A DNA stretch of 64,000 nucleotides from Rhodospirillaceae bacterium (GTDB lineage: Bacteria > Pseudomonadota > Alphaproteobacteria > CACIAM-22H2), in assembly GCA_022843945.1 (NCBI GenBank), contig JALHMR010000012.1, positions 62,001 through 126,000 on the forward strand, in the 5' to 3' direction. A model generated the notes under the pieces. It was given only the letters and a program-made list of their open reading frames with translations. It was not told the origin of the DNA and did not search any database. Position 1 is the stretch's first letter, and each line of letters starts with the position of its first letter. Positions 1 to 64,000 of the stretch are shown here, piece after piece. Made by a program: the position numbers and the translations under genes.

Positions 1-121
1 CAAGCCGGCGATCGTGGCCAACGTGCAGTTCATGATGGTCGGCATGGCGCATCGTTTCGACACGGAAATCGACAGCGCCGCGATCGTGGCCGACCTCATG
101 GGGGCCACGCGCGTTCCTTGA
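1..121 (+). CDS. C-terminal end of an unidentified protein (partial)
   Basis: The reading frame is open from the left edge (codons start at base 2) and stops with TGA at 119-121, giving the last 39 residues of a protein whose start lies outside the window. The tail is mixed hydrophobic and charged (KPAIVANVQFMMVG and so on) and ends in TRVP. Third positions are strongly G/C, as in the neighbouring genes, which supports real coding. No family can be named from so short a piece. Confidence 0.45.
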   Translation, partial: KPAIVANVQFMMVGMAHRFDTEIDSAAIVADLMGATRVP

Positions 122-216
122 TCTGCTGCGGGTGAGCCTGCCGGTCCCGCCGGCCAGGCGCGCTGCGTTCCTCAAAACCCCTCTCCCTGCCGAGGGTTGT
201 GTCGTTGGCAGGGAGT

Positions 217-903
217 CTAAGGAACCCCGTAAGGGCCTACAATTAGGGTAAACCCTAAGCGGGCGGTGGTGGTCATCGACAACCGGACCAGCTCGGCCAC
301 CGAATGGACGTGCAACTTTTCCATGATGCGGGCGCGATGGGCTTCGACCGTCTTGATGCTGACCGCGAGTTCGTCCGCGATCATGCGATTGAGCTTGCCG
401 GCCACGACCCGCTCCATGACCTCGCGCTCGCGCGGGGTGAGGGAGGCGATGGTAGCCTGCGAGGCCTCGGCCTCGCGGCGCCGCTCGTAGCCCTCGGTGT
501 CGCGGCGCAGGCAGCCGCAGACCACTTCGACGACCTTCTTGTAGTCGAACGGCTTGACGATGAAGTCGACCGCGCCGTCCTTGACCGCCTGGACGGCCTG
601 GGCCACTTGCGCGGTGCCGGAGATGAAGATGATCGGCAGGTCAATGCCGCGTTCCTTGAGGCGCTGCTGCAGCCCCAGACCGTCCATGCCCCGCAGCTTG
701 AGGTCGAGCACCAGGCAGCCGGGACCGCGCTCGCGATAGGTTTCGAGGAAGGTCTCGGCGTTGGCGAAGGCCTCGACGCGCACACCTTCTTTTTCCATCA
801 GCCAGACCAGCAGGCGACGGATCGAAGCGTCGTCATCGACGACGTAGACGGTTGCTGTCGGCATCGCCGGGTCGCCCGGCGGGCCATTGGTGCCCAAGGC
901 CAT
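217..903 (-). CDS. FixJ-type two-component response regulator
   Basis: About 228 residues: an N-terminal receiver domain and a C-terminal LuxR/FixJ helix-turn-helix. The receiver shows the acidic pocket (VVDDDAS), the phospho-acceptor Asp in VLDLKLRGMDG, the conserved Thr in ISGT and the Lys in VKPFD. The DNA-binding part has LTPREREVMERVVAGKLN and SIKTVEAHRARIMEKL. I chose ATG at 903 because GGGGGAAG lies six bases before it; ATG at 864 (215 aa) is the main alternative. It is divergent from the CBS/nucleotidyltransferase gene and faces the same block as the symporter-kinase at 2842-5598, a plausible cognate sensor. Family assignment is firm; partner and targets are inferred. Confidence 0.92.
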   Translation of the reverse strand: MALGTNGPPGDPAMPTATVYVVDDDASIRRLLVWLMEKEGVRVEAFANAETFLETYRERGPGCLVLDLKLRGMDGLGLQQRLKERGIDLPIIFISGTAQVAQAVQAVKDGAVDFIVKPFDYKKVVEVVCGCLRRDTEGYERRREAEASQATIASLTPREREVMERVVAGKLNRMIADELAVSIKTVEAHRARIMEKLHVHSVAELVRLSMTTTARLGFTLIVGPYGVP

Positions 904-997
904 GCAGCGCTTCCCCCGTATTCCGGCCATTGTGAAGACTGGAGCGCCGGGTTGGCAATAGCTTAAAGTGGGCCAGCCATTCCCGGGGGTGGCGCCC

Positions 998-2518
998 ATG
1001 CCGCGTGGTCCAAGCGCAGAGAAACAGCCCGCTTCAGCCGCCTCGCCCAGGACGGCGGGCGGCCGCTCGCAAACCGCGATTTTCGGCAAGCGGGTCCGCG
1101 ATTTCATGCGCCCGACGGTGATGACCGCTTCGGCGGAGACGCCAGTCGGGCAGGTGATCGCCGACATGGCGGCCGAGGGCCGCTCAAGCGTGGTGGTCGT
1201 GGACGGCGGCGGCCGGGTCTTCGGCATCCTCACCGAGCGCGACGTGACGAGGCGGGTGGCCGTACGGGCGGCAAGCGATGCGCCGGCCGGCAGCTTCGTC
1301 AGCCGCCCGGTGCACAGCGTTACCGCCGATGACTATCTCTACCGCGCGGTCGCGCGCATGCGTCGCCTCAACCTCCGGCATATGCCGGTGGTCGATGGCG
1401 GCGGTCGGCCGGTCGGCATGGTCAACCTGATCGACGCCATCGGCGTCGCCGCCGACCAGATGCTCCGCCAGCTCGATCACCTGACGCGCGACAGCACCAT
1501 CGACGGCATGGCGGAGGTCAAGCACGCCCAGGTCGAGGTGGCCAGCGATCTCCTGGCCGACAACCTGCCGGCGCCCGAGATCCAGTCGCTGATCACCGAC
1601 GTCAACCACGACATCCATCGCCAGGTGCTGCAGGCCGCGGAGCGTTCCCTGGTCGAGGCCGGCTGGGGCGAGCCGCCGGTCCCCTACACGCTGCTGATCA
1701 TGGGCTCGGGCGGGCGCGGGGAGAACTTCCTCTATCCCGACCAGGACAACGGCTTCATCCTCGCCGACTACCCGGACGACGAGCACACGCGGATCGATGC
1801 GTATTTCGTGGCCCTGGCCGAGCGCTTCAACATCGATCTCGACCGCGTCGGCTTCCCGCTGTGCAAGGGCCATGTCATGGCGCGCAATCCGGTGTGGCGG
1901 AAGACCGCCTCGCAGTGGCGCGAGCAGGTCGAGCTCTGGGCGCGGCGGCGCAGCCCCGTCGCCATCCTGTTCGCCGACATCTTTTTCGATTTCAAGGCGG
2001 TGGCCGGCCCGCTCGCCGCCGGCGAGGAGCTGCGGCGGCAGGTGACCGAGATCCTCAAGACCTACCCGGCCCTGCTGTCGATGATGGTCCAGGACGAGAC
2101 CAACAAATCCGTGGCGCTGGGCCTGTTCGGCCGGCTGGTCACCGACTCCTCGGGGCAGAGCCCGGGGCGGGTCGATCTCAAGATGCGCGGGACCATGCCG
2201 CTGGTGGCGTCGGTGCGGCTCTGGGCGCTCAAGCATGGCGTGCCCGAGACCGGTACCCTGGCACGCCTGGCGGCGCTGCGGGCGGCCGACGCGCTCAACC
2301 GCGACGATGCCGATGAGCTGATTGCCGCCTTCAACCACGTGACCTACTATCTGCTCCGCCAGCAGCTTGAGGATTTTCGTGCCGGTCGCCATGTCGGAAA
2401 CTTCGTCGATCCCAGCGTGCTCCTGCGCCGCGAGCGCGAGGAATTGCGGGCGTCGTTGCGCGTCATCGAGCGTTTCCGGACGGAGACCCGCAGCACCTTC
2501 ACCGGTGGTATGTTCTAG
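998..2518 (+). CDS. CBS-pair / DUF294 putative nucleotidyltransferase
   Basis: About 506 residues. After a short Ala/Pro/Ser-rich N-terminus come two CBS motifs (roughly residues 35-145), then a GlnD-like nucleotidyltransferase domain carrying GSGGRGE followed by YPDQDNGFI, the Gly-Ser plus Asp-x-Asp signature of the fold. A helical DUF294 C-terminal domain follows. CBS pairs usually bind adenosine nucleotides, so nucleotide-gated transfer of a nucleotide to a protein or small molecule is likely; the substrate is unknown. ATG at 998 follows GGGGGTGG; an in-frame GTG lies at 968. Family members often sit near solute-symporter (SSF) and DnaQ-like genes, as here. Confidence 0.88.
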   Translation: MPRGPSAEKQPASAASPRTAGGRSQTAIFGKRVRDFMRPTVMTASAETPVGQVIADMAAEGRSSVVVVDGGGRVFGILTERDVTRRVAVRAASDAPAGSFVSRPVHSVTADDYLYRAVARMRRLNLRHMPVVDGGGRPVGMVNLIDAIGVAADQMLRQLDHLTRDSTIDGMAEVKHAQVEVASDLLADNLPAPEIQSLITDVNHDIHRQVLQAAERSLVEAGWGEPPVPYTLLIMGSGGRGENFLYPDQDNGFILADYPDDEHTRIDAYFVALAERFNIDLDRVGFPLCKGHVMARNPVWRKTASQWREQVELWARRRSPVAILFADIFFDFKAVAGPLAAGEELRRQVTEILKTYPALLSMMVQDETNKSVALGLFGRLVTDSSGQSPGRVDLKMRGTMPLVASVRLWALKHGVPETGTLARLAALRAADALNRDDADELIAAFNHVTYYLLRQQLEDFRAGRHVGNFVDPSVLLRREREELRASLRVIERFRTETRSTFTGGMF

Positions 2519-2521
2519 CCG

Positions 2522-2839
2522 ATGAAGAAAGCCCTGATCCTTGCCGCCGTGGCACTGCTGCTGGCCGTTTCGCCGGTCCAGGCCGAACCCGAGACGCCGC
2601 CGGTTCCCGACACCAGGGCCGCGGTGATCACCGGGGCGGTTCTCGGCGCGGTGATGGTCACCGCCGTCGCGGCGACGGTCTTCGGCACCACCGTCGGGCT
2701 CACGGTCGGCGCCATCTCGGCGGCCAACGTGGCGTTGGTCGCGGTGGCCGACAGCGCCCTCGATGCGCGTGAGACCCTAAGCCGCTACTGGAACGGCACG
2801 CAAACGGCGCCGGAGCCCCAGCGGCGCCCTGATTCCTGA
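2522..2839 (+). CDS. Small exported or membrane protein, unknown
   Basis: 105 residues. It starts with a clear Sec signal (MKKALILAAVALLLAVSPVQA, likely cut after AQA-like VQA) and a Pro-rich linker, followed by a long Gly/Ala/Val/Thr-rich hydrophobic stretch (about residues 35-80) and a polar tail. It begins four bases after the DUF294 stop, so the two genes are probably co-transcribed. The glycine-rich hydrophobic segment could be a membrane hairpin. I recognise no family. The gene ends three bases before the stop of the convergent sensor kinase. Confidence 0.7.
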   Translation: MKKALILAAVALLLAVSPVQAEPETPPVPDTRAAVITGAVLGAVMVTAVAATVFGTTVGLTVGAISAANVALVAVADSALDARETLSRYWNGTQTAPEPQRRPDS

Positions 2840-2841
2840 CG

Positions 2842-5598
<2,757 letters not shown>

Positions 5599-5606
5599 CC
5601 TGGGGC

Positions 5607-5831
5607 CTAGTCCTCGGCCGGCGGGTCGGGCATCTCGGCCCGGCGCGCCTCGATGACCAGGGCGAGGAATCCGACGAGCAGCGCCCAGGCGCCGAACAGG
5701 TAGACGAAGAGCAGCGGCATGCCGAAGACGAAGGCCTCGGCGCGGAACACGGCGAGCAGCGGCGGGCTGATGGCCAGCACGCCAAGCAGGAACAGGGCGA
5801 TCAGCCGGTCACTGATGTAGGTATCGCGCAT
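5607..5831 (-). CDS. Small two-helix membrane protein upstream of the SSF kinase
   Basis: 74 residues with two hydrophobic helices (about 10-28 and 33-62) separated by FRAEAF and an acidic tail PDPPAED. It lies directly upstream of the SSF-kinase with eight bases between stop and start, suggesting translational coupling. SSF symporters often have small membrane partners (DUF4212/DUF485 types), and Pseudomonas cbrA is preceded by a small coupled gene, cbrX. This gene matches that position, but homology is not shown. Likely role: assembly, stability or gating of the sensor-transporter. Confidence 0.75.
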   Translation of the reverse strand: MRDTYISDRLIALFLLGVLAISPPLLAVFRAEAFVFGMPLLFVYLFGAWALLVGFLALVIEARRAEMPDPPAED

Positions 5832-5850
5832 CCTGGCCCCCTCCCCGTGC

Positions 5851-7980
5851 CTAAAATTGCTCCTGCCGCAGGCGGATATCCAGCGTCATGTTCGAGGCCC
5901 GGATCAGGTCACCCAGGGTGGTGATGCCGCGCGCCTCGAGCAGGTCGACCAGGCGCAGGAAGACCGCCGCCGTGACCAGCGCGTCGCCCAGGGCCGAATG
6001 CCGGCCGGAGACCTCGACGCCGAGGCGCCGGGCGATCGAATCGAGATCGTGCTCGCCGAAATCGGGATAGAGGAACATCGAGATCAGCATCGTATCGAGC
6101 GCCAGCATGGCGAAGCGCGGACCGCCATCGGCCTCCTTGAGCCGGATGAATTTGAGGTCGAAGGCCGTGTTATGGGCGACCAGCACCGCGTCGCCGACGA
6201 AGGCGCGGAACTGCGGCAGCGCCACGCTGAGCGGCGGCGCCCCGGCGACCATGGCGTCGGTGATGTTGTGGAAGCGGATCGAGTCGGGCGGGATGGTGCG
6301 GCCGGGATCGATCAGCCGGCTGAAGGTCTCGCCGGTGAGGATGCGGCCGTTGACCACGCGCACCGCGCCGATGGCGATGATCTCGTCGCCCTGCGAGGGG
6401 TTGAGGCCGGTGGTCTCGGTGTCGAAGACCACGTAGGGCACGCTGCGCAAGCCCCGTCCCTCGAGCCCGCGATCGGTCGGGGCGAGGTGCATGAGGTCGA
6501 AGTCGTAGAATTGCGGCCGGGCGGGCAGGGGGCCGTTCTCGGGCAGGCGGAACTGGATGCGCGTGGGCGCGGGCAGCGGCAGGCGCAGCACCGCGCGGCC
6601 GGCTCCCGCGGCCCCCGGGCCCGAGGCTTGGCGGCTCCAGATCTCGCTGCCGTGCCGGGCCAGGACCTCGGCCAGGCCGGGAGCCCCCAGCGCCTCGGGC
6701 AGCGGCTCGCCGAGCCAGGCGTTGAGCGTGGCCTCGGCGATCGGCTCCCCGGCCCAGGCGATCTCGACATAGACCCGGCGATCGCCGAGCAGAGCCTCGA
6801 TGTCGAAGCTCGTCTCGCCGGTATGGGCGGCGAGGTTGCGCAGCAGCTGGTCGAGGGCGATGACCAGAGAATGGCTGTCGCCGTGCAGCCAGAGCGGCAC
6901 GCCGACCATGGTCACGACCGGTCCGCCGCTATCGGCCAGGCGGCGGATCACGCAGTTGAGCAGGTCGACCGAATGGATATCGGCCAGCGGCCACAGCCCG
7001 GTGCTGAGTTCGCGGTTGTCGCGCTCGATGGCTTCGAGCTTGAGGCCCAGCGCCTCGCTTTCGCGGACGATGATCTGCTCGAACTCGCGGCGCTTGGCCG
7101 CGTCGATATCGGGAAATTCGCCGAGCGTCTCGGCCGCCGCCCGCAGGTTGGCCAGCGGCGAGCGCAAGCCGTCGGTCGCCGCCCGCAGCAGCCGGTCGCG
7201 GCGGTTGCGCTGGGCGATGTCGCGGGTGACGTCGGCCAGGGTGAGGATGTAGCCGGTCGGCTCGCCCCCGCCATCGGCGATCAGCATCATCCGCCCGCGC
7301 AGCAGGGCGCGCGCGTCGACCGTGGCGCAGACCAGCGGCGCCGTCGGCTCGCCGTTCGAGTCCGCCGGCTCCCGGTGGATCAGGCGGTCGAGCGTGTGCA
7401 GCACCGGCTCGCGGGTCACCAGGTTGAACAGCGAGCGGCCGAGGCCGAGCTCGCCCGAGACGGCGAGCAGCGACAGCGCCACCTGGTTGTAGAGCAGGAT
7501 GCGGTGGTCGAGGCTGCACACCACGACACCTTCGCTCAGGTCGCGCAGGATGCCCTCGAGCAGGCCTTTCTGCTCGTCGACCCGGCGGGTGGCGGCGGCC
7601 ACCGAGCGCTCGGTGTCGGTCCGGGCCGTTGCCACGCGGCGGGTCAGCGCATTGACCAGTTGGGGCAGGGGCGCGAAGCCGGGGTAGCGGCCGGGCTCGA
7701 TATCGGCGTCGCGCGCCGCCTCCGAGAGGAAACGGATCTCCGCGGTCAGGGCGCTGAGCGGCCGGACGAACAGGACATCCACGGCCAGCCAGGCGGCGCC
7801 CAGCCCGACCGCAATGGCGAAGACGGCGGCAGAAATGATGCCGCCGTTGCGGGCCTCCTCGGGAACGGCCGCGACCACCGCCCCGAGGGTGACGAGAGCA
7901 GCAACGCCGATGGCGGCAATGCTGACGGCGAGCCGCCGCCGCAGGGCGGCTCGCTGGCGCTCGATGTCGGAGCGCGGCAT
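5851..7980 (-). CDS. Membrane PAS / pseudo-histidine-kinase fused to DnaQ-like exonuclease
   Basis: 709 residues. Two membrane helices (about 17-40 and 47-72) precede a HAMP-like stretch, a PAS domain (about 138-255), a kinase-like dimerisation region and a remnant ATPase-like region, then a DEDDh 3'-5' exonuclease (about 515-690). The H-box position reads TDGLRSPLANLR: Asp270 and Gly271 stand where His-Glu is expected, so autophosphorylation is not possible by the usual route. The exonuclease residues are intact: D520 and E522 (FDTETTG), D608 (AFDLKF), H661 and D666 (HSALGD). It is in an operon between a receiver protein and the SSF-kinase. Membrane signals may control hydrolysis of short RNA, DNA or a nucleotide messenger; the substrate is unknown. 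Confidence 0.9.
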   Translation of the reverse strand: MPRSDIERQRAALRRRLAVSIAAIGVAALVTLGAVVAAVPEEARNGGIISAAVFAIAVGLGAAWLAVDVLFVRPLSALTAEIRFLSEAARDADIEPGRYPGFAPLPQLVNALTRRVATARTDTERSVAAATRRVDEQKGLLEGILRDLSEGVVVCSLDHRILLYNQVALSLLAVSGELGLGRSLFNLVTREPVLHTLDRLIHREPADSNGEPTAPLVCATVDARALLRGRMMLIADGGGEPTGYILTLADVTRDIAQRNRRDRLLRAATDGLRSPLANLRAAAETLGEFPDIDAAKRREFEQIIVRESEALGLKLEAIERDNRELSTGLWPLADIHSVDLLNCVIRRLADSGGPVVTMVGVPLWLHGDSHSLVIALDQLLRNLAAHTGETSFDIEALLGDRRVYVEIAWAGEPIAEATLNAWLGEPLPEALGAPGLAEVLARHGSEIWSRQASGPGAAGAGRAVLRLPLPAPTRIQFRLPENGPLPARPQFYDFDLMHLAPTDRGLEGRGLRSVPYVVFDTETTGLNPSQGDEIIAIGAVRVVNGRILTGETFSRLIDPGRTIPPDSIRFHNITDAMVAGAPPLSVALPQFRAFVGDAVLVAHNTAFDLKFIRLKEADGGPRFAMLALDTMLISMFLYPDFGEHDLDSIARRLGVEVSGRHSALGDALVTAAVFLRLVDLLEARGITTLGDLIRASNMTLDIRLRQEQF

Positions 7981-7987
7981 GCCTTTA

Positions 7988-8365
7988 TCAGGCGGCCGCG
8001 GACCCGAGCAGCCGCTTCACCCTCTCCACCAGCTCGCGGGTGGAGAACGGTTTGGTCACGTATTCGTCGGCGCCCATGGCCAGGCCCTTCTCCTGCTCGA
8101 TGTCGCGGCTGCGCGCCGTGAGCATGATGATCTTGGTCCCCTTGCCGCCGGGCTGGGCGCGGATCGTCTGGCAGACGTCGTAGCCGTTGCGGCCCGGCAT
8201 CATGACGTCGAGCAGGATGAGATCCGGCATGCGCTCCTTGACTGCTGCGAGGGCGGCGTCACCGTCACGCGCCACCCGCACGTCGAAGCCCGCCTGTTTC
8301 AGCAGGAACTCGATCGACAGCACGATGTTGGGCTCGTCGTCGACCACCAGGATCGAGCGTTTCAT
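7988..8365 (-). CDS. CheY-like single-domain response regulator
   Basis: About 125 residues, a stand-alone receiver with no output domain. It carries VVDDEPN (acidic pocket), the phospho-acceptor Asp in LILLDVMMPGRNGYD, Thr in MLTAR and Lys in VTKPFS. It is the first gene of the operon leading to the exonuclease and the SSF kinase (seven bases to the next gene), so it probably relays phosphate within this sensory module. ATG at 8365 is chosen; an in-frame TTG at 8371 has the better-spaced GGGAGG and could be used. Divergent from the G3E GTPase gene. Confidence 0.9.
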   Translation of the reverse strand: MKRSILVVDDEPNIVLSIEFLLKQAGFDVRVARDGDAALAAVKERMPDLILLDVMMPGRNGYDVCQTIRAQPGGKGTKIIMLTARSRDIEQEKGLAMGADEYVTKPFSTRELVERVKRLLGSAAA

Positions 8366-8439
8366 CGACAAGAACGCCTCCCATATCCGCGGGCGGACCC
8401 CGCGTTGGCGAGGCTTAGCTTAGCGCCGCTCGGGCGCGC

Positions 8440-8472
8440 TTGTCACGACCGGGCGCGTGCTATAACACGCGC
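8440..8472 (+). promoter_or_regulatory. Candidate promoter with perfect inverted repeat abutting the start codon
   Basis: TTGTCA (8440-8445) and TATAAC (8461-8466), 15 bases apart, resemble -35 and -10 elements. The -10 sits in the loop of a perfect inverted repeat: GCGCGTG (8453-8459), CTATAA, CACGCGC (8466-8472). The right arm ends at the base before the ATG at 8473, and no ribosome-binding site is visible, so the transcript may be leaderless with a regulator covering the -10. The repeat is seen directly; its function is inferred. Confidence 0.4.
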
Positions 8473-9609
8473 ATGAGCGACACCCCAAGCGCCGCGCCGG
8501 CGCCCATTCCCGTCTCGGTCATCACCGGCTTCCTGGGCAGCGGCAAGACCACCCTGCTGGGCAAGCTGCTGCGCCATCCCGGCATGTCCGAGACGGCCGT
8601 GATTATCAACGAGTTCGGCGAGATCGGCCTCGATCACCAGCTCATCGAGGCCGCCGACGGCGAGCCGGTGGTGATGAGCAGCGGCTGCCTGTGCTGCACC
8701 GTGCGCAACGACCTGGTCGAGACGTTGCGCGGGCTCTACCTCAAGCGGGTACGCGGCACGGTGCCGGAGTTCAAGCGGGTGGTCATCGAGACCACCGGCC
8801 TGGCCGATCCCGCACCCATTCTGCACACGCTGATGGAGGACCCGATCGTCCAGGCCTATTTCAGCCTCGACGCGGTGATCTCCACGGTCGATGCGCTGAA
8901 CGGCGAGTGGCAGCTCGATGCCCAGATGGAATCGGTGAAGCAGGCGGCGGTCGCCGACCGCATCGTCTTGACCAAGACCGATCTCGCCAGGCCCGAGGTG
9001 GTGGCCGGCCTCAAGGCCCGCCTGCACCAGCTCAATCCCGGCGCGCCGATCATTCCCGCGATCCAGGGGGAGATCGACCCGGCCCTGCTGTTCGATGCCG
9101 GGCTCTACAACCCGACGACCAAGAGCATCGACGTCCAGGGCTGGCTGCGGGCCGAGGCCTATGCCCCCGCTCATGAGCAGGGGAGCGGCCATGCGCATGG
9201 TCATGATCATGGCGATGGGCATGATCACCATCATCACGATCCGGCGCCGCTGGACGTGAACCGGCACGACGCCCGTATCCGGGCGCATTGCCTCCTGGTC
9301 GACGAGCCGTTCGACTGGGACTCCTTCAGCCTGTGGATGGGCTCGCTGGCCAGCTACCACGGCGAGAAGCTGCTGCGGGTGAAGGCCATCCTGAACATCG
9401 TGGGCGAGGAGGGGCCGGTGGCCATCCACGGCGTGCAGCACATGTTCCATCCCCCGGCGCGGCTGCCGGCCTGGCCGGATGCCGACCGCCGCTCCCGGCT
9501 GGTCTTCATCACCAAGGACCTGTCGCGCGAGTTCCTCGAGAAGTCACTCGCCGAATACCGGGCGCAGGCGGCGAAATCCGCCGCGATGAGCAAAACCACC
9601 TCACCCTGA
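8473..9609 (+). CDS. G3E family GTPase (CobW / COG0523 metallochaperone)
   Basis: 378 residues. The N-terminal P-loop GTPase has Walker A GFLGSGKTTLL, the metal-binding SGCLCCTVR (CxCC), ETTGLADP and the base-specific TKTD motif. A His/Asp/Gly-rich loop at about residues 235-255 (HAHGHDHGDGHDHHHH) precedes the C-terminal CobW domain. COG0523 proteins deliver Zn, Co or other metals to client enzymes. The neighbourhood offers both metals: a Zur-like site (12208) and cobalt/B12 uptake genes. The last codons lie inside a palindromic repeat that begins at 9599, so the natural C-terminus may have been altered by the repeat. Subfamily and metal are uncertain. Confidence 0.9.
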   Translation: MSDTPSAAPAPIPVSVITGFLGSGKTTLLGKLLRHPGMSETAVIINEFGEIGLDHQLIEAADGEPVVMSSGCLCCTVRNDLVETLRGLYLKRVRGTVPEFKRVVIETTGLADPAPILHTLMEDPIVQAYFSLDAVISTVDALNGEWQLDAQMESVKQAAVADRIVLTKTDLARPEVVAGLKARLHQLNPGAPIIPAIQGEIDPALLFDAGLYNPTTKSIDVQGWLRAEAYAPAHEQGSGHAHGHDHGDGHDHHHHDPAPLDVNRHDARIRAHCLLVDEPFDWDSFSLWMGSLASYHGEKLLRVKAILNIVGEEGPVAIHGVQHMFHPPARLPAWPDADRRSRLVFITKDLSREFLEKSLAEYRAQAAKSAAMSKTTSP

Positions 9610-9696
9610 GGAGCCGTCCTGGAAGGACGGCGTCTCGAAGGGTGTCGACCTCATGCTTCGAGACGGCTTCTCGGAAGGAGCCTCCTCAGCATGAGG
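9599..9696. repeat. Palindromic intergenic repeat, copy 1
   Basis: Begins CCTCACCCTGAGG, contains GTCTCGAAGGGTG and its near-inverse CATGCTTCGAGACG, and ends CCTCAGCATGAGG. The element can fold into a long imperfect hairpin. A second copy lies at 10559-10650. It supplies the stop codon of the GTPase gene (TGA at 9607-9609). Elements of this form are common between genes in alphaproteobacteria. Confidence 0.8.
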
Positions 9697-9704
9697 GCTT
9701 GGGA

Positions 9705-10490
9705 TCAGATACTGATCTTTCCGCTCAGAAATACCGCGGCGCTGCCGCCCAGACGTACCCGGTCGCCGCGCAGCTCGCAGCGCACGATGCCGCCGCGCGC
9801 CGAGAGCTGGTGCCCCACCATTTTCGTCTTACCCAGCCGCTCCGCCCAGTAGGGCGCCAGGCACAGATGCGCGACGCCGGAGACCGGGTCTTCCGGCACG
9901 CCGTTGGCCGGCGCGAAGAAGCGCGAGACGAAATCCGCATCGTCCGACGGCGCCGTGACGATGACGGCCGGCAGGTTGAGCCGGGCGAGGGCCGCCATAT
10001 CGGGCGCCAGGGCGCGAATGTCATCGGCCTGCTCGAAGACGCAGAGGTAGTGCTTGGCCGCCAGGACGGTCTTCGGGGACCGGCCGAGTGCTTTGGCCAG
10101 CGTCGCCGGGGCGGCGATCGGGCGCGGGGACAGGGCAGGCATCTCCAGGGTCAGCGCCTGACCGTCGCGCTCCACCGTGAACACCTCGCCGCCGCTGACG
10201 AAGCGCACCGCAGTACTGCCCCGCCGCATCTCTTTCAGCACGTGGTAGCCGGCCGCCAACGTCGCATGGCCGATCAGCTCGACCTCCCGGGTCGGCGTGA
10301 ACCAGCGGATGCCGAAGGCTGCGCCGTCCGGCTCGGGCGCGAAGAACACGGTTTCCGAGAGGTTCATCTCCGCGGCGATCGCCTGCATCGTCGCTGCCGG
10401 CAACCACGATGAGAGCGGGCAGACCGCCGCCGGATTCCCGGACAGCGGCCGCTCGGCGAAGGCGTCGATGATGTAGATGGGAAGGTCCAT
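9705..10490 (-). CDS. PhzF family isomerase-like protein
   Basis: About 261 residues with the PhzF fold signatures: IIDAFAERPLSGNPAAV at the N-terminus, the Glu of NLSETVFF that acts as general acid/base in PhzF, FTPTREVELIGHATLA, and the second-half equivalent PEDPVSGVAHLCLAPYW. Most PhzF homologues outside phenazine clusters have unknown substrates, and no other phenazine genes are here. ATG at 10490 has AAGGGG upstream; an in-frame GTG lies at 10496. It sits as a single gene between two copies of the same palindromic repeat. Confidence 0.9.
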   Translation of the reverse strand: MDLPIYIIDAFAERPLSGNPAAVCPLSSWLPAATMQAIAAEMNLSETVFFAPEPDGAAFGIRWFTPTREVELIGHATLAAGYHVLKEMRRGSTAVRFVSGGEVFTVERDGQALTLEMPALSPRPIAAPATLAKALGRSPKTVLAAKHYLCVFEQADDIRALAPDMAALARLNLPAVIVTAPSDDADFVSRFFAPANGVPEDPVSGVAHLCLAPYWAERLGKTKMVGHQLSARGGIVRCELRGDRVRLGGSAAVFLSGKISI

Positions 10491-10558
10491 GGCCACCCCT
10501 TACGCGGGGTGACCTTGTCATATTCCCCATCTGGCCGAAACTGACGCCTACAAATGAA

Positions 10559-10650
10559 CCTCACCCTGAGGAGCCACCGCAGGCGGCGTCTCGAAGGGTG
10601 GCCTCATGCTTCGAGACGCGCCGCCTGAGGCGGCGCTCCTCAGCATGAGG
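10559..10650. repeat. Palindromic intergenic repeat, copy 2
   Basis: Same plan as 9599-9696: CCTCACCCTGAGGAGCC, a GTCTCGAAGGGTGG segment with inverse TGCTTCGAGACG, and the end CTCCTCAGCATGAGG. The stem tip differs (CACCGCAGGCGGC / GCCGCCTGAGGCGG), with compensating changes that keep pairing. It is followed by seven T on the plus strand, a terminator-like shape with no plus-strand gene before it. Lies just downstream of the porin stop. Confidence 0.8.
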
Positions 10651-10659
10651 CTTTTTTTG

Positions 10660-12171
10660 CTAGAAACTGAACGCCGCGGCGATCTGCGCCAGCCACACGG
10701 TGCGGCCATTGGCGTCGGCGGTGCCGAGTGACTGCTTCAATCCCTCGCGCGGCTTGCCGGCACCGACCAGCGGCACCACGGTCAGGCCCTTCACCGGCGT
10801 CTCCCATTCGGCGTAGATGTTGACCTCGTCCATGATGCCCTTGCTCGTCACGTTGGCGGTCTGCCGCGCCTCGTTGTAGTCGAAGCGGTAGAGGATGGCC
10901 CCTAGGCGCAGCGTGTCCTCGATGGGCGTCGCCTTCACGTGGATCTGGTGGACTTCGAGGTTGCTGTTGCCCAGGCCGGTGTAGCGGCCGTAGATCTCGC
11001 CCTGGGTCCAGGTGCCGATGCCGCGCGGGCCGTTGCCGGGGAATAGCGGGTCCCACGACTTGTCGGTCTGGTCGTTGGGGTTGCCGTCGCCGCTGAACCG
11101 GCCGTAGCGGTAGCCGATGCGCGGACTCCACGGCAGCATCGACAGCGTGTATTGCGGCTCGATGTACCAGGCATCGGCCCGCACCTTGCGCAGGCTCTCG
11201 CTGTTGCGCTGGATGCCGTATTCGCCGTAGAGCGAGAAGTCCGGGAGCATGGGCAGGATGGCGCCACCGACCCGCGCCGAATAGACGTTGAGACCGTCGC
11301 GGTTGGCGCCCAGGGCCGAACCGTTGCCGCCATTGGCGAAGGAGAAATTGCGGCCGCCGGTGGAATCCGCCTCGGTGAAGCGCAGCGCCATCAGGCCGGC
11401 ATACCAGAGGCGCTCGTCGTATTCGAAGCGCCCGTGATCCTTGTGGCTTGAGGCGAACCATTCCACGTTGGCGCCGACGAATTCCGAATGCGGATTGTCC
11501 GAGTCGCGGGTCAGCGTCTGGTCGACGACGGCCCGGGCGCGGAATAGATCGGCGCGTACCGGTTGGGTGTTGATCCGGGCCACCGCGGTCTGCTCGAAGG
11601 CCGTGCGCGGGCCGAGGACCGGGGCGCCGCGCCGCCCGCCATTGGCCGTGCCTTCGAGGATCATGAAGCCGTCACCGATGCGGATCGACTGCTGGCCCAC
11701 CGAGAGATCGAGCGCGTTCTCGCCGAGAGTGGAAAAAACGTCGCCCGATTTCCAGCCGATAGCGGCGTCCTCGAGCTGCACCCGTTCCGGCCGGCCGGCG
11801 GTTACGGAGGGATTGGCAGCGTCGCCGTCGCCGCGCGTGCCGGCGCCGATGACGCTGAACAGGCCGTAGGCAACGCCGGCACCCTGCAGGTCGTATTCGA
11901 CCCCGAGCGACGGCTTGATGAAGTACTCACCCCAGCGCCGCGTGCCCATGCGCTGGCCGTTGGCGTCGACACTGGTGGTGCCGATGCCGAAGTTGGTGTT
12001 GGAGGCGCGATAGAAGCCGACCGCCGCGTCGAGCATGAGATTGAGCGACAGATTGCCGATCTCGTATTTGACGCCGCGCTGGTCGTCGTCCTCTTCGGCC
12101 CAGGCCGGTGCGACAAGGGTGGCAGCGAGGGCGAGCAAGGCGAACGGCAGGCGCAGTCGGACGGAATGCAT
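10660..12171 (-). CDS. Outer-membrane beta-barrel channel, alginate-export-like, probably zinc-regulated
   Basis: 503 residues. A signal peptide (MHSVRLRLPFALLALAATLV, cut near APAWA) is followed by an acidic start and a long alternating-residue barrel with many aromatic girdle residues; it ends in AAAFSF with terminal Phe, the usual signature of an outer-membrane barrel. GQQSIRIGDGFMILEG and the segments around it resemble the alginate-export (AlgE-like) porin group. A Zur-like palindrome lies 37-49 bases before the start, so expression is probably induced by zinc shortage. ATG at 12171 is preceded by AGGGGA. The upstream neighbour on the same strand is cbtA (62 bases). Confidence 0.8.
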   Translation of the reverse strand: MHSVRLRLPFALLALAATLVAPAWAEEDDDQRGVKYEIGNLSLNLMLDAAVGFYRASNTNFGIGTTSVDANGQRMGTRRWGEYFIKPSLGVEYDLQGAGVAYGLFSVIGAGTRGDGDAANPSVTAGRPERVQLEDAAIGWKSGDVFSTLGENALDLSVGQQSIRIGDGFMILEGTANGGRRGAPVLGPRTAFEQTAVARINTQPVRADLFRARAVVDQTLTRDSDNPHSEFVGANVEWFASSHKDHGRFEYDERLWYAGLMALRFTEADSTGGRNFSFANGGNGSALGANRDGLNVYSARVGGAILPMLPDFSLYGEYGIQRNSESLRKVRADAWYIEPQYTLSMLPWSPRIGYRYGRFSGDGNPNDQTDKSWDPLFPGNGPRGIGTWTQGEIYGRYTGLGNSNLEVHQIHVKATPIEDTLRLGAILYRFDYNEARQTANVTSKGIMDEVNIYAEWETPVKGLTVVPLVGAGKPREGLKQSLGTADANGRTVWLAQIAAAFSF

Positions 12172-12207
12172 GGTGGGTGTCCCCTGTGAAACGGGGTTCT
12201 TTGTAAC

Positions 12208-12220
12208 GTTATAGTATAAC
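12208..12220 (-). promoter_or_regulatory. Zur-like operator
   Basis: A perfect inverted repeat GTTATA-G-TATAAC, flanked by GTAAC on the left and ATTTG on the right. This closely fits the known proteobacterial Zur box (core GTTATAnTATAAC with AT-rich flanks). It lies between cbtA and the porin gene, 37-49 bases before the porin ATG, a normal repressor position. In this GC-rich region such an AT-rich palindrome stands out. Match to the published core is by memory; binding is inferred. Confidence 0.75.
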
Positions 12221-12233
12221 ATTTGCAACCCCC

Positions 12234-12905
12234 TCAGCGCAGCCGGCCGTGGAGCCAGCCGCTGGCCGCCCCCAGCACGGCCCAGAAGACGGCGCTGGCG
12301 ACGAGCGAGGCCGCGACGAACTGGGCCGCGAGCTCTGGAGGCAGCGGACTTGCCGTGTCGGCCGGATGCGGCGCGCCCACCACGTGGGGCAGGACGATCA
12401 GCACGATGCCGATGGCTTTCGCCCAGCTCGGCCGCGAGAAGGCCGCCAGGGCAAGACCGCCGGCCGTCAGGCCGACCGTCGCCAGCCACCAGAGCTGACG
12501 TGGGCCAAGGTCAGCGGCCGGGGCTCCGGGGAGCTCCGGCGGCAGACCGAACGCCGGGGCCAGGGCGAAGACCACGAAGCCCGCGCCGCCCCAGACGAGG
12601 CCCTGCCGGAGGCCGGTCGGCCGCCCGCGCAGGGCGAACAGGCCGGCGAGCAGCAGCGCGAAGCCGGTGGCCACGATCACGTCCGCCAGCGCCGTGTAGG
12701 CATGGCGTTCGAACCCGGCTTCCGGCTCCCAGGCCGCCGCGTCATGGCTGTGCGCGGTGCCTGCCGGCTCGGCGGTCTTTGCTTCCGCCTCCTCGAAGAC
12801 CTCCGCCGCCGCGATCAGCGGCACGACCGCCGCCATCTGGATCGCGAACACGGCGACTCCGGCGAGAAAACCGGCGACCAGCGCCGTCATCAGGATGTTG
12901 CGCAT
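12234..12905 (-). CDS. cbtA: CbtA cobalt transporter subunit
   Basis: About 223 residues with five to six hydrophobic helices and a His-containing loop after helix one (AGTAHSHDAAAWEPEAGFERHAY). The layout, HPADTASPLPPELAAQFVAASL segment and position next to cbtB identify CbtA, a predicted cobalt permease component. ATG at 12905 has AGGGGA at good distance; ATG at 12911 is too close to it. It lies 16 bases downstream of cbtB, in one operon under the cobalamin riboswitch. Imported cobalt would feed B12 synthesis, used by MetH at 20827. Confidence 0.9.
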   Translation of the reverse strand: MRNILMTALVAGFLAGVAVFAIQMAAVVPLIAAAEVFEEAEAKTAEPAGTAHSHDAAAWEPEAGFERHAYTALADVIVATGFALLLAGLFALRGRPTGLRQGLVWGGAGFVVFALAPAFGLPPELPGAPAADLGPRQLWWLATVGLTAGGLALAAFSRPSWAKAIGIVLIVLPHVVGAPHPADTASPLPPELAAQFVAASLVASAVFWAVLGAASGWLHGRLR

Positions 12906-12921
12906 CGTCATTCCCCTGGGG

Positions 12922-13119
12922 TCAGTGACAGGGAAAGGCGAAGGCGTGGCGCGTATCGTGCGCCGCGTTATGGACGGCCTCGATCGGCGCGAAGCCGGCG
13001 CCCAGCAGGAAGAAGCCGCCGAGCAGCAGAGCGATGATGCCGGGAATGGTCTGGCCTGCCGCGGATACGACAGTGCCGGCGTTCTCGCCGCGTGCGGCGA
13101 GCCTGGGATCGATATTCAT
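12922..13119 (-). CDS. cbtB: CbtB cobalt transporter subunit
   Basis: 65 residues: one membrane helix (about 25-45) followed by the CbtB His motif HNAAHDTRHAFAFPCH at the C-terminus, which probably binds cobalt. GAGG seven bases before ATG 13119 fixes the start. First gene after the cobalamin riboswitch and transcribed with cbtA. The short length is normal for CbtB. Confidence 0.92.
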   Translation of the reverse strand: MNIDPRLAARGENAGTVVSAAGQTIPGIIALLLGGFFLLGAGFAPIEAVHNAAHDTRHAFAFPCH

Positions 13120-13240
13120 GACAAACCTCGAACGCGATGACATGGCCCGTCACCGCGAACGCGATCTGCCTGTTCTCCTGGCGGAAAAGAGGCCGACCTC
13201 GCCAGGACACCCCGCCCAGCGTGCTCGCGTGTGACCACGA

Positions 13241-13400
13241 GTGATGGCAGATCTCCTGGCTCGCGGGTCCTTGCCTTGCGCCGCCTTCCCGGTTGCCCAG
13301 TGGCGTTGTGGCGCTTGGCTCGCCGCTTACAGTTGCGGGGGCAGCCACGGCTTCGAGCGAACTCTAACCGTGTTCCCTTTTAATCCCCAGAGGGGAACCA
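13241..13400 (-). ncRNA. Cobalamin (AdoCbl) riboswitch
   Basis: On the minus strand the region carries the ordered conserved blocks of the B12 riboswitch: AAAAGGGAACACGGT, GCCGTGGCTGCCCCC, GCAACTGTAAGCGG, GCCACTGGGCAACCGGGAAGG and the B12 box AGCCAGGAGATCTGCC (13246-13261; one base different from the usual GACCTGCC form). It lies about 120 bases before cbtB, so high B12 should shut off cobalt uptake. Ends are approximate. Confidence 0.95.
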
Positions 13401-13453
13401 TCGCCGCGGAGCCTAGGCGGCGAAATGGCCAAGGTCAAGTTGGCGGGTGAAAA

Positions 13454-13690
13454 CTACGGCTGGCCGGAGAGTCGCGAGCGGATCAGCCAGTAGAGAACGA
13501 CGATGAGAATGACGCCGACGAACGTGCCCGGGGGAATCGCCTGGAGAAGCTGCGTGGCATTGGCGGCCACCGAGGCGATGAACGACCCGCTGTCGGCGCC
13601 GAGGATGATATTGAGCAGCATGCAGAGCACGACGAGGAGTAGTGCTGCTTCGACGATCAGCCAGCCGAGTTTGCGGATCCGTTCGATCAT
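13454..13690 (-). CDS. Small membrane protein A, unknown
   Basis: 78 residues with two strong hydrophobic helices (about 8-28 and 53-71), an intervening SGSFIASVAANATQLLQAI segment, and a basic end IRSRLSGQP. GGAGGG lies before ATG 13690. The plan matches the next gene (13773-14006): helix, SxFxxSVxxN segment, then FVGVIL / LVGLIA helix and a basic tail, so the two are probably old paralogues. No family recognised. Probably co-transcribed with its upstream twin. Confidence 0.7.
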   Translation of the reverse strand: MIERIRKLGWLIVEAALLLVVLCMLLNIILGADSGSFIASVAANATQLLQAIPPGTFVGVILIVVLYWLIRSRLSGQP

Positions 13691-13772
13691 CGCCGCGCCC
13701 TCCGGAACAAATTCGAAGCTTACAAAGGGGGTGGGCGTACCCACCCCCTCCGTCGATCAGGCCCAGTTCTGA

Positions 13773-14006
13773 CTAGGCAACGTGCCGCTTGGAGAAGAGC
13801 CAGAGGATGACGCCGAGCGCGATCAGGCCGACGAGGCCGTTGGCGCCGAGGTCTTTGACCAGGCCGATGATGTTGCCGACGACGCTGCCGAAGAAGGGCA
13901 GGCTGCCCCCGACGAGCAGGGCCGCGACGATCGCGAGGCCGAGAAGCATGAGTCCGATGTCGGTGAGTCCGCCGATCCACGATTTGATACTGCTGATCGT
14001 ATCCAT
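13773..14006 (-). CDS. Small membrane protein B, paralogue of A
   Basis: 77 residues, two hydrophobic helices (about 15-34 and 54-71) around SLPFFGSVVGNIIGLVKDLGAN, ending LFSKRHVA. AGAGGGA precedes ATG 14006. It resembles the 78-residue protein encoded 82 bases downstream in size, helix spacing and the SxxxSVxxN core. Function unknown; a two-component membrane assembly or holin/phage-shock-like role is possible but unproven. Confidence 0.7.
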   Translation of the reverse strand: MDTISSIKSWIGGLTDIGLMLLGLAIVAALLVGGSLPFFGSVVGNIIGLVKDLGANGLVGLIALGVILWLFSKRHVA

Positions 14007-14239
14007 CAGGGTGTTCCCTCTTGTCGTTGGTCCCACGTGGGTTGCCGGTTTTCCGGCATTTAACCTCTACCACATCTAGGGCCTGAATTCATCTCAATTG
14101 ACTAAATGTTGTGCATTGCAGCATCGAGTCGGCGACGTAAATTCTTGTCGGGGTGTTGATTTCTGTCATTATCCCCGGCCTTGCGGGCCCCCCTTTGGGT
14201 GGCGGCCCGACCCACCCCTGAGCCGGATTCGCGATCACC

Positions 14240-15922
14240 ATGGCGGCGTACCAGTACATCTATGTGATGAAGGGCCTGAGCAAGGCGTTCCCGGGCGGCA
14301 AGAAGGTCCTCGACGATATCTGGCTGTCGTTCCTGCCCGGCGCGAAGATCGGCGTGCTTGGCCATAACGGCTCGGGCAAATCGACCCTGCTCAAGATCAT
14401 GGCCGGGATGGAAAAGGATTTCGGCGGCGAGGCCTGGGCGGCCGAGGGCGTGTCGGTCGGCCTGCTGTCGCAGGAGCCGCAGCTCGACCCCAAGAAGACC
14501 GTTCAGGAGAACATCGTCGAGGGCCTCGGCCCCTTGAAGGCGATGCTCGACCGGTTCGAGGAGGTCAGCACCAAGCTCGGCGAGGTCACCGACGACGACG
14601 AGATGAACGCGCTGATCACCGAGCAGGCCGAGCTGCAGGAGAAGATCGACGCGGCCAATGGCTGGGAGCTGCAGCGCACGATCGACATCGCCATGGATGC
14701 GCTGCGCTGCCCGCCGGGCGACGCCGAGGTGACCAACCTTTCCGGCGGCGAGCGCCGCCGCGTGGCGCTCTGCCGCTTGCTGCTGCAGAAACCCGATATG
14801 CTTCTATTAGACGAGCCGACCAACCATCTTGACGCGGAGTCGGTGGCCTGGCTCGAGCGCTTCCTGCACGAATACACCGGCACGGTCGTCGCCGTGACCC
14901 ACGACCGCTACTTCCTCGACAACGTCGCCGGCTGGATCCTCGAGCTCGATCGCGGCCGGGGCATTCCGTGGGAGGGCAACTACTCGTCCTGGCTCGACCA
15001 GAAGCAGAAGCGCATGGAGTTGGAAGACAGGAGCGAGAGTGCGCGCCAGCGTACGCTGCAGCGGGAGCTCGAATGGATCCAGCAGAGCCCGCGCGCCCGC
15101 CAGGCCAAGAGCAAGGCGCGTATCACGGCCTACGAGACCCTGGTGGCCGAGGAGAAGTCGCGGGCCACCGACGAGATCTCGATCCACATCGCGCCGGGGC
15201 CGCGGCTCGGCGATACCGTCATCACGGCGGAGAAGCTGCGCAAGGGCTACGGCAACAACCTGCTGATCGAGGAGCTCGATTTCCGCCTGCCGCCGGGCGG
15301 TATCGTCGGAGTCATCGGCCCCAACGGCGCCGGCAAGACGACCCTGTTCCGCATGATCGTCGGCCAGGAGAAGCCGGACAGCGGCACCCTGAAGATCGGC
15401 GAGACCGTGAAACTCGGCTATGTCGACCAGTCGCGCGACACGCTCAGCGACACCAAGACCGTGTGGGAGGAGATCTCCAACGGCGACGACATCATGGAGA
15501 TCGGCAACCGCAAGATCCCGTCCCGCGCCTATGTCGGCAGCTTCAACTTCAAGGGACCCGATCAGCAGAAGAAAGTGAGCGTGCTGTCGGGCGGCGAGCG
15601 CAACCGCGTGCATCTGGCCAAGATGCTGCGCGCCGGCGGCAACCTGCTGCTGCTCGACGAGCCGACCAACGACCTCGATGTCGAGACCTTGCGCGCCCTC
15701 GAGGATTCGCTGCTCGCCTTCCCCGGCTGCGTGGTGGTCATCAGCCACGATCGTTGGTTCCTCGATCGCGTCGCGACGCACATGCTGGCCTTCGAGGGTA
15801 ACAGCCAGGTCGTGTGGTTCGAAGGCAACTACCAGGATTACGAGGCGGATCGCAAACGCCGCCTCGGCGCCGACGCCGATCAGCCGCATCGCATCAAGTT
15901 CAAGCCCCTCACTCGGAGCTAA
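14240..15922 (+). CDS. ettA: EttA-type ABC-F translational throttle ATPase
   Basis: 560 residues, close to the 555 of E. coli EttA. Two ABC ATPase domains without membrane helices: first with [21 protein letters not shown] and [11 protein letters not shown], second with [22 protein letters not shown] and [11 protein letters not shown]. The inter-domain linker is basic and helical (residues ~245-305), and the N-terminus [15 protein letters not shown] is typical of EttA. It binds the ribosomal E site and gates entry into elongation according to ATP/ADP. It is a monocistronic gene after a 233-base gap. Confidence in family is high. Confidence 0.95.
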
Positions 15923-16527
15923 CGGGCGCGCGGCTGAGGGCACGAGGCCAAGAGTCTCGGCCGCCTGAGTTCCCGCGGGCGCTCGGCTCGCGGGGCTCGC
16001 TTCTGCGCCTTTGCTGCATATGGCGGCATATCGGTCAGGCCACTCGGCCTGCGCGCCGATCCTCCTTGCGTTGATCCGAGTCATCGCCGTTGCCGTATGT
16101 AGGCGACATGGCGAGCAGAGATTCATCGGCGCCGGCGGCGCTTCATCCGTATGTCGGGGGCCAATATTTTCCCGGCGAAATCGCGATAAAAATTTCCGGG
16201 TTTCGATTCAAGCGCCCGGTTTCTGGGACAAATGAACGCGCCCGGTAGTTTTCCGATGAGGCTCTCGGGAATCGCCGTATTGTTTTGGTGTTAACCGGTT
16301 GTCAGTCTTCGCAGCAAGAACCAAGAAAGCGGAGTTGATCGTGCCGAGAAGCGTCACGCCCACCGCGGATCGGACGAAGCAGAGCGCCACGCTGCGCACG
16401 CTGTTCCGGCACATCCGTGACCGCGTGACGCTGCACGATGACCTCGCAGCTGAGATCGCGCAGCGTCGCGCGGCTGAGAAAACGGCGGGAGCGAAGCACG
16501 ACTTACAAGTAGGGGAAGCGTCGGCCG
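15923..16527. other. 605-base stretch without a confident gene
   Basis: The first half has no convincing frame on either strand; it contains GC-rich short inverted segments after ettA (GTTCCCGCGGGC) and an AT-richer part around 16170-16310. From about 16341 to 16500 one plus-strand frame has strongly G/C third positions (VPRSVTPTADRTKQSATLRT...), but it then runs into the next gene in another frame. This may be a broken gene (see findings). Confidence 0.4.
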
Positions 16528-16728
16528 ATGATGACGGAACAGGAGCTGAAATACGTGGCCGAGAAGTGGGTCGCCGAGTATGGCGACCGGGCGCCGAGCC
16601 AGATCCGTCAATGGGCCAAGGATCAGGATCTGGAGACGGACGCGCCGCTGTTCTTCGAGCGCGTCGCCAGCCTGGCTGAGCGCATGCTCGCCGATCAGCA
16701 GAACGAGGCCGCGCCGCGGCCGAACTAA
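16528..16728 (+). CDS. Small soluble protein, unknown
   Basis: 66 residues, mostly helical and charged (TEQELKYVAEKWVAEYGDRA, then PLFFERVASLAERML). AGGGGAAG lies at a good distance before ATG 16528 (a second ATG follows at once). Codon use matches the neighbouring genes. No family recognised. It is followed on the opposite strand by mlaC, 34 bases between stops. Confidence 0.6.
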   Translation: MMTEQELKYVAEKWVAEYGDRAPSQIRQWAKDQDLETDAPLFFERVASLAERMLADQQNEAAPRPN

Positions 16729-16762
16729 GTCTCGAAAATCGAAGGAGGCTCGGCCCGCCGCC

Positions 16763-17431
16763 TCAGTTGGCGATCGGGGTCCTGACCTTGTCGCGCAGGA
16801 TGCCGAGCAGCGCGTCGACGCGCCCGCCTGCGCGCTGGATGGTCGCCGAGAAATCGTCGCGCTGGGTGATGCTCATGCTCACCCCCTCGACCACCACGTC
16901 GGTGATCTTGAAGGAGTCGCGGTCGCGACGCATGCGCCATTCGACCTTCACCGGCGGCCCGCTGGGGCGCAGCAGGTCGGTGAGGACCATGGCCTCGCCG
17001 TCGGGCATGTTGCGGGTGCCGGCGACCTTGAGGTTCTCGCCGGCGTACTCGCCGAAGCGCTGCGAGTAGCTGTGGACGATGAAATCCTCGAACAGCTGCA
17101 GATACTCGGTGCGCTCGGCTTCGCTGGCCACGCGCCAGTAGCGGCCGAGTACGAAGCGCGCGATATGAGGCACGTCGAAGCCGTCGGTCAGCAGCATGCG
17201 GAAGCGGGACTCGCGATCCGTGCGGCTGGCTTCCTTGTCGGCGAGACCGGCGATGGCGCGGTCGGCCAGCGTGACGATAAAGGTGCCGGCTTCGGGGGAT
17301 GTCGTGGCAGAGGCCGGCCGGGCCTGGGCGATCTGGGGGCCCCGGTCGTCGGCCAGCGTCTCGATCCCCGGTGCCAGAAGGACGGAGCCCAGGACCACCG
17401 TCGCGGTGGCGAGGCAGCGCCGGGGCCGCAT
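16763..17431 (-). CDS. mlaC: MlaC-type periplasmic phospholipid carrier
   Basis: 222 residues with an N-terminal signal sequence (hydrophobic 8-20) and a Tol_Tol_Ttg2 (MlaC) domain: FRMLLTDGFDVPHIARFVLGRYWR, YLQLFEDFIVHSYSQRFGEY and WRMRRDRDSFKITDVVVEGVSM are family hallmarks. MlaC shuttles phospholipids between the outer-membrane MlaA complex and the inner-membrane MlaFEDB transporter, which is not in this window. It starts two bases after the mlaA stop, clearly one operon. Confidence 0.93.
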   Translation of the reverse strand: MRPRRCLATATVVLGSVLLAPGIETLADDRGPQIAQARPASATTSPEAGTFIVTLADRAIAGLADKEASRTDRESRFRMLLTDGFDVPHIARFVLGRYWRVASEAERTEYLQLFEDFIVHSYSQRFGEYAGENLKVAGTRNMPDGEAMVLTDLLRPSGPPVKVEWRMRRDRDSFKITDVVVEGVSMSITQRDDFSATIQRAGGRVDALLGILRDKVRTPIAN

Positions 17432-17432
17432 G

Positions 17433-18263
17433 TCAGTTCTGTGGGTTTGCCTGGGCGGCCGGGCGGGTCGGCGGGATGAACGGGTGCCGACCGGCCGGCT
17501 CGACCGAGAGGCGAGGGCCCGGATAATTCGAGTCCTCGCCGCGATTCTGGATCTGGGCGTCGCGACGCTGGCGATAGACGCTGCGCACCGTGGCGTAGAA
17601 ATCGGTGGACCGCTTCTCGAGGTCCTCGATCACGGCCGCGTTGCGGTTGCGGTTGTCGATCGCCGTGGTGGCGCCGCGGATCGTCGAGACCGATTCGATG
17701 CCGTTGTTGCGGCCGACGATGTTCACCGGATCGACCAGGAAGTCGACGACCAGGCCGAAGGTGTCGCGCGGGTTGGACGGGCCGAAGATCGGCAGCATCA
17801 GGTAGGGGCCTTCGGGGGCGCCCATGACGGCGAAGGTCTGACCGGCGTCTTCATCGTGCTGCGGGAAGCCCCAGCCGGTGGCCACGTCGAACAGGCCGAG
17901 GATGCCGACCGTCGAGTTGATCACGAAGCGCATGACCGCCTGGTAGGAGCGCTCGGGCCGGCCCTGGAAGAAGTCATTCACCGCGGTCCACGGCATGCGC
18001 AGGTTGGCCATGAAGCGCTGCACCGAATCCTGCGCCGGCTGCGGCAGGGCCGCGTTGTACCAGGCGGCGGTGGGCTTGAGCATGAACTCGTCGAGGAAGC
18101 GGTTGACCTCGAAGATGTAGCGGTTGGCCGGCTCGAACGGGTCGTTGGTCTCCTCGACCTGAGCGATCTTGTCCGGCGAGTCGAGAACGACACAGCCGGG
18201 GACCAAGAGCATGGCCGAGAAGAGGAGTGCCAGAACGCTGCTGCGCCGCGCCAGTTTTACCAT
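17433..18263 (-). CDS. mlaA: MlaA (VacJ) outer-membrane lipoprotein
   Basis: 276 residues with a lipoprotein signal (hydrophobic stretch ending LLVPGC, lipid-modified Cys at about 24). Family motifs follow: NDPFEPANRYIFEVNRFLDE, PAQDSVQRFMANLRMPW, INSTVGILGLFDVATGWGFP and GPYLMLPIFGPSNPRDTFG. MlaA removes mislocalised phospholipids from the outer leaflet. A Pro/Arg-rich tail of about 40 residues is an extension beyond the core. First gene of the mlaA-mlaC pair. Confidence 0.94.
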   Translation of the reverse strand: MVKLARRSSVLALLFSAMLLVPGCVVLDSPDKIAQVEETNDPFEPANRYIFEVNRFLDEFMLKPTAAWYNAALPQPAQDSVQRFMANLRMPWTAVNDFFQGRPERSYQAVMRFVINSTVGILGLFDVATGWGFPQHDEDAGQTFAVMGAPEGPYLMLPIFGPSNPRDTFGLVVDFLVDPVNIVGRNNGIESVSTIRGATTAIDNRNRNAAVIEDLEKRSTDFYATVRSVYRQRRDAQIQNRGEDSNYPGPRLSVEPAGRHPFIPPTRPAAQANPQN

Positions 18264-18682
18264 CGTCGTGTCGACCCAACCCTGCTCGAAATCACCCGTG
18301 TTAAACCGGCCCCTCGTCGGCGATCGACCCGGCGCTCTGCGCCTTCGGCCGTCGACTTCAAGCGCGATCCATTCCGTGTCCCGCTCCGCTCGTTCTGAGC
18401 GCGCGCGACACCGGTCAGCAGCCTAAGGGCGAAATCCCTAGCAAAAGCTTGCAGCGCCCCCGAGTCCAACAACCGAAGGCGTGGATAACACAAACGCCGC
18501 CCCCCTCGCCAGCGGACTCCCGAAAAACCGTGCCATTATCGGCTCATAGTGGCAAAAATGGCGCGTTTCAGAAATTCTTTAACCCGCTCACAATAATTAA
18601 TCGTTGAAAGATATAAAGATGGGATTATACGTTTCCCTGACGCGTTATTCAGCTCGACGGGCCATTTTGGGCGGACAGCGAA
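18264..18682. other. Divergent promoter region between mlaA and the ArsR-methyltransferase gene
   Basis: 419 bases with no gene. The part near mlaA is GC-rich; from about 18530 to 18650 the sequence turns AT-rich, with AATAATTAAT and a direct repeat AAAGAT-AT-AAAGAT near 18610, a candidate operator for the regulator that starts at 18683. No terminator or riboswitch was recognised. Confidence 0.4.
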
Positions 18683-19672
18683 ATGCATGATCTTCTCAAC
18701 GGGTTGCGAGCGGGGGCGGAGCCGACGCGGCTGCGGCTGCTGGCGCTCTGCGCGCACGGCGAGATGACGGTGAGCGAGCTCACCCAGATCCTCGGCCAGA
18801 GCCAGCCGCGGGTTTCCCGGCATTTGAAGCTGCTCTGCGACGCCGGGCTGCTCGAGCGCCTGCCCGAGGGCTCGTGGGTGTTTTACCGCCTCGCCCGGAA
18901 AGAACTCGCCCGCCAGCTGGTCGCCATGCTGCCCGGCGACGATCCTGTCCTGGCCCGCGATTTCCAGGGCCTGGACGCGGTGCGCCAGCAGCGCGCCGCC
19001 GAGGCCTCGGCCTATTTCCGCGACAACGCCCAGCACTGGGACGAGATCCGCTCGCTGCACATCGACGAAACCGAGGTCGAGCGCCGCCTGCTCGACCTGC
19101 TCGAGCCCGAAAACCTCAGCGATCTCCTCGACATCGGCACCGGCACCGGCCGCATCCTGGCGCTCTTCGGCAAGCACGGGGTCAACGCCGTCGGCCTCGA
19201 TATGAGCCGCGAGATGCTGGCCGTGGCGCGCGCCAACCTGACCAAGGCCGGCGTCGCCAACTGCTACGTGCGCCAGGGCGACATGTACCGCCTGCCCTGG
19301 AACGGGCCGAGCTTCGACGCCGTGACCATCCACCAGGTGCTTCATTTCGCTGACGAACCGGCCCAGGCCATCGCCGAAGCGGCGCGAGTTTTGCGCCCGG
19401 GTGGAAAGCTCGTCATCGCCGATTTCGCGCCGCACCAGCTTGACCAGTTGCGCACCCAGCATGCCCATCGGCGCCTGGGGTTCAGCGACGGCGAGATAGC
19501 CACCTGGATGGAGCAGGCGGGCCTCACGCCCCAGCCGGTGGTCAAGCTCCCCGGCGGCCCGCTGACCGTCAGCCTGTGGACCGCCCAGAAGGCCGAACAG
19601 CAGACCGAACAGCCCCGCAAGACCGTGCAGGGCCGGACCGACGAGGATCGCGAGCGGCCGGCCGCCGAGTAA
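18683..19672 (+). CDS. ArsR-family regulator with SAM-methyltransferase domain (SahR-like)
   Basis: 329 residues. A winged helix-turn-helix (about 5-85; MTVSELTQILGQSQPRVSRH) is followed by a class I methyltransferase-like domain with motif I LLDIGTGTGRILALF and a later VLRPGGKLVIADFAPHQL. Proteins of this type next to methionine-cycle genes include SahR, which represses these genes and is released by S-adenosylhomocysteine. Here metF and metH follow on the same strand, which fits. It may instead be a real methyltransferase with a DNA-binding domain. The last ~25 codons lie in a duplicated, Glu/Gln/Arg-rich segment. Confidence 0.88.
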   Translation: MHDLLNGLRAGAEPTRLRLLALCAHGEMTVSELTQILGQSQPRVSRHLKLLCDAGLLERLPEGSWVFYRLARKELARQLVAMLPGDDPVLARDFQGLDAVRQQRAAEASAYFRDNAQHWDEIRSLHIDETEVERRLLDLLEPENLSDLLDIGTGTGRILALFGKHGVNAVGLDMSREMLAVARANLTKAGVANCYVRQGDMYRLPWNGPSFDAVTIHQVLHFADEPAQAIAEAARVLRPGGKLVIADFAPHQLDQLRTQHAHRRLGFSDGEIATWMEQAGLTPQPVVKLPGGPLTVSLWTAQKAEQQTEQPRKTVQGRTDEDRERPAAE

Positions 19673-19805
19673 CCCGCCGACAGAGCCGACGAACCCACCG
19701 AAGAGATCTGCAGAAGGCTGCAGGGCCGGGCCGAAGAGAAGACCACCCACCCTGCACGCCGAGTAACCCGCCGAGACCCCCGACGACCCACCCGAAGAGT
19801 ATCTG
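19626..19805 (+). repeat. Imperfect tandem duplication at the 3' end of the regulator gene
   Basis: Two copies (19626-19710 and 19719-19805) share the ordered blocks TGCAGGGCCGG, GCCGAGTAACCCGCCGA and CGAAGAG-ATCTG, with diverged sequence between. Each copy carries the same GAG TAA; the first provides the regulator stop codon, the second lies in the leader just before metF. The period is about 93 bases. Confidence 0.75.
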
Positions 19806-19808
19806 ATC

Positions 19809-20720
19809 ATGAGCAACGGACTGATTGGCGGTGGCCGCATCCCCAGTGGGATCAAGGTCTCCTTCGAGTTCTTCCCCCCGAAGACCGAGGAGATGGAGAA
19901 GGGCCTGTGGCAGGCGGTCGAGCGCCTGGCCCCCCTCTCGCCCCGGTTCATGTCGGTGACCTACGGGGCCGGCGGCTCGACGCGCAGCCGCACGCACGCC
20001 ACCGTGCGCCGCATCGAGGCCGAGGCCGGCATCCGCGCCGCCGCGCACCTGACTTGCGTCGGCGCGACGAAAGAAGAGATCGACGAGGTGGCCCGCGATT
20101 ACTGGAAATCGGGCATCCGCCACATCGTGGCGCTGCGCGGCGACCCGCCCGCCGGCGAGACCAAGTACAGCCCGCATCCCGGCGGCTACGCCTACGCCGC
20201 CGACCTGGTCGCCGGCCTCAAGCGCCTCTACGATTTCGAGATCAGCGTCGCCGCCTATCCCGAGACCCACCCGGACGCGGTGAGCGCCGAAGCAGATCTC
20301 GACAACCTCAAGCAGAAGCTCGACGCGGGTGCGACGCGCGCCATCACCCAGTACTTCCTCGACACCGACACCTTCCTGCGCTTCCGCGACCGCACGGCGG
20401 CCAAGGGCATCACCGCGCCGATCACGCCCGGCATCCTGCCGGTGACCAACTTCGCCACCCTGGTGCGCTTCGCCAAGCAGTGCGGCACGCGCGTCCCCGT
20501 CTGGCTGGCCAACCTCTTCGACGGGCTCGACAGCGACCCCGAGACCCGCAAGCTGGTCGCCGCCACGGTGGCCGCCGAGCAGTGCCGCCGCCTGCAGGAA
20601 TACGGCGTCGACGAGTTCCACTTCTACACCCTCAACCGCGCCGACCTGACCTACGCCATCTGCCACATCCTCGGGGTGCGGCCGAAGGCGGCGGCGGCGA
20701 AGGCGGAGAAGGTGGCGTGA
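19809..20720 (+). CDS. metF: Methylenetetrahydrofolate reductase MetF
   Basis: 303 residues, a standard-length MTHFR TIM barrel: KVSFEFFPPKTEEMEKGLWQ, FMSVTYGAGGSTR, AHLTCVGATKEEIDE, HIVALRGDPP and the C-terminal DEFHFYTLNRADLTYAICH. It reduces 5,10-methylene-THF to 5-methyl-THF using NADH/FAD, the methyl donor for MetH encoded next. It lies downstream of the SahR-like gene, likely in the same regulon. ATG at 19809 has only a weak ribosome site; the leader contains the second copy of the tandem duplication. Confidence 0.96.
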   Translation: MSNGLIGGGRIPSGIKVSFEFFPPKTEEMEKGLWQAVERLAPLSPRFMSVTYGAGGSTRSRTHATVRRIEAEAGIRAAAHLTCVGATKEEIDEVARDYWKSGIRHIVALRGDPPAGETKYSPHPGGYAYAADLVAGLKRLYDFEISVAAYPETHPDAVSAEADLDNLKQKLDAGATRAITQYFLDTDTFLRFRDRTAAKGITAPITPGILPVTNFATLVRFAKQCGTRVPVWLANLFDGLDSDPETRKLVAATVAAEQCRRLQEYGVDEFHFYTLNRADLTYAICHILGVRPKAAAAKAEKVA

Positions 20721-20731
20721 TTTCCCTTTCC

Positions 20732-20800
20732 GTCATGCCCGCGAAAGCGGGCATCCAGTCTCTTCCTGAAGACTGGACCCCCGCTTTCGCGGGGGTGACA
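20732..20800. repeat. REP-like palindrome between metF and metH
   Basis: GTCATGCCCGCGAAAGCGGGCATCC forms one hairpin (CCCGC-GAAA-GCGGG) and GACCCCCGCTTTCGCGGGGGTGAC a second; the outer ends GTCAT...GTGACA and CCAGTC...GACTGG also pair. This is a widespread proteobacterial intergenic repeat type. It could weaken read-through or stabilise the metF mRNA end. Confidence 0.8.
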
Positions 20801-20826
20801 ACGTTCTCTGAATTGGTAGACCACTA

Positions 20827-23800
20827 ATGGCACACATCCTCGACGTTCTTCGCGATCGCGTGCTGCTCTGCGACGGCGGCACGGGTAGCCGGGTGCAGGC
20901 GCTCACCCTAGACGTGGAGCGCGACTATCTCGGCCATGAGAACTGCACCGAGATCCTGACCAAGTCGCGGCCGGACCTGGTGCGCGACATCCACCGTTCG
21001 TATCTCAAGGCCGGCTCGGACATCGTCCAGACCAACACCTTCGGCGGCTCGCCCATCACCCTGGGCGAGTTCGGCCTGCAGGACCTGGCCTACGACCTCA
21101 ACAAGGCCTCGACCCAGCTGGCGCGCGAGGCGGTGGCCGAGTTCAAATCGGACGGCCGCGAGCGCTTCGTGCTGGGCTCCATCGGCCCGGGCACCAAGCT
21201 GCCCTCGCTCGGCCATATCGATTACGACGCGCTCGAAGCCGCCCTCGTCATCCAGGCACGCGGCCTGCTCGACGGCGGCGTCGACGCGATCCTCATCGAG
21301 ACCTGCCAGGACCCGCTACAGATCAAGGCGGCGGTCAACGGCGTCAAGATCGCCCGCGCCGAGCTGAACAAGCCCGACGTGCCGGTCTTCGTGCAGGTCA
21401 CGGTCGAGACCACCGGCACGCTGCTCGTCGGCGCCGACATCGCCGCCGCCGCGACCATCGTCCATGCCCTCGACGTGCCGGTGATCGGCCTCAACTGCGC
21501 CACCGGCCCGCAGGAGATGGCCGAGCATGTGAAGTGGCTGGCCGAGAACTGGACCGGCCTGATCTCGATCCAGCCCAATGCCGGCCTGCCCGAGCTGGTC
21601 GACGGCAAGACGCATTACCCGCTTTCGGCCAATGAACTGGCCAAATGGCTGGAGCGCTTCATTGCCGAGGACGGCATCAACCTGGTCGGCGGCTGCTGCG
21701 GCACCGACGGCCCGCATATCCAGGCCATCGACCAGATGCTGCGCCGCCGCGCCGAAGACGGCTGGCGCCCGAAGCCCAAACCGCGCAACGCCGTCTGGGT
21801 GCCCTCGGTCGCCTCGCTCTACTCCCAGGTGTCGCTCAAGCAGGAGAACGCCTATCTCTCGATCGGCGAGCGCTGCAACGCCAACGGCTCCAGGAAGTGG
21901 CGCGAGCTGCAGGAGCGCCATGACTGGGACGGCTGCATCGCCATGGGCCGCGAGCAGGTGAAGGAGGGCAGCCACGCGCTTGACGTCTGCACCGCCTTCG
22001 TCGGCCGCGACGAGGTGCGCGAGATGAACGAGGTCGTCAGCCGCATGCGCGGCTCGATCACCGCACCCCTGGTCATCGATTCGACCGAGCTGCCGGTGCT
22101 GGAATCAGCCCTCAAGCTCTACGGCGGTAAGGCGATCATCAACTCGATCAACTTCGAGGACGGCGAAGAGCCGGCCGAGAAGCGCCTGAAGCTGGCCAAG
22201 AAGTTTGGCGCGGCGGTGGTGGCCCTGACCATCGACGAAAAAGGCATGGCCAAGACCGTCGACGAGAAAGTGGCCATCGCCCAGCGCCTGGTGGAGTTCG
22301 CTGGGCGGCACGGCGTGCCGCCGGCTGACCTGCTGATCGACCCGCTGACCTTCACCATCGCCACCGGCAACGAGGACGACCGCAAGCTGGGCCTGTGGAC
22401 GCTGGAAGGTATTGCCCGCATCCGCGAGGCGCTGCCCGAGGTGCAGATCATCCTCGGCCTGTCGAACATCAGCTTCGGCCTCAACCCGCCGGCCCGCCAC
22501 GTGCTCAACTCGGTGATGCTGGAGCACGCCCTCAAGCGCGGCCTGACCGGCGCCATCCTGCACCATTCCAAAATAGCGCCGATGCACAAGATCCCGGAGG
22601 AGGAGCTGAAGGTCGCCGAAGACCTGATCTTCGACCGCCGCAAGGAGGGCTACGACCCGCTGCACGCCTTCATCGCCCTGTTCGAGAAGCGCACCAGCGA
22701 GGCCAAGAAGGAGAAGAAGCGCGCCGACGCGGTCGAGGATCGCCTGAAGAACCGCATCGTCGACGGCGACAAGATCGGCCTCGACGAGGACCTGAAGCTC
22801 GCCATGAAGAGCTACAAGCCGCTGGACATCATCAACACCCACCTGCTCGACGGCATGAAGGTGGTGGGCGAGCTGTTCGGCTCCGGCAAGATGCAGCTGC
22901 CCTTCGTGCTGCAATCGGCCGAGACGATGAAGATGGCGGTCGCTTATCTCGAGCCGCACATGGAGCGCATCGAGGGCCAGCAGAAGGGCACCATCGTGCT
23001 GGCCACGGTGAAGGGCGACGTGCACGACATCGGCAAGAACCTGGTCGACATCATTTTGACGAATAACGGCTACCGGGTGATCAACCTGGGCATCAAGCAG
23101 CCGATCGCCAACATCCTCTCGGCGGTCAAGGAGCACAAGGCGCAGGCCATCGGCATGTCCGGCCTCTTGGTCAAGTCGACCGTGGTGATGCGCGAGAACC
23201 TGGAGGAGATGACCCGCGAGGGGCTGGACGTGCCGGTGCTATTAGGCGGCGCCGCACTCACCCGCAAATACGTCGAGGAGGACTGCGCCTCGTCCTACGG
23301 CGCCGGCCGCGTGGCCTATGCGCGCGATGCCTTCGACGGGCTCGACCTGATGGACAAGGTGGTCAACGGCAAGTTCGACGACCACATAGGCCAGGCCAAG
23401 GCCAAGCGCGAGAGCCGGCCGTCCAACACCAAGCGCACGCTGGGCGTGGCGACGCAGGCGCGGGTCATGCGCCCGGTCGATTTCGAGGAGATCCAGGTGC
23501 GGCGCGCCGAGCTCGCCGCTGCCGTGCCCGTGCCCACGCCGCCCTTCTGGGGCGCGCGGGTGATCGAGCGCGTGCCGATGAAGGCGCTGATCCCGTTCCT
23601 CAACGAGACCATGCTCTATCAATTCCAGTGGGGCTTCCGGAAGGCCGGCAAGAGCCTGGAGGACTACAAGGTCTTCGCCCAGCGCGAGATCAAGCCGATC
23701 CTCAAGCGCATGCTCGACATGGTGGAGGCCGAGAACATCCTGCAGCCGCAGGCGGTCTACGGCTTCTGGAAATGCGCCAGCGAGGGCGATTCGGTGGTGC

Positions 23801-24321
23801 TCTTCGCCGAGGACGAGAAGACCGAGGTGGCGCGCTTCAAGTTCCCGCGCCAGGCGCGCGAGGGCGGGCTGTGCATCGCCGATTTCTTCCGCGACCGCAC
23901 GGCCAACGAGCTGGACGTCATCGGCCTGCAGGTGGTGACCATGGGCCAGCGCGCCTCGGAAGTGGCGCGCGAGTGGTTCGCCGAAAACCGCTACCAGGAC
24001 TATCTCTACCTGCACGGGCTGGGGGTGGAGGGCGCCGAGGCGCTGGCCGAGTACACCCACAAGCGCATCCGCGGCGAGCTGGGCTTCGGCCACGAGGACG
24101 ACCGCGACATGGACAAGATGCTGAAGCAGGGCTATCGCGGCTCACGCTACAGCTTCGGCTACCCGGCCTGCCCGAACCTCGCCGACCAGGCGCCGCTCCT
24201 GGCGCTGCTCGGCGCCGAGCGCATCGGCATCCAGATGAGCGACGAGGATCAGCTCCATCCCGAGCAGTCGACCTCGGCGATCGTGTGCCACCATCCGCAG
24301 GCGAAGTATTTTAGTGTGTGA
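20827..24321 (+). CDS. metH: Cobalamin-dependent methionine synthase MetH
   Basis: 1164 residues with all four modules. The homocysteine domain has zinc ligands in VGLNCATG and GGCCGTDGPH. The pterin-binding domain has YLSIGERCNANGSRKWRELQ and GLSNISFGL. The cap and cobalamin domain has VKGDVHDIGKNLV with the axial His, and the activation domain has RYSFGYPACPNL near the C-terminus. It transfers the methyl from 5-methyl-THF to homocysteine. It follows metF, and its B12 dependence links it to the CbtAB/riboswitch operon. The last six codons and stop are duplicated 442 bases downstream. Confidence 0.97.
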   Translation: MAHILDVLRDRVLLCDGGTGSRVQALTLDVERDYLGHENCTEILTKSRPDLVRDIHRSYLKAGSDIVQTNTFGGSPITLGEFGLQDLAYDLNKASTQLAREAVAEFKSDGRERFVLGSIGPGTKLPSLGHIDYDALEAALVIQARGLLDGGVDAILIETCQDPLQIKAAVNGVKIARAELNKPDVPVFVQVTVETTGTLLVGADIAAAATIVHALDVPVIGLNCATGPQEMAEHVKWLAENWTGLISIQPNAGLPELVDGKTHYPLSANELAKWLERFIAEDGINLVGGCCGTDGPHIQAIDQMLRRRAEDGWRPKPKPRNAVWVPSVASLYSQVSLKQENAYLSIGERCNANGSRKWRELQERHDWDGCIAMGREQVKEGSHALDVCTAFVGRDEVREMNEVVSRMRGSITAPLVIDSTELPVLESALKLYGGKAIINSINFEDGEEPAEKRLKLAKKFGAAVVALTIDEKGMAKTVDEKVAIAQRLVEFAGRHGVPPADLLIDPLTFTIATGNEDDRKLGLWTLEGIARIREALPEVQIILGLSNISFGLNPPARHVLNSVMLEHALKRGLTGAILHHSKIAPMHKIPEEELKVAEDLIFDRRKEGYDPLHAFIALFEKRTSEAKKEKKRADAVEDRLKNRIVDGDKIGLDEDLKLAMKSYKPLDIINTHLLDGMKVVGELFGSGKMQLPFVLQSAETMKMAVAYLEPHMERIEGQQKGTIVLATVKGDVHDIGKNLVDIILTNNGYRVINLGIKQPIANILSAVKEHKAQAIGMSGLLVKSTVVMRENLEEMTREGLDVPVLLGGAALTRKYVEEDCASSYGAGRVAYARDAFDGLDLMDKVVNGKFDDHIGQAKAKRESRPSNTKRTLGVATQARVMRPVDFEEIQVRRAELAAAVPVPTPPFWGARVIERVPMKALIPFLNETMLYQFQWGFRKAGKSLEDYKVFAQREIKPILKRMLDMVEAENILQPQAVYGFWKCASEGDSVVLFAEDEKTEVARFKFPRQAREGGLCIADFFRDRTANELDVIGLQVVTMGQRASEVAREWFAENRYQDYLYLHGLGVEGAEALAEYTHKRIRGELGFGHEDDRDMDKMLKQGYRGSRYSFGYPACPNLADQAPLLALLGAERIGIQMSDEDQLHPEQSTSAIVCHHPQAKYFSV

Positions 24322-24325
24322 GCGA
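24298..24325 (+). repeat. 28-base direct repeat, left copy (metH 3' end)
   Basis: CAGGCGAAGTATTTTAGTGT followed by GTGAGCGA. It encodes the end of MetH (AKYFSV and stop). The same 28 bases, with one G-to-A change, recur at 24740-24767. Confidence 0.9.
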
Positions 24326-24729
24326 TGACCGCCGAGAGCACGATGCTGACGAAGACAGCGGCGCGCGATGCGCTGGTTGTCTACTTGCTGCGCGACGCGG
24401 CGGCGCATGAGAGCGGCAAATACGAGCTAATCGGCGAGGCATACGATGACCTTGACGTGGTAATGCCGCGCGGCGGCCCTGCCGATCCGGATGAACGCCC
24501 GCTCTTCATCGCATTGAGTTTCTGGGATGGCTGGATCGACTCCCGCAATCATCGCTGGCTGTTCTACGAGCCCATCACCGAGCGCGACTGGCCGAACCTC
24601 GCAAGGAGCATAGCCTGGGACCTCACTCACGGCCGGGAGATCACTAACCCGATCGTACGCTCCCATTTTACGCCTCGGCCGCGAAAGCCATTGTGGGCAA
24701 GGATCAGGTCGATCTTTAGTAAGCGCTAG
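24325..24729 (+). CDS. Unknown 134-residue protein between direct repeats
   Basis: 134 residues, apparently soluble, with acidic and aromatic-rich central part (LFIALSFWDGWIDSRNHRWLFYEP) and a basic C-terminus (RPRKPLWARIRSIFSKR). It starts three bases after the metH stop; ATG 24343 is an alternative start. Codon use looks less G/C-biased than metH by eye. It is bracketed by the 28-base repeats, suggesting it arrived as a unit. No family recognised. Confidence 0.6.
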   Translation: MTAESTMLTKTAARDALVVYLLRDAAAHESGKYELIGEAYDDLDVVMPRGGPADPDERPLFIALSFWDGWIDSRNHRWLFYEPITERDWPNLARSIAWDLTHGREITNPIVRSHFTPRPRKPLWARIRSIFSKR

Positions 24730-24739
24730 AGAAGCGACA

Positions 24740-24767
24740 CAGGCGAAGTATTTTAGTGTGTAAGCGA
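24740..24767 (+). repeat. 28-base direct repeat, right copy
   Basis: CAGGCGAAGTATTTTAGTGT followed by GTAAGCGA, matching the metH end at 24298-24325 at 27 of 28 positions. It lies in non-coding sequence just upstream of the next gene. Confidence 0.9.
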
Positions 24768-24782
24768 AGTGAGGGGGCTTCG

Positions 24783-25553
24783 GTGGCGAATGGCTTCGAA
24801 ACGGCGGGTGACTTCAGCCGCATCGTCGGCTGGGAGCTCTACCAAGTCACCTTCGACAAATATCATGTGATGTTCTGGTTTGAGAACGGTCACGCATTGC
24901 TCAATGTGGCGGACCGCTTCTCTTTCCGGTCGGCGGATGGGCTGGTCAGTTACACCTATGAACTCTATGGGACCTCAAAGAAAGCTGATCTGGATCGCAT
25001 TCTCCGGGTTGCGGTCAAGCGAGTCACCGCCGTTTCCGATCGGCAGCTAGACCTCACATTCGAGAACGGCGATGTCCTTACGGTTCACGACAATCCAGAA
25101 TTCCGTTCCTGGTGGTTCTACCGTTACGGACCAAGCTCGAAACCCCCACAACCTTCAGGAACCGTTGTTTGGGAGATTGACGATGGCGATCCCATCGAGA
25201 GTCGCGAGGAGCTGCTGCAAGTCCTGCTGAATCTCGCTGTACCGCTTGGCGACGTCCAGCGGTGGCTCGAAGCGCTTCCATGGGACAGCGAATCCGAACT
25301 CGTAGTCTTGGGCCGAGAGCATGTTCGATCAATTTTATCGCGATATTTGAGCGGGAGCCTGGACTCCAAGACAGTCGAGGATTGGGCAAACGCCATTGAG
25401 GGGCGGGAGGATATCCAGCTTTCCGCAAACGACCGTCTGTTGGCCGATGTCCTGCACGAACTGGCAAATCCAGCCATCACCATAGAATTGACGCCTGCCA
25501 GGGCGGGGGTATTGCTGAAGGGGTTACGGGTCTCAGGTGCGGGGTCGGATTAG
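24783..25553 (+). CDS. Unknown two-part protein, possibly immunity-like
   Basis: 256 residues from GTG 24783, which has GAGGGGG at good spacing (an in-frame GTG at 24756 lies in the direct repeat). The N-terminal ~125 residues are beta-rich (ITVSFDKYHVMFWFENG-like pattern VTFDKYHVMFWFENGHALLN), and the C-terminal part is helical with RYLSGSLDSKTVEDWANAIEGREDIQL and LADVLHELANPAITIELTPARA. I recall the C-terminal pattern from small proteins of toxin-immunity type, but cannot name the family. Base composition is lower in GC than the flanks, consistent with transfer. Confidence 0.65.
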   Translation: MANGFETAGDFSRIVGWELYQVTFDKYHVMFWFENGHALLNVADRFSFRSADGLVSYTYELYGTSKKADLDRILRVAVKRVTAVSDRQLDLTFENGDVLTVHDNPEFRSWWFYRYGPSSKPPQPSGTVVWEIDDGDPIESREELLQVLLNLAVPLGDVQRWLEALPWDSESELVVLGREHVRSILSRYLSGSLDSKTVEDWANAIEGREDIQLSANDRLLADVLHELANPAITIELTPARAGVLLKGLRVSGAGSD

Positions 25554-25895
25554 AGTCTCGGCGCGGTCTGATCCGCATTCCGCACAGACCTTGGCTCGTG
25601 GTGTCCGAAGTGGTTTGCCGCAGGCCGTACATGGCGGGCCGAAGTTGCTGGCCCTGTGATGCCACACGGCGTTGACATTCGTTTCTTGGACACCAGTCAG
25701 TTCAAAGTAAAGCTGGAGAGCGGATCGGCCAAAACCGCTTCGCCTCGCTTCGCTGACCGACACGCTGTGCTCTACACGATAGCGTTTCATCTCTTCCAAG
25801 GCATTGATCAGGCGCGGATGCATCTGTTCCCATTCGCGCTCGTCGAGCATGGGCACGTCCATACGGCACCGCCAGCAGTAGAGTATCCTGGCCAT
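25533..25895 (-). CDS. Zinc-ribbon-containing unknown protein
   Basis: 120 residues. It has LYCWRCRMDVPMLDE at the N-terminus (CxxC) and CTACGKPLRTPRAKVCAECG at the C-terminus (two more CxxC pairs), so a split zinc ribbon is likely; the middle is helical (WEQMHPRLINALEEMKRYR). It overlaps the convergent gene by 21 bases. Upstream, three bases away, is a small membrane gene on the same strand. Function unknown. Confidence 0.65.
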   Translation of the reverse strand: MARILYCWRCRMDVPMLDEREWEQMHPRLINALEEMKRYRVEHSVSVSEARRSGFGRSALQLYFELTGVQETNVNAVWHHRASNFGPPCTACGKPLRTPRAKVCAECGSDRAETLIRPRT

Positions 25896-25898
25896 GGT

Positions 25899-26150
25899 TC
25901 AGCGCGGCCAGATGGCCGTAAACAGTTTGACCGAGAGAATGACCGCCGCCGCAATACCCAATCCCATGGCAAAGGATTCGTTGCCCGGCAGCCAAGCGAA
26001 GAACGACCCGTAGGCAAGGGCGGCGACGATCGCGAGCACGACGAGCCAGGACCATGGCGAGCGCGAGAAGAGAGCGCGGCCGAGCGCGATGGCGGTGTGG
26101 AACAGGAATTCCACGACATAGATGGCGATGTCTGCGATCAGGCTCGCCAT
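25899..26150 (-). CDS. Small membrane protein, unknown
   Basis: 83 residues with a first amphipathic/hydrophobic helix (6-28), a second helix SWLVVLAIVAALAYGSFFAW and a third AMGLGIAAAVILSVKLF. It sits between the zinc-ribbon gene and a short signal-peptide gene on the same strand with one to three bases between them, a likely operon. No family recognised. Confidence 0.6.
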   Translation of the reverse strand: MASLIADIAIYVVEFLFHTAIALGRALFSRSPWSWLVVLAIVAALAYGSFFAWLPGNESFAMGLGIAAAVILSVKLFTAIWPR

Positions 26151-26151
26151 C

Positions 26152-26334
26152 TCAATGCCGCGCCGGCTCGGTGATGGTCCAGGTCGCCAGGAGGTCGGGA
26201 TTGCTCACCGTCTCGCTCGTGTCGCGCAGCCGGTATTTCCCGGGACCGGCAGCAGACAGCGCTCTCAGGTCGGGCGGCATCGACCACGCCCGTCCCTCGA
26301 GCAGAGCCAGGGAGATCACTAGCCAGCGTTTCAT
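26152..26334 (-). CDS. Short protein with possible signal peptide, unknown
   Basis: 60 residues from ATG 26334 (TTG 26340 possible). A short hydrophobic start MKRWLVISLALLEG is followed by polar sequence. It ends one base before the next gene of the same strand, which favours a real operon member. No family recognised and composition is not decisive. Confidence 0.4.
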   Translation of the reverse strand: MKRWLVISLALLEGRAWSMPPDLRALSAAGPGKYRLRDTSETVSNPDLLATWTITEPARH

Positions 26335-26482
26335 GTTCAATTTCAGTGGCTCGAATCGGGAGATGAGTATCCTGATAAAACTCTAGCGGGAATATGAGTT
26401 TGCCGCACCTTGCGTCGGTAAGGACGGCACCTGCGGTGATCATCACCCGATGAGGCGATTTCGCCACCATAGTGTGTAATGC

Positions 26483-26496
26483 ATATGATCACATAT
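26483..26496 (+). promoter_or_regulatory. Candidate operator of the Phd/ParE pair
   Basis: Perfect inverted repeat ATATG-ATCA-CATAT, 44 bases before the antitoxin ATG and just before a possible -10 TATCAT (26502-26507). Phd-type antitoxins usually repress their own operon through such palindromes. A second short palindrome, GGTGATCATCACC, lies near 26436. Confidence 0.45.
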
Positions 26497-26540
26497 AGTG
26501 GTATCATCATCCAATAAGCAGTGAATTCGCAGGTTCCGAC

Positions 26541-26861
26541 ATGACCACCATCCGTCTCGACGACATCCGCTCGCTGACCGAGTTTCAGCGCAATACCCGT
26601 GATGCCATCAAGCGCCTGAAGAAGACCGGCCGGCCGGAGGTGCTGACCGTCAACGGCCAAGCCGAGCTGGTGGTGCAGGATGCCCGCTCGTATCAGAAGC
26701 TGCTGGAGCGGGCCCAGGAGGCCGATGCGCGCGAGGAGTTCGACCGCAGCGTTGCCAGCTACAAGGCGGGCCGTGTTCGGGACCTGGACACGGTGATGGA
26801 TGAGCTGACCGCCAAGCACATCGGAAAGCGACCCGGCGGAGCCAAGCGCCGCGCCCGATGA
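26541..26861 (+). CDS. Phd/YefM-family antitoxin
   Basis: 106 residues. The N-terminal Phd/YefM fold shows SLTEFQRNTRDAIKRLKKTGRPEVLTVNGQ and AELVVQDARSYQKLLE; the C-terminal ~40 residues would wrap the toxin. It overlaps the toxin gene by four bases (ATGA). Antitoxin and probable autorepressor of the ParE/RelE-like partner. Confidence 0.92.
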   Translation: MTTIRLDDIRSLTEFQRNTRDAIKRLKKTGRPEVLTVNGQAELVVQDARSYQKLLERAQEADAREEFDRSVASYKAGRVRDLDTVMDELTAKHIGKRPGGAKRRAR

Positions 26862-27163
26862 GCTTTCGGGTCGTCGTCGCCGATGAAGCCGAGAGGAATC
26901 TTGAAGCCCTGCTCCGCTTCGTTGCGGCCGACAGTCCCGCCAATGCCCGGCGGTTTGTTGATGGCCTGCGCCGCCGCCTGACGTCGCTCGCCACCCTGCC
27001 GCGCCGCTGCCCCCGGGCGCCGGAGGACGGGCGGCATGGGTTGGAGGTCCGGCACCTGATCTATGGCGACTACCGTATCATCTTCGCCATTGACGAGAGG
27101 ACGGTCGTCGTTCTGCAGGTCCGCCACGGCGCCCGCTTGTCCTCGACCGCCGACGATTCGTGA
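26858..27163 (+). CDS. RelE/ParE-family toxin
   Basis: 101 residues with the RelE/ParE pattern: VVVADEAERNLEALLRFVAADSP, ANARRFVDGLRRRLTSLATLP, and RHLIYGDYRIIFAIDERTVVVLQVRHGAR at the end. RelE-type members cut mRNA in the ribosome and ParE-type poison gyrase; sequence alone does not tell which, though the Arg-rich C-terminus with RHGAR is ParE-like. Start codon lies in the antitoxin stop (ATGA), so translation is coupled. Confidence 0.9.
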   Translation: MSFRVVVADEAERNLEALLRFVAADSPANARRFVDGLRRRLTSLATLPRRCPRAPEDGRHGLEVRHLIYGDYRIIFAIDERTVVVLQVRHGARLSSTADDS

Positions 27164-27366
27164 TAATGTCGGATCGCTGCGGCGGCGAGAGGCCGCTGAG
27201 AGGACAAGGGCACAAACGCGGGCGAGCGTTACCCAAGGGTGGACACTTAGCACATCGCCTTATGGTGTCCGAAGCGATGAGTCGCAAGGCCAAGCGGGAT
27301 TCCTGACAAAAGTGCCAAGCCGGTATCGAGCCCGGCCCGCAGCAACTCAATAGCCGCCTCGACCGC

Positions 27367-28701
27367 CTATCTGCCAAGCGTGAAGACTTCGACGGAGGCC
27401 TCCCGTCCGCGCACCTGGATGGTGCGGGCGGGGGCGGCATCGGGGCTGCTGACCTTCGCGGCCTTGAAGGTGGTGCCGCAGATCAGGCAGGAACTCCCGA
27501 GCTCCTTGTTCAACTGTTCGAGCCGCTGCGCCAGGTTCACCGTATCCCCGTACAGGGTATAGGTCTGGCGCTGGTCGCCGCCCACGGTGCCGGCGGCCAC
27601 CGTTCCGGTCGTGACACCGATGCGCAGGCGCAGCCGGTGGCCCTCGAACCGGCGCTCCTCGACCAGGGTCAACAGGGCTCGGGCGGCATCGACGGCGCGC
27701 TGCGCGTATCCCTCCACCGGAAGCGGCGCGTTGAACGACGCCATCAGCGCGTCACCGATGTGATTGACTATTATGCCGCCGCGTTTCTCGATGATGGCCG
27801 AGGCCGCGCTGAAGAAGCTGTTGAGCACGCCGATGACCTCGGCCGGCGGCAGCTTTTCGGACAGGGTGGTGAAACCTTCGATGTCGGCGAAGATGATGCT
27901 CGCCTGCCGCTGCTGCGGCGCCAGGTGGCCCTCCTGGGCGAGCTGCTCGGCCACCTGCGACGGGACATAGCGGCCGAAGGCGCGCTGCACGCGCGCCCGC
28001 TTGGCCTCCTCGGCGGCGTGGGCCCGGACCATGTTGCGCGCCCGGTGGACGACCAGGGCGGCGAGGCCGGTGATCACCAGGATCGCCACCGCTTCCATGA
28101 CGCGGGCCGGGTAGCTGAGGAAATCCAGGCTGAGAAGGGTATCGAGATAGACCTCGCGCGACGGCATTGGCGGCAAGGTGTGGTGCCCGACGACTCTCTC
28201 CATGCCGGAAGCGATCCAGACCGTGGCCGCGGCGAGGCCGACCACCGAGCACAGCCCGGTCCACAGCACCAGGGCCGGCGACAGCGTCAGGAGGGAGATC
28301 GCGACAACGATGTAGTAGAACTCGTTGCGGGTGCCGAGAAAGACGAAGTTCTGCGGCACGTCGCCGCCGCTGGTGAGCGGAGAGAAGACCAGCATGGCGC
28401 TGATCGCCGCCGCGTCGAAGGCGAAGAACACATAGCGGCCGGCCCGCTCAAAGCGGCCGCCCGCGAGCCAGAGCTGAACCAGGCCAACCGCGGCGGCGAA
28501 CAGAACGAGGCCGGCAATATAGAGATCGTTGGGGAAGGTGAGGGCCACCAGGTAGAACAGCGCGATCGGGGCCAAGGCACAGGCCCGGCCGATCACGGCC
28601 AGCCTGAATCCCTTGCGCTCTGCTTCGATGAGCGCGGCTTCCGGGGAATCGCCCGGCGCTGCACCCTCAGGCGCGGAGGTCGTTTGCTGTTCGGCACCCA
28701 T
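27367..28701 (-). CDS. Membrane-bound class III adenylate/guanylate cyclase
   Basis: About 444 residues from ATG 28701. Five to six hydrophobic helices (to about residue 240) precede a class III cyclase domain: ASIIFADIEGFTTLSEKL holds the first metal-binding Asp and IVNHIGDALMASFNAP the second, followed by LRLRIGVTTGTVAAGTVGG and TYTLYGDTVNLAQRLE with the transition-state region. It makes cAMP from ATP (or cGMP; base-selecting residues were not settled). The frame is open to 28821, but that extension overlaps the CcdA-like gene and looks non-coding. It starts 16 bases after that gene's stop, so it may share the toxin-antitoxin transcript. Confidence 0.87.
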   Translation of the reverse strand: MGAEQQTTSAPEGAAPGDSPEAALIEAERKGFRLAVIGRACALAPIALFYLVALTFPNDLYIAGLVLFAAAVGLVQLWLAGGRFERAGRYVFFAFDAAAISAMLVFSPLTSGGDVPQNFVFLGTRNEFYYIVVAISLLTLSPALVLWTGLCSVVGLAAATVWIASGMERVVGHHTLPPMPSREVYLDTLLSLDFLSYPARVMEAVAILVITGLAALVVHRARNMVRAHAAEEAKRARVQRAFGRYVPSQVAEQLAQEGHLAPQQRQASIIFADIEGFTTLSEKLPPAEVIGVLNSFFSAASAIIEKRGGIIVNHIGDALMASFNAPLPVEGYAQRAVDAARALLTLVEERRFEGHRLRLRIGVTTGTVAAGTVGGDQRQTYTLYGDTVNLAQRLEQLNKELGSSCLICGTTFKAAKVSSPDAAPARTIQVRGREASVEVFTLGR

Positions 28702-28717
28702 CGGCTGGTGACGTACC

Positions 28718-28897
28718 TCAGCGTTCAGAACGCTTGCCTTCCCGCGTGCCCATATCTGAAAGGCGTTGAAGCGGGAGGCCATGCTGATCGACATAGTCGT
28801 TTGCGGCCATGATCGCTTCACGGTTTTCGTCTTTCCAGACCTCGGCGGCTGACGTTGCGGCTGCGTCGGGTCCAGGCTGCTTTCCGGTGGTCGTCAT
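28718..28897 (-). CDS. Short CcdA-like antitoxin gene
   Basis: 59 residues, MTTTGKQPGPDAAATSAAEV then WKDENREAIMAANDYVDQHG and LPLQRL. The segment W-x3-NREAI-x4-Y-V-x2-HG is the toxin-binding tail of CcdA antitoxins; the N-terminal ribbon-helix-helix is absent (59 against ~75-80 residues). Its ATG overlaps the PemK stop as ATGA, strong support for a real, coupled gene. No CcdB gene follows; the adenylate cyclase starts 16 bases later. It may be an orphan remnant or a second antitoxin for the PemK-like protein. Confidence 0.72.
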   Translation of the reverse strand: MTTTGKQPGPDAAATSAAEVWKDENREAIMAANDYVDQHGLPLQRLSDMGTREGKRSER

Positions 28898-29250
28898 GGC
28901 CGTGCTCCGGCGGTTGCCGTCAGCGTGCGCGCGATATGGGCTGCGACCTTTTTGCGGTCGCCGGTTGGCAGCGCGCCTATAGGCTCGGCGTCGCGACTCT
29001 CGATCGTGGCGATCTTGGCGCAGCGCACCATCGAAGGGGCGGGAAGTCCCGCCGCTTCCTGATCGGAAATGACGACGTCGTTGTCCCAGCGGCGGTTCTC
29101 GGCGCTGGTGATCATCAGGACCCAGAGCAGCCCGTGATTGGCCTCAAGCGGCCCGGCTGCAACGACGAGCGCCGGCCGATGCTGGCGAACCGGCCGGTCG
29201 GTGTAGGGGAAGGGAACCTTGACGACGTCCCAGGCCTTAAAGGTCGGCAT
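28894..29250 (-). CDS. PemK/MazF-family toxin
   Basis: 118 residues with the MazF/PemK start WDVVKVPFPYTDRPVRQHRPALVV, the GLLWVLMITSAENRRWDNDV segment and PSMVRCAKIATIE, all family hallmarks; such toxins cleave mRNA at short sequences. The start overlaps the AbrB-type antitoxin by 14 bases, and its stop overlaps the CcdA-like gene (ATGA). Three overlapping genes suggest one tightly coupled message. Confidence 0.9.
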   Translation of the reverse strand: MPTFKAWDVVKVPFPYTDRPVRQHRPALVVAAGPLEANHGLLWVLMITSAENRRWDNDVVISDQEAAGLPAPSMVRCAKIATIESRDAEPIGALPTGDRKKVAAHIARTLTATAGARP

Positions 29251-29452
29251 AGGCCTTGCTGTCGTTCTCCGAGGCCCATTCGCCGAACGTGGCGAACGGA
29301 TCGTCGGCGGCCTTCTGCGATGCCTTGGTGAGAATGACGCGACCGCGCTCGATCCGGTAGGCGAGCTCGTCGCCTTCGCGCACGCGCAGGGCCTCGCGCA
29401 CCGGCTGAGGGATCGTCGTCTGTGCTTTGCTGGTCAGCTTGCTGGTGATCAT
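29237..29452 (-). CDS. AbrB/MazE-type antitoxin
   Basis: 71 residues. The N-terminal swapped-hairpin DNA-binding domain is clear: SKLTSKAQTTIPQPVREAL, then VREGDELAYRIERGRVILTKA. The acidic C-terminus (DDPFATFGEWASENDSKAYA) is the toxin-binding part. First gene of the AbrB-PemK-CcdA-like series; ATG 29452 lies right beside the palindrome 29455-29469, which it probably binds. Confidence 0.9.
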   Translation of the reverse strand: MITSKLTSKAQTTIPQPVREALRVREGDELAYRIERGRVILTKASQKAADDPFATFGEWASENDSKAYADL

Positions 29453-29454
29453 GG

Positions 29455-29469
29455 TAAGGATATTCCTTA
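29455..29469 (-). promoter_or_regulatory. Candidate AbrB-type operator overlapping the ribosome site
   Basis: Inverted repeat TAAGGA-TAT-TCCTTA ending two bases before the antitoxin ATG (minus strand), with a further CTTATA-like half-site next to it. It covers the AAGGA ribosome site, so binding could block both transcription and translation. Repeat seen; role inferred. Confidence 0.55.
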
Positions 29470-29599
29470 CTATAAGGGACAGCTCAGCGTCAAGGGCGCT
29501 CGCCTTGGTCACCCGCTCGCGCCACGGGAATAAGCCGCTCGCGCGCCGCGTATGCGCCCCGTAGTACGACATCCAGTAACACGACATCAGGGTGACAGC

Positions 29600-30445
29600 A
29601 TGCCGACCGAGATCTTCCTGCTGGTGCTTCTGGCGGCGGCCATGCACGCCGGCTGGAACGCCATGATCAAGGTGAACAGCGACCGCATGACGGCGATGGC
29701 CAACGTGACGCTGTTCGGCAGCGTCGTCTCGGCGCCGGTGCTGTTCGTCGTGCCGCTGCCGCCGCCGGAGGTCTGGGGGATGCTGGCCGTCACCATCGTG
29801 CTGCACACGGCCTATCACCTGTTCCTGCCCACCGCCTACAAGTACGGCGATCTCGGCCAGATCTATCCGATGACCCGCGGCCTCGCGCCGCTGCTGGTGC
29901 TGCTCGGCGCCTTCGTCGCGGCCGGGGAGACGGTGTCGCTGACCACCCTGATCGGCGTGCTCTGCCTGCTGGCGGGTGTGGCGACCTTGGCCTTCGACCG
30001 CCGCCACAAGGGAGCGCCGCGCGGACGCGCCGTGCTCTTCGCCTTCCTGTGCGGCGCCACCATCGCCACCTTCACGGTGATCGACGGTCTCGGTGCGCGC
30101 CTCTCGGGCGGCGGGCTGAGCTTCGCCGCCTGGACGACCTTCGGCGGCGGGCTGATGACCTACGCGCTGGTCTGGATGAGGCGCGGCAACAGCCTGCCGG
30201 CGACCTGGCGCGTCAATGTCCTGCCGCTGTTCCTCGGCGGCACGATGCAGGTCGCGGTCTACTGGATCGTGGTCTTCGCCATGACCCAGGCGCCGATGGC
30301 CGCCGTCTCGGCGCTGCGCGAGACCGGCGTGCTGTTCGCCGCACTGCTCTCCACCTTCCTGCTCAAGGAGGGGATGAACGTCTGGCGCTTCGTCTCGGCC
30401 GGGCTGGTTGCCGGTGGCGCCATGCTGATCCGCGGGTCGAAATAA
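29600..30445 (+). CDS. EamA/DMT-family transporter
   Basis: 281 residues, ten predicted membrane helices in two EamA repeats. HAGWNAMIKVNSDRMTAM near the N-terminus and GAPMAAVSALRETGVLFAALL in the second half are typical of the family. Substrate unknown; members export or import metabolites such as amino acids and nucleosides. ATG 29600 follows AGGGTG. The gene stands alone, divergent from the toxin-antitoxin operon. Confidence 0.88.
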   Translation: MPTEIFLLVLLAAAMHAGWNAMIKVNSDRMTAMANVTLFGSVVSAPVLFVVPLPPPEVWGMLAVTIVLHTAYHLFLPTAYKYGDLGQIYPMTRGLAPLLVLLGAFVAAGETVSLTTLIGVLCLLAGVATLAFDRRHKGAPRGRAVLFAFLCGATIATFTVIDGLGARLSGGGLSFAAWTTFGGGLMTYALVWMRRGNSLPATWRVNVLPLFLGGTMQVAVYWIVVFAMTQAPMAAVSALRETGVLFAALLSTFLLKEGMNVWRFVSAGLVAGGAMLIRGSK

Positions 30446-30463
30446 CGGATCGAACGCGCTCGC

Positions 30464-30546
30464 TCACACCACCGAGCGCATCAGCCCGCCGTCGACGCGG
30501 ATGTTCTGGCCGGTGGTGGTGCCGGCGGCGTCGGAGGCGCCGGCAG
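30464..30546 (-). pseudogene. C-terminal remnant of a short-chain dehydrogenase gene
   Basis: Read on the minus strand this gives AGASDAAGTTTGQNIRVDGG followed by LMRSVV and stop, the classic SDR C-terminus. It closely matches the end of the intact SDR at 31252-31968 (ASDAAGYITGQNLRVDGG, LMRGV). Upstream of it the frame is lost; no start or other SDR motifs remain. It is a leftover of a second SDR gene, cut off where the SnoaL-like gene region begins. Confidence 0.75.
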
Positions 30547-30626
30547 ACTGGTCTTCAAAATATTAATACCTCTTCCGTAGGGTGATCGGCTTCTGGAGAA
30601 GCGTCGGGAAGGAGCTGACAAATCCG

Positions 30627-31247
30627 ATGACAAACCGACGGACTGTCCTGGCCCGCATTTTGGGAGCCTCGACCTTCGTGGCTGCCGCGCTCGGCGGCTG
30701 GTTCAAAAGCACCGCCTCCGCACAAGGGAGCCAATCGATGTCAAAGCAAGCGATGCTCGACCTATTCAAGAAGCATGTGGATGCGGAACTGGCGGGCGAC
30801 CTGGACACCACGATGGCGACGATGACGGGTGATCCGCATCTGCATAATGTGCCCACGATGATCGGGGGCGTGGGCCCCGATGGGGTTCGCAAGTTCTACC
30901 GGGATCATCTGATCGGCCAGTTCTTCCCGCCCGACGTCAAGATGACGGAGGTCTCCCGGACCGTCGACGACCGTCAGATCGTCGATGAGCTGGTCATCAG
31001 CTTCACCCACACGACAACGATCGACTGGATGCTGCCCGGCGTCGCGCCCACCGGGAAGCGGGTCGAAGTGGCCTTTGCGGTGATCGTGGGATTCAAGGAC
31101 GGCAAAATCTCCCACGAGCACATTTATTGGGACCAGGCCTGCGTATTGGTGCAGATCGGCCTGCTCAATCCGGCGGGGCTGCCGGTCAGCGGCGCGGAAA
31201 GCGCCCGCCGGGTTGCCAATCCAAAACTTCCACCCCGCGCGATCTGA
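30627..31247 (+). CDS. Exported SnoaL/NTF2-like protein
   Basis: About 206 residues from ATG 30627. A twin-arginine-type signal (NRRTVLARILGAS, hydrophobic to about 30, cut near ASAQ) is followed by a SnoaL/NTF2-like fold: MLDLFKKHVDAELAGDLDTTM, PDGVRKFYRDHLIG, and RVEVAFAVIVGFKDGKISHEHIYWDQ. These domains are cyclase/isomerase-like or ligand binders; the reaction is unknown. It lies between an SDR remnant and an intact convergent SDR gene (stops four bases apart), possibly a pathway pair. Confidence 0.8.
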   Translation: MTNRRTVLARILGASTFVAAALGGWFKSTASAQGSQSMSKQAMLDLFKKHVDAELAGDLDTTMATMTGDPHLHNVPTMIGGVGPDGVRKFYRDHLIGQFFPPDVKMTEVSRTVDDRQIVDELVISFTHTTTIDWMLPGVAPTGKRVEVAFAVIVGFKDGKISHEHIYWDQACVLVQIGLLNPAGLPVSGAESARRVANPKLPPRAI

Positions 31248-31251
31248 CGTC

Positions 31252-31968
31252 TCAAACCCCCCGCATCAGCCCGCCATCGACGCGGAGGTTCTGGCCGGTG
31301 ATGTAGCCGGCCGCGTCCGACGCCAGGAAGCTGATCGTGCCGGCGATCTCCTCCATCTTGCCGTAGCGCTTCATCGGCACGCTCTCGCGCCGCGCTTCCG
31401 TGCCCGGCAGGCTGTCGATCCAGCCGGGCAGGATGTTGTTGATGCGGATGTTGTCGGCGGCATAGGTGTCGGCGAAGAGCTTGGTGAAGGAGGCGAGGCC
31501 GGCCCGCGCCACGGCCGAGGTCGGGAAGGCGGAAGCCGGCTCGAAGGCCCAGGCGGTGGAGATGTTGATGATCGCGCCGGCCTTCTGCTTCTGCATCACC
31601 GGCGTCACCAGCCGGATGGGGCGGATGGCGCTGAGCAGGTAGACGTCGATCCCCTTGTGCCAGTCCTCGTCGCTGATCTCGAGCAGCGGTGCGCGCGGGC
31701 CGTGGCCGGCGCTGTTGACCAGGACATCGACGCGGTCCCATTTCGCCAGCACGGCATCGACCAGGCGCTGAACGTCGGCCGCCACCTGGTTCGAGCCGGT
31801 GACGCCGATGCCGCCGAGCTCCCGGGCCAGCGCCTCGCCCTTGCCGGAGGAGGAGAGGATGGCGACACGGAACCCGTCCGCCGCCAGCCGGCGCGCCGCC
31901 GCCGCCCCCATGCCGCTGCCGCCCGCCGTGACTATTGCTACCTTTGGCGCGACCTTGCCTGTGCTCAT
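31252..31968 (-). CDS. Short-chain dehydrogenase/reductase with altered active site
   Basis: 238 residues, a classical-length SDR. The NAD(P)-binding motif is TAGGSGMGAAAA, NSAG follows at 85-88, the catalytic Ser is probably S137 (NIST), and the C-terminal end is GQNLRVDGGLM. At the YxxxK position the sequence reads S151-A-V-A-R155 (PTSAVARAGLASFTK), so both catalytic Tyr and Lys are replaced. It may have a different mechanism or be non-catalytic. Convergent with the SnoaL-like gene. Confidence 0.88.
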   Translation of the reverse strand: MSTGKVAPKVAIVTAGGSGMGAAAARRLAADGFRVAILSSSGKGEALARELGGIGVTGSNQVAADVQRLVDAVLAKWDRVDVLVNSAGHGPRAPLLEISDEDWHKGIDVYLLSAIRPIRLVTPVMQKQKAGAIINISTAWAFEPASAFPTSAVARAGLASFTKLFADTYAADNIRINNILPGWIDSLPGTEARRESVPMKRYGKMEEIAGTISFLASDAAGYITGQNLRVDGGLMRGV

Positions 31969-32124
31969 TCAGATGCCTTTCGCAGAGTGGGGCGGGCATC
32001 ATAGCCGCCAAAGACCATCGGGGCGGGTGAAATGGCGGCGCCGGCGCCGATTGCCACGGATCAATGAAGGGGGAGCCGCGCCCCTTATGCTGCGGACCGG
32101 GCAAACCACCGGCAGGGGCCAGGC

Positions 32125-32850
32125 ATGGCATCGATTCGAGATCCGGGCAGCAGCCTCGATGCGCTGCTCGACCGCAACGTGGCGTGGGCGCAAGCGAAGA
32201 GGCGCGACGACCCGACCTATTTCGAGCGCATGGCCGGCCCGCAATCGCCCCGCTACCTGTGGATCGGCTGCTCCGACAGCCGGGTGACGGCCAACGACGT
32301 GCTCGACCTCGATCCCGGCCAGGTCTTCGTCCACCGCAACATCGCCAACGTCGCCCATACCAGCGACATGAACCTGCTCGCCGTCCTCGAATACGCGGTG
32401 GCGGTGCTCAAGGTCGAGCACGTCATCGTCTGCGGTTACGGCTGCGGCGGCATCGAGCGCGCCCTGGGCGACGAGCGCACGGCGCTGGTCGATTACTGGC
32501 TGCAGCCCATCGTCATGCTCTACCGCAAGCACCGCGCGCTGTTCGACGGGCTGCCCGACGCCCTCGCCCGCCTCAACCGCATGTGCGAGATCAACATCGA
32601 GATGCAGGTCCGCCGCGTCGCCGCCACGCCGATCGTCGAGAACGCCTGGGTCGCCGGCCGCAGGCTGCAGGTGCATGGCTGGATCTACGGCACCGAGGAC
32701 GGGCTGCTGCGCGATCTCGGGCCCACACTCGCCTCGCTCGAGGAGCGCGACGCGCTGCCCAGCATCGACGAGCGCGTGCAGCACCCGGTGGAGCCGCGCA
32801 GCAGCCTGCGCCGCCACGCCATCGAGGCCTTCGCCGCGCCAAGGGATTGA
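32125..32850 (+). CDS. Beta-carbonic anhydrase family protein lacking the zinc-ligand His
   Basis: 241 residues with the beta-CA framework: SPRYLWIGCSDSRVTAND (C49, D51), DPGQVFVHRNIANV, and SDMNLLAVLEYAVAVLKVEHVIVCG. The usual CGHxxCGG is CGYGCGG here (C103-G-Y-G-C107): one codon shorter, with no His. E. coli Can binds zinc by Cys42, Asp44, His98 and Cys101; only three equivalents remain. It may bind metal differently, be inactive, or have another role. The rest of the protein is well kept, so it is not an obviously decaying gene. Confidence 0.9.
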   Translation: MASIRDPGSSLDALLDRNVAWAQAKRRDDPTYFERMAGPQSPRYLWIGCSDSRVTANDVLDLDPGQVFVHRNIANVAHTSDMNLLAVLEYAVAVLKVEHVIVCGYGCGGIERALGDERTALVDYWLQPIVMLYRKHRALFDGLPDALARLNRMCEINIEMQVRRVAATPIVENAWVAGRRLQVHGWIYGTEDGLLRDLGPTLASLEERDALPSIDERVQHPVEPRSSLRRHAIEAFAAPRD

Positions 32851-32921
32851 AGGCGCGCGATCGGGCCCAGGCTCAATCGGGTTGTCAGGCGCCGGGCGCG
32901 GCCCCTAGGCTGGCCCGAGCC

Positions 32922-33455
32922 ATGGACCGGACCCCCATCGAAACCGAGCGCCTGATCCTGCGCCCGCCCGTCGTGGCGGATGCCGAGGCGATCCATCGCC
33001 ACTGGGCCACCGACCCGCTTGTCACCCGCTACCTGGTGTGGAAGCCGCATCGCACGGTGGAGGACACGCGCGCCTTCCTCGCCTTCGTGGCCGAGAGCTG
33101 GGAGAGCGGCGCGGAGTTCACCTGGTTGCTCTGCCTGAAGTCGGAGCCCATCGGCTCGATCTCGCTGCGCAAGCACGGCGACAAGGCCGGCATCGGCTAC
33201 GCGCTGGCCCGCGCGCGGTGGGGGCAGGGCTACATGGTGGAGGCGGCGCGCCCGATCGTGGCGCTGGCGCTGGCCGATCCGGCGATCCGCCAGGTGGGCG
33301 CCTTCTGCGACCTGGAGAACAGCGCCTCGGCCCGCGTGCTGGAGAAGCTCGGCATGACAAGGCAGGAGATCCTCAGGCGCTGGCTGGTGCACCCGACGAT
33401 CAGCGACGAGCCGCGCGACTGCTATTTCTATTCCTTGGAGAGGCCTGCGAACTGA
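32922..33455 (+). CDS. RimJ/RimL-type GNAT acetyltransferase
   Basis: 177 residues. IETERLILRPPVVADAEAIHRHW is the RimJ/L N-terminus; the acetyl-CoA motif region is GIGYALARARWGQGYMVEAARPI, followed by IRQVGAFCDLENSASARVLEKLGM. It transfers acetyl to an N-terminus, amino acid or small molecule; the acceptor is unknown. ATG 32922 is the first start compatible with the family N-terminus. Downstream is a second, unrelated GNAT gene. Confidence 0.88.
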   Translation: MDRTPIETERLILRPPVVADAEAIHRHWATDPLVTRYLVWKPHRTVEDTRAFLAFVAESWESGAEFTWLLCLKSEPIGSISLRKHGDKAGIGYALARARWGQGYMVEAARPIVALALADPAIRQVGAFCDLENSASARVLEKLGMTRQEILRRWLVHPTISDEPRDCYFYSLERPAN

Positions 33456-33545
33456 GCCCTTTGCGGGCTGGACCCCGGCGGGCGCAGGGGCGACAATGGC
33501 GCCTGTTCCTGACAATCCATCGATTCCGACGAGGCTCATCCGTTC

Positions 33546-34259
33546 ATGGCCCGCAAGCCTCTCGACAATCCGGTATGGCACGCGCTCGGCGGCCCACAGG
33601 CGAAGCACGCCATTCGCCGCGAATTCGCCCGGCGCTTCGATCCCGACGTGGCGCCGTTCTTCGCCATCGAGGAGCCGTCGGACCGCGCCTATCGCGACAT
33701 CGGCGACCTCCTGGGCAAGTCGCCCGAGGCGCGGCTGTTCCGGCCGGAGAAGGAACCGGCGCCGCCCGGCTGGAGCAAAACCTTCGAGAAACCGATCGAC
33801 CAGATGATCCTGCCGCCGACGGCGGTGCTGCCGGCACCACTCTCGTCGATCATCGAGCTGCGCGAGGCTGATGCGCCGGCCATGCAGGAGCTGGCCCGGC
33901 GCACCGACCCGGGACCCTTCGCCCCGCGCACGCACGAGCTCGGCACGTTCCTGGGCATCCACGACGGCGAGCGGCTGGTGGCCATGGCCGGCGAGCGCCT
34001 GCGCCTGCCGGGCTGGATCGAGATCAGCGCCGTGGCCGTGGACAAGGAGTATCGCGGCCGCGGTTACGGCAAGGCGCTGAGTGCCGCACTCGTCGCCCGC
34101 ATCCGCGCTGCCGGCCAGATGCCGTTCCTGCACGTCTATCCCGACAACAAGGCGGCCTTCGCGCTCTACAAGGCGATGGGCTTCGTGCAGCGCACGACGC
34201 TGATCGTCACCTGGCTGGCGCCCAAGGCGCCGCCGGCGGCGGCGGAGGGCGGCCCCTGA
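33546..34259 (+). CDS. GNAT acetyltransferase (FR47-like C-terminal domain)
   Basis: 237 residues. An N-terminal ~100-residue region precedes a GNAT domain with EISAVAVDKEYRGRGYGKALSAALV (Q/RxxGxG/A acetyl-CoA loop) and PFLHVYPDNKAAFALYKAMGFV. The C-terminal part matches the FR47-like group. Acceptor unknown. Its stop overlaps the next start as TGATG, so the following lipoprotein is coupled to it. Confidence 0.88.
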   Translation: MARKPLDNPVWHALGGPQAKHAIRREFARRFDPDVAPFFAIEEPSDRAYRDIGDLLGKSPEARLFRPEKEPAPPGWSKTFEKPIDQMILPPTAVLPAPLSSIIELREADAPAMQELARRTDPGPFAPRTHELGTFLGIHDGERLVAMAGERLRLPGWIEISAVAVDKEYRGRGYGKALSAALVARIRAAGQMPFLHVYPDNKAAFALYKAMGFVQRTTLIVTWLAPKAPPAAAEGGP

Positions 34260-34798
34260 TGCGACGCTGGCTGACGCTCGGCGCCTGCCTGTCGCTTGCC
34301 GCTTGCGGCGGCGGCGGTACGCGGCCGGCGGCCACCAGCGCTGCCCTCGAATGCATGCTGGTCAATGCCAGCACGGTGCGGCCGGAGGGCTGGAGCTCCA
34401 GCGCCGGCTCCGGCTCCGTCTCGGTTTCCGCGGCGGAGTGGCAGGACACCTGGATGCGCCTGACGGCGCGCGACGAGGCGCCAGCCAAGCCGCTGCCGGC
34501 GGGCATGACGGCGATCGCCGTGACCGAGCGCGCCGGATCGAGCTGCTACTCGTATCTCGCGGTGAGCACGCTCAGCCGGGGCGGCGGCCAGCTCGATGTC
34601 GAGTTCCACCTGCGCGACATTCCGGCGATGGCGGGGCCGGTGGGCAGCGTCTGCATGCCCAATGTCTCGCAGCGCTCACTGGTCGTCTTCGTGCCGGCCG
34701 AGCTGGCGCGCGAGGTGCGCTTCATCCGCTCGGCGGCGGTGCGCGAGAACGCGCCGCGGGCGGCGCCGCCCGCCTGCCCGGCGCTGCGGCGCAATTGA
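34259..34798 (+). CDS. Putative lipoprotein, unknown
   Basis: 179 residues. The signal LGACLSLAAC is a lipobox with Cys at about 16, followed by a Gly run. The rest is a beta-rich domain with four Cys (ECMLVN, SSCYSYL, GSVCMPN, PPACPAL) that could form two disulphides. Translation is coupled to the upstream GNAT gene. No family recognised. Confidence 0.7.
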   Translation: MRRWLTLGACLSLAACGGGGTRPAATSAALECMLVNASTVRPEGWSSSAGSGSVSVSAAEWQDTWMRLTARDEAPAKPLPAGMTAIAVTERAGSSCYSYLAVSTLSRGGGQLDVEFHLRDIPAMAGPVGSVCMPNVSQRSLVVFVPAELAREVRFIRSAAVRENAPRAAPPACPALRRN

Positions 34799-34983
34799 GC
34801 GGGTGCCGGAAAAAGAAAGGCCGGCCGCCGCAGACGACGTTTCCATCACCCGCGCGGCCGGCCCGAGCCAGCGCCCGCACATCAGCGCGACGCCCGTAAG
34901 GACCATCGCGCGAACCGGCAGGCGCCGCTCTATTCTTCAATCAGTCGCTGAACCAGTCTCGCTGCAGCCGTATCGCGGCCGCG

Positions 34984-35190
34984 CTAGAAGACCGAGCCGG
35001 CCCGCACCAGGTTGATCTCGTGCACCACGCGGCGGTGGCCGTCGCTGCGGCTTTCGATCCGGTACTGGTTGCCTTCGCCGTCCGGCGGCAGGTGCCGCTC
35101 GACGACGAACTCGCCGCCGCCCGTCGCCTGATGGGCCAGGGGCGGCTTGTACTGGACGCGGGCGCCGACGTTGAACTTGTGCGGGGTCAT
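34984..35190 (-). CDS. Small conserved-type protein, unknown
   Basis: 68 residues: MTPHKFNVGARVQYKPPL, then GEFVVERHLPPDGEGNQYRIES and HRRVVHEINL. This FxVGxxVxY ... LP ... YRIKS ... ERVVxExxL pattern recurs in small alphaproteobacterial proteins of unknown role and suggests an SH3-like beta fold. Single gene with ATG 35190, 22 bases upstream of the next gene on the same strand. Confidence 0.7.
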   Translation of the reverse strand: MTPHKFNVGARVQYKPPLAHQATGGGEFVVERHLPPDGEGNQYRIESRSDGHRRVVHEINLVRAGSVF

Positions 35191-35212
35191 CGATGTTCCT
35201 TTGGCAAAAGGG

Positions 35213-35416
35213 TCAGCGGCTGGCCGTCGGGGACGGCGCCGGCACCGCGGTCAGGGCAGGGGCCGCCTCCGGCTCGCCCGGCGCGCCGGGCAGCAGCAGG
35301 TAGCCGAGCAGCATGCCGATCGCCAGGCCCGCGGCCTTGGGCGCGATCATGGCCCAGAGCGTCTTCGCGTCCGGCCGGCCGTCGCGCGGCTGATTGCTGG
35401 GGGGCAGGCGTCGCAT
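35213..35416 (-). CDS. Small single-helix membrane protein, doubtful
   Basis: 67 residues. One hydrophobic helix (KAAGLAIGMLLGYLLLPG) and a Pro/Ala-rich tail. It lies upstream of the 68-residue gene on the same strand, 22 bases apart, so they may form an operon. No family recognised, and overlapping frames also look open. Confidence 0.45.
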   Translation of the reverse strand: MRRLPPSNQPRDGRPDAKTLWAMIAPKAAGLAIGMLLGYLLLPGAPGEPEAAPALTAVPAPSPTASR

Positions 35417-35675
35417 GGTCGCGGATCCTCGGGGTTCGGCGCCGGCGCAGCGGCGCGCTGGCGCATTCGCCGCACGGGGCCAGCGGGCCCGGCGCGGCGG
35501 TATTCTCGTTGTGAAGAAAAAACGCGTTGGCGCGGTCGAGGCTCTCGAGGGGCCTCAACCGGGGTCGTCAAAAAGGCAGGGAAAGCAATCGGCAGCGCGA
35601 CTATACGCCCTTTGCCCCCCGCCGGGGGATAAATCGCCGGGCCGGAATCCGGGCGACGGGAGCGGTTTTAGCCCG

Positions 35676-35894
35676 CTAGCGCGGGGTCGGCGCCGCCGTC
35701 ATGGCGGCGATGGTCGCCACCAGCACGCTCCACAGCGCATGCACGCCATTGGCGCCCTCGCCGCGCAGGGCCTCGGCGCGCTTCTCGGCGCGTTGGAGCG
35801 CGCTGGGGCCGTAGCGCTCCACGAGATAGCGCGCGGCGCGGACATAGTCGGCGGGCTGCAGCATCGCCGGATTCAGCCGTGGAAACTTTGACAC
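35676..35894 (-). CDS. Small helical protein, unknown
   Basis: 72 residues: PADYVRAARYLVERYGPSAL, QRAEKRAEALRGEGANGVHA then LWSVLVATIAAM. The pattern of an A/L-rich helix with YG, followed by G-x2-G and LW-x2-V, is seen in small alphaproteobacterial proteins of unknown function. Start ATG 35894. Between 35417 and 35675 no gene was seen. Confidence 0.55.
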   Translation of the reverse strand: MSKFPRLNPAMLQPADYVRAARYLVERYGPSALQRAEKRAEALRGEGANGVHALWSVLVATIAAMTAAPTPR

Positions 35895-35930
35895 TCCCTT
35901 AACGGGCTACCGCGGCCCGAACGTGGCCGG

Positions 35931-36239
35931 CTAGGCGTCGAGCCGCCGCAGGAAGGTGCGCTCCTCGGCCAGGAAGAAGCGGCCTTCCTCGGCGCTGGCG
36001 AAGGTGGCCTGGCCTTCCGGGTCGGCGCGCAGGCGCGCCCGGTAGGCCTCGTATTCGGCGAGGCTGGCGAAGGAGATCAGGCCGAAGGCGATGTTGTTGG
36101 TGCCCTCGTGCGGCAGCCAGTAGCCGACGAGGCTGCCGCCGCAGCGGGGAATGATGCTCATCCAGCGCCGCACATAGGCCTCGAAGTCGCGGCGCTTGAA
36201 AGGGTCGATCTGGTAGCGGATGAAGACGGTCACGGTCAT
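35931..36239 (-). CDS. NIPSNAP-family protein
   Basis: 102 residues: [60 protein letters not shown] and a C-terminal [14 protein letters not shown]. This is a complete NIPSNAP ferredoxin-like domain. Bacterial members have no settled reaction. It is divergent from the DUF72 gene. Confidence 0.88.
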
Positions 36240-36315
36240 GCTGGATGCCTCCCTGTCGATGGGGCATCCTGCCGCCGCTGGTGCGGCAATGCTTCGCTCG
36301 CGACCGAACTATGGA

Positions 36316-37068
36316 ATGACGATGGCGAAATCGGGAAAGATCTATGTCGGCATCGGCGGCTGGACCTTCGAGCCGTGGCGCGGGACCTTCTACCCCGGCG
36401 AGCTGACGCAGAAGCGCGAACTCGAATACGCCAGCCGGCAGCTGACCTCGATCGAGATCAACGGCACCTACTACTCGACATTCAAGCCGGCGAGCTGGGC
36501 CAAGTGGCATGACGAGACGCCCGAGGGCTTCGTCTTCGCGGTCAAGGCCTCGCGCTATTGCACCAACCGCAAGGTGCTGGCCGAGGCCGGCGAGTCGGTG
36601 ACGCGCTTCATCGAGCAGGGCCTGGTCGAGCTCAAGGACCGGCTCGGGCCGATCAACTGGCAGTTCATGGAGACCAAGAAGTTCGACGCGGCCGACATGG
36701 AGGCCTTCCTCAAGCTGCTGCCGCGCGAGGTCGGTAAGCTTCCCCTGCGCCACGCGCTCGAGGTGCGCAACGCGAGCTTCAAGGACCCGCGCTTCTACGA
36801 TCTCTGCCGCAAGCACGAGGCGGCCATCGTCTTCGCCGACCATGACGAGTTCCCGCGCATCGACGAGGCCACCGCCGACTTCACCTATGCGCGGCTGATG
36901 AAGACGCAGGAGAGCGTCAAGACCGGCTACAAGCCGGCCGAGCTCGCCGGTTGGGCGAAGCAGGCGCAGGCCTGGGCAAAACGCGGCGACGCCTTTGTCT
37001 ACATCATCTCGGGGGCGAAGGTCCGCAACCCGGCGGCGGCGCAGGCCCTGATCGGGAAACTAGAATGA
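36316..37068 (+). CDS. DUF72 (YecE-like) protein
   Basis: About 250 residues. KIYVGIGGWTFEPWRGTFYP, the TSIEINGTYYSTFKPASW segment, FVFAVKASRYCTNRK and the TIM-barrel-like C-terminal half identify DUF72. Biochemical function is unknown in the family. ATG 36316 or 36322 are both possible. Its stop overlaps the next ATG (ATGA), so the two products are made together. Confidence 0.9.
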   Translation: MTMAKSGKIYVGIGGWTFEPWRGTFYPGELTQKRELEYASRQLTSIEINGTYYSTFKPASWAKWHDETPEGFVFAVKASRYCTNRKVLAEAGESVTRFIEQGLVELKDRLGPINWQFMETKKFDAADMEAFLKLLPREVGKLPLRHALEVRNASFKDPRFYDLCRKHEAAIVFADHDEFPRIDEATADFTYARLMKTQESVKTGYKPAELAGWAKQAQAWAKRGDAFVYIISGAKVRNPAAAQALIGKLE

Positions 37069-37478
37069 ACGAAGCGGTGATCGAGCTCCGTGCACTCCTG
37101 CAGAAACCGCAGGCTGGATTGCGGCTGGTACATCTGCATCTCGGGCGGCTGGAGAACCCGGCGATCGTCGACCGCAAGGCGGTGCGCTACACCCTGCGCG
37201 AGGCGGGCAAGAAGGCGGCGGCCTGGCGGTTGTTCGACATGCCCAACGGCGACCTGCTCTTCCTTTACCAGGGCCTGGCCTATTCGGCGGTCGAGCAAGC
37301 CTGCAAGGAGATAGCCGCGATGGCGGTCGAGACGCGGCTCACCGGTGACTCACCGTATGGCGCGCCGCCGAGCCTGCAACCCGGCGATGCGCTGTTCAAT
37401 ATCGTCGATCTCGCCTCGAATGCCGTTCTGGTGCTGCGCTATCTCGACGGCCTCGATCGGCCCGCGACCCAGCACTAG
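37065..37478 (+). CDS. Unknown protein coupled to DUF72
   Basis: 137 residues, soluble. GLRLVHLHLGRLENPAIVDR, then WRLFDMPNGDLLFLYQGLAY resemble, by eye, an N-terminal domain found in some alphaproteobacterial regulators (LHLxRL ... NGDLVF), but this is not a firm assignment. It starts inside the DUF72 stop codon. It ends overlapping the convergent next gene by four bases. Confidence 0.65.
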   Translation: MNEAVIELRALLQKPQAGLRLVHLHLGRLENPAIVDRKAVRYTLREAGKKAAAWRLFDMPNGDLLFLYQGLAYSAVEQACKEIAAMAVETRLTGDSPYGAPPSLQPGDALFNIVDLASNAVLVLRYLDGLDRPATQH

Positions 37479-37957
37479 CCGGCGAACACGTCCCACAGGC
37501 GGCCGGCGACGCCGCGCGCCATCTCGCCGGTGACGGCAGGGTGGCGCAGGACGTCGACGCCGAAGTCGAGCAACCGGTCGCCGCTGCGCGCGCGGTCGAG
37601 CCAGGCCTCGATCTCGTCCATGGAGCCGGCGCCGCGCGTGTCGAAGCTGATCTTGGCCAGCACCTGGCAGGCGGCGTTGAACAGGATGATCTCGGCCTTT
37701 TCGTAGGGCCGCGGGCAGGGGGCGAAATTGGGGGGCGGGACCATGCCGCGGCGCCCCATCATGGCGGACACGGCTGCGGCGGCCGTGTCGTTGAGCGAGA
37801 AGGCGATCTCGGCCGGCACGCCGAGGAAGTCGCGGGTCAGCTCGGCATACTGCGCCGCCAAAAGGGGCATCTCCCAGTCGTCGTCGAGCAGGCCGAGCTC
37901 CGATATGGCGGGGCCTGATACGGCGGGGGGGTGAGCGACCGGCGACAGCGATGACAT
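37475..37957 (-). CDS. Unknown protein
   Basis: 160 residues, no membrane helix. Contains LAAQYAELTRDFLGVPAEIA, PPPNFAPCPRPYEKAEIILF and GEMARGVAGRLWDVFAG at the end. ATG 37957 is the first start before a stretch with gene-like codon use. It lies convergent to the DUF72 pair. No family recognised. Confidence 0.6.
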   Translation of the reverse strand: MSSLSPVAHPPAVSGPAISELGLLDDDWEMPLLAAQYAELTRDFLGVPAEIAFSLNDTAAAAVSAMMGRRGMVPPPNFAPCPRPYEKAEIILFNAACQVLAKISFDTRGAGSMDEIEAWLDRARSGDRLLDFGVDVLRHPAVTGEMARGVAGRLWDVFAG

Positions 37958-38115
37958 GATCCAGGACTCCCTTGCGCGGACGGAAGGGGATTTCGCAAGC
38001 CATATGCCAGCGGCAGAGTGCGGATTCTGCTGCCTTTTCGAGGGGCCCCCGGCCGGCAAAGGGCAGCCGCCCGGCAACATCTGCCGGCCCCCCGTGGCGG
38101 CTCCTGCCGTGTGGG

Positions 38116-38121
38116 TATAAT
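38116..38121 (+). promoter_or_regulatory. Candidate -10 box of the PNPOx-like gene
   Basis: A perfect TATAAT in GC-rich surroundings, 25 bases before ATG 38147, with AGGAG between. No clear -35 was seen. Confidence 0.4.
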
Positions 38122-38146
38122 CCTTCGCCTGACAGGAGACTCGGGG

Positions 38147-38707
38147 ATGAGTGGCCCGCCCGCCATACGCCGCGCCGACAAGCTGATGCCCGATGAGCGG
38201 GCGCGGGAGCTGCTGGAGCGCGGCTATTGCGGTCGCCTGGCCACGGTGGGAGCTGATGGCTATCCCTACTGTGTGCCGCTGCTCTACGTGGTGCTCGACG
38301 GCGCGATCTGGGTGCACAACGCCCGGGGCCAGGGGCATCTGCGCGCCAATGTCGAGCATGAGGCCCGGGCCTGCTTCGAGGTCGATGAGCCGGGGGAGGT
38401 CTTCCCCTACGGCCGGTTCGAGTGCGACAGCTCGATCGCCTACCGCAGCTGCATCGCTTTCGGCCGCATCCGGGTCGTGGAGGAGGAGGCCGCCCAGCAG
38501 CGTTTCTTCGAGGCGCTGATGGCCAAGTACGCCCGGCCCGATTGGCAGCGACCGGCCGGGTTCTTTCCGCGCCTCAACCAGATCACCGTCTACGTGCTCG
38601 AGGTCGAGCGCCTGACCGGCAAGGAAACCCCGCTGCCCGCCAAGGCCGATCAATGGCCCGCCCGGGACCAGACCAAGACACCCAACGCAGTCCCGCCGCG
38701 CCGCTAG
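38147..38707 (+). CDS. Pyridoxamine 5'-phosphate oxidase-like flavin protein
   Basis: 186 residues. GRLATVGADGYPYCVPLLYV, HNARGQGHLRANVEHEARAC then FEVDEPGEV, and YRSCIAFGRIRVVEE give the split-barrel FMN-binding fold of the Nim/PNPOx-like group. Likely a flavin reductase or heme-binding relative; substrate unknown. ATG 38147 follows AGGAG at eight bases. The C-terminal ~30 residues are polar and Pro-rich. Confidence 0.85.
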   Translation: MSGPPAIRRADKLMPDERARELLERGYCGRLATVGADGYPYCVPLLYVVLDGAIWVHNARGQGHLRANVEHEARACFEVDEPGEVFPYGRFECDSSIAYRSCIAFGRIRVVEEEAAQQRFFEALMAKYARPDWQRPAGFFPRLNQITVYVLEVERLTGKETPLPAKADQWPARDQTKTPNAVPPRR

Positions 38708-38816
38708 GCGCCTACCTCTCTCAGGCATTCCCTGAGTTTCCGGCCAGATTGACCGGAATGAAAATCGTCCCCGGCGCTTCCTAAGTAACGAGCCCTGCGC
38801 TCGTTCAAAGGCCGCC

Positions 38817-39485
38817 ATGGCGATCTCGACTGCCGACCCCGCATCGCTCGACTCCGACCCCCCATTTCTGCTGCGTCATCCCCGGGCCCGTGGTGGCCGC
38901 GGCTTCATGGCCTTTCTGACTGGGATCCGGTCCGAGCCGCCGCGCATGATGCTGCCGCGCCTCGAGCCGGTCCTCGGTGACGCCCCGGAAGAGACCGGGC
39001 AGGCCCGGGTCGCCCTGGAAGACGTCGAGCCGGGACGGCTCCCTGTCCCGGCGGCGCCCGCCGAAACAGCCATCGAGATAGTACCGGTCGAGTTCGAGCC
39101 AGCTCCCGTCGAACCCGTCCCGTTCGAGCCGATCCAGATTTCCGGGATCGAGCTACCGCCCCTCGAATCGGTCCCGGCCGAAGAGGCGGCGGTTGAGCTG
39201 CTTCAGCCCGAACAGGCACTTTTCGAGGCGCTTCCCGTCGAGGAGCTCGTTCAGGCGTCGGCGATCGAAGCGGTTCCGTCCGTCGCGCCGTTGACGGCGC
39301 CGGTGATCGTGCCGCGCCGCCGAAGCTGGGGGCGTCGCATCGTCGGCGGGCTGCTCAGCGCCGCCGCCTATACCGTGGCCAGCCTGATGCTGCTCGCCGC
39401 GGCGCCGGTCTATCTGCTGATGTCCGACCGCCAGGACGTGGTGCACTGGTCGAACGAGCTGCTGGACCTTGTGGCGCGCTGGTAG
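38817..39485 (+). CDS. Pro/Glu-rich protein with C-terminal membrane helix, unknown
   Basis: 222 residues. The N-terminal ~150 are low complexity, with short repeats built on P-V-E / F-E-P (EFEPAPVEPVPFEPIQI), then basic VPRRRSWGRR and one membrane helix (about 183-203), ending LLDLVARW. It may be a tail-anchored protein spanning the periplasm or facing the cytoplasm. No family recognised. Confidence 0.6.
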   Translation: MAISTADPASLDSDPPFLLRHPRARGGRGFMAFLTGIRSEPPRMMLPRLEPVLGDAPEETGQARVALEDVEPGRLPVPAAPAETAIEIVPVEFEPAPVEPVPFEPIQISGIELPPLESVPAEEAAVELLQPEQALFEALPVEELVQASAIEAVPSVAPLTAPVIVPRRRSWGRRIVGGLLSAAAYTVASLMLLAAAPVYLLMSDRQDVVHWSNELLDLVARW

Positions 39486-39499
39486 CGCGCCGTCGCTCG

Positions 39500-39706
39500 C
39501 TAATTGCTGCTGCGACGTCCGGGTACGGAGAGCGCCGGATCGACCCAGATCTGTCGGCCGCGCGCCGGCGCCGTATCCTGGGCGGCAATGGCCCGCCATT
39601 CGGCGGCCAGCTCCAGCAACGTCTCCCGAATATCCGAATCCTTGGTGATCCGGGCGAGATCGTCGCACTCGGCGGCGCGGGATCGGTATTCGGCCGGCGT
39701 CGTCAT
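39500..39706 (-). CDS. Small helical protein, unknown
   Basis: 68 residues: TPAEYRSRAAECDDLARITK, DSDIRETLLELAAEWRAIAA. The start Y-R-x2-A-x2-C-x2-LA and following L-x2-LA-x2-W are a common small alphaproteobacterial pattern (often next to unrelated genes). Convergent with the Pro/Glu-rich gene. Function unknown. Confidence 0.7.
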   Translation of the reverse strand: MTTPAEYRSRAAECDDLARITKDSDIRETLLELAAEWRAIAAQDTAPARGRQIWVDPALSVPGRRSSN

Positions 39707-39855
39707 CGGGGTTTCAGCTCCCTCGGTCCGCGTGCGCTTTGGCGGCACCCTGGATCGAATGAGCCTACCACGGATTGGGCCGAGACCAAGTCGTACCCCG
39801 GCGGTCATGTTATTCTTATGACGAGGGCCCGCTAAGGTTGCCCCACGGGAGGTTA

Positions 39856-40830
39856 ATGACTAATCGCGGTACGTACGCCGCCTTGGCCGTACTGGGGCTG
39901 GTATCCGCCGCGCCGTTTTTTGGCGACGCCCGGGCCCAGTTCCCCGACCGGCCCATCCGTGTCCTCGTCCCCAATCCGCCGGGCGGCGCCACCGACACCA
40001 CGGCGCGGGCGATCGGGCCGCGCCTCAGCGAGCGCCTCGGCCAGCCGGTCGTGGTCGAAAACCGGCCCGGCGCCAATGGCAACATCGCCACCGAGTTGGC
40101 CGCCAAGGCGGCGCCCGATGGCTACACGCTGCTGCTCGCGGCCGACGCCCAGATCGTCATCTCCCCGCATCTCTACCGGATGACCATCGACCCGCTGAAG
40201 GATCTCGCCGTGGTCGCCAGCCTGGGCACGACCGACCTGGTGCTGACCGTCGGCGCCAAGCTGCCGGTCACAACCCTGGCCGAGTTCGTGCAGCTGGCGC
40301 GCAAGACCACCCCGCCGCTGCCCTATGCCTCGATCGGCGCCGGCAGCCAGCATCACCTGACCATGGAACTGCTCAAGCAGCGCGCCGGCATCGAGCTGGT
40401 GCACGTGCCCTATCGCGGCGGCGGACCGGCGATGGTGGCGCTGCTCGGTGGAGAAGTGCAGGCGATGTTCGGCGGCAACTCGGCGGCGGGACAGATTCGC
40501 AGCGGCGCGGTGCGCGGCCTCGCCACCGCCAGCCGCAAGCGCTCCGCGGCGTTTCCCGACATTCCGACGATCGCCGAGACCTATCCGGGTTTCGAGGCCC
40601 AGGCGTGGCTGGCGCTGTTTTCACCGGCCGGCGTTCCGCCGGCCGTGTTGCAGCGGTTGCGCAGCGAGGCGGCGCGGGTCCTGGGCGAAACGGAGACGGC
40701 GGAGCGGCTGCGCAGTGCCGGCGGCATCGAGGTCTACGCGACCACGACCGAAGCCTTCGCGGCGCAGATGCGCAGCGAGCACGCCCGCTACGGGGAGATC
40801 GTGAAAAAGGTGGGAGTTACGGTCGAGTAG
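39856..40830 (+). CDS. Tripartite tricarboxylate transporter receptor (Bug family)
   Basis: 324 residues. The signal peptide (hydrophobic to about 20, DARAQ) is followed by the Bug fold: RPIRVLVPNPPGGATDTTAR, VVVENRPGANGNIATELAAK, PDGYTLLLA, IELVHVPYRGGGPAMVALLG and the closing half. It is a periplasmic solute-binding protein; no membrane TctA/TctB genes are adjacent, so it is an orphan receptor as is usual in Bug-rich genomes. GGGAGG precedes ATG 39856. Ligand unknown, probably a carboxylate. Confidence 0.93.
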   Translation: MTNRGTYAALAVLGLVSAAPFFGDARAQFPDRPIRVLVPNPPGGATDTTARAIGPRLSERLGQPVVVENRPGANGNIATELAAKAAPDGYTLLLAADAQIVISPHLYRMTIDPLKDLAVVASLGTTDLVLTVGAKLPVTTLAEFVQLARKTTPPLPYASIGAGSQHHLTMELLKQRAGIELVHVPYRGGGPAMVALLGGEVQAMFGGNSAAGQIRSGAVRGLATASRKRSAAFPDIPTIAETYPGFEAQAWLALFSPAGVPPAVLQRLRSEAARVLGETETAERLRSAGGIEVYATTTEAFAAQMRSEHARYGEIVKKVGVTVE

Positions 40831-40905
40831 CCCCCGCTCGCGGGACGGCCTGAATTGGTGTAGGACGGCTTCCTCTTGATCCTTCACCGCCGACGGATTC
40901 GCCCG

Positions 40906-41112
40906 ATGATTCTCTATCGCTACCTCACCGGTCCCGACGACAACGCCTTCTGTCACCGCGTCACGGCGGCGCTCAACAAGGGCTGGCAGCTGGCTGGCTC
41001 GCCGACCCTGACCTACGACCCCGAGAAGAAACGCGTGATCTGCGGCCAGCCGATCCTCAAGGAGGTCGAGGGCGAGACCTACGACCCGTCGATCGAGCTC
41101 GGCAAATACTGA
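40906..41112 (+). CDS. DUF1737 small protein
   Basis: 68 residues: LYRYLTGPDDNAFCHRVTAA, LNKGWQLAGSPTLTYDPEKK, RVICGQPILKEVEG. This is a DUF1737 domain (Y-x-x-TGPDDxxFCxRVTxALNxGW), a small protein of unknown role found in many bacteria. ATG 40906 chosen to fit the family N-terminus. Convergent with the flippase gene. Confidence 0.88.
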   Translation: MILYRYLTGPDDNAFCHRVTAALNKGWQLAGSPTLTYDPEKKRVICGQPILKEVEGETYDPSIELGKY

Positions 41113-41118
41113 CGGCGA

Positions 41119-42633
41119 TCAGGAGCCGCGCAGGATGGCGAGCTGGCCGAAGACCGGCTGAGCGACACGCATCAGCAGGCCGCGCCCGAAGATGGCGATG
41201 ATCAGGATGTAGATCGTCGCCCCGCTGGGCACCAGCACGGCCAGGGCCGCCAGGTCGGAGAACTCCCGCAGCCCGTAGTGGTGCAGCAGCATGAGGGCGA
41301 AGGCCATCAGGCTGACGGCGGCGAGCGGCACCACCACGCCGCTGACCAGGCCCTTGGCCGCGCCGTTGAACAGGCGGTAGACGAAGAAGGCCATGATCGG
41401 TGCCGTCAGCACGGCGCGGCTGACCCAGATCACCGTCGCGTCGAACGGTGTCGACGGGCGGATCAGGAACAGGCTGCCGAAGACGATGATGAAGCTGGCG
41501 ATGCTGACCGCGAAAACCGCGCCCGGCCGGCCCGCCGCCACCAGCGCCACGTTCGGCATCAGGAACAGGAACTGCACCATCGAGGCGACCGCGAAGACGC
41601 GGATGTAATCGGCCGCCGGGCCCCAGGCCTCGCCCAGGAACAATCCGACGATCATCGGCGCGCAGATGGCGAGGCCACCGAAGATCGGCAGCGTCGCCAC
41701 CGCGGCCAGCTCGGTGGCATCGCGACAGCTCTTGTAGAAGGCTTCCTTGTTCTGCTGCTGGCGCGACAGGAAGGGCAGGGCGACGTTGTAGGCGGCTCCG
41801 CCGAGCATGTCGTAGAGCGTGTCGACGACGCGCTGCGCGATGTTCAGGTAGCCCGCGGCAACGACGCCGAAACTGTAGCCGAACAGGATCATGAACAACC
41901 GCACCGAGGCGAGCCAGACCATCCGGCTGCCCACCGCGAACAGGCCAAAGGCGAGCAGCCGCGCGAGACGGTGGAAGGAAAAGCGGAAGCGCGGACGCCA
42001 GGTGATGGCGGGCCACAGGAACGCCGTGCTGACGGCGACCAGGATGAGCTGCTGGGTGACGACGCTCCACACTCCGAAACCGGCTATGGCGAGCCCGATT
42101 CCCGCGATGGCCGCCGCCACGCGGCCGTAGAACGAGCGGATGGCCAGGGCCCGGAAGCCGCCCTGCCGGCGCAGGAGGGCAATCGGCACGCCGCCGATGC
42201 TGCTGAAGATGATGCCGCAACCCGTGACCATGACCACGGCCTCGAGCTGCGGTTCGCCGAACAGGCGGGCAAAGGGGCCGGCAACGGCCAGGCAGACGCC
42301 AAACAGCAGCACGCCCATCGCGGTCGACGTCCAGAACGCGGTGTCGATGTCGCGGGGGCGCAGGCCGGGCCGTTGCACCAGCGCGTCGTGCATCAGCATC
42401 TCGACGACCATGGTCAGGAACTGCACCAGGCCGAAGGCCAGGGCGAAAAGGCCGAGATCCTTGGGACCCACCAGGCGGGCCAGGATCAGCAGGGTGACCA
42501 GGGACAGGATCGACAGCACGCCGCTTTCGAGCAGGGCCCAGAACAGCGAGGACATGGGCTTGCGCGGAACGGGCTCGGCTTCCGTCTGGGGCGGCGGTGG
42601 CGGGTTCGGTGGGGAGGTCGTGTTGCTGGTCAT
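41119..42633 (-). CDS. Oligosaccharide/lipopolysaccharide flippase (MOP superfamily)
   Basis: 504 residues with about 12-14 membrane helices after a Pro-rich cytoplasmic start (PPNPPPPPQ). VTLLILARLVGPKDLGLFAL, the ALLRRQGGFRALAIRSF loop and ALPFLSRQQQNKEAFYKSCR are typical of the Wzx-like polysaccharide_synt group. It would move lipid-linked sugars across the inner membrane. No glycosyltransferase genes accompany it here. Confidence 0.88.
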   Translation of the reverse strand: MTSNTTSPPNPPPPPQTEAEPVPRKPMSSLFWALLESGVLSILSLVTLLILARLVGPKDLGLFALAFGLVQFLTMVVEMLMHDALVQRPGLRPRDIDTAFWTSTAMGVLLFGVCLAVAGPFARLFGEPQLEAVVMVTGCGIIFSSIGGVPIALLRRQGGFRALAIRSFYGRVAAAIAGIGLAIAGFGVWSVVTQQLILVAVSTAFLWPAITWRPRFRFSFHRLARLLAFGLFAVGSRMVWLASVRLFMILFGYSFGVVAAGYLNIAQRVVDTLYDMLGGAAYNVALPFLSRQQQNKEAFYKSCRDATELAAVATLPIFGGLAICAPMIVGLFLGEAWGPAADYIRVFAVASMVQFLFLMPNVALVAAGRPGAVFAVSIASFIIVFGSLFLIRPSTPFDATVIWVSRAVLTAPIMAFFVYRLFNGAAKGLVSGVVVPLAAVSLMAFALMLLHHYGLREFSDLAALAVLVPSGATIYILIIAIFGRGLLMRVAQPVFGQLAILRGS

Positions 42634-42934
42634 GATCCGTCGCGGCTAACGGGCAACACGCCCGGGATGGCTCCGACAGCGTGCCGGCATCGGAACGCCC
42701 GTGAAGGCCACTCATTCCGGGCGTGAAAAAGAATCCAATCCCTAGCTGCCAAGATTGCTCCTTTGGGGGTCCGGAACAACCACCCGGCCGGGGTACCTAG
42801 AACGGTTTTCGGGGTATCCGGATCATGCGGCAAGCAGCCATTGCGGACACGAAGATGACGCGGCGGCCACGCTCCGGAAGCGGGCATAGTGATGGGCTGA
42901 TCGTCGCCCGAATCGCCCACCATCCAGCGAGCGC
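42634..42934. other. 301-base divergent intergenic region
   Basis: Between the flippase and ROK-like genes. No convincing gene. Several short inverted G/C segments occur (CGGGCAACACGCCCG near 42650), and the rest is ordinary. Probably both promoters lie here, but no clear boxes were found. Confidence 0.4.
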
Positions 42935-44020
42935 ATGTCCGATAAAACCGCGGTTTCCGAAGCGCCGCTCGCCGAGCATGGGGCCTCCGTCCTGCCCCAG
43001 GTCACCGTCGACAGCTACAACGCCGAGATCCGCGACGGCGAGGGCTTCGTCGGCGACCGGGCCAGCAATACCGCGTTCCGCGAGATCCTCGACGGCTGGC
43101 GCAAGCGCCTCAAGCATCTCGACGAGGATCCCCTGGCCCCCGACGGGCTCAAAGGCAAAGGCAAGAACGGCAAGCCCGAGCGCCTGAGCAAGCGCAAGCT
43201 CGACAAGCTGCTGGCCGCCGGAGATCCCAAGGCCGCGGGCCTGCTGCTCAGCGCCATCGAGGACTTCGCCCAGGAGCTGATCGCGGTGATCCGGCGCTTC
43301 CTGAAGCTCAAGGCGTGGCAGGGCACCGAGCGCATCGTGATCGGCGGCGGCTTCCGCGACAGCCGCATCGGCGAGCTGGCGATCGGCCGGGCCGAGGTCG
43401 CCCTCAAGGCGGACAAGATCGATGTCGATCTCGTGCCGATCCGCCATCACCCGGACGAAGCCGGGCTGCTGGGCACGGTGCATCTGGCGCCCGGCTGGAT
43501 CTTCTCGGGCCATGACGGAATCCTGGCGATCGACATCGGCGGCAGCAATATCCGCGCCGGCGTCATCGAGACCAACGTCAAGGACAGCAAGGACCTGTCG
43601 AAGGCGGCGGTCTGGAAATCGGAGCTCTGGCGCCACAGCGAGGAAAAACCCTCGCGCACCGACGCCGTCGAGCGCCTGGTCAAGATGCTGCGCGACCTGA
43701 TCCGCGAGGCGAAGAAGGGCAAGCTGCGCCTGGCGCCGTTCGTCGGCATCGGCTGTCCCGGCCTGATCGACAAGGACGGCAACATCCGCCGGGGCGGGCA
43801 GAACCTGCCCGGCAACTGGGAGGGCAAGAATTTCAACCTGCCGAAGCTGCTGCGCGAGGCGATCCCGGAGATCGACGATCACCCGATCGCCATCGTCATG
43901 CACAACGATGCGGTGGTTCAGGGCCTGAGCGAGGTGCCGTTCCAGCGCGACATCAAGCATTGGGGCGCGCTGACCATCGGCACGGGCCTGGGCAACGTGC
44001 GCTTCACCAACCGCGAGTAG
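42935..44020 (+). CDS. ROK-family protein with apparently permuted domain order
   Basis: 361 residues. ROK kinase motifs are present but in unusual order. A segment like the usual ROK C-terminal half comes first (ERIVIGGGFRDSRIGELAIG, about 132-155); then the phosphate-1 motif LAIDIGGSNIRAGVIE (about 196-211), VGIGCPGLIDKDGNIRRG, GGQNLPGNW, HNDAVVQGLSE and the phosphate-2/adenosine turn TIGTGLGN, after which the protein ends. This looks like a circular permutation of the sugar-kinase fold. Sugar phosphorylation is possible; the usual zinc-binding Cys motif was not seen. Substrate unknown. Confidence 0.8.
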   Translation: MSDKTAVSEAPLAEHGASVLPQVTVDSYNAEIRDGEGFVGDRASNTAFREILDGWRKRLKHLDEDPLAPDGLKGKGKNGKPERLSKRKLDKLLAAGDPKAAGLLLSAIEDFAQELIAVIRRFLKLKAWQGTERIVIGGGFRDSRIGELAIGRAEVALKADKIDVDLVPIRHHPDEAGLLGTVHLAPGWIFSGHDGILAIDIGGSNIRAGVIETNVKDSKDLSKAAVWKSELWRHSEEKPSRTDAVERLVKMLRDLIREAKKGKLRLAPFVGIGCPGLIDKDGNIRRGGQNLPGNWEGKNFNLPKLLREAIPEIDDHPIAIVMHNDAVVQGLSEVPFQRDIKHWGALTIGTGLGNVRFTNRE

Positions 44021-44024
44021 CGCT

Positions 44025-44507
44025 TCAGCGCTTCAGGGCCGAGATCAGCAGCGCCAGCGACCGCCCGGCGAAGAGCCGCATGTTGGCCACGCGGTCGGCG
44101 CTGCCCGTCGACAGGGTCTGCGAGTCCTCGACCGGCCCGGCGATGGCCAGGCAGGCATGGCCCGCCGGATCGCCGTAGCGGTTGCCGGTCGGCCCGGTGG
44201 CGCCCGTCTCGCCCAGTCCCCAGGTCGCACCGAAACGCTCGCGGACCGTGCGGGCGAGCAGGCGGGCATAGGGGTCCGTGGACGGACGCATCCCCTCCAT
44301 CGCCGCTGCGTCGATGCCGAGCAGCGCCAGGCGCGCCTGCTTGGTGTAGATCACGCCGCCTCCCAGGAAATAGGCCGAGGCGCCGGGCACCGCGAGCAGG
44401 GCCGCCGAGATCAGGCCGGCGGCCGAGGATTCGGCGATGGCGATGGTCTCGCGGCGGGTCTTGAGCAGGGCGCCGGCTTCCGCGGCGAGGGGCAATAGCT
44501 GGTCCAT
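44025..44507 (-). CDS. CinA C-terminal-domain nicotinamide-nucleotide amidase (PncC-like)
   Basis: 160 residues, the stand-alone PncC length. RETIAIAESSAAGLISAALL holds the catalytic Ser, and YFLGGGVIYTKQARLALLGI, LARTVRERFGATWGLGETGA then TGPTGNRYG follow, all CinA-C hallmarks. It deamidates NMN to NaMN in NAD salvage. Divergent from the dehydratase-like gene, 27 bases between starts. Confidence 0.9.
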   Translation of the reverse strand: MDQLLPLAAEAGALLKTRRETIAIAESSAAGLISAALLAVPGASAYFLGGGVIYTKQARLALLGIDAAAMEGMRPSTDPYARLLARTVRERFGATWGLGETGATGPTGNRYGDPAGHACLAIAGPVEDSQTLSTGSADRVANMRLFAGRSLALLISALKR

Positions 44508-44534
44508 GGGCCGGACTATGCTATCAAACGGAGC

Positions 44535-45485
44535 ATGAGCGCTACCGCCGAGACTATCGGCCGCGACAGCATCGCGGCGACCTACGAGACCATCCGCCCG
44601 CACATCCGCCGCACGCCGGTCGTGGCCACCGACGGCACCGCCTTCGGCCTGGAGGCCCTGCCGCTGGTCTTCAAGCTCGAGCTGCTGCAGCACGCCGGCT
44701 CATTCAAGACGCGCGGTGCCTTCGCCAACCTGCTGCTGCGCGAGGTGCCGAAGGCCGGGATCGTCGCCGCCTCGGGCGGCAATCACGGCGCGGCGGCCGC
44801 CTATGCGGCGATGAAGCGCGGGGTGAAGGCCAAGATCTTCGTGCCCAGCATCTCCTCGCCGGCCAAGATTGCGCGCATCCGCAGCTACGGCGCCGACCTC
44901 GACGTCGGCGGCGAGCGCTACGCCGAGGCGCTGGCGGCGAGCGAGGCCTATCGCCAGGCGACCGGGGCGCTGGGCGTGCACGCCTTCGACCAGCGCGAGA
45001 CCATGCTGGGCACCGGCACGATCGGCCTGGAACTGGACGAGCAGGCCAGGGACATCGACACGCTGCTGGTGGCGGTGGGCGGCGGCGGGCTGATCGGCGG
45101 CATCGCCGCCTGGTATGCCGGCCGCATCAAGGTGATCGGCGTCGAGCCGGAAGCGGCACCCACCCTGACCGAGGCGCTGGCGGCTGGCAAACCGGTGGAT
45201 GCGCCGGCCGGCGGCATCGCCGCCGACTCTCTGGCGCCCAAGCGGATCGGCGAGCTGGTCTTCCCGATCGCCCGTCAGCATGTCGCCCGGGTCGTGCTGG
45301 TGACCGACGAGGCGATCCGCGCGGCGCAGCGGGCGCTGTGGGAGAGCTTGCGTATCGTCGCCGAGCCCGGCGGGGCCGCGGCCTTCTCGGCCCTGCTGTC
45401 GCGCCGCTATGTTCCGGCGGCCGGCGAGCGCGTCGGCATCATGGTCAGCGGCGGCAACACGACGGCGGTCGATTTCGAACGCTAG
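44535..45485 (+). CDS. Threonine/serine dehydratase-like PLP enzyme
   Basis: 316 residues, fold type II. The PLP Lys is in GSFKTRGA (LQHAGSFKTRGAFANLLLRE), the Asn loop is ASGGNHGAAAAY, the phosphate loop is VGGGGLIGGIAAW and the C-terminal Ser/Thr region VSGGNTTAVDF. No ACT regulatory domain, so a catabolic type threonine/serine ammonia-lyase or hydroxy-aspartate dehydratase is likely. ATG 44535 with GGAG just before it. Confidence 0.88.
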   Translation: MSATAETIGRDSIAATYETIRPHIRRTPVVATDGTAFGLEALPLVFKLELLQHAGSFKTRGAFANLLLREVPKAGIVAASGGNHGAAAAYAAMKRGVKAKIFVPSISSPAKIARIRSYGADLDVGGERYAEALAASEAYRQATGALGVHAFDQRETMLGTGTIGLELDEQARDIDTLLVAVGGGGLIGGIAAWYAGRIKVIGVEPEAAPTLTEALAAGKPVDAPAGGIAADSLAPKRIGELVFPIARQHVARVVLVTDEAIRAAQRALWESLRIVAEPGGAAAFSALLSRRYVPAAGERVGIMVSGGNTTAVDFER

Positions 45486-45493
45486 GCGGCCCG

Positions 45494-46642
45494 CTAGTTC
45501 CACACTAGGCGGGCGACCTCGACCATGCGCTCGAGCTTGCGCTTCTGGTCGTCCTCGCTGATCAGGTTGCCCACCGCATCCGAGCCGAAGCCGCATTGCG
45601 GGCTGATCGCCAGCTGCTCCAGCGGCAGGTGCTTGGCCGCCTCGTCGATGCGGCGCCTGAGATCGTCGACCGATTCCAGGGGTGCCACCTTGGTGCTGAT
45701 CAGGCCGAGGACCACGACCTTGCCCTTGGGCACATGGCGCAGCGGCTCGAAGCCGCCGGCCCGCGGGCTGTCGTATTCCAGCAGGAAGCGCTGGTGCGGC
45801 GTCTCGTTGAACAGCCGTTCGGCGATGGCGTCGTAGGTGCCCTCGCGGTGCCACATGCTGCGCTGGTTGCCGCGGCAGAGATGCAGGCCGAAGGTCACGC
45901 CGGGAAAGCCGGCCGCTACTGCCGCCTCGGCCTTGATCGAGCGCGCGAGATTCTCATCGGGATTCTCGCCGCGCTGCTTCATCTCGGCGAGCGACGGCTC
46001 GTCCACGTACGCCGTGAAGCCCGGCGCGTCGATATGCACGTAGCGGCAGCCGGCATCGACCAGCTCCTGGATCATCCGGCGCTGGATCGCCACCACGTCG
46101 GCCAGGAAGGCGTCCATGTCCTTGTAGACGTCGCGCGAGCGCTCGTAGGCGAAGCGCTGCGAGATGCGGTCCGGGCCGATCAGGCTGACCTTGACCGGCG
46201 TGCGGGCCATCGGCGCCACGCGCCGGTATTCCTCGAGCGGCACGTTGCGCATCAGCTTGAGCTTCGCGTAGACCGGCCGGCGGTGGGCGACGGCCGTGCC
46301 CGGCAGGTGCAGGTCGGGGATGTCCCAGCGGCGCAGCGCGCTGCCGCCCTTGGCGCGCTCCTCCTGGACCTTCACCGTGTCGGCCTTGCTCTGCACGTCG
46401 TAGCCCGAAACGGCGAGGCCGAAACTGTCCTGGAAGTTGAGCCGGCTGATCTCGCCGTCGGTGATGACGTCGAGGCCGATGCCTTCCTGCAGCGTCACGA
46501 AGTCGCGGACGCAGTCCTCCTCGATCCGGGCGAAGGCCGCCGTGTCGAGCTTGCCGTCGTCGAATTGCTTGCGGGCTTCCTTCCAGCGCGCCGGCCGCAG
46601 CAGGCTGCCGACGTTATCGGTGCGAAGGGTGTCGAGGTTCAT
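45494..46642 (-). CDS. MetE-core (cobalamin-independent methionine synthase II-like) protein
   Basis: 382 residues, about half of MetE. It keeps the C-terminal catalytic barrel: RTDNVGSLLRPARWKEARKQ, LDVITDGEISRLNFQD, YVHIDAPGFTAYVD, LHLCRGNQ (His and Cys zinc ligands), EYDSPRAGGFEPL and SPQCGFGSDA (last Cys ligand). It lacks the N-terminal MetE domain, so its methyl donor is probably not the polyglutamyl folate; members of this group are of uncertain role. Its ATG overlaps the Bug receptor stop (TGATG), so the pair is coupled. Confidence 0.88.
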   Translation of the reverse strand: MNLDTLRTDNVGSLLRPARWKEARKQFDDGKLDTAAFARIEEDCVRDFVTLQEGIGLDVITDGEISRLNFQDSFGLAVSGYDVQSKADTVKVQEERAKGGSALRRWDIPDLHLPGTAVAHRRPVYAKLKLMRNVPLEEYRRVAPMARTPVKVSLIGPDRISQRFAYERSRDVYKDMDAFLADVVAIQRRMIQELVDAGCRYVHIDAPGFTAYVDEPSLAEMKQRGENPDENLARSIKAEAAVAAGFPGVTFGLHLCRGNQRSMWHREGTYDAIAERLFNETPHQRFLLEYDSPRAGGFEPLRHVPKGKVVVLGLISTKVAPLESVDDLRRRIDEAAKHLPLEQLAISPQCGFGSDAVGNLISEDDQKRKLERMVEVARLVWN

Positions 46643-47631
46643 CACTCGTTCTTGACCCCGGCGAGCTTGATGGCTTCGGCATAGCGCCGCAGGTCGGCGG
46701 CGATGTGGCGCTCGTAATCGGCGGTGCCGTTCTCACGCAGCACCATGGCCAAGCGCTCCATGCGCTCGGCCAGGTCGGGCTCGCGCAACGCCTTGGCGAC
46801 GGCCGCCTGCAGCCTTTGCACGATCGCCGGCGACATGCCGGCCGGGCCCTGCAGGCCGATCACCGTGGCGATGTCGAAATCGGCGAGCCCGAGCTCGATG
46901 GCGGTGGGCACGTTGGGCAGGGTCTTGGAGCGCTGCGCCGTGCTGATGGCGATGACCTTGAGCGTGCCGGCCTCGATCTGCTGCGCGACGTTCGGGATGC
47001 CCGACCAGCCGGCCTGGATCTCGCCGCTCATCAGGGCCGCGACCATCGCCGAGCCGCCGCGATAGGGGACGTGCACCAGCTCGATGCCGGTGCGGCCGGC
47101 GAACGCCGCCCAGGTGAGGTGATGGATCGAACCGTTGCCGGCCGAGCCGTGGCTCCACTTGCTTGACTGCGCCTTGGCGGCGGCCACGAAGGCCTGCAGG
47201 TTGTTCGGCACCGATGGGTGCACGACCAGCACCGTCGGCACGGCGGCCAGCGCGGTGACCAGGGTGAAGTCCTTGGGCACGCTGTAGCCGACCTTGGGAT
47301 TGAGCGCCGGGATGATGCTCATGGCACCTGAATCACCGAGCATCAGCGTGTGGCCGTCGGGCGCCTGCTTGACGAAGATCTCCGCCGCGACCTGACCGCC
47401 GGCACCCGGGTGGTTCTCGATGATGAATGGCTTGCCGAGCGCGGTGGTGAGCTTGTCGGCCAGCATGCGGCCGAGCACGTCGGGATTGCCGCCGGGGGCG
47501 GCACCGACCAGCAGGCGCACCGGGCGCGAAGGCCAGCTGTCGGCGCCCTGTGCTTGAGCGGAAGGGGCGTGGGTGAGGGACGGGGAGAGCAGCGCCAGGG
47601 CCAGGAGCCCGGCGGCGAACCGAAGTAGCAT
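46642..47631 (-). CDS. Bug-family solute-binding receptor coupled to MetE-core
   Basis: 329 residues with signal peptide (hydrophobic 5-16, cut near SAQAQ) and Bug fold: RPVRLLVGAAPGGNPDVLGR, IIENHPGAGGQVAAEIFVK, PDGHTLMLGDS, IELVHVPYRGGSAMVAALMS. Its stop overlaps the MetE-core start, suggesting the imported ligand is handled by that methyltransferase. No TctAB genes nearby. Confidence 0.92.
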   Translation of the reverse strand: MLLRFAAGLLALALLSPSLTHAPSAQAQGADSWPSRPVRLLVGAAPGGNPDVLGRMLADKLTTALGKPFIIENHPGAGGQVAAEIFVKQAPDGHTLMLGDSGAMSIIPALNPKVGYSVPKDFTLVTALAAVPTVLVVHPSVPNNLQAFVAAAKAQSSKWSHGSAGNGSIHHLTWAAFAGRTGIELVHVPYRGGSAMVAALMSGEIQAGWSGIPNVAQQIEAGTLKVIAISTAQRSKTLPNVPTAIELGLADFDIATVIGLQGPAGMSPAIVQRLQAAVAKALREPDLAERMERLAMVLRENGTADYERHIAADLRRYAEAIKLAGVKNE

Positions 47632-47749
47632 CGTTTCCTCCTCAGCAGGGCCCTTTTGCCCGGGCGTTCTGGATTGGGGGTTACTGTAGGAAACGAACGG
47701 CCGTCGCGCAAATCAGCGCGCGGTTGTGTGGCGAATTAAAGTGGGACGC

Positions 47750-48541
47750 TCAGACCAGGATGTTGAGGCGGCCGGAGTTCTGCAGCATGGCGAGGGCCGC
47801 GTTGCCGTTCAGCTGGTCGACCGACATGCCACCACCGCCCTGCTCCACGGCGGCGCGGTCGCGCATGACCAGGAAGCGTTTGACGAACTGGTCGATGTAG
47901 ACCGGGTCCTTCACCTTGTCGAGCTTGAAGCCCTTCTTGACCAGCTCCGCCTGTTTCTCGACCGACTGGTTGGCGACCTCGGGCGGGATGCGCAGGGCCT
48001 CCGTGACCACGGCGCGCAGCACCTTGTCGCCGAGGATGCCGTAGGCGTCCTTGGCCTCGCCGATCTTGCGTTTGAAATAGGCCGCCTCGCGCAGGGCCGG
48101 ATTCTGCTCGCCGAGCTTCTTCTCGTACTCGTTGGTCAGGTACTTGCCGACGATGCCGTCGACGAACGTGGCGAGCTTGAGATTGGCCGTGCCCAGCTGG
48201 CCGAGCGCGAAGTCCTTGTTGATCTCGCGGAAGCGCGGATCGGCGAGGCGGTTGGCCAGCGCCTTGGGGTCCTTCGGGTCGCCGGTCATCACCTTCTTGA
48301 TGCGGGCGGGGAACTGCATCTCCGCTTCGATCGAGTAGGCGGAAAGCGCGAATTTGAGCATCCGCGGATCGTTGAGGAACTCGTCGACCGTCTTCACGGT
48401 GGCGGCCTTCTGCCGGAAATACTCGATTTCCTTTTTGACAGCCGGGGTCTGCGCGAATTGCGCCACCTGCTTGGTGGTGTCGCTTTTCGCCAGGCGCTGA
48501 TAGAGCGCGAAAGCCGGAACGTTGCCGAGGCCGTCGATCAT
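47750..48541 (-). CDS. DUF1217 protein (flagellum-associated family)
   Basis: 263 residues, soluble, repeated helical units with RQKAATVKTVDEFLNDPRML, KALANRLADPRFREINKDFA and DQFVKRFLVMRDRAAVEQGG. These fit DUF1217, found with flagellar genes in alphaproteobacteria. No flagellar genes flank it here. The C-terminus ends NALQNSG-like LAMLQNSGRLNILV. Role in flagellar assembly is inferred from family context only. Confidence 0.8.
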   Translation of the reverse strand: MIDGLGNVPAFALYQRLAKSDTTKQVAQFAQTPAVKKEIEYFRQKAATVKTVDEFLNDPRMLKFALSAYSIEAEMQFPARIKKVMTGDPKDPKALANRLADPRFREINKDFALGQLGTANLKLATFVDGIVGKYLTNEYEKKLGEQNPALREAAYFKRKIGEAKDAYGILGDKVLRAVVTEALRIPPEVANQSVEKQAELVKKGFKLDKVKDPVYIDQFVKRFLVMRDRAAVEQGGGGMSVDQLNGNAALAMLQNSGRLNILV

Positions 48542-48628
48542 CGCGGGACACGAAACCCTTGGAGTGCCAAGGGCTTATGATCGCGCCAATTCGCTTAAAA
48601 TTGTACTAATATGACAAATATCGATTTA

Positions 48629-49582
48629 TCAGGGCTTTAGGCGGAGCAGGGGACGGTAGATCGCCCGCCCGAGCGAGGGCATCAGGTAGAGAGGGAACTG
48701 GCTGCAGGCGAGATAAAGGTAGAGGTCCGGGCTGCCCGAGACACCCAGCGCCGCGACCAAGGTCGCCATGTTGCGGTTGCCGGCGTTGAGCGCCGTAGTC
48801 AGGCCCTCGCGCCCGCTCATGCCCCAGAGCCGCGAGCCGCTCCAGAAAAGGAGGGCGGTGATCACTTGGAAGCCGAAGTTGGCGACGAAGACCGCGGCGA
48901 GGAACATGAGCACGCGCGCCGGGTCGTCGACCAGCTGGGCCAGCACGCCGTCCATGACACCGATCCCGAAGACCACCAGCATCAGCACGCCGATACCGCC
49001 GATTGCCTTGCCCTCGCGGCCGATGCGCTCCACGCCGAGCGTGGCGCGCAAGGCCCAGGCGGCGGCGAACGAACCGCCGATGAGGACGGCAAGACGCAGC
49101 ATCAGCTCACCCATGCCGATGTCGAGCTCGATGCCGAGCAGGGCCAGGGCCAGCGGCGGCTGAATCAGCGGCTGGAGCAGCGAGCTCGCCACCATGACCA
49201 CCAGGGTCAGCGGCCCGTCGAGCCCCATCATCAGGGCGAAGGCGGGCAGCGAGATCAGCACCGGCGAGGAGACGCCGAGCACCAGCGGTCCCTTGAGCGC
49301 TTCCGGCGGGTCGACCAGCGCGACCGCGACCCACATGACCAGCGGCGCGCCGATCATGACCCAGAAGACGATGATCAGCGGCAGCAGCGGCGCGCGCAGG
49401 CGCTGGAAGACCTGGCCCCAATCGAGCCGCAGCACCGTGGCGATGAGGAGGACGGCGACCGAGGGCGTGACCAGCGGCTTGAACAGGGCGGCCAGCGGCG
49501 GTACCACGACGCCGGTGAGCAGCCCGGCGATCAGCAATACGCCGCCGTGACGCTCCAGCCACTCCAATCCGCGCAAGACCAT
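48629..49582 (-). CDS. Bile-acid:sodium symporter (BASS)-like transporter
   Basis: 317 residues from ATG 49582, nine to ten membrane helices. FKPLVTPSVAVLLIATVLRL, GVSSPVLISLPAFALMMGLD, and TTALNAGNRNMATLVAALGV (crossover helix with GNRN) fit the BASS fold. Probably sodium-coupled uptake of an organic anion. Substrate unknown. Codons before 49582 remain open but overlap a palindromic repeat and look non-coding. Confidence 0.82.
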   Translation of the reverse strand: MVLRGLEWLERHGGVLLIAGLLTGVVVPPLAALFKPLVTPSVAVLLIATVLRLDWGQVFQRLRAPLLPLIIVFWVMIGAPLVMWVAVALVDPPEALKGPLVLGVSSPVLISLPAFALMMGLDGPLTLVVMVASSLLQPLIQPPLALALLGIELDIGMGELMLRLAVLIGGSFAAAWALRATLGVERIGREGKAIGGIGVLMLVVFGIGVMDGVLAQLVDDPARVLMFLAAVFVANFGFQVITALLFWSGSRLWGMSGREGLTTALNAGNRNMATLVAALGVSGSPDLYLYLACSQFPLYLMPSLGRAIYRPLLRLKP

Positions 49583-49629
49583 CCGCCCCTCGACTCGCCT
49601 GTGCGCGAGGGTAGCACTTCGCTTAGCAA

Positions 49630-49817
49630 CCCTCTCCGCCCGCTTGCGGGGGGAGAGGGTGCGAGCGCCCCTTATTCTGGCGCGCGCAGGGTTGGCGTGG
49701 CGGCTGCGTGCGCAGGAAAAGACTGGGCTGAGGTGGGTCTTGAGGCGAAAAGACACCTCACCCTCCCAATCGCTCCGCGATTGGGCCCCTCCCTCTCCCC
49801 ACTTCGTGCGGAGAGGG
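49630..49817. repeat. Block of intergenic palindromes
   Basis: Three hairpins: CCCTCTCCGCC-CGCTT-GCGGGGGGAGAGGG at 49630-49659, CCCAATCGC-TCC-GCGATTGGG near 49766-49786, and CCCTCTCCCC-ACTTCGTGC-GGAGAGGG near 49791-49817. The same CCCTCTCC unit recurs, also in the leader at 179-186. Common type of repeat between alphaproteobacterial genes, often after convergent genes. Confidence 0.7.
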
Positions 49818-49837
49818 CGCAAGATTGGATCAGACGC

Positions 49838-50848
49838 TTAGAGCGACGATTTCAGCTTGAGGTGGGTGTGGCGATCGATGGATTTGATGCCGATGCGCCG
49901 CGACGACGATCCCTGCAGCACGTCGAGCGGGATGTCCGTTCCCGCCGGCCCCACCGCCCAGACCTTGCGGTAGAAGTCGGCGAGGCTCTTCGGCGCGGCA
50001 CCGTTGACGCCGACGATCACGTCGCCGCTCTTGATGCCGGCCTTCTCGCCCGGGCCGCCGGGCGCCACGCGGGTGACGAACAGCCGGCCGCGCGCCTCGT
50101 CGGTGGTAATGCCCAGCCACGGCTTGGCCGGCCCGGAGACGCGGCCGTCGGTGATCAGGTCGCCGAGGATCGGCGGCAGCCGGTCGATGGGCACGAACAT
50201 GTTGCCAGGAAAGTGCTGCTGCGTGCCGGTCGCGTCGCCGACGATCAGCGAGCCGACGCCGACCAGCTTGCCCTCGCGGCTGATCAGCGCGGCACCGCTC
50301 CACGCCGGATGGGGGGGCGCGGTGAAGATCGCCTCGTCGAGCATGTACTCCCAGTTGCCGGCGAATTCGCGCTTGGCGACGACGAAGGCCGGGGCGGCCA
50401 TCTCGGGGCCGCCGAAGCTCGCCACCAGCACCGGATCGCGGTCGGCGAGATCGGCTGACTTGCCCATCGCCAGCGGCCGCACCTTGAGCGGCTCGTTGGT
50501 GCGCAGCAGGCCGAAGCCCGTCTCGTGATCGTAGCCGATGACCTCGGCCGGTATCGTACGGTTGCCGCTGATCACCTCCGCGGCATAGGCCTCGACCATC
50601 AGGTAGCCGATGGTCAGCACCAGGCCGTTCTGGTCGATGACGATGCCGGAGCCGGAGCGCTCCTTGCCCAGGCCCTGGACCGTGCGGCCTTCGGGGGCGA
50701 TGTAGGTCTTGATCTGGACGACGGCGGAGAGCAGTTCGTCGAGCGACGGCGCTTGGGCCGCAGCGGGGCCGGCGAGCAGGGCCCAGACGGCCGCGAGCGG
50801 CGCGGCGAGAGGAGCAAGCAGGGAATCGACGCGACGACCGTTCTTCAT
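49838..50848 (-). CDS. Degenerate HtrA-like trypsin/PDZ protein
   Basis: 336 residues: signal peptide (to about AAAQA), a trypsin-like domain and a PDZ domain (GLFVTRVAPGGPGEKAGIKS-like LFVTRVAPGGPGEKAGIKSG, about 245-320). The expected His in the TNxHVV position reads TIGYLMVEA, and the Asp of TDLAVL reads TGFGLL; the Ser remains in WSGAALIS. With two of three catalytic residues gone it is probably not a protease but may be a periplasmic chaperone or binding protein. The PDZ domain is intact. Confidence 0.85.
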   Translation of the reverse strand: MKNGRRVDSLLAPLAAPLAAVWALLAGPAAAQAPSLDELLSAVVQIKTYIAPEGRTVQGLGKERSGSGIVIDQNGLVLTIGYLMVEAYAAEVISGNRTIPAEVIGYDHETGFGLLRTNEPLKVRPLAMGKSADLADRDPVLVASFGGPEMAAPAFVVAKREFAGNWEYMLDEAIFTAPPHPAWSGAALISREGKLVGVGSLIVGDATGTQQHFPGNMFVPIDRLPPILGDLITDGRVSGPAKPWLGITTDEARGRLFVTRVAPGGPGEKAGIKSGDVIVGVNGAAPKSLADFYRKVWAVGPAGTDIPLDVLQGSSSRRIGIKSIDRHTHLKLKSSL

Positions 50849-50988
50849 CAAACGCTCCGTCTACGAAAGACCTAGTCTACCACACCACCCCGAGTCGCTC
50901 CGCGGCAATTGCGGAACCGGGTACGGGCACCTGCCCTATATACAGTTCCGATATGGGACGAATTCCCGTCGCGGGAAGGATGTTTGTT

Positions 50989-51729
50989 TCACGCCATCCA
51001 GTCCGGCGGCGGGATGTGCTTGTACGCTTCGCGCAGCGCCGTGGACCACTGCTCGCGCAATCCCCGGAAATAGGGATCGTCCTCGGTGACACGCCGCTTG
51101 AGATCGACCTTGAGCGCGTCGCGCCGGTAGACCACGAGATCCATCGGCAGGCCGACGGTGAGGTTCGAGCGCAGGGTCGAGTCCATGGACACCAGGGCAA
51201 GCTTGACCGCATCGCGCAGGTCGATGTCGTAGCGCGCCGCGCGGTCGAGGATCGGCTTGCCGTACTTGTGCTCACCGACCTGCAGGAAGGGCGTGTCCTC
51301 GGTCGCTTCGATGAAGTTGCCGGCGGCGTAGACCTGGAACAGGCGCAGCTCCCGGCCCTTGATCTGGCCGCCGAGCAACATCGCGACCTCGAAGCCGACA
51401 TTCTGCGCCTTCATCGTCTCACCATAGGTCGTGAAGACGCGGCGGATCGCCTCGCCGACCAGCGTCGCGGCGGCGAACATGCTGGGCACCGTGTAGAGGC
51501 TTTCGACCTTGCCGTTGGTCGGATTCTCGAAGCCCTCGGTGACGAGATTGACCACCGACTGCGTGATCGCCAGATTGCCGGAGGCGGCCAGCGTGATGAC
51601 GCGCTCGCCGGGTTTCTCGAACACATGCAGCTTGCCGAAGGTGGCGATGTTATCGACACCCGCGTTGGTACGCGTGTCGGCCAGCATCACCAGCCCATTC
51701 TTGAGCCGCAGCCCGACGCAATAGGTCAT
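50989..51729 (-). CDS. Anbu proteasome-homologue peptidase
   Basis: 246 residues, Ntn-hydrolase fold. MTYCVGLRLKNGLVMLADTR then TNAGVDNIATF is the Anbu start, with Thr2 as the nucleophile after Met removal, and the core ALVSMDSTLRSNLTVGLPMD. Anbu forms a self-assembling ring-like protease related to proteasome beta subunits and HslV. It is last of the four-gene operon with transglutaminase, alpha-E and ATP-grasp, the complete known cluster. Confidence 0.95.
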   Translation of the reverse strand: MTYCVGLRLKNGLVMLADTRTNAGVDNIATFGKLHVFEKPGERVITLAASGNLAITQSVVNLVTEGFENPTNGKVESLYTVPSMFAAATLVGEAIRRVFTTYGETMKAQNVGFEVAMLLGGQIKGRELRLFQVYAAGNFIEATEDTPFLQVGEHKYGKPILDRAARYDIDLRDAVKLALVSMDSTLRSNLTVGLPMDLVVYRRDALKVDLKRRVTEDDPYFRGLREQWSTALREAYKHIPPPDWMA

Positions 51730-51759
51730 CGCTAGAGAATCCGTAGACGGTGAAACCGC

Positions 51760-52569
51760 CTATTGTTGCGCCTGGGCGGGCTGCACGTCCACCGCCACCG
51801 TGAGCGCCTCATCCGCCACGCCGCGGCGGATGCCGCGCACCGGAGCGGCTTCGCCGTAATCGAGCCCGATGGCCACCCGCACGTATTTCTCAGTGGGACA
51901 GATGTTGTTGGCCGGATCGAAGCCGACCCAGCCGAACTCGGGCACGTGCGCCTCGGCCCAGGCGTGGCTGGCCGAGGCGGTCTCGCTGCCACCCTGCCAG
52001 AGATAGCCGCTGACGTAGCGCGCTGGCAGGCCGAGCAGGCGGGCCACGGCGATGAAGACATGGGCGTGGTCCTGGCAAACCCCGCTGCCCTTGGCCAGGG
52101 CTTCGGCGGCCGTGGTCATCACGGTCGTCACGCCGACCACGTAGTCGACGCGGGCCCGCACCGTCTCCATCAGCCGGTGGAGGCGGACGATCGGATCGCT
52201 GAAGGTTTCAATCTCACGGGCCAGCGATCGCAATTCGTCGTCCGGCGCCGTCGGCGCCGTGGTCCGCACCCAATAGCGCGGCGGCAGGCGCTCGATCGAG
52301 TCGCGCAGCACGCCCTGGGTGTCCGTGGTCTCGACCTCGCCCTCGGCGACGATCGTCGCCCCCTGATGCGGCCGGGCCACGGTGAACAGGTGCATGACAT
52401 TGCCGTAGCCATCGTCGGTGCGGGCCAGCGCCTTGCCGTCGGCCGTGACGCGCCAGCTGCGGATGCGCTGGCTGGCGTGCTCGCTCGGGGTCATCCGCAG
52501 GAGCTGCGCCGCGTAGTCGACCGGGCGGTCGTAAGCATAGCTGGTGGTGTGGCGGATACGGATGCGCAT
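51760..52569 (-). CDS. Transglutaminase-like cysteine peptidase of the Anbu cluster
   Basis: 269 residues. The N-terminal bacterial transglutaminase domain RIRHTTSYAYDRPVDYAAQL precedes the catalytic core: Cys in GSGVCQDHAHVF, His in SASHAWAEAHVPEFGW, Asp in VGFDPANNICP. Likely an amide hydrolase or ligase acting on peptide bonds or isopeptides made by the ATP-grasp partner. ATG 52569 lies two bases after the alpha-E stop; Anbu follows 30 bases later. Confidence 0.94.
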   Translation of the reverse strand: MRIRIRHTTSYAYDRPVDYAAQLLRMTPSEHASQRIRSWRVTADGKALARTDDGYGNVMHLFTVARPHQGATIVAEGEVETTDTQGVLRDSIERLPPRYWVRTTAPTAPDDELRSLAREIETFSDPIVRLHRLMETVRARVDYVVGVTTVMTTAAEALAKGSGVCQDHAHVFIAVARLLGLPARYVSGYLWQGGSETASASHAWAEAHVPEFGWVGFDPANNICPTEKYVRVAIGLDYGEAAPVRGIRRGVADEALTVAVDVQPAQAQQ

Positions 52570-52571
52570 GA

Positions 52572-53513
52572 TCAGGTCAGGTACTGGCGCCGGATCTCGG
52601 CGCCGAGCACGATATTCTGATCGATGAACCCGGTCAGGAATTCGTGCAGGCCGCCCTGAAAGATGCGGTCGATCTTGCCGTAGCGGAGCTGAGCGTGAAT
52701 TCCGCCGGCCAGGCGATGGGCCTCGCCGCGCTTGCCATAGGCGTCGCCGATGCGATCGAGATAGGTGACGATCTCCCCCATGCAGCTGACCAGCGAGCGC
52801 GGCATCTCGGCTCGCAAAATCAGCAGGTCGGCGACATGCCAGGGCTGGAGCCGGTCGCGATAGACCCAGTGATAGGCGCGCAGCGCCGAGACCGAGCGCA
52901 GGATGGCCGTCCACTGGTAGTAGTCGAGAATGCCGCCGATATTCTCGCTACGCGGCAGCAGCACGTGATACTTGACGTCGAGGATGCGCGCCGTGTTGTC
53001 GGCGCGCTCGACGAAGGTGCCCAGGCGCACGAACCAGTAGGCGTCGCTGCGCAGCATGGTGTGGCTGACGGCGCCGCCGAAGCGCTGTGAGCGCTCCTTC
53101 ACCCATTCGAGCAGCGTGCGCACGCCCTCGCTGGAGAAATTCTCGTCCTTCAACTGGCGCGCCTCGATCCAGGTCGAGTTGACGCCTTCCCACATATCCG
53201 TGGTCAGCGCGGTGCGCACGGCGCGCGCGTTCTGACGCACGGTCGCCAGGCAGGAGATAATCGACGACGGGTTGTCAGGGTCGCGAACCAGGTGAGAAAC
53301 GACGTTCGTCGCGTTGGGCGTCTCGTGCTTGGCGTAGAAGGTTTTCTCGCAGCCCGCCGAGACGATGGTGGAATGCCACTCGCTGGCGTCGGTCTCCGGA
53401 TTGCTCGACAGGCTGGCCATGCGCAGGCCGACATCGAGCAGGCGGGCGACGTTCTCCGCGCGCTCCATGTAGCGCGCCAACCAGAACAGACTATCGGCGG
53501 TTCGGCTCAGCAT
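52572..53513 (-). CDS. Alpha-E domain (DUF403) protein of the Anbu cluster
   Basis: 313 residues, all helical: MLSRTADSLFWLARYMERAE, NVARLLDVGL, FVERADNTARILDVKYH, and HLVRDPDNPSSIISCLATVR. The family is always found with the circularly permuted ATP-grasp and transglutaminase, and probably forms a complex with them; no enzymatic activity is known. It starts three bases after the ATP-grasp stop. Confidence 0.95.
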   Translation of the reverse strand: MLSRTADSLFWLARYMERAENVARLLDVGLRMASLSSNPETDASEWHSTIVSAGCEKTFYAKHETPNATNVVSHLVRDPDNPSSIISCLATVRQNARAVRTALTTDMWEGVNSTWIEARQLKDENFSSEGVRTLLEWVKERSQRFGGAVSHTMLRSDAYWFVRLGTFVERADNTARILDVKYHVLLPRSENIGGILDYYQWTAILRSVSALRAYHWVYRDRLQPWHVADLLILRAEMPRSLVSCMGEIVTYLDRIGDAYGKRGEAHRLAGGIHAQLRYGKIDRIFQGGLHEFLTGFIDQNIVLGAEIRRQYLT

Positions 53514-53516
53514 CGA

Positions 53517-54932
53517 TCAGCCATCGACGACCCAGGTGTCCTTGGTGCCGCCGCCCTGGCTTGAATTGACCACCAGCGAGCCCTGGCGCAGCGCCACGCG
53601 CGTCAACCCGCCGGGAACGATGCGCACCTCCTTCCCGTAGAGCACGAAGGGGCGCAGATCGACATGCCGCGGCGCCACGCCGTTCTCCACGAAGGTGGGG
53701 CAGGTCGACAGGCTGAGGGTCGGCTGGGCGATGTAGCGGTCGGGCCTTGCCTTGATCTTCTCGGCGAAGGTCTCCCGCTCGGCCTTGCTGGCATGCGGCC
53801 CGACCAGCATGCCGTAGCCGCCGGAGCCGTGGACGTCCTTCACCACCACCTCGGCCAGGTGATCGAGCACGTAGCGGCAGTCATCCTGTTCGGCGCATTT
53901 CCAGGTCGGCACGTTGGCCAGCAGTGGCTCCTCGCCGAGGAAGAAGCGGATCATGTCCGGTACGTAGCAATAGACCGCCTTGTCGTCGGCCACGCCCGCA
54001 CCCACCGCGTTGGCGATCGTGACGGTTCCAGCACGATACGCCGCCATCAGGCCGGGAACGCCGAGCAGGGTGTCCGGCCGGAAGCTCAGCGGATCGAGAT
54101 AGGGGTCGTCGAGCCGGCGGTAGATGACGTCGACGCGCTGTGGGCCGCGCGTGGTGCGCATGTAGACGACCAGGTCGTCGACCATCAGGTCCGGGCCCTC
54201 GACCAGCTCGATGCCCATCTCGTCGGCCAGGAATGAGTGCTCGTAGTAGGCGCTGTTGTAGGAGCCCGGGGTCAGCAGGGCGACGGTCGGCTCGCCCATG
54301 CAGGCCGGCGGCGCCACGGAGCGCAGGGTGTGAAGCAGCTCCTCGGGATAGTGCGAAACCGGCCGGACGCGGTGGGTGCCGAACAGCTCCGGGAACAGCC
54401 GCATCATGACCTCGCGGTTCTCCAGCATGTAGGAGACGCCGGATGGCGTGCGGCAGTTGTCCTCGAGCACATAGAACTCGCCCGGTCCCGTGCGCACCAC
54501 GTCGATCCCAGACACGTGAGTATAAACACCGCCGGCCAGGCTGAGTCCCTGCATGGCCGCTTCGAAGCCGGGATTCTGCAGGACCAGCGCTTCGGGAATC
54601 TTGCCGGCGCGCACGAATTCGCGCGCCCCGTAGGTATCGCGCAGGAAGGCGTTGAGCGCCTTGACCCGCTGCTCCAGGCCGCGCGACAGGAGGTTCCATT
54701 CCGCCGCGTCGAGCAGCCGCGGGATGATGTCGAAGGGAATCAGGCGATCCGGATCGCCTCCCTCGGTATAGACGGCGAAGGTGATGCCGGTGCGCCGGAA
54801 AACGAACTCCGCCTCGCGCCGCTTCTGGGCGAGAAGGTCCATCGGCGTGGCGCGCAGCCAGTCGCGAATCTGGGCGTATTGGGGGCGGCCTTGCTCCCCT
54901 TCACCCATTTCGTCGAACGCCACGCCCGGCAT
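53517..54932 (-). CDS. Circularly permuted ATP-grasp ligase of the Anbu cluster
   Basis: 471 residues, CP_ATPgrasp_2 type. Contains IPFDIIPRLLDAAEWNLLSR, VLEDNCRTPSGVSYMLENRE and the late VVVKDVHGSGGYGMLVGPHA with ATP-binding loop, and ends DLRPFVLYGKEVRIVPGG. Expected to make an amide bond with ATP, producing a peptide-like tag or small molecule handled by the transglutaminase and Anbu. AGGGGG precedes ATG 54932. First gene of the operon, divergent from uvrD. Confidence 0.94.
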   Translation of the reverse strand: MPGVAFDEMGEGEQGRPQYAQIRDWLRATPMDLLAQKRREAEFVFRRTGITFAVYTEGGDPDRLIPFDIIPRLLDAAEWNLLSRGLEQRVKALNAFLRDTYGAREFVRAGKIPEALVLQNPGFEAAMQGLSLAGGVYTHVSGIDVVRTGPGEFYVLEDNCRTPSGVSYMLENREVMMRLFPELFGTHRVRPVSHYPEELLHTLRSVAPPACMGEPTVALLTPGSYNSAYYEHSFLADEMGIELVEGPDLMVDDLVVYMRTTRGPQRVDVIYRRLDDPYLDPLSFRPDTLLGVPGLMAAYRAGTVTIANAVGAGVADDKAVYCYVPDMIRFFLGEEPLLANVPTWKCAEQDDCRYVLDHLAEVVVKDVHGSGGYGMLVGPHASKAERETFAEKIKARPDRYIAQPTLSLSTCPTFVENGVAPRHVDLRPFVLYGKEVRIVPGGLTRVALRQGSLVVNSSQGGGTKDTWVVDG

Positions 54933-55019
54933 GAAGCCCCCTGCTTGAGACGCCGAGTATACGCAAATAGCATACCAGAGGTGGCTTTAGCGGCGCGGCG
55001 AGCGTGCTATAGAGGCGCC

Positions 55020-57269
55020 ATGACCGCCGAATCAGCTCTGCCTTTAGCAACACCCGCCTACCTGCAGAAGCTCAACCCGCAGCAGCGCCAGGCCGTCGAG
55101 CATGTCGACGGGCCGCTGCTCGTGCTGGCGGGGGCGGGGACCGGCAAGACCCGGGTGCTGACCTCGCGGCTGGTCCACATCCTGGCCACGCGCCGCGCCT
55201 GGCCGTCGCAGATCCTCGCGGTGACCTTCACCAACAAGGCGGCGGCGCAGATGAAGGACCGCGTCGGCGCCATGGTCGGCCGCGACATCGCCGGCGAAGG
55301 CCAGGGCGGCGGCTGGTGGCTGGGCACCTTCCATTCGCTGGCCGCGCGCATCCTGCGCCGCCACGCCGAGCATGTCGGCCTCAAGCAGAATTTCACCATC
55401 CTCGATACCGACGACCAGGTGCGGCTGGTGAAGCAGCTGCTGCAGGCCGAGCGCATCGACGACAAGAAATGGCCGGCCCGCGTCGTGAGCAGCGTCATCG
55501 AGCGCTGGAAGGATCGCGGCCTGACGCCGGACAAGGTGCCGGCGGGCGAGGCCGGCGAAATCGCCGACGGCAAGACGATCGAGATCTACAGGCAGTACCA
55601 GGAGCGGCTCAAGGTCCTGAACGGCGCCGATTTCGGCGACCTGCTGCTGCATAATCTGACGCTGTTCCAGACCCGGCCCGACGTGCTGGCTGAATACCAC
55701 GAGCGCTTCAAGTACATCCTGGTCGACGAGTATCAGGACACGAACGTGGCCCAATACCTGTGGCTGCGGCTGCTGGCCCAGGCGCGCAAGAACCTGTGCT
55801 GCGTGGGCGACGACGACCAGTCGATCTACGGCTGGCGCGGCGCCGAGGTCGGCAACATCCTGCGCTTCGAGAAGGACTTCCCCGGCGCGATGGTGATCCG
55901 GCTGGAGGAGAATTACCGCTCGACCTCCCACATCCTGGGGGCCGCCGCCGCGGTCATCGCCCACAACCGCGGCCGGCTAGGCAAGACGCTGTGGACCTCG
56001 AGCACCGGCGGCGACAAGGTCAAGGTCCGCGCCCACTGGGACGGCGAGGCCGAGGCGCGCTGGGTCGGCGAGGAGATCGAGACGCTGCAGCGGGCCGGCC
56101 AGGCTCTCGGGCAGATGGCGATCCTGGTGCGCGCCGGCTTCCAGACCCGCGAGTTCGAAGATCGCTTCATCACGCTGGGGCTCAAGTACCGGGTGATCGG
56201 CGGCCCGCGCTTCTACGAGCGCGAGGAGATCCGCGACGCGGTCGCCTATCTGCGGGTGACGGCGCAGCCCGACGACGGCCTGGCTTTCGAGCGCATCGTC
56301 AACAAGCCGCGCCGCGGCCTCGGCGATGCGACCCTGCAGACCCTGCATCGCCTGGCGCGGGCCGAGAACATCTCGCTCTTTGCCGCGGGCCTGCGCCTGG
56401 TCGACAGCGACGAGCTCAAGCCGCAGGCGCGCTCGTCTTTGCGCCGCCTGCTCGACGATTTCGGCCGCTGGCAGCGGGCCTTCAGCGCCGAGGCCAACGC
56501 CGCCGACCTCGCCGGCACCATCCTCGACGAATCCGGCTACACCGCCATGTGGCAGGCCGAGCGCACGCCCGATGCGCCGGGCCGCCTGGAGAACCTCAAG
56601 GAGCTGATCTCGGCGCTCGAGGAATTCGGCAGCCTGCCGGCCTTCCTCGAGCATATCAGCCTGGTCATGGAGAACGCCGAGGCCGCGCCCGGCGACATGG
56701 TCAGCGTCATGACCCTGCACAGCGCCAAGGGGCTGGAGTTCGACACCGTCTTTCTCCCGGGGTGGGAGGAGGGCCTGCTGCCGCATCCGCGCGCCGTCGA
56801 GGAGAAAGGTGAGGCGGGGCTCGAGGAGGAGCGGCGGCTCGCCCATGTCGGGCTGACGCGTGCGCGCCACCGCGCCTATGTCTCCTTCGCCGCCAACCGG
56901 CGCATCCACAATCTCTGGCAGTCGAGCGTGCCCTCGCGCTTCGTCTCCGAGCTGCCCCAGGAGCATATCGAGATCCAGTCGGAGTCCGGCCTGTGGGGCA
57001 GCAGCGGCGGCTTCGCCGAGGATGTCGGTGGCCTGACGCCGTCGATGCCGCCGGGGCGCTACCGCAGCACGGATATCCAGGGCAAGGCGCATCCGTTCAG
57101 CTCGACGCCGCGCAAGGGGCCGGACGCGCCGTTCAGCCCCGGCTCGCGGGTCTTCCATCAGAAGTTCGGCTACGGCAAGGTGATCGCCGCCGAAGCCGGC
57201 AAGCTCGACATCGAGTTCGACAAGGCCGGGCGCAAGAAGGTCATGGACAGCTTCGTTCAGCCCGCATGA
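55020..57269 (+). CDS. uvrD: UvrD/PcrA superfamily 1 DNA helicase
   Basis: 749 residues with all SF1 motifs: Q-motif LNPQQRQAVEH, Walker A LAGAGTGKTRVLTSR, DEYQDTN (motif II), CCVGDDDQSIYGWRGA, LEENYRST, and VMTLHSAKGLEF, AHVGLTRARHRAY. The C-terminus ends in the PcrA-type KFGYGKVIAAEAGKLDIEF. It unwinds DNA in excision and mismatch repair and removes RecA. Start ATG 55020 has no clear ribosome site but TATAGA lies 12 bases upstream, so a short leader is possible. prmA starts in its stop codon. Confidence 0.94.
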   Translation: MTAESALPLATPAYLQKLNPQQRQAVEHVDGPLLVLAGAGTGKTRVLTSRLVHILATRRAWPSQILAVTFTNKAAAQMKDRVGAMVGRDIAGEGQGGGWWLGTFHSLAARILRRHAEHVGLKQNFTILDTDDQVRLVKQLLQAERIDDKKWPARVVSSVIERWKDRGLTPDKVPAGEAGEIADGKTIEIYRQYQERLKVLNGADFGDLLLHNLTLFQTRPDVLAEYHERFKYILVDEYQDTNVAQYLWLRLLAQARKNLCCVGDDDQSIYGWRGAEVGNILRFEKDFPGAMVIRLEENYRSTSHILGAAAAVIAHNRGRLGKTLWTSSTGGDKVKVRAHWDGEAEARWVGEEIETLQRAGQALGQMAILVRAGFQTREFEDRFITLGLKYRVIGGPRFYEREEIRDAVAYLRVTAQPDDGLAFERIVNKPRRGLGDATLQTLHRLARAENISLFAAGLRLVDSDELKPQARSSLRRLLDDFGRWQRAFSAEANAADLAGTILDESGYTAMWQAERTPDAPGRLENLKELISALEEFGSLPAFLEHISLVMENAEAAPGDMVSVMTLHSAKGLEFDTVFLPGWEEGLLPHPRAVEEKGEAGLEEERRLAHVGLTRARHRAYVSFAANRRIHNLWQSSVPSRFVSELPQEHIEIQSESGLWGSSGGFAEDVGGLTPSMPPGRYRSTDIQGKAHPFSSTPRKGPDAPFSPGSRVFHQKFGYGKVIAAEAGKLDIEFDKAGRKKVMDSFVQPA

Positions 57270-58156
57270 GCGCCAAACCCATCTGGAAGATCGAGGTGAT
57301 GACGACGGCGGCGGCTCAGCCGGCGCTGGCGCGGGCCATCGAGGATAATTGCGACGCGCTGATGGCCTTCGAGCTGACGCCCGGCGGGCCGTGGCAGCTC
57401 CAGGGCATGACCATGGACGAGCCCGACGAACCGGCGATCCGCGCCAAGCTCGCCGAGGCCGCGGCGACCCTCGGCCTCAGCCCGCCGGAAACGGTGATCG
57501 AACGTCTGCCCGATGTCGATTGGCTGGCCAAGAATCGCAGCGCCTTCCCGCCGATCCGCGCCGGGCGCTACTTCGTCTACGGCTCGCACTATGAAGGGGC
57601 TGTGCCGCCAGGGGCGGTCGGCATCCGCCTCGACGCTAGCCTCGCCTTCGGCTCGGGCGAGCACGCCACCACCCGCGGCTGCCTGCTGGCGCTCGACCGG
57701 CTGGGCAAGCAGCGCGGCCGGCGCGTTCGCCGGGTGCTCGATCTGGGCTGCGGCTCGGGCATCCTCAGCCTCGCCGCCGCCAAGACCTGGACGGCCCGCG
57801 TGCTGGCCGCCGATATCGATCGCGATTCGGTGCGCCTGGCGCGCGAGAACGCCCGCGATAACGGCGTGGCCCCGCGCCGCCTGCGCGTGCGGCACAGCGA
57901 CGGACTGCGCCGCCTGGCGCGCGGCCCCTACGAGCTGGTGCTGGCCAATATCCTAGCCAAGCCCCTGCGCCGCTTCTCGCGCGACCTGGCGCGGGCGGTG
58001 GGACGGGGCGGGACGATCGTGCTCTCCGGGCTCCTGGCGGCCCAGGCGGGGGACGTGGTCGCGGCCTACAGGGCGCAAGGCCTGGCGCTGGTCCGGCGCT
58101 GGCCGATCGACGGCTGGCAGACCCTGGTGCTCAGGCGCCGGGCTTCGCGTTCCTGA
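57266..58156 (+). CDS. prmA: Ribosomal protein L11 methyltransferase PrmA
   Basis: 296 residues. The N-terminal L11-binding part leads to the SAM domain: RLDASLAFGSGEHATTRGCL, VLDLGCGSGILSLAAAK (motif I), ADIDRDSVRLARENARDNGV and ELVLANILAKPL (NPPY-like equivalent of PrmA). It trimethylates L11 Lys and N-terminus; the effect on growth is small. It overlaps uvrD by four bases. A hairpin terminator follows at 58164. Confidence 0.93.
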   Translation: MSAKPIWKIEVMTTAAAQPALARAIEDNCDALMAFELTPGGPWQLQGMTMDEPDEPAIRAKLAEAAATLGLSPPETVIERLPDVDWLAKNRSAFPPIRAGRYFVYGSHYEGAVPPGAVGIRLDASLAFGSGEHATTRGCLLALDRLGKQRGRRVRRVLDLGCGSGILSLAAAKTWTARVLAADIDRDSVRLARENARDNGVAPRRLRVRHSDGLRRLARGPYELVLANILAKPLRRFSRDLARAVGRGGTIVLSGLLAAQAGDVVAAYRAQGLALVRRWPIDGWQTLVLRRRASRS

Positions 58157-58163
58157 AAAGCAA

Positions 58164-58189
58164 AACGGCGGCCCTTGCGGACCGCCGTT
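58164..58189 (-). terminator. Bidirectional-type hairpin terminator
   Basis: Stem AACGGCGG (58164-58171) pairs with CCGCCGTT (58182-58189). On the minus strand it is followed by TTGCTTTTC, the better T-run, so it most likely ends the DUF1127 gene; it can also serve prmA on the plus strand. Confidence 0.75.
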
Positions 58190-58217
58190 CTCGCATCTCG
58201 CTGCCTCGGGGGGAGGA

Positions 58218-58859
58218 TTAGGCGGCGATCTGCGGCTTGTTGAGGTTGCTCGCCGGCACCGGAGCGGTGAAGGTCGTCTGGGTCGACCTGTTCTCGGGCA
58301 CCCAGAGGCCGGCCGCGACCCGGCGGATATCGCCGCGGGTCAGACCGATGTCGGCAAGCGTGCGGTCGTCGAGGCCTTCGAGCTCCTCGCGGGTCCGCAG
58401 CTGGATCCGCCACGCCTTCACCGGGGCATAGAGCCGCGCGGCAAGCTTGGTGACGGCAGTGGCAACGCCGAGGACCGCGTCGGCGATCGCTTCGGCCTGG
58501 GCGAGACGAACTCTGTCCTGCTCGCTCATCTTGAACGTATTCACTTGGGCATTCTCCGGACGGGTGGCGAAGAAACCCTTCACCACGTTGTAGGCATTGG
58601 TGGTCGTGTTGGCGATCGCCTCGGCCTGGGCCAGGCGCGCCTGCTCCTGCGCGTTCAGGCGGTAGCCGGTGACGACCGTGGGGGCCGGGCGGGCGGCGAA
58701 GAACGCCTTCACCGCTTTGACCATCTTGCCGGCGAGGTCGGCGAACGCCTGGGCGCGCATCTGGCGCGCGGCGAATTCGAGCTCATAAGCCGGGACAAAG
58801 GCGAACCCGTTGCGGGCCGCAACCATCCGGTCGAAATCCTGGGTGCCGTAGTAAGCCAT
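58218..58859 (-). CDS. DUF1127 protein with three internal repeats
   Basis: 213 residues, longer than usual (DUF1127 alone is 45-75). Three helical units share the pattern Q-x-RAQAxAxA ... K-x-F: QMRAQAFADLAGKMVKAVKA, EQARLAQAEAIANTTTNAYN and DRVRLAQAEAIADAVLGVAT, each followed by FFAARP/FFATRP or a related tail. The C-terminal DUF1127 is WRIQLRTREELEGLDDRTLA, DIGLTRGDIRRVAAGLW. DUF1127 proteins bind RNA or act in phosphate/carbon regulation. Start ATG 58859 (or 58868). Confidence 0.85.
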   Translation of the reverse strand: MAYYGTQDFDRMVAARNGFAFVPAYELEFAARQMRAQAFADLAGKMVKAVKAFFAARPAPTVVTGYRLNAQEQARLAQAEAIANTTTNAYNVVKGFFATRPENAQVNTFKMSEQDRVRLAQAEAIADAVLGVATAVTKLAARLYAPVKAWRIQLRTREELEGLDDRTLADIGLTRGDIRRVAAGLWVPENRSTQTTFTAPVPASNLNKPQIAA

Positions 58860-59226
58860 CTTTCTCATCCATCCGTGTCGGCCACCCGCTGAGCCATCTG
58901 GCATCGAGCCGGGGCGGGCCGGGTCGGGGCGGGCGGCGCGACAATTCGCGTGCTCCAGCTCCGACACAGGGAAAGATAAGCCTCTTTGGAAAACGCGGTA
59001 TAGCTGATGTTGCCGTGCAGCAATGCGTCTAACGCATGGATTAAACAATTTTTAAACAACAAGTTAGCCACATTTTCGCCCTTATCCCCAAGCTCAAGCC
59101 CAGGCTGGCTGGAGCGGCGAAAACCTAACGTACACAAATGATTATGGACCCCCCGGACGAGGGCAAAATGACGGCCTGGCGAAGGTTGCGACGGACAGGC
59201 CGGTACCTAAATTGTAAATAGAAGGG
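58860..59226. other. 367-base divergent promoter region
   Basis: Between the DUF1127 gene and the aminopeptidase gene. An AT-rich core (about 59010-59100, TTAAACAATTTTTAAACAAC) is likely to hold the minus-strand promoter. No gene, riboswitch or terminator was recognised. Confidence 0.45.
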
Positions 59227-61059
59227 ATGAACAACAGCGCCCCTCCCGGCCTCGCCACCCGCGACCGCGTCGCGCGCCTGCGCGCCGAGCTGGCGCGCCA
59301 GGGCCTCGCCGGCTTCGTGCTGCCGCGCGGCGACGAGCACCAGGGCGAATACGTGGCGCCGCACGACGAGCGCCTCTCCTGGCTCACCGGCTTCACCGGC
59401 TCGGCCGGCATGGCCATCGTCCTGCTCAGGCAGGCCGCGGTGTTCACCGACGGGCGCTACACGCTGCAGGTCCGCGCCCAGGTCGATACCGGCCTGTTCG
59501 AGACCCGCCACATCACCGACGAACCGCCGAGTGAATGGATCGGCGAGCATCTGGCCAAGGGCGAGCGCATCGGCTTCGATCCGCGCCTGCACACGCCCGA
59601 CGGCATCGCCCGCCTGAAGGCCGCGGCCGAACGGGCCGGCGGGGCGCTGGTCACGGTGGAGCGCAACCCGGTCGACGCGGTGTGGAGCGACCAGCCGCCG
59701 CCGCCGGTGACCCCGACCGTGCCGCACTCGACTTTCTTTGCCGGCCGCACCAACGCCGAGAAACGCGCCGACCTGGCTGAGCGGCTGACCAAGGACGGCT
59801 ACGACGCGGCGGTCCTCAGCGATCCTGCGTCCACGGCCTGGCTGCTCAATATCCGCGGCAGCGATGTGCCGCATACGCCGCTGGCGCTGTCCTTCTCCAT
59901 CCTGCGCGCCGATGGCACGGTCGATCTGTTCATCGATCCGCGCAAGCCGAACCCGCGGCTGGCCGAGCATCTGGGCGACGGCGTGCGCCTGGCGGAGCCC
60001 GACGCCTTCGGCCCGGCGCTCGACGCGCTGGGGCGGACGACGGGCGGGAATCGGCCGCGGATCCTGACCGATGCCGCGACCGTGTCGGTGTGGATCGTCT
60101 CGCGCCTCGAAGCCGCCGGTGCCGCGGTGGTGCGGGGTGCTTGCGTCTGCGCCCTGCCCAAGGCGCGCAAGAATGCCGGCGAGCTGGCCGGCACAAGAAC
60201 GGCGCATGAGCGCGATGGTGCGGCCCTCACGCGCTTCCTGTTCTGGCTCGACGGCGAGGGGCGCAAGGGCACGCTGGGCGAGATCGCGGCCTCGGACCGG
60301 CTGCTGGAATTCCGCCGCGGCGGCGAGCACTTCCGCGACACGAGCTTCGACACGATCTCCGGTGCCGGCCCCAACGGCGCCATCGTCCACTATCGCGCCA
60401 TGCCGGCGACCGAACGGCGCATCGCGCCGGACATGCTCTACCTGGTCGATTCAGGCGCCCAGTATCTCGACGGCACCACCGACGTGACGCGCACCCTGGC
60501 CATCGGCACGCCGACGCAGGAACAGCGCGACCGCTTCACCCGCGTGCTCAAGGGCCACATCGCCGTGGCCCTGGCGCGCTTCCCCAAGGGTACGTCGGGT
60601 TCGCAGCTCGATACCCTGGCGCGCCTGGCGCTGTGGGAGATCGGGGTCGATTACGACCACGGCACCGGCCATGGCGTGGGCGCCTATCTCTCGGTGCACG
60701 AGGGGCCGCACCGCATCTCCAAGCTGCCGAACACGGTGGCGCTGGAGCCGGGCATGATCGTCTCGAACGAGCCCGGCTATTACAAGACCGGCGAATACGG
60801 CATCCGCATCGAGAACCTGGTGGCGGTACAGGAGATCGACCTCGACGGCGAGCGGCCGATGCTCGGCTTCGAGACCCTGACCCTGGCGCCCATCGACCGC
60901 GCCCTGGTCGACACGGCGCTGCTGACGTCGCGCGAAGCCACCTGGCTCGACGCCTATCACCTGCGGGTGCGCGAGACGCTCACTCCGCTGCTCGACGAGG
61001 CGACGGCCGCCTGGCTGGCGCGGGCCACGCGGCCCATCGCCGAGGGTCCCGAGTACTAA
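59227..61059 (+). CDS. Xaa-Pro aminopeptidase (aminopeptidase P, M24B)
   Basis: 610 residues, the long three-domain type (related to XPNPEP1). Two creatinase-like N-terminal domains are followed by the pita-bread metallopeptidase with ligands in LVDSGAQYLDGTTDVTRT (Asp pair), GHGVGAYLSVHEGPH (His), NEPGYYKTGEYGIRIEN (Glu) and the final Glu in MLGFETLTLAP. It removes N-terminal residues preceding Pro. Ends overlapping the convergent gene by four bases. Confidence 0.93.
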   Translation: MNNSAPPGLATRDRVARLRAELARQGLAGFVLPRGDEHQGEYVAPHDERLSWLTGFTGSAGMAIVLLRQAAVFTDGRYTLQVRAQVDTGLFETRHITDEPPSEWIGEHLAKGERIGFDPRLHTPDGIARLKAAAERAGGALVTVERNPVDAVWSDQPPPPVTPTVPHSTFFAGRTNAEKRADLAERLTKDGYDAAVLSDPASTAWLLNIRGSDVPHTPLALSFSILRADGTVDLFIDPRKPNPRLAEHLGDGVRLAEPDAFGPALDALGRTTGGNRPRILTDAATVSVWIVSRLEAAGAAVVRGACVCALPKARKNAGELAGTRTAHERDGAALTRFLFWLDGEGRKGTLGEIAASDRLLEFRRGGEHFRDTSFDTISGAGPNGAIVHYRAMPATERRIAPDMLYLVDSGAQYLDGTTDVTRTLAIGTPTQEQRDRFTRVLKGHIAVALARFPKGTSGSQLDTLARLALWEIGVDYDHGTGHGVGAYLSVHEGPHRISKLPNTVALEPGMIVSNEPGYYKTGEYGIRIENLVAVQEIDLDGERPMLGFETLTLAPIDRALVDTALLTSREATWLDAYHLRVRETLTPLLDEATAAWLARATRPIAEGPEY

Positions 61060-61358
61060 AGCAGCTCGGTGAAGGTCACGGTGTCGCCGGGCAGTTCGAG
61101 CGCCACCCGGTGCATGTCGCCGCACATCTCGATGAAGCCCTCGTCATAGTCGAAGGAAAAGGCATCGGCGAGATTCTTGAGATCGGTGATCTCCTTGCGG
61201 CTGAGCGTCACGCTCAGCGTCGTCTCGGTCTCCGCCAGGGTTCCGATCTGCAGGGATCCATGGACGTCGCCGAGGCCGTAGTTCTCGTTGAGATATTCAT
61301 GAACGAGAACCGGAAGGCCGTCGGCCCCGGTTACGTAGACGCCTTGCACATCAGCCAT
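61056..61358 (-). CDS. Unknown 100-residue protein
   Basis: 100 residues: MADVQGVYVTGADGLPVLVH, EYLNENYGLGDVHGSLQIGT and LGSRKEITDLKNLADAFSFD-like VTLSRKEITDLKNLADAFSF. No signal or membrane helix. Last of three small genes after ligA (four bases to the previous gene). No family recognised. Confidence 0.6.
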   Translation of the reverse strand: MADVQGVYVTGADGLPVLVHEYLNENYGLGDVHGSLQIGTLAETETTLSVTLSRKEITDLKNLADAFSFDYDEGFIEMCGDMHRVALELPGDTVTFTELL

Positions 61359-61362
61359 GTCG

Positions 61363-61899
61363 TCACTCCACCGGGTCGACGTAGCCGCGCTCGAGCGCGC
61401 GATGAAGAGCCTCGTAGGCGGCCAGCGCTTCCTCGTAGGCCTCGCGCTTGCCGCGCAGGTTACGGACGGCGTCGGAATCCCCGCCGCCATGGCTGCGCCG
61501 CTGCTCCAGGAAATAGGCGAGCGCCGCTGCAAGATACTCCGCCCGCAGCTCCGCCACCACCGCCGCGAACTCGATGTACTTGTCGCGGTTCAGGCCGGGG
61601 ATCGCCTTGTGGATGATCTCCCGGTTGATCGGCTGGATCGCCTTGTCGATGAAAGCGAGCGCGCGCTTCTGGCGCTGCGCCAGGCCGTCATCGTCGTCCT
61701 TGGCCGGGGCCTTGGTCACGGGGCTCTCCTGCGGTGCGATGGGGATTGCGGGATCGAGGGCGCCGACGGGCGGTGAGCGGCGCAGGGACGCGACATACTC
61801 CAGGACGTCGGCATCGCTGGCCTTGCGCATGACGCTGGCGGACGCCTCGTTGCGCGTGGCCTTGATGGTGCTGAGAAGCTTTTCGCGGTCTTCGGCCAT
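61363..61899 (-). CDS. Unknown helical protein
   Basis: 178 residues: ASASVMRKASDADVLEYVAS, LRRSPPVGALDPAIPIAPQE linker, and a long helical C-terminal half (RQKRALAFIDKAIQPINREI, AAALAYFLEQRRSHGGGDSD). Stop-to-start spacing of zero to four bases with both neighbours marks an operon. Function unknown. Confidence 0.6.
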   Translation of the reverse strand: MAEDREKLLSTIKATRNEASASVMRKASDADVLEYVASLRRSPPVGALDPAIPIAPQESPVTKAPAKDDDDGLAQRQKRALAFIDKAIQPINREIIHKAIPGLNRDKYIEFAAVVAELRAEYLAAALAYFLEQRRSHGGGDSDAVRNLRGKREAYEEALAAYEALHRALERGYVDPVE

Positions 61900-62175
61900 C
61901 TACTTCTTCTTGCCGGCGGCGCCGGATTCGCGCTCCTTGTCCTGCAGCTGCTGCAGGACGCGCACATACTGATAGGGCGGCACGGGCGCCTCGATATCGC
62001 GCAGGGAGCGGTTGCCCGGGTCCACGTCCATCAGGATGGCGCGGGCATTGTGAACCAGCGTCTTGTTGCGCCAGTAGATCTCCTTGTTGCGCTCGTCGAG
62101 GGCCTTGGCCTGATCGAGCGTCCAGTTCTTGATCTCGTCGTCTTTCGGCGCGATGTAGTCCTCGAGGTATTTCAT
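61900..62175 (-). CDS. Unknown 91-residue protein
   Basis: 91 residues: MKYLEDYIAPKDDEIKNWTL, KEIYWRNKTLVHNARAILMD, DVDPGNRSLRDIEAPVPPYQ then YVRVLQQLQDKERESG and a Lys tail. Nine bases after the ligA stop, so probably transcribed with it. No family recognised. Confidence 0.6.
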   Translation of the reverse strand: MKYLEDYIAPKDDEIKNWTLDQAKALDERNKEIYWRNKTLVHNARAILMDVDPGNRSLRDIEAPVPPYQYVRVLQQLQDKERESGAAGKKK

Positions 62176-62184
62176 CGGCCCCCC

Positions 62185-64000
<1,816 letters not shown>

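Follow-up and report, generated by a model that had tools for sequence, protein, structure and literature searches.

We analysed a 64 kb stretch of DNA from a Rhodospirillaceae bacterium (64,000 nucleotides, hereafter the window) around a minus-strand gene at 5851..7980, which starts with ATG and encodes a 709-amino-acid protein that joins a pseudo-histidine kinase to a DEDDh exonuclease. Seven bases upstream lies a minus-strand gene for a single-domain receiver (REC; 7988..8371) in which D11, D12, D55, T85 and K107 are intact; its ATG is at 8365, with an in-frame TTG ahead at 8371. At 2842..5598, an SLC5/SSS sodium:solute symporter is fused to an intact histidine kinase (SSF, HisKA and HATPase_c, the last at E 3e-30), which retains both its H-box (VTHELRTPL) and its HATPase. 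On the minus strand, the REC, exonuclease and symporter kinase genes follow one another head to tail; converging on them is a plus-strand gene for a CBS-DUF294 putative nucleotidyltransferase of the PP_0354 type (968..2518). This last gene is a recurrent neighbour of both long and short exonuclease homologues.

Two other neighbours were considered as functional parts and dropped: a FixJ-like response regulator (217-873, minus), divergently oriented next to the CBS-DUF294 gene and reaching 53.5 bits where the ErdR cut-off is 390, has no conserved copy beside the homologues, and a CobW-type GTPase (8440-9609) is a conserved neighbour in near relatives only. The sole Rfam match in the window is a cobalamin riboswitch (RF00174; 13229-13417, minus; 127.5 bits), with small membrane-protein ORFs just downstream of it (13037-12234).

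From its N to its C terminus, the exonuclease protein consists of two transmembrane helices, a HAMP-like segment, a PAS domain, a pseudo-DHp, a pseudo-CA, a linker and the DEDDh exonuclease. Hydropathy places the helices at residues about 16-37 and about 48-71, with a short loop of ~10 residues between them. They are followed by a HAMP-like helix-loop-helix in the AlphaFold model (about 72-125), PAS (147-253; Pfam PAS_4, E 3.5e-5), pseudo-DHp (252-328; Pfam HisKA sub-threshold at 261-311, E 0.004), pseudo-CA (331-476), a conserved RPxFYDFD linker (488-495) and the exonuclease domain (511-709, nucleotides 5854..6450 of the minus strand; Pfam RNase_T at 517-674, E 2.7e-35). An earlier note on this DNA had read the layout as HAMP, PAS, pseudokinase and nuclease. 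The PAS, pseudokinase and nuclease assignments hold and the HAMP assignment is not borne out: Pfam HAMP matched one of 51 family members (E 0.05) and did not rise above noise, such that the segment after the second helix may be called HAMP-like at most. The whole-protein model has a mean pLDDT of 87.6 and a pTM of 0.46, a low value that leaves the individual domains confident and their mutual arrangement not. The entire architecture is kept in 80 loci (the best 80 of 471 relatives from a GTDB genome scan), and the layout is therefore not a product of chance.

The H-box begins at T269 and reads TDGLRSPL: codons 270-272 (7165..7173, minus) specify Asp-Gly-Leu in place of His-Glu-Leu, and Asp270 occupies the phospho-acceptor position. 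These residues, and the five exonuclease residues discussed below, are where the earlier note had placed them. Its call of a dead histidine kinase also stands, and extends to the whole family. Position 270 is D or E in the window protein as well as in nine full-length relatives of the same class, and across 81 sequences (the window and 80 relatives) the residue is E in 66, D in 10, Q in two, N in two and V in one. It is thus acidic in 76 of 81 rather than a constant Asp, and it is never His. Among 51 non-redundant relatives the distribution is similar (E 37, D 9, Q 2, N 2, V 1), and about two dozen further DHp-bearing relatives from plasmids, alphaproteobacteria and gammaproteobacteria (the last read by eye) carry E, D, Q, S, T, Y, R, V or A, and likewise never His. 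Altogether, about 105 DHp-bearing relatives yielded neither a single His at this position nor an intact-His ancestor.

The ATP-binding motif of the module has been lost as well. When mapped by hhalign, the G1 motif DxGxG reads WxG here, with its Asp replaced by Trp in all 51 non-redundant relatives, and the HATPase_c profile matches just one of the 51 (E 0.05). Despite these lost residues the fold remains that of a histidine kinase: the DHp-CA region is modelled by AlphaFold with a pLDDT of 91.5, the CA superimposes on the PrrB CA domain over 131 residues (VIA-align Z 14.0, rmsd 2.9), and the best Foldseek match of the DHp-CA is the HK853-RR468 complex (E 6e-12), with DivL and RetS (6dk7) also listed. 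The histidine kinase module is dead family-wide with its fold retained, which marks it as a stable, selected pseudo-kinase and not a decaying gene. A role for the pseudo-DHp as a phosphatase of the receiver is disfavoured: the canonical HExxT/N motif is missing, with Gly at +1 and mostly R, A or G at +4.

The exonuclease has had a different fate. D520, E522, D608, H661 and D666 are invariant in 81 of 81 sequences (the window and 80 relatives), bearing out the earlier observation that every DEDDh residue is kept; judged by these residues the enzyme is apparently intact, and 3'-5' activity is predicted. Among the matches listed, its closest solved structure is the Thermotoga PolC exonuclease (2p1j, E 4.3e-26); the other nearest sequences and folds include E. 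coli epsilon (DnaQ), DinG, ExoX and Cas2-DEDDh, and in NCBIfam it best matches other DEDD exonucleases along with PolC and DinG. The nuclease thus looks PolC/DnaQ-like, sharing the fold and all five catalytic residues of those enzymes, but it lies outside any polymerase and is joined to a membrane sensor. The earlier note had proposed a short RNA or nucleotide messenger, such as pGpG or pApA, as its substrate. DEDDh enzymes of the RNase_T superfamily do include oligoribonuclease; however, that enzyme was not among the best family, sequence and fold matches listed for this domain, and we saw no gene related to cyclic dinucleotides in the locus. The proposal is left unsupported, and we consider it very improbable.

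The symporter kinase is the likely phosphodonor of the adjacent REC. In the entire genome that holds the window, the pseudo-DHp profile matches one protein besides the pseudo-kinase itself, namely this symporter kinase (E 1.1e-10), and hhalign aligned the transmitter regions of the two proteins with a probability of 98.9, including the post-alpha-1 segment EIL..NPD....R..F..I..ES.

We classified 130 non-redundant homologues by whether a DHp was present and whether a co-oriented REC was adjacent. REC adjoins the exonuclease in 94 of 100 scorable loci with a DHp, compared with 0 of 23 without one (Fisher p 9e-20 from raw counts, for an association that is phylogenetically clumped). On the exonuclease tree the DHp changes seven times, with only two independent contrasts on well-supported branches, both usually in the expected direction. 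Because there are only two such contrasts, and no significance after correction, the linkage is suggestive and is not proof of correlated evolution; we have given up a formal claim of DHp-REC co-evolution despite the extreme counts. The DHp-bearing relatives that lack an adjacent REC (L082, L120, L150, L173, L180 and L181) are mostly second copies or come from poorly sampled lineages. The L082 genome holds a second pseudo-kinase exonuclease copy with a REC (L126/L148), and the L180 and L181 genomes also hold second copies (L171, L172).

Such linkage might also be seen if REC were a mere output of the symporter kinase that shuttles to other targets and sits beside the exonuclease by operon inheritance, with the pseudo-kinase serving as a dimerisation or PAS-relay scaffold that binds no receiver. 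REC does adjoin the symporter kinase at separate loci too, the DHp-REC linkage is clustered on the tree, and a DHp by itself can act as a dimer scaffold. A shuttle is harder to reconcile with the absence of REC from all 23 DHp-less loci and with its persistence beside the exonuclease at loci where the symporter kinase is missing or encoded elsewhere. Where the two genes lie apart, each commonly has a REC of its own (L061/L062, L116/L119/L121-L123, L087/L142, L102/L141 and L117/L140). Furthermore, three exonuclease-linked RECs have lost the phospho-Asp and are still adjacent: L101 (Gly, 2818-3234), L102 (Ala, 7174-7656) and L117 (Gly, 7240-7647). All three loci are without a symporter kinase, none of the complete RECs that adjoin a symporter kinase shows such a loss, and the losses represent at most two independent events on the tree. 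Having lost the phospho-Asp and stayed in place, these RECs would owe their retention to binding and not to phosphorylation. These three loci are pairs of a pseudo-receiver and a pseudo-kinase. The separate RECs and the phospho-Asp losses favour a direct partnership between REC and the exonuclease protein, judged from sequence and gene order. A shuttled REC beside an inert scaffold is, in our estimate, unlikely, also in view of the conservation of the docking face described below.

Other lineages can do without the module, since homologues lacking a DHp manage the same exonuclease without a REC. Many of these homologues retain PAS and exonuclease (L046-L053, L153 and L174), and others are an exonuclease alone (L044, L045, L157, L166 and L168). 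They make it conceivable that the nuclease is controlled mainly through its membrane and PAS part, by redox or a metabolite, that REC only fine-tunes it or is titrated, and that the DHp-less proteins represent the core function; the reported phenotype of the short Pseudomonas putida homologue PP_0353 (PMC9927547) fits such a core function. Set against this, the DHp/CA module is retained in most sampled lineages, at roughly 36-78% identity to the window protein and with strong column conservation, and is therefore under selection. We regard control chiefly through the PAS part as improbable, though less so than breakdown of a messenger.

If REC binds the pseudo-kinase, alpha-1 of the pseudo-DHp is the candidate site. 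We mapped the docking residues partly from the specificity positions of HK853, which we take to include +8, +11 and +15. As a set, the docking-equivalent positions exceed random alpha-1 positions in conservation (permutation p 0.013): among the 51 relatives, R273 is conserved in 50, A277 in 44, N278 in 44, A281 in 46 and A282 in 47, and T285 is variable. In DivL, mutations +3, +7 and +12 residues past the His site weaken binding of DivK~P (PMC4211667); the first of these sites is R553, the equivalent of R273. Alpha-1 thus fits a conserved response regulator-docking face, although conservation of this kind is partly expected of any DHp. The idea, raised in the earlier note, that the receiver might dock on the pseudokinase agrees with both this face and the 94/100 versus 0/23 linkage.

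The closest parallel is DivL of Caulobacter. Both proteins have a membrane anchor, a PAS domain and a DHp-CA fold in which the catalytic His is replaced and the Arg three residues beyond it is kept; both have a single-domain receiver as partner (putative here), with information passing from receiver to pseudo-kinase (proposed here). They differ in that DivL has Tyr at the His site, where the present family has Glu or Asp, and in that DivL acts on the kinase CckA and has no nuclease, whereas the output here is a covalently attached DEDDh exonuclease. The presumed kinase here is the symporter-histidine kinase, and binding of DivK~P has been shown for DivL (PMC4211667), whereas REC binding is deduced here. 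RetS, a pseudo-like hybrid kinase that controls GacS, likewise uses a histidine kinase fold for protein-protein control, but it acts on a separate kinase, whereas the protein described here probably partners a receiver and has an exonuclease as its output. Our literature search found no earlier description of a pseudo-kinase-exonuclease fusion.

A second parallel concerns the neighbourhood and, together with the symporter kinase (5598-2842, minus), was overlooked in the earlier note: the CrbS/MxtR acetate-pyruvate regulon with PP_0353. In P. putida, one operon under MxtR/ErdR, a symporter-kinase system for acetate, encodes both the exonuclease PP_0353 and the CBS protein PP_0354; when PP_0353 is deleted, growth on pyruvate is impaired, and mRNA degradation has been put forward by the authors as a speculation (PMC9927547). 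In P. aeruginosa, PA3232-PA3235, which include actP, are induced on propionate (PMC9765439). As in the window, PP_0353 and PA3232 of this MxtR/ErdR (CrbS/CrbR) regulon place an RNase_T exonuclease beside a CBS-DUF294 protein with a link to an SLC5 symporter-kinase, a homology that rests on family, neighbours and published description. Unlike the window protein, PP_0353 has been described simply as an RNase_T-family exonuclease, in an account that mentions no pseudo-kinase module (PMC9927547), and control there is transcriptional, through a DNA-binding regulator (CrbR/ErdR); the adjacent regulator here is a REC-only protein, paired with a built-in pseudo-kinase.

Gene rows in other genomes have a similar content. 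On a plasmid of Marivivens sp. JLT3646 (L136, 1911-10905), acs, DUF4212, symporter, DUF294, hypothetical, REC and pseudo-kinase exonuclease genes follow one another on one strand, a row that constitutes an acetate-uptake operon including the nuclease. The row in Paracoccus denitrificans PD1222 (gene PDEN_RS25415) contains DUF294, a small protein, the symporter kinase, REC and the exonuclease. With the PP_0353/PA3232 regulon data, these rows make a link to small organic acids reasonable; for the organism of the window, a link to acetate or pyruvate would follow by analogy.

Together, these results lead us to propose a DivL-like, reversed pseudo-kinase that reads a REC, probably phosphorylated by the symporter kinase, and has a covalent 3'-5' exonuclease as its output, a proposal to which we give an even chance. 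The symporter-histidine kinase next door would sense a small organic acid of the acetate or pyruvate type and phosphorylate the single-domain receiver, which would then dock on the alpha-1 face of the pseudo-DHp in a membrane-anchored dimer, as DivK~P does on DivL. The pseudo-DHp/CA, presumably incapable of autophosphorylation and, lacking the HExxT/N motif, of a canonical phosphatase role, would integrate receiver docking with the state of the PAS domain. The resulting conformational change would set the activity or the access of the C-terminal exonuclease, which might trim RNA or DNA ends during carbon-source shifts. Phosphorylation of REC, its docking, PAS/REC integration and nuclease gating are the biochemical events we infer; through them, a histidine kinase module would have changed roles, from transmitter to receptor.

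To our knowledge, very few pseudo-histidine kinases that read a receiver have been described, DivL being one. The present family numbers 471 relatives from one scan of GTDB species. It may represent a post-transcriptional branch of two-component signalling, in which a symporter kinase acts through REC on a dead kinase that switches a membrane exonuclease, coupling nutrient sensing to nucleic-acid decay without a transcription factor; we put this broader reading forward tentatively, as somewhat less probable than the mechanism itself. If it is correct, this large family, with its covalent nuclease and its linked genes for a receiver and a kinase, would allow direct tests of 'reversed' two-component signalling that are read out by enzyme assay, and would suggest how PP_0353, whose role is so far unexplained, acts within the acetate/pyruvate regulon.
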